From the NCBI GenBank assembly GCA_001839685.1, contig MLAK01000975.1:1-14308 (forward strand): a DNA stretch of 14,308 nucleotides, in the 5' to 3' direction. Position 1 is the first letter of the stretch. Every line of letters starts with the position of its first letter. The notes below the pieces were generated by a model. The model had not been told where the DNA came from. It saw only the letters and a program-made list of their open reading frames with translations, and did not search any database. Below are positions 1-14,308 of the stretch, in pieces. The DNA is from Tritrichomonas foetus. Lineage: Eukaryota; Parabasalia; Tritrichomonadida; Tritrichomonadidae. Position numbers and translations under genes: made by a program.

Positions 1-230
1 GTAATGACTCAAACATAATATATCGTGACTTGTAATTTTGATCAACATGAGTTGTCATAAAAAAGATTTTTCGTTAAGAATTCATCTAGGTTGTTTCATT
101 ATTATCGATTTAATCCCAAAAACAAGATAATTTCTTAATAGGTGAAATTTTGTTACTTCATTTTTTTTTGAAAAACTGATTTTTTTTGATTAGAAAGTGG
201 CCACACCCTACTTATATACAATATCATTGA
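1..230. other. AT-rich intergenic DNA
   Basis: No open frame of useful length and no recognisable RNA or mobile element is visible here. The stretch is AT-rich with T and A runs. The last 50 bases before the U4-like sequence contain a slightly GC-richer patch (GGCCACACCCTAC, about 199-211) and a TATA-like TTATATACA. These could be promoter elements for the downstream small RNA, but there is no second snRNA gene in the window to compare with. Confidence 0.5.
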
Positions 231-360
231 ATCTTTTGGCACAGTGGCAGTACATTTTCTGGTGATGAGCTTATACTCACAATCATGTCAACGAAACACG
301 AAAAATATCGATATTAGTGATGCAAATTTAAAAAAAGAAAAAAAAAACTTTGATTATTTC
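231..360 (+). ncRNA. Probable U4 snRNA-like sequence (gene or fragment)
   Basis: U4 snRNA pairs with U6 in the spliceosomal tri-snRNP. From about 231 the sequence reads CTTTTGGCACAGTGGCAGTA, which closely follows the conserved 5' end of U4 (stem II region, including CAGTGGCAGTA). About ten bases later ATGAGCTTATAC follows, matching the order of the U4 5' stem-loop (AATGAGGTTTATCC in vertebrates). A hairpin GAG-CTTATA-CTC with outer pairing TGAT/ATCA and a 3-nt bulge can form at about 263-284. AACTTTGA at 346-353 could serve as a weak Sm site, which sets the tentative 3' end. Against a complete gene: the kink-turn GA on the 3' side is not visible, no convincing stem I segment (human GCUAAU) is seen, and purine runs interrupt the centre. 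It may be a divergent U4 or a fragment. 5' and 3' ends are approximate. Confidence 0.42.
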
Positions 361-483
361 AAATAAATAGTATTGAATAAATTTAATTCAAATTTATTGA
401 ATTTATATTTTTATTGAATGTATTTCAATAGGTGAAAATGAAAATGAGGAAAGATGAAAGAAATGAATTGAAAAGACTTTATT
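361..483. other. AT-rich leader region with an A/T hairpin
   Basis: This stretch separates the U4-like sequence from the sialidase gene. It holds a perfect 9-bp inverted repeat, AATAAATTT at 376-384 and AAATTTATT at 390-398, around a 5-base loop. In DNA this AT-rich, such a palindrome can arise by chance. No other structure is seen. Confidence 0.4.
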
Positions 484-490
484 TCATATT
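484..490 (+). promoter_or_regulatory. Initiator-like motif of the sialidase gene
   Basis: TCATATT matches the trichomonad initiator consensus TCAYWWW, with the transcription start expected at A486. That would leave a 20-nt 5' leader before the ATG at 506, typical of trichomonad mRNAs. The consensus is established for Trichomonas vaginalis; its use here is inferred. The motif is short and could occur by chance in AT-rich DNA. Confidence 0.45.
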
Positions 491-505
491 TTTATTTTAT
501 ATAAA

Positions 506-2605
506 ATGCTTTTGTTCTTTATTTCATTTGCTTCTTTTTATGATGATTTAAAGGAATCTGTTCTATTCCAACCACACAATTGGAATTCTCGTTATTTCAG
601 AATTCCTGCGATTTGTACTGCTAATGATGGTTCTTTAATTACTGCAACAGATGCTCGTTGGATCAACAAAAATGATCTTCCTGCACGAATTTCAGTGATG
701 ATTCGTCGCTCGCCTGATAATGGTGTTTCGTGGAGTGATCCAATTATCATCAGTGGTCCAATCAAAGATACAGGCCATGGTGATGCTTCGATTATGGTTG
801 ATCGTAAAACAGGAACCGTTATTTGTCTTTTTAATGGTGATAATGGTTTCTTTCGTTCAACTGCCAAAAATCCAGTTCATATTTATATGAGTCGAAGTCA
901 TGATAATGGAATTACATGGGAACCTATGATTGATATTACGCATTTCTTATATAGTTCATTATGTACAGAATGTAATAAAGATCGAAAAACTTGGGCTGGC
1001 ATGTTTGCAACATCAGGATATATTTGTCAACTTCGTGATGGTCGTATCATGGTTGCAGGTACTGTTCGTTGTTGGGGTCAAGTTCGTAACTATGCGATTT
1101 ACTCAGATGATTGTGGAGACACATGGGACATGGGACTTACATATGCAGATAAAAGAGCTAATGAAGCTAAATTTGTTGAAAAGAATGATGGAGTTGTTAT
1201 TATCAGTGTTCGTAATCGTGGCTATCGTAGATTTGTGTTTTCATCAGATAGAGGGGATCATTGGGTAAATGAAACAAAAATGACAGATATTTGGGATTCA
1301 CCATGTAATGGAGAAATTATTCGTTATACATCAACTATTGATGGCTATGATAAAGATCGACTTCTTCATACAGTTACATATGTCAAAAATTTCCCACGTA
1401 GAAATGTATCAATGCTATTAAGTTATGATGAAGGTAAAACATGGCCAATTAAGAAACAATTAAATAATGAATCATCACAATTAGGTAGTTATAGTTCTAT
1501 TGCTATTGGAAAAGATGGAATGATTTATGTTTATTATGAAAAAGGTATAAGTTTATCAGATCCAGATGAATTTAATATGACAGTTTCACGTTTTTCATTA
1601 GAATGGTTAACAGATGGACAAGATCGATATACACCCCCTGGTGATCTTCTATGGTGTATTATAAATAAGGAAGATTTAACATCAACTAAATTATGTCCAG
1701 CTAATTATCATCAATTAAATCTTAAAGTGTTTGATAGTTACGTTGAATCGTATTTTATTTATCCACGAACTGTTAATTATATATTTACAACAACTATTCG
1801 AGATTTTACTATTAATCTTTCACGTGAAGGATTAGAAACAGGAAAATATGTGAATGAAATTAAAGATTCAAAACCAACTATTCAATTTATTGGACATTCA
1901 CGAAGTTCACGAACATTTGAAATGAAAAATGTTCATATTATTATTTCATCAGAAGAATTATCTTTTAATACATTTATTTTTGATGATGTTATAATTACAA
2001 TCATTAATACAACTAATCTCTCTAAAGTTGAAATTGGTTCTACACATATACGACTTATTAATCAATATTCCAAAACTAGTTTTATTACAACAATTTTGAA
2101 TGTTTCAAAAGCAACTGTTGAACTTGAAAATGAACATTCAATTGAAGATGAAGCATTATTAATTTTACGAGGAATTTCAGGAGTTGAAAGTCATTCAGGT
2201 TCAACAATTCGAATTATTTCAATAATAAACAAATCACAAATTCACATTAAAGGTAATTGGACAAAAGAAGAAGCACAAAATATTACAATTGTTTCAACAA
2301 CAAATCATCATACACGAGTTCTTCTTGATTTGAAGAATTTGGGTAAATTTGGTATTGAAGGTGAAGAACCAGAATATATTGATACGCCAGATGATGCACA
2401 TTTCGAAATAATCGCCAAATTTCTATCAAGGAAAACTGGACAATCTAATAAAACAGCACAATTTGATAAAAGATCAAAAGGAGCGAAAGGAACATTAATT
2501 TTTCTTAATTTAATTTCGGCAGCAGTTTGTGTATTTGTATTTATAGTATTAATTTCTTTTTTCATTCATCAGAAACAACACACTGCTGAACATCACACCG
2601 CTTAA
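506..2605 (+). CDS. Membrane-anchored exo-alpha-sialidase (GH33, BNR/Asp-box repeats)
   Basis: This 699-residue protein is a sialidase, releasing terminal sialic acid from glycoconjugates, probably at the cell surface. A short hydrophobic N-terminus (about 1-11) may be a signal peptide. The FRIP motif gives Arg32. Arg51 in DAR and Asp57 six residues later match the spacing of the binding Arg and acid/base Asp in trypanosomal sialidases. Asp93 follows. Five Asp boxes (S-x-D-x-G-x-x-W) lie at 69-76, 131-138, 200-207, 246-253 and 306-313. Glu220 and Tyr329 fit the nucleophile pair, and Arg236 and Arg298/299 complete the arginine triad. The six-bladed propeller ends near 370. Residues about 380-660 are an extra ectodomain, rich in Ser/Thr/Asn with many N-x-S/T sites, that I cannot assign. 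A single membrane span (about 663-687) and a 12-residue His-rich tail follow, giving type I topology. The stop is TAAA (2603-2606), which may double as a polyadenylation signal. All catalytic positions are present, so activity is expected. Confidence 0.93.
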   Translation: MLLFFISFASFYDDLKESVLFQPHNWNSRYFRIPAICTANDGSLITATDARWINKNDLPARISVMIRRSPDNGVSWSDPIIISGPIKDTGHGDASIMVDRKTGTVICLFNGDNGFFRSTAKNPVHIYMSRSHDNGITWEPMIDITHFLYSSLCTECNKDRKTWAGMFATSGYICQLRDGRIMVAGTVRCWGQVRNYAIYSDDCGDTWDMGLTYADKRANEAKFVEKNDGVVIISVRNRGYRRFVFSSDRGDHWVNETKMTDIWDSPCNGEIIRYTSTIDGYDKDRLLHTVTYVKNFPRRNVSMLLSYDEGKTWPIKKQLNNESSQLGSYSSIAIGKDGMIYVYYEKGISLSDPDEFNMTVSRFSLEWLTDGQDRYTPPGDLLWCIINKEDLTSTKLCPANYHQLNLKVFDSYVESYFIYPRTVNYIFTTTIRDFTINLSREGLETGKYVNEIKDSKPTIQFIGHSRSSRTFEMKNVHIIISSEELSFNTFIFDDVIITIINTTNLSKVEIGSTHIRLINQYSKTSFITTILNVSKATVELENEHSIEDEALLILRGISGVESHSGSTIRIISIINKSQIHIKGNWTKEEAQNITIVSTTNHHTRVLLDLKNLGKFGIEGEEPEYIDTPDDAHFEIIAKFLSRKTGQSNKTAQFDKRSKGAKGTLIFLNLISAAVCVFVFIVLISFFIHQKQHTAEHHTA

Positions 2606-2788
2606 ATCTTTTTTCTGTTTTTCTTTTTCTCCAAACTAGTCAAATTTACGATATCTTTTCATCAAATCTTGGCTTTTTACTTGTCCATTATTTTTCCCCT
2701 AATTACTTTTCATGATTCATTAATTTTCATTTTTAAATCATCAGATCTAATTGGAAAAATAAATAACGATAAAAATAAAAGATGGCTC
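2606..2788. other. 3' flank of the sialidase gene
   Basis: T-rich then A-rich non-coding DNA between the sialidase stop codon and the left end of the transposon. The transposon inserted only about 183 bp downstream of the stop, leaving the coding region intact. No gene or RNA is visible. Confidence 0.6.
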
Positions 2789-2806
2789 TTAAGGGGCAAC
2801 TGACAT
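2789..2806 (+). repeat. Left terminal inverted repeat
   Basis: Sequence TTAAGGGGCAACTGACAT, 18 of 18 bases complementary to the right end. The match stops immediately outside TTAA (C2788 versus A6242) and immediately inside (C2807 versus T6223), so the repeat is short and sharply bounded. Confidence 0.93.
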
Positions 2807-2854
2807 CACATCGAGCTATATCAAAATTTTGAAGCNGCTCTATGAATGATTTAG

Positions 2855-2933
2855 AAAAAGTTATGTTACTAGAATTATTGAAAAAGTTATTCGTCACTTA
2901 AAAAGTTATGTTACTAGAATTATTGAAAAAGTT
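2855..2933. repeat. Subterminal tandem repeat, 45-bp period
   Basis: A 34-base sequence beginning AAAAAGTTATGTTACTAGAA at 2855-2888 recurs exactly at 2900-2933, giving about 1.75 copies with a 45-base period. It lies 50-130 bp inside the left transposon end. Subterminal repeats in DNA transposons often serve as transposase binding sites; that role is only inferred here. Confidence 0.85.
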
Positions 2934-3019
2934 TCTTTCACAATTTTATCAACTTTTTCATTGAAATATTTTCAATAATCCCTGAAATTATATTATTCAA
3001 TTTTTTTACTAAAAATCCG

Positions 3020-3034
3020 CCATTTTCAAAATGG
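3020..3034. repeat. Palindrome spanning the transposase start codon
   Basis: CCATTTTCAAAATGG is a perfect 7-bp inverted repeat around a central C, and its right arm contains the ATG at 3031. It could be a binding site for the element's own protein or a chance palindrome. TCAAAAT at 3026-3032 is a poor initiator match (A instead of pyrimidine at +2). Confidence 0.4.
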
Positions 3035-3612
3035 ATAAAGTGTTTGTTCCAGCGAATAAACTAACTTTTTTCTATCCCTATATATTTTGCTATCACCATT
3101 CACTACAGGGAAGCAAAATGCGAAGAACTGCAATTGAGCAGGCTTTGAAAATCTGCAATATTCCTATTACAACCTATAATATCAATCAAATGCGCTTGTT
3201 TTTTCACAAAAACTGTCATCTGATTCAAACAAAGAATTATGTAGATTCAAAAGCTCCAAATTTCCCGGAGAAACAAACTTTTCATGAATGCAATAATAAA
3301 TTTCACTTATTGTCGTTTTCTCATACAGAGATAATTAATGTACCGGCAATTAGTGAATATATAGATGTTCAAAACTATATTGATTCAATGAATAAAACGG
3401 AAATTATCAGTTTGCTCCAAAGCAACCCAAATTTTGATCAATTTCAATGCAGAATTGAAAATGAGTTATTAAAAAAGGAACATAACCGTTTGAAACAAAA
3501 GATCTCGTCATTGACATATGAAAACACTCAGTTAAAACAAAAAATAACCGAATTAAATAGTTCTTTTTGCGAATTATCTAATAAATTCAGTGAAATAAAA
3601 GCCAAATCCGAA

Positions 3613-5012
3613 AAAAAAATCTTTTACATAAAATATGTAATGAAAAAGTTGATCCTCTTCAATTTACGCTCAGTTGCCTGACAGAAGGTTTATCATTTAG
3701 TCAAGCTGAACGATTTCTGGCTAAATTAAATATAGCCACAATCTCAGAAAAGCATTATTTACGTTTAACTAAAAAAGTGGATGAGATATTAAATGATTTA
3801 ACAAATGAATCATTGAGAAATGCTCGCTCTATGATGAATGAAAAGTCAAGCATTTCATTTGATTCTGCTTGGTCTCACCCAAGAAATGCACATGAATGCT
3901 TTGGTGCTTTCATAGATTTAGCAACACAAAAGATAATTGACTATTATGTAGTGTCATTAAAAAGCCATTGGTCTATTGGAAATTGCGAAGGATTTCCCCA
4001 GTCACTTGAATCAGAAATTTTAAATAAATTAAGTTCTAAATGGTGTTCATTATCAAAAATAGATAGTATCACAATGGATAACGATAACAATGTAGGTGGA
4101 ATATTTACTAAGTTGAACTGGAAAATTATTCAATTTATAGATGTAAATCACGCATATAAGCAATTTAAAAACCGTTTTCTTAAATTTAATTTCGACAATA
4201 AAAATATATTTTCAGATATAATCAAGTCTTTTTTAAAATTCGTTAAAGTCCTGATGCTTGACAGAGATTTACCTCTGATAACAAAAAAAGAACAATTTTT
4301 TAATATTACAGAACATTTTTCGAATAACCATCAGAAATGTTTGCATGAGAATTTAATTGATTTTAAAATTCCAGCTTTTGCGAAAAATATTAATTTAAAA
4401 AATAGACTTGATACGTTTCTTGATGATAATGTTATTATCTTTGAAAAAACAGAACCCCATAAGAATACTCAATGTAATGAAAGTTTACATTCACTCAAAA
4501 TCAAACTGGCTCCCAAAAATAAATCTTGGAAAATGACTTTTTCAACCAGAATGAAAATTACGGTTTTACTTTGGAATGAGGGGCACAAGTTTTATTACCA
4601 GCTCATGAACAATTTTAATATCGCAGAATTAAATGATCATAATAAACAAATTATCGATAAATATATACTGCGAAAAACCCTAAACAAAGAAAAGCAACAA
4701 ACAGAAAAATATATACAACAAAAAAACAAAACTAGAAATCTTAGGAGACAATCAGGGAGGAAAGAAGGTGATTACAAATTAAAGAAAGTTTTCACTCCAA
4801 TAAATATAGAATTTCGGGAAACTGATGTCCTTCATTCAGATTTCAAAGAAGAAGAAGAAACAAACGATTTAGATTTTCGTGAAACCAACTTCAATTCACC
4901 TGAAGAAGATTCTTTTTTTAAGGACATCAATGCAGATGATTGGTTTTCTATGACCATTTTCGATTTGTTTAACTTTGGGAAACTATTTCTTGATCAAGCA
5001 TTACTAGGAAAT
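3613..5012 (+). other. DDE transposase core, Mutator-like
   Basis: Numbering counts the GTG codon at 3777 as residue 1. Before it, the stretch LTEGLSFSQAERFLAKLN followed by TISEKHY resembles the helical region ahead of the catalytic core in Mutator-like transposases. Candidate DDE residues are Asp29 (SFDSAW), Asp101 or Asp103 (TMDNDN) and Glu235 (CNESLHSLKIKLAPK). VNHAYKQFKNR at 123-133 and HFSNNHQKC at 180-188 match conserved His and His/Cys positions of the family known to me as the Mutator-like transposase domain. Residues about 297-337 are strongly basic and 347-388 are acidic, making a charged linker to the protease domain. Insertion of several hundred residues between the DDE positions is normal for this superfamily. 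Family placement is by motif recognition, not by search. Confidence 0.75.
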
Positions 5013-5780
5013 ATTTTTCGTTTATATAATATAGCTAATAATTGTTACATAAACAGTGGAATTCAATTATTAATGAGTTCAGAGCATTTTCGAACTAAGC
5101 TATTATTATTCAATAAAGAAGACGATTTGTTATTATTTTTGAAAAAATGTACAAAAGACATCGTTAACAAAAGAGATATTGATTATATAATAAATTATTA
5201 TATTAATAATTCTACACAAACAATCAAGTACAATGAAAAAGGAGATACCTCTGCGTTTTTACTATTTTTATTGAACGACTTAGAAGAAAAATATAATATG
5301 ATAGCAAATATGACTGGATTTATTGCTAAATCCATTTTATGCTCACAATGTGGCGCTCGAAATGAAGTGTTGGAAAATAACCTACTTTACTCAATTTCAT
5401 GCTCTGAATTACAAAATATTGAAGATTGTTGTAAAAATGAACCTATAAATGATAGTATTTGTCAGTTCTGTAGAAATACTCCTTTAATGATGACTCAAAT
5501 TGTGTCCATCAACATTCTCTTAATTATTCATTTAACTGATTCGAATTATGAACAAATTTTTCACATCAAAGAAACACTTCATATAAATCAAAAATTATAT
5601 TCAATGAAATCGATAGTTTATTTCCGAGATTTACCAGATTCTGGGCATTATTTCGATGTAGTACGCCAAAATAATAAGTGGTTCTTGATTTCAGATTCAT
5701 TTATCAATCAAATAAAAAGTCCTTTTGAGATTGACAAAAAATCACGGCCAGAAATTTTATTATATGAGCAAATTATGCAG
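5013..5780 (+). other. USP-type ubiquitin protease-like domain (peptidase C19) at the transposase C-terminus
   Basis: Numbering counts the codon at 3777 as residue 1; the domain spans about 413-668. The Cys box reads LYNIANNCYINSGIQLL, with the nucleophile candidate Cys423 in the N-x-C-Y-x-N-S pattern of USPs. KGDTSAFLLFLLNDLEE (488-504) matches the QQDAxEF helix; Asp490 is kept but the usual Glu is Ala493. A zinc ribbon is suggested by C522-x2-C525 and C562-x2-C565. The His box is DSGHYFDVVR with His624, followed by KWFLISDS, where the usual third catalytic Asp/Asn position is Ser639 and the next residue is Asp640. EILLYEQ near the end matches the closing strand of the fold. The substrate could be ubiquitin, SUMO or a similar modifier. 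Reduced or lost activity is possible because the third triad residue is shifted. Confidence 0.85.
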
Positions 5781-5789
5781 GATCTGTAA

Positions 5790-6223
5790 GAGATTATAAA
5801 AACAGGAGGGGAAAAATAAACAATTAAGTAACTATTTTTTTATAATATATAAATATTTTATCGATTTTATTACTTTTAAAATAAGTTAAAATTCCCACGC
5901 TATATGCATGTTTATCTAAAACTGTATCGCCAAAACTTGATCACAAAATCATATGAAATTGCACCATTTTTTCTTGCGCAAAAGTCTTCATTATTCGATA
6001 TATATATATTATTGCATACCAATTAAAGAATAAAAGAAAGCATTACTAATCTTCTGATAAAGAGAATTTTTTTCGATTAATATGATCATTTGAATGCACA
6101 CAGAAAAAAAATTGAAAGAACTATTTTTTATGCATTCAATTCTTTTCTGATAAATCCTGTCAAATCACGATTGAGAGATCACATAGAAACAATCACTTCA
6201 TTTTTTTCATTCGGTCACTTCAT
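5790..6223. other. 3' non-coding part of the transposon
   Basis: AT-rich DNA with no open frame of note. It contains a 9-bp inverted repeat TTGAATGCA (6090-6098) / TGCATTCAA (6131-6139) and a direct repeat TCTGATAAA (about 6053 and 6146) about 90 bp from the right end. These could be subterminal binding sites. No second gene is seen. Confidence 0.6.
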
Positions 6224-6241
6224 ATGTCAGTTGCCCCTTAA
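6224..6241 (-). repeat. Right terminal inverted repeat
   Basis: ATGTCAGTTGCCCCTTAA, the exact reverse complement of the left end. It lies about 140 bp past the 3' end of the convergent exonuclease gene. Confidence 0.93.
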
Positions 6242-6380
6242 AAAAATTTTGTCTTAAAGTTAGTTTATTTAATAAATAAAACTACATTTCTTTTTTTCTT
6301 TTTTATTTTTTTTCCGAAAATACATAACAACAAATACTATCTTTCATTTCTCGAATATTTATCTTCATAAAATAAACAAT

Positions 6381-7712
6381 TTAAGTATTTTTACGTGTGT
6401 TGAAATACGAATAGAAGTTTGGATAGATATTCGTGCTATTATTTTGAATATTTTGATAATGACAATCTGTAGATTGATAATAATTATTTCCATAAAAGCT
6501 TGAATAGTTACTATAATAATTGCTACAATAGCTATTATTATAATTCGCATTATACCAAGAGTTATTTATGTTCTTATTATTATTATTGTGAAAAACCGGA
6601 TAAGAAGGGTTATAATTCGGATAAGTGAACTTAAAGTCAAAATCTGGTTCATCGAAGTTGGAAATGCACTTAAAGAGACCAACAACATCAAAAGCAGCAT
6701 AGAGGACTTGCTGTGCTGTCAATACGGGTGCATTCCAATTTGACATTGAAACATCTTTATCCTTAAATTCAACAACAGGCGTTCCGGCGAAATCTTCAAT
6801 CATAGAATTGAAACTTGGTGAATGTCCATGTGCTCTCAATCTTGTTATTTCGACATCTTCATAATCTATTTTCAAATCTTCACCGAACATTGTTAATAAT
6901 TTAATTCTGTCACAATATGTTCCTTTCATTATGAATTTATTTGCTTCAAGGAAGAATTTTAAATTTTGAATATCTTCTGCTTTGGGAAGGTATTCAGGCA
7001 TTCTGATTAAAAGTGCCCCTTTAGATGAACAGAATTGAAAAAGTGCTATTGGATTATTTGTTCCACACTGGTCATATCTCCACTCCAAATCAAGTGCAAT
7101 AGGATTATCATTGACATATGAGTTTAATAATTCGACAAGATTTGGGTCATTATAATTAATTAATCTAACATTGGTCATTTCACCAGCAAAGAATTCTACA
7201 TTTAAACATGTATTGATATTCCAAAATTTGTTTTTGTAAGTTTCAAGATTTGGATAATTATCACCAAATTTAATATCATTCATTATTGGAGTAGCAATTT
7301 TTTCTGGATTGATTCTGAATGCAAAATTTTTGTTTTCTATTTTGATGCTGTTGAGTGAAGTGACATTGTTTTTATTAAGAATGGCATCATTATTTTTTGT
7401 TGTTATATGTATATTACTAATAACAACTGTGCTTATTTCTTTAGAAACATCATTATTTTTAACGATATTGACTTTATTTGAAATGTTGTATGTGATATTG
7501 ATGTTTCCATTGACTTTTGATTTGATAGGCGATGAACAATCTTTATTATTCCAATTTTGTTTCTGACTTCGATCATTGAGCTTTCTGCATTCTTTGTCGT
7601 TTCGATAATTTTGATTCGAAAATCTGGAATCGCCTTTTTTCTGATTTGATTTGTGTCCGAATTTTGACTTGTGATTACTGCCAATTGAATTATTTGTATT
7701 ATGTCCTTTCAT
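6381..7712 (-). CDS. DEDDy 3'-5' exonuclease (RNase D/WRN-exonuclease-like) with Asn-rich tails
   Basis: This 443-residue protein carries a DnaQ-fold exonuclease domain at about 185-355. Motif Exo I is ALDLEW with Asp208 and Glu210. Exo II contains Asp268 (TYCDRIKLL). Exo III is YAAFDVVGLF with Tyr338 and Asp342, in the Y-x3-D arrangement of the DEDDy group. All five metal-binding and catalytic residues are present, so hydrolysis of nucleotides from a 3' end of RNA or DNA is expected. The N-terminal 180 residues are rich in Asn, Lys and Ser, and the C-terminal 80 in Asn, Tyr and Ser, both likely disordered. No HRDC or helicase domain is present, so it is a stand-alone exonuclease. The ATG is supported by an initiator-like motif 10 nt upstream. 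The stop is TAAA. Whether the substrate is RNA or DNA cannot be decided here. Confidence 0.9.
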   Translation of the reverse strand: MKGHNTNNSIGSNHKSKFGHKSNQKKGDSRFSNQNYRNDKECRKLNDRSQKQNWNNKDCSSPIKSKVNGNINITYNISNKVNIVKNNDVSKEISTVVISNIHITTKNNDAILNKNNVTSLNSIKIENKNFAFRINPEKIATPIMNDIKFGDNYPNLETYKNKFWNINTCLNVEFFAGEMTNVRLINYNDPNLVELLNSYVNDNPIALDLEWRYDQCGTNNPIALFQFCSSKGALLIRMPEYLPKAEDIQNLKFFLEANKFIMKGTYCDRIKLLTMFGEDLKIDYEDVEITRLRAHGHSPSFNSMIEDFAGTPVVEFKDKDVSMSNWNAPVLTAQQVLYAAFDVVGLFKCISNFDEPDFDFKFTYPNYNPSYPVFHNNNNKNINNSWYNANYNNSYCSNYYSNYSSFYGNNYYQSTDCHYQNIQNNSTNIYPNFYSYFNTRKNT

Positions 7713-7717
7713 GACGA

Positions 7718-7724
7718 TTAATGA
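7718..7724 (-). promoter_or_regulatory. Initiator-like motif of the exonuclease gene
   Basis: On the minus strand the sequence reads TCATTAA, a full match to the trichomonad initiator TCAYWWW, with the start expected at 7722, 10 nt before the ATG at 7712. Such very short leaders are typical of trichomonads. Recognition is by consensus only. Confidence 0.5.
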
Positions 7725-8432
7725 GATGAATGCTTGATGTAGCTAAATTTTAATTAAAATTTTTGATTTCGCAGAAATTTTATTTTGTGAAGAATAATTA
7801 AACCCCTTTTGAACTTTTTGATAGATTATCGGCAAAATTACCATTTTCATCCTTAAGAAAATTGAATACGTTTAACAAACGTAACTAACGATAAATGAAT
7901 TTTGAATAGATTACATCAATACAAAAGAAAAACTTGACATATAAAATCGCATTCAGTTATTTTAATATAAACAGTCATATTCGCAATTCGTAAAACAAGG
8001 ATATTTTTCGGGTAAAAAGATTCGCGAATAGGTGTATAACGGTTTGAATTTGATATATGTCATATTTAAATGAGATCTGTCATGATATTTATTCGACCAA
8101 GAAGAACAAAAAACAAAAAAAAAAAAATAACGAAAAAAGCAGAAATAAATCTATGACTATTTGGTCGACCACAGATCACCAGTTCTTTGCGGAAGTTTAT
8201 ATAACTGGAGCTTTTTCAATGATAAAAAAACGAATAAATAACGTGCATGTTGTATGGTTAACAATATTTTAGTTAACAATATATTATTCCTGTGGAATTC
8301 ATTTATCATACATATGAAATATGTAATTGAAGAATAGACAAATCACAATTTAAATAAAAGAAAATGAATGTTAATCAAATGAGAATAAAAACAAGTTATT
8401 TAGAATAAATACATATTGTTATCTACAATCAA
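7725..8432. other. Intergenic region between the exonuclease and TLDc genes
   Basis: AT-rich DNA holding the exonuclease promoter and the 3' flank of the TLDc gene. Apart from the small frame at 8057-8275, listed separately, I see nothing coding. The short direct repeat GTTAACAATAT occurs twice within about 20 bases near 8257-8283. Confidence 0.5.
8057..8275 (+). CDS. Small uncharacterised ORF, weakly SANT/Myb-like
   Basis: A 71-residue frame with an ATG and a TAG stop. The N-terminal third is a Lys/Asn run encoded by A-rich DNA. Residues about 35-57 (IWSTTDHQFF to GAFSMIKKR) show the W-x3-D-x3-F-x6-G-x-F-S-x-I pattern of the first part of a SANT/Myb repeat, as in TFIIIB B''. The last helix with its basic residues is missing and the spacing is one residue short. 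No initiator motif was found. It may be a fragment of a lost gene or chance; I do not assign a function. Confidence 0.25.
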
Positions 8433-9230
8433 TTAGTGAGGGACAATGTCCCACACTTCAATATCGGCTATTGTAAAATATCCACCATCAATCAGTGGAG
8501 GAGAATCAAATGTTGGACATTGTTCAGTAAAACCATTTTTCATAACATTATCTATCCAAATTGCCGCACCTAATTTCCCGCATGGTGAAGGGTCACCATT
8601 ATGGCATTTCATACTAATTGATGAATTTAGTCCTGATCCACCAATCATTATATCCTTTGATGATGCGCTAAAGATGAGATCATTTTTCATTGACCATTTA
8701 TAAACATTAGATTTCTTTTTTGTTTTCCAAGCGAAGTTATTTTCATCTCCTTTCTTACTTGTGTAGAAGTTGAAAACAAACGATTCACCTGAATTGATTA
8801 CATTTTTCTTTATTCCATCTGGCAAAAATGCACCAATGATTTCATTGTTTGATGTGAGAATAGCCAAAATGCAAGGAGCTCCATTTTTTGTTGCATCAAA
8901 TAATGTTTGGTAACTACAGCCATCCTTTGAAAGTGCATAAACAAGTTTCCAGCAATGCGATCTCATTCTCAAACAAAGATTTTTCCGAATCATTGTAATG
9001 TTCACCAAGTCGAATATTTTTGACTTTCCATACAATTTGAATTTGGAGGTGAAAGAATGAGACGGTAGAGAGTTTATTCTTTTTGCATTCGGAATATTCA
9101 CGTTTTTATTTTTTTCATGATTCAAATCAATTATTTCAGTGATATTTTCTTTGGCTTCTTGAATTAAACGTGAGGATGACCGAATCGGCATTTTAATTTC
9201 AGCTTTTCTTTGCTTTGAAAAGAAGTTCAT
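8433..9230 (-). CDS. Possible surviving TLDc-only protein
   Basis: The first in-frame ATG after the last internal stop is at 9230. Translation from there would give 265 residues: about 70 residues of Lys/Asn-rich linker, then the complete TLDc domain. The domain ends in IEVWDIVPH, two to three residues past the usual end of the fold, so the TAA at 8433-8435 is a natural stop. TLDc-only proteins exist in other eukaryotes. No initiator match was confirmed near this ATG, so expression is uncertain. Confidence 0.4.
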   Translation of the reverse strand: MNFFSKQRKAEIKMPIRSSSRLIQEAKENITEIIDLNHEKNKNVNIPNAKRINSLPSHSFTSKFKLYGKSKIFDLVNITMIRKNLCLRMRSHCWKLVYALSKDGCSYQTLFDATKNGAPCILAILTSNNEIIGAFLPDGIKKNVINSGESFVFNFYTSKKGDENNFAWKTKKKSNVYKWSMKNDLIFSASSKDIMIGGSGLNSSISMKCHNGDPSPCGKLGAAIWIDNVMKNGFTEQCPTFDSPPLIDGGYFTIADIEVWDIVPH

Positions 9231-9755
9231 CAAAAATTCAAGCGCATTCAATTCCGCGCGAGATGAAACAAATGAAATGTAATTGGTTGATGTTTGATCG
9301 AGGGGATCTGCAAGATAGCAAATCGTTAGGCGTGCTGGGGCGTCTTCGTAGATATTTTGAAAAAATTGATCCAAATTGGAATTAAACGGCGTTAATTTTG
9401 TATAGACGATAGAAACCAAATTAATTTCGATTTTGATTTGGTGCTTGGTGGCTGAATTTATTTGGCATTGTTTAAATATAATCAAATCATTATCGATGAT
9501 TACATTTCCAGGAACGTCTTTTAGCTTTTCTTAGAAACTGTAATTCGCATTTTCATGATTAATTGACTATAACATGACAGCTATTGAATGTTTCTAGTCA
9601 AGAAATTCGTGCAGACTTTCGATTTTGAGAATATCGCCGGGATTGACGATTGGCGGAAAGAGGTTGTTCATTACTTGCAGGCGACTAGGTGACATGTTGT
9701 ACATGAGAGCAATTTTCTAAAGAGTGTCACCTTCGGCGACAGTCACAGACGCCAT
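8433..9755 (-). pseudogene. OXR1-like LysM-TLDc protein, N-terminal part interrupted by four in-frame stops
   Basis: TLDc proteins such as OXR1/NCOA7 protect against oxidative stress, and several bind the V-ATPase. The frame from ATG 9755 to TAA 8433-8435 is 440 codons with no frameshift, but codons 13 (TAG, 9717-9719), 54 (TAG, 9594-9596), 63 (TAG, 9567-9569) and 75 (TAA, 9531-9533) are stops. Codons 4-46 form a well-kept LysM domain: VTVAEGDTL, then KIALMYNMSPSRLQVMNN, then VNPGDILKI. Codons about 78-150 (VPGNVIIDNDLIIF) look like the PH/GRAM-like segment seen in OXR1 relatives. The TLDc domain spans codons about 245-437 (start FDLVN, end IADIEVW) and is open throughout. The open part after codon 75 has no ATG until 9230, which would give 265 residues with a complete TLDc domain. 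All four stops are one C-to-T step from a Gln codon. Explanations include early decay of the 5' half, readthrough or assembly error. Neighbouring genes use TAA or TGA normally, so general code reassignment is unlikely. Confidence 0.8.
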
Positions 9756-9764
9756 AGAAGATGA

Positions 9765-10485
9765 CAATTGTAATTCGAGAATAAAGCCATTAGAAAATTA
9801 AATAAATTTAATTTTTCATTTTTTATTCGGCTGTATCAATTCAATAATAATCCCATATTATTATGAAAAAGGTATAGCGAAATCTGTATTTGAAAAGTCA
9901 TCTTCAAATTTGAATATAAAGTTTTCGTTATTTTTTCAATGTCCGTTGCTTAAAAAGCGAAACCAATCTCTATTATCAGAAATGTACCGATATCTTTCCA
10001 CCAGTAATAAATCAAAAAATATTAATTTGATATTAATCATATATTGTTTTTTCTCACATTTATTCACATAATAGAATGGAAAATTCCATTCATTCTAAAC
10101 CTGATTAATTTAATTTTGAAGATGAAATCTAGATTTATATCATAACAAACGTATTCATATCTGTTTATACATAAATGACAGATTATGAAAGTTAGATTTC
10201 ATGTTCATGTCGTACGAAACATAAATTTGATGCACAAACATTTTCTTCAACAGCATACCTCATCTGTTATATTCGCTTCATTCTTAAAAAGTATTGGAGT
10301 ATTTGATATAAAATGTTTATTCGTCGAGACATTCTAATGGCCAAAATGATTTTCATTTTCCACAATCATTTAAGGTATAAGTATAATCTCGAACCATAAT
10401 AAAAATTTAATTGTTAATCTCCAAAAAAAATGGAATGGTGGTAATTAAAATCCCGTGATACTTGCAATGAAAAAAATAAGGTCAA
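9765..10485. other. Intergenic region upstream of the LysM-TLDc gene
   Basis: AT-rich DNA without open frames above background. Upstream of the ATG at 9755 the minus strand reads TCATCTT (A at 9762), a near match to the initiator that fails at +3. Nothing else recognisable was seen. Confidence 0.45.
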
Positions 10486-10529
10486 AAAAAGGTCAAATGT
10501 AATTATGGGGATATGTAAATTTATATTTG

Positions 10530-10686
10530 CTGGTTCTTTGGGTCACTTCGACTTTGAGAAGGTGCGGTGAGTGATCACGGCGGAGGCATAAAGCAACTAG
10601 AGCTGTGACCACGCCCCAGAACCTCCTCCAACGGCCCAATCTATCAAAGGTGTCCCCAAATATCACTTCACATTTACATTTTTTTT
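10530..10686. other. GC-rich island, candidate structured RNA gene
   Basis: Bases 10561-10640 contain 48 G or C of 80, against flanks that are far more AT-rich. The patch is not coding in a convincing way: the minus-strand frame that crosses it (10493-10726) has T/A-run ends and no family resemblance. Complementary segments GGTCAC (10541-10546) and GTGACC (10605-10610), and GGAGG with CCTCC, allow stem formation. On the plus strand the island is followed by a T9 run ending near 10687, and on the minus strand by a T7 run near 10485-10491. Either could be an RNA polymerase III terminator. I compared it by eye with tRNA, U1-U6, SRP, RNase P and U3 and found no match. Strand and ends are unknown. 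Confidence 0.35.
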
Positions 10687-10803
10687 TCACATCAAATCTC
10701 AAATGAAAAAAAATAAAAAAAAACAATTAAGAACAAGACAGAAAACAAGGGTATAAAAGTTTCAATTTCATTGTGAAATTTTTATCTTTACTCGTTTATC
10801 CAT

Positions 10804-11484
10804 TCATTTATTCTCATCAAGAATCTTCTCAATTAATGCTTTGACTTCATCATAAACTGTGTCTGGATCTCTGTTTCCGTCGATCTTCACAGCCCTTCCC
10901 ATTGCGTCAAAGTGGTTGAACACCATTTCACTGATTTCGTGGAAAGTGGTGATTCTCTTCTTGATTGTTTCCGGATTATCATCAGCTCTTCCAGAAGTTT
11001 GACTTCTCGCGATGAGTCTGCTGATTAAAACGTCGTCTGGAACATCTAAGAAAAGTGCGCATTTGGCCTTGCATATTTTTGTTTCAAACGTTTCGGCTTG
11101 ATCTAATTTTCTTGGGAATCCATCAATCAAGTAGAGTTTCTTGTTTTGCGCGAGAATTTCTGCTTTGAGTAATTTTAAGATGATTTCTTGCGGAACGATA
11201 GCTCCCTGCTTCATTTGTTCGAGAATGAAATTTCCAGTTTCTGTTCCTTTCTCTGATTCTTTTCGGAGGAGGTCGCCTGCACTCATGTAACCAGTATCGA
11301 AATCGCGGATGATTCGCTCGCTTTGTGTGCCTTTTCCACTTCCAGGGCCACCAATCAAGAAAATAATAATTTTATCCTTGAAAAGATCTTTTTTGCTGGC
11401 TTTCTTATCGGCTGAAGTATTTTTCTCGGTGGCATCTTTCGGTTGTTCTGCTTCAACTGCTTTTTTCGAGTGTCCACACCCCAT
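10804..11484 (-). CDS. Nucleoside monophosphate kinase (adenylate/UMP-CMP kinase type), predicted dual-acylated
   Basis: This 226-residue enzyme transfers phosphate between ATP and a nucleoside monophosphate. The P-loop is GGPGSGKGT (45-53). The NMP-binding segment is YMSAGDLLR (66-74), and DGFPR lies at 121-125. The short LID is RSQTSGRADDNPETIKKR (160-177), the AK1/UMP-CMP kinase type without the long bacterial LID. SAGDLLR favours UMP-CMP kinase, but Gln129 after DGFPR and the following AETFE favour adenylate kinase, so the substrate is undecided. The first 35 residues are an extra Lys/Glu/Ala-rich extension beginning MGCGHSKK. Gly2 and Ser6 fit N-myristoylation, Cys3 could be palmitoylated, and the following lysines would aid membrane binding. 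The predicted location is therefore a membrane (plasma, flagellar or organellar), not bulk cytosol. The stop is TGA, preceded directly by TAAA. Confidence 0.93.
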   Translation of the reverse strand: MGCGHSKKAVEAEQPKDATEKNTSADKKASKKDLFKDKIIIFLIGGPGSGKGTQSERIIRDFDTGYMSAGDLLRKESEKGTETGNFILEQMKQGAIVPQEIILKLLKAEILAQNKKLYLIDGFPRKLDQAETFETKICKAKCALFLDVPDDVLISRLIARSQTSGRADDNPETIKKRITTFHEISEMVFNHFDAMGRAVKIDGNRDPDTVYDEVKALIEKILDENK

Positions 11485-12455
11485 TAGGAAGGTAAAGTAT
11501 TTTTGATGGGAAATTCAATACTCTATTTTCAATTCTTCAAATATATTATGTGAAATTCAATATATAAAAATTTTAGCAGTTTAATTGAATATATATGACA
11601 AAATAATTGATAGGAAAATAATCGTTATTTTCTATGTTATGAAAAATTGAATATATTCGAATACAAAAATTCAATGATATAATATGGAGAAAAAAACGGA
11701 TACTCATTTTTAAATCAATTACAACTTTTCTAGACAATATTCTGTGATTTTACGGATTTATTGTGAAGTTTTTTTGTGAAAGGATTTGTATTGTTTCTGA
11801 GTATATGCAAAATTTTCGGGCTGTACTCAATTCCCCATGGGAATTCCACATGAATTCAATTTTTCCACTTTTTCTATTNNGTTTTNTAGATTTTGAATAT
11901 GGTAATTCCAGATTTTCAATGCTCTAATATTTTCCACATGGTCTCTATTAAGTTAACACTGAGATTCTTAACCATATATATTATTCAGACTTTATTTTTA
12001 ACTAATCACATAAATACACTTCAGTGAAGATATATACGTTGAAAAATGTACCTAATATCACTTCCCATGTCAACCAAAGACTGTAGTCTCCAATTTATAT
12101 GATAATTACATGACCGCTTGGGAATAAGAACAATACTGACATTTTCAACTCAAAAATTTATAAATGATGTGAAACTACAACTATTTTTGAAACATAACTG
12201 TCATTAGTCAGAAGATATTTGTCAATTATATGTGAAATTGCAATTAGTAATTTTCATAATATCTTATTTTGGATTACTAGCTATATAGATTTTTAGTCTA
12301 TATGAATTGATACGCCGTTTAGATGGCAATCTATGTTACCATATTTATGTGTATCTTATGTTTTTATGACTAGTGTGAACTCAATATCATATTCATTAAA
12401 ACTATGTCCGAAAATAATATAGGCAGTAATAATAAAATTAAGTAAATAATAAATC

Positions 12456-12532
12456 AAGGAATCGTGTTTTGAGTAAATAGGGACATTTTAGTCGAAATCG
12501 TGATTCCTTCATCAAAGTGGTTGATTCACTTT
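12456..12532. repeat. Two adjacent hairpins
   Basis: AAGGAATC (12456-12463) pairs with GATTCCTT (12502-12509), and AAAGTG (12514-12519) pairs with CACTTT (12527-12532) around a 7-base loop. The stems are 8 and 6 bp and nearly contiguous. They may be part of a small RNA or chance; no family was recognised. Confidence 0.35.
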
Positions 12533-12611
12533 TGCTGCATTTGTATTTATTACTAACTTAGTGTAGCTTAAAATGGTAAATATCAAAGAATTGAAATTTG
12601 TGAGAGAATCT

Positions 12612-12638
12612 GAGTATCGATACTCGGGGATTAATCCC
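12612..12638. repeat. Two back-to-back perfect palindromes
   Basis: GAGTATCGATACTC (12612-12625) and GGGATTAATCCC (12627-12638) are both perfect palindromes, separated by one G. They are candidate protein-binding or cruciform sites. No gene start lies nearby. Confidence 0.6.
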
Positions 12639-13075
12639 AAAACAAATTTTCAATTAACTTCTTGAATGTATTAGATACATAATATATAATGACATATTAA
12701 AATTTCAAAATAGATTCATGGGCGAAGGGTCTTCTCGCATATTTAATGAAGGAACCAAGCAGACATGTTATGTGAAATTTTGATAGAATTAATATTAATT
12801 CTCACTAGCCTTATACTCAATCTCAGCTCAAATGAATCTTATTGCCTCTCGATAGATATCACATAAGCTACATATTGAAGCTAATTCATCGATATGTCCA
12901 GGACATTGTTGTTCTATCATTTCAGAAATTGACGTAGGATCAGTAAATTTTGTTGAAAATTGACCAATTAATAAGACCATTCAAAGTTATTGATTTCTAA
13001 TTCAGGTAATACTTTTTCTCTTGGAAAAAAGAATTATTCGCAATTAAACTTTATTTTCTCCTTTTAAAAATCTGG

Positions 13076-13083
13076 GATTGATT
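13076..13083 (+). repeat. Target site duplication, left copy
   Basis: GATTGATT, identical to 14258-14265 and directly abutting the left inverted repeat. The duplication is exactly 8 bp; extending either way breaks the match. Confidence 0.8.
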
Positions 13084-14257
13084 AAAGGTACTCCGGCTGA
13101 AAATACGTTATTTGGAAAAACAGTAAATTAGCTTTTTCACCGCAGTGAGCCAACATTTCTGAGCGCTAATATCAGGGCGTAAAAATCGCATGATACCTGA
13201 TGGTTTTAAACCGCGAAATCTCAGAAAAGTCGAAGAAAAATGTTATTTTCAAAAATCAATAATTTTCGAAATTTCTTTTAAAAATAAACCAAAGAGCGTC
13301 AAAATCGGGCAAAGGAGGCAGCAGAATCATTCACATCATCGGGACAGAAACAGACTTCCAAAACTTCCTGCGTGACTCAATACAGCAAATTATCTGATTT
13401 TCGTTTTTGCGGGAGTTGTAACCAAGCGAATTGCCTACAATCCAGTTATGATGAAATACCACTTGTCTGCTTCTTATCGTTTAAATTAATTAAAAATCTG
13501 TCTTTTGAATTTTTTTTTATTGTGATTTGAAATTTTTAATTTTTTATTTTCGGTACTTATCCGGAAAAAAATAGACTGTGAAAGAAGATATGAGTGTTTT
13601 GCGTGCATTCACTATCAAATTATTTCCATTTTGGAAAAACGGAAATAAATGATAATATATTCAAAATCACAATCTTATGATCTTGACCCAGAGATTCAAA
13701 AAGAGATCCTTATTCTGCGACATGACAATGTTTTATGCAACGTTCCGCTTTCTGTGCCGATATTAGAGAGAGATTATTTTTATGAGATTATTTTTGTGAA
13801 ATAATCATCATTGTTACACAGGTTCATGAGATTGGTGTTTTTATGAAATAATGAGATTATTTTTATGAATCCAAATGAATATTTGAAAGCTTATTTCAAA
13901 TTTGTGGATATTAGGGAAACTTCCAATTGATGAAGCTTGTCATAATACCAGTATCTTATATACATTTATAAACGATTTATATCAATGTCATGCGCCCATC
14001 GAGATCCCAAGAAAAGGGACTTAAAACAGAAGTGGTGAATCAATAACTTCTAGATATTATTCAAAATAATGTATTGAAAGTTTGAATATATTCTGAAAAA
14101 TTGTGAAATATGTGTAATAATAAAAAATTATCTCTATCCAACTTTTGGTAAGACCAAATCTTTTATAAAAATAAATTTACAATATTTTAACTCTTATTTT
14201 TACAATATTCCAAAATGATGTAATTTAATTGGTAGCTTTTTAAACCGGAGTACCTTT
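13084..14257. mobile_element. Non-autonomous DNA transposon, 13-bp TIRs and 8-bp TSD
   Basis: The left end AAAGGTACTCCGG (13084-13096) is the exact reverse complement of CCGGAGTACCTTT (14245-14257). Both are flanked directly by GATTGATT. The 1174-bp interior has no credible open frame, so the element would be a MITE-like or internally deleted copy mobilised by a transposase encoded elsewhere. An 8-bp duplication is typical of hAT and P elements and possible for Mutator-like elements; the terminal bases do not match the usual hAT CAGGG ends. An internal GGTACTTATCCGG at about 13552-13564 resembles the terminal sequence in direct orientation, perhaps a remnant of a nested or rearranged end. Neither the ends nor the TSD size match the 3.45-kb transposon, so the two are unlikely to share a transposase. 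Confidence 0.78.
13766..13868. repeat. Degenerate direct repeats inside the short element
   Basis: Variants of GAGATTATTTTTATGA recur at about 13770, 13783, 13827 and 13851, separated by irregular spacers. They lie in the right half of the non-autonomous element and may be simple expansion or binding-site clusters. Confidence 0.6.
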
Positions 14258-14265
14258 GATTGATT
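14258..14265 (+). repeat. Target site duplication, right copy
   Basis: GATTGATT, the direct repeat of the left copy, immediately outside the right inverted repeat. Confidence 0.8.
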
Positions 14266-14308
14266 CCTATAAAAAGTACACAACCTATGCTTCTACGCTT
14301 ATGATTTT

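Follow-up and report, generated by a model that had tools for sequence, protein, structure and literature searches.

Tritrichomonas foetus is a cattle parasite, and one open reading frame of its genome runs from a DDE transposase through a charged linker into a USP (peptidase C19) domain. The locus raises the question of whether the two domains belong to a single transposon protein and, if so, what a transposon would gain from a built-in deubiquitinase. It lies in a 14,308-bp stretch of DNA, referred to below as the window.

The genome examined comprises 63.7 Mb in 1,064 contigs. Its IMPDH matches PDB 1ak5, described in PMC3606566 as the T. foetus enzyme, along 480 residues with no mismatch, which, with the T. 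foetus proteins named below, identifies the host. The assembly used is probably the one with TRFO tags, which we take to be that of strain K. The strain K assembly was built from Illumina reads only and the long-read assembly of KV-1 amounts to 148 Mb (PMC11415386), so repeats would be under-counted in the 63.7-Mb genome.

Anatomy and classification of the element

The features distinguished in the element are listed below (coordinates, strand, description); we consider this anatomy highly probable.

2789..2792, no strand: left copy of the TTAA target site (flush TTAA at both ends in 10/10 copies with both ends readable)
2793..2806, plus strand: left terminal inverted repeat GGGGCAACTGACAT, 14 bp (repeat comparison and genome-wide exact matches)
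2855..2933, plus strand: 34-bp direct repeat in two copies (2855-2888 and 2900-2933), spacing 45 bp
3031..3681, plus strand: ORF1, 216 aa, C-terminal part putatively coiled-coil-like (weak matches)
3594..5789, plus strand: open frame of 731 aa from stop to stop, plus stop codon, with DDE transposase, linker and USP
3611..3619, plus strand: A9 tract, meeting point of the ORF1 and transposase frames (copy comparison)
3660..4343, plus strand: PF20700 match, transposase core (E=4.6e-11, above the cut-off)
4758..5021, plus strand: charged linker, residues 328-415
5019..5765, plus strand: USP/peptidase C19 domain (UCH; profile and predicted fold)
6224..6237, minus strand: right terminal inverted repeat, 14 bp, flush with TTAA
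6238..6241, no strand: right copy of the TTAA target site (flush in 15/15 readable right ends)

As listed from GTG 3777, the transposase–USP frame (ORF2) is 670 aa long. Its acidic residues are D29 (codon 3861), D101 (codon 4077) and E235 (codon 4479), the last of which lies beyond the PF20700 match, and H125, H185, C188 and H190 form an H2CH set. In a nine-row alignment the second Asp, the His after it and the Glu are invariant where letters exist; the first Asp and the H-C-H part are aligned in most, not all, of the rows. D101 and H125 are nearly invariant in 28 rows.

Kolobok elements are described in PMC6004289 as having a TTAA target, RR terminal bases, a DDE core with an H2CH motif and, usually, a THAP domain; the same source cites Meng et al. 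2011 for Kolobok in T. vaginalis. The TTAA target (10/10 copies with both ends readable), the RR ends (as GG) and the DDE core with its H2CH motif are all present here. No THAP match was obtained in ORF1 or ORF2 at E≤1, and the element is therefore filed as Kolobok-type rather than as a full Kolobok member. Judged from its sequence, it is a Kolobok-type cut-and-paste DNA transposon of T. foetus.

The earlier note had called the transposase Mutator-like. That label survives in the name of the Pfam profile PF20700, but the 14-bp ends and the TTAA flush in 10/10 copies are of Kolobok type. A strict Mutator/MULE assignment, for which the target-site duplication given in PMC2725143 is about 9-14 bp, was rejected in view of the short 14-bp ends and of flanks that share TTAA only and otherwise differ; the Pfam name alone says Mutator. 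PiggyBac was also rejected: although the TTAA target is common to both, there is no piggyBac Pfam match in ORF1 or ORF2 at E≤1.

The UCH profile matched the C-terminal part at 51.5 bits against a curated cut-off of 23.9, and UCH was the sole protease family matched in ORF2 at E≤1. In a model of the whole 670 aa the USP half was poor, mostly with pLDDT under 50, and it was therefore modelled alone; structure comparison of this model matched the USP fold. With the whole 670-aa model, Foldseek returned no match at E≤0.001 (the best was Hermes, 1.3e-3), and its further structure matches were DDE folds only, which is no argument against the USP. The predicted catalytic residues are C423 (codon 5043) and H624 (codon 5646), and the four Cys codons of the predicted zinc ribbon start at 5340, 5349, 5460 and 5469. 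At the third-residue pair the domain has Ser639-Asp640 (D640, codon 5694); host USPs have N or D at the first of these positions in 15/16 cases and Ser in one (L064), and D at the second in 16/16. The domain is divergent, its Cys box reading ANNC. Profile and predicted fold together indicate that the window transposase carries a C-terminal USP (C19) domain in which the catalytic Cys and His are predicted and an Asp lies close to the third position.

The fusion in one open frame via a charged linker, on a trichomonad transposon, had been proposed in the earlier note together with a Cys box, zinc ribbon and His box, and all of this is borne out by the profiles, ends and copies and by the residues named above; the UCH profile and the structure comparison both find a C19 fold.

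The single host USP with the same Ser-Asp pair among the 16, L064 (C758:14928-15863), also has the shortest path to the window USP in the USP tree. It is a lead, read from sequence, on the source of the captured domain.

The TTAA plus terminal repeat has 41 exact matches in the genome, against 0 for a backwards control. Near-identical copies or part-copies of the element occur on 16 contigs (C87, C130, C148, C201, C287, C375, C413, C414, C435, C436, C507, C545, C552, C585, C727 and C815). Both ends are readable on ten of them, all ten flanked by TTAA in surroundings that differ between copies, and the right end is readable, with flush TTAA, on 15. The loci compared with the flanks of the 10 copies included no empty site. 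We infer that TTAA is duplicated on insertion rather than being part of the element end, because the ends are shared among copies and because Kolobok is so described in PMC6004289. Near-identical copies at different sites suggest recent movement, with the caveat that short-read assembly of repeats can even out copies.

Of the 16 contigs, 15 carry the full USP domain at 100% protein identity. On 14 (all but C507 and C436) query residues 295-670 or more are covered at 100% identity with no stop; the C436 copy has lost part of the USP, including the Cys box. These data bear on the most trivial explanation, namely that a host USP gene lies beside a transposase and the fusion is an accident of assembly or ORF calling. 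The assembly, probably Illumina-only, does break at the A9 tract, but the join between transposase and USP lies inside the terminal repeats, is kept intact in those 14 copies and recurs in divergent families (see below), which makes an artefact extremely improbable.

ORF1, in which the profile search found no Pfam domain above its cut-off, and the transposase are in different frames that meet at A9. This tract is reached by 14 of the 16 contigs. It is read as A9 without a gap in six (C148, C201, C436, C507, C585 and C727), and an N or gap falls exactly on it in the other eight (C87, C130, C287, C375, C413, C414, C435 and C545). The length of the tract is therefore untrustworthy and statements on frame across it are unsafe, so the two frames were kept unjoined. 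Programmed frameshifting at A9 was considered and, for the same reason, is not claimed. All six copies readable across the tract have the frame break.

Several further arrangements were observed in the window and elsewhere in the genome. The 34-bp direct repeats sit near the left end of the element and are possibly transposase binding sites; about 45 bp or more are missing from some copies. On contig C373 a decayed copy of the window element (C373:7834-8428 and 18458-19854; L046, L047) is split by about 10 kb that include a copy of the USP-DDE_3 element described below, an arrangement that suggests nested insertion. About 1.1 kb between two exact, facing TTAA plus terminal repeats (C455:6858-7988) may be a short non-autonomous derivative. 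The element is flanked on one side by a sialidase-like gene (window 506-2605, a BNR protein with a hydrophobic stretch at its C-terminal end) and on the other by a gene, on the opposite strand, for a 3'-5' exonuclease-like protein. A 30-nt inverted repeat, 80% complementary, with arms 1.1 kb apart (window 13074-13103 and 14238-14267), could bound another small element.

Related families and a second fusion

Three further families with transposase and USP, at 22-23% identity, were found in the genome (C755/C539, C802/C437 and C252/C586). Their UCH E-values are 8.7e-9 for C755/C539, 3.7e-15 and 3.5e-5 for C252/C586, and 4.5e-5 for C802/C437, whose 23.6 bits fall slightly short of the 23.9 cut-off. 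Transposase through USP lies in one frame at L034 and L032/L041, and transposase end, linker and part of the USP at L035, so the two domains are not always separate genes; at L040 they are in separate pieces, and C755 has one stop inside the transposase. The right end is flush with TTAA at L041 and L036 (not L032) and in both copies each of C802/C437 and C252/C586; left ends of the three families were looked for and not found.

The catalytic Cys is present in all five Kolobok-type USPs aligned and the His in the four with a readable end. D or N occupies one or both third-residue positions in 4/4 (S-D in the window USP, D-G in L032, D-D in L034 and N-D in L040). L032 has, besides the Gly at the second of these positions, Gln in place of the Asn five residues before the Cys.

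The genome also holds USP-less relatives whose frame ends after the transposase (L038/L039, L045, L042, L043 and L031). Both ends of L038/L039 lie at TTAA and L045 has a candidate end pair at TTAA with two mismatches in 14; ends of L042 and L043 were looked for and not found. PF20700 was matched in all three USP-less relatives scanned (L038, L043 and L045). In the transposase tree L031 stands next to the C755 family. Its frame (L031:1903-4197) is extended at the N-terminus by a long stretch that matches DUF3447 weakly (E=0.0005, under the cut-off), and an adjacent ORF (L031:3-1619 region) gave weak ankyrin-repeat matches.

A clade of the four USP-bearing transposases without L031 was rejected (AU p=0.007), whereas the same clade with L031 was not (AU p=0.39; L034 is a long branch). 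One gain followed by one loss is therefore the simplest account: as far as the sequences tell, the clade with the window family probably acquired the USP a single time, and one or more of its members then lost it.

A protein search with the transposase alignment returned 27 proteins, including T. foetus TRFO_02672 (100% to L038) and TRFO_19234, and 21 of them carry PF20700. UCH was found in none of the 27 in precomputed annotation and in none of the 10 rescanned, a weak absence. Searches with the 670-aa sequence and with the alignment of the four fusions each found a single protein, P0001, which belongs to the same genome. The protein search was word-limited and most contigs of the proteins returned by the transposase search are short, which makes absence of the fusion elsewhere a weak result.

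A USP is fused to a second, different transposase in the same genome. At L051:1091-3331, L052:495-2735 and L046:3610-5631 the USP stands in front of a DDE_3 transposase (at L051, UCH 6.8e-24 and DDE_3 7e-23). The frame of 747 aa is complete and 100% identical at the protein level in eight places and truncated in a ninth; C373, C226, C393 and C580 hold copies that are divergent, partial or decayed. In the two copies compared the left end reads TA then CAGTCG, which we take to be of Tc1 type; the right end was not found, the sequence running into N. The genome has 74 DDE_3 matches, 10 of which fall within the USP-bearing frames of this element.

Because the transposase superfamilies differ and the domain order is reversed, the Kolobok-type and Tc1-type fusions are separate events. 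In the USP tree a 97/94 branch among host USPs separates the two types, with long branches flagged; the AU test did not reject one clade of both types (p=0.18) and gave p=0.10 for the Kolobok-type USPs alone. This tree holds 16 host USPs of the 143 UCH matches, most of them chosen as matches to the transposon USPs, so it is not a survey; fragment L035 and the C226 copy (L070) were left out.

The Tc1-type USP keeps the Cys, the His and N-D. Across both element types the Cys is present in 7/7 transposon USPs aligned and the His in 6/6 readable ones. This conservation speaks against a role as a ubiquitin reader, in which the domain would mainly bind ubiquitin and guide the transposase to ubiquitinated chromatin or to complexes of the host, with catalysis weak or secondary. 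Such a role would fit the divergence of the Cys box in the window USP and its Ser639 in the first third-residue position; we nevertheless regard it as improbable.

Between the window element and its decayed copy on C373, pN and pS in the USP are 0.034 and 0.061 (15 and 7 changes). One transposase stretch gave a pN of 0.051 with a pS of 0.117 and another 0.045 with 0.120; for two linker stretches, with 1 to 10 changes, pN was 0.088 with a pS of 0.036, and 0.020 with 0.102. Between L040 and L035 the USP counts are 10 non-synonymous against 2 synonymous changes and those of the transposase 4 against 7, a pattern that points to constraint on the transposase and gives no sign of it on the USP. Two divergent copies of the Tc1-type element gave dN/dS values of 0.20 for the USP and 0.08 for the part that follows it, both rough estimates at a dS of about 1.75. 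These comparisons bear only weakly on selection in the Kolobok-type USPs, so the case for function is built on retention over deep divergence and on the second fusion.

The same data bear on whether the USP is a passenger, a host domain captured by chance and carried along with no benefit to transposition. USP-less relatives, the C436 copy and the comparison of L040 with L035, which shows constraint on the transposase and no sign of it on the USP, are what would be expected of a passenger. Against this stand the retention of the fusion in four families at 22-23% identity, the dN/dS of 0.20 for the USP of the Tc1-type element, and recurrence in a second superfamily, with a third in print (PMC2836005). 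We think a passenger improbable, to about the same degree as a ubiquitin reader.

Possible roles of the attached USP

We favor, tentatively and at slightly less than an even chance, a USP that acts in cis or on neighboring transposases and shields the transposase or its complex from host ubiquitin. The transposase would bind the short inverted repeats, excise the element and insert it at TTAA. The attached USP, working in cis or on neighboring transposases of the same complex, would strip ubiquitin added by the host. The transposase or transposition complex could thereby escape proteasomal destruction or ubiquitin-driven disassembly, and the removal of ubiquitin would prolong or rescue transposition. 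In this way a built-in USP may let the element resist the protein-disposal or gene-silencing machinery of the host.

Protection in cis is preferred because the USP is covalently tied to the transposase, because the element has no other recognizable targeting module, and because of a precedent proposed for Helitrons. Counted in its favor are the UCH match above the cut-off, the USP fold, the ends with TTAA, the fusion kept in four families and the second fusion. Counted against it are the divergence of the USP (the ANNC box and Ser639, and the Gln and Gly of L032), the USP comparisons in Kolobok-type families, which reveal no constraint, the frame break in 6/6 copies readable across A9, and the USP-less relatives, in which a Kolobok-type transposase can do without a USP.

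The explanation that ranks next, unlikely as we consider it, places the target in chromatin or repair: the tethered USP would deubiquitinate histones or repair factors at donor or target sites and so open up silenced chromatin or steer repair once the element has been excised. Structure matches to the USP domain include SAGA Ubp8 and USP1 on FANCD2, though not in first rank, and PMC2836005 proposes repair-linked roles for OTU and Ulp1 domains on transposases. On the other hand, generic USP fold matches say nothing on substrate, and the element has no histone- or nucleosome-binding module above the Pfam cut-off.

A broader hypothesis, possible but doubtful, is that trichomonad DNA transposons have repeatedly and independently fused USPs to unrelated transposases (behind a Kolobok-type one, in front of a Tc1-type one and, in print, with transposase_11), since ubiquitin tagging of transposases would be a main host control in these protists; each fusion would then be a counter-defence carried by the transposon.

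If the USP works in cis, it would offer a direct handle on host ubiquitin control of transposases and on how elements escape it. USP-bearing and USP-less sister families in one genome, together with a separate fusion in another superfamily, make the question testable. The findings also carry a warning, in that some of the many proteins annotated as "host deubiquitinases" in genomes of this kind are encoded by transposons: among the 143 UCH matches listed, at least six come from the Tc1-type element.

Comparison with known systems

Fusion of a transposase to a C19 domain is a kind already known, because PMC2836005 describes both the T. vaginalis protein XP_001314237.1 and Ginger1 fusions with OTU or Ulp1. 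The former, named in the discussion of that paper as having transposase_11 and Peptidase C19 domains, runs counter to the earlier note, which knew of no described element with a USP-type protease on its transposase. Among literature titles and abstract openings, subscription papers and Repbase reports aside, we found no transposase-C19 fusion besides that of PMC2836005, and no Kolobok-type or Tc1-type USP fusion. XP_001314237.1 resembles the window protein in joining a DNA transposase and a C19 deubiquitinase domain in one trichomonad protein; compared by its published description, it differs in the transposase superfamily (pfam01609), and a search of this genome for pfam01609 gave no match at E≤0.01.

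The T. vaginalis Mutator-like elements of PMC2725143 are likewise trichomonad DNA transposons, with a transposase profile related by name, but their target-site duplications are 10-14 bp; the words "protease" and "ubiquitin" are absent from the main text of that paper. Ginger1 transposases, as described in PMC2836005, share with the window protein a C-terminal cysteine protease of the ubiquitin/SUMO system, but there the protease is OTU or Ulp1 rather than C19 and the transposase is integrase-like. In this genome C48/Ulp1 gave seven matches, none an obvious repeat.

Helitrons also carry a deubiquitinase domain inside a transposon protein, and PMC9741609 suggests that their VTD and OTU deubiquitinases protect proteins required for transposition. 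They differ in that the protein is a rolling-circle RepHel, the deubiquitinase families are others, and deubiquitinase activity has been studied for VTD (PMC9741609). With the Kolobok superfamily the window element shares the TTAA target, the RR ends (here GG), the DDE core and the H2CH motif (PMC6004289); it is set apart by ORF1 and ORF2 without a THAP match and by the USP domain added to its transposase.
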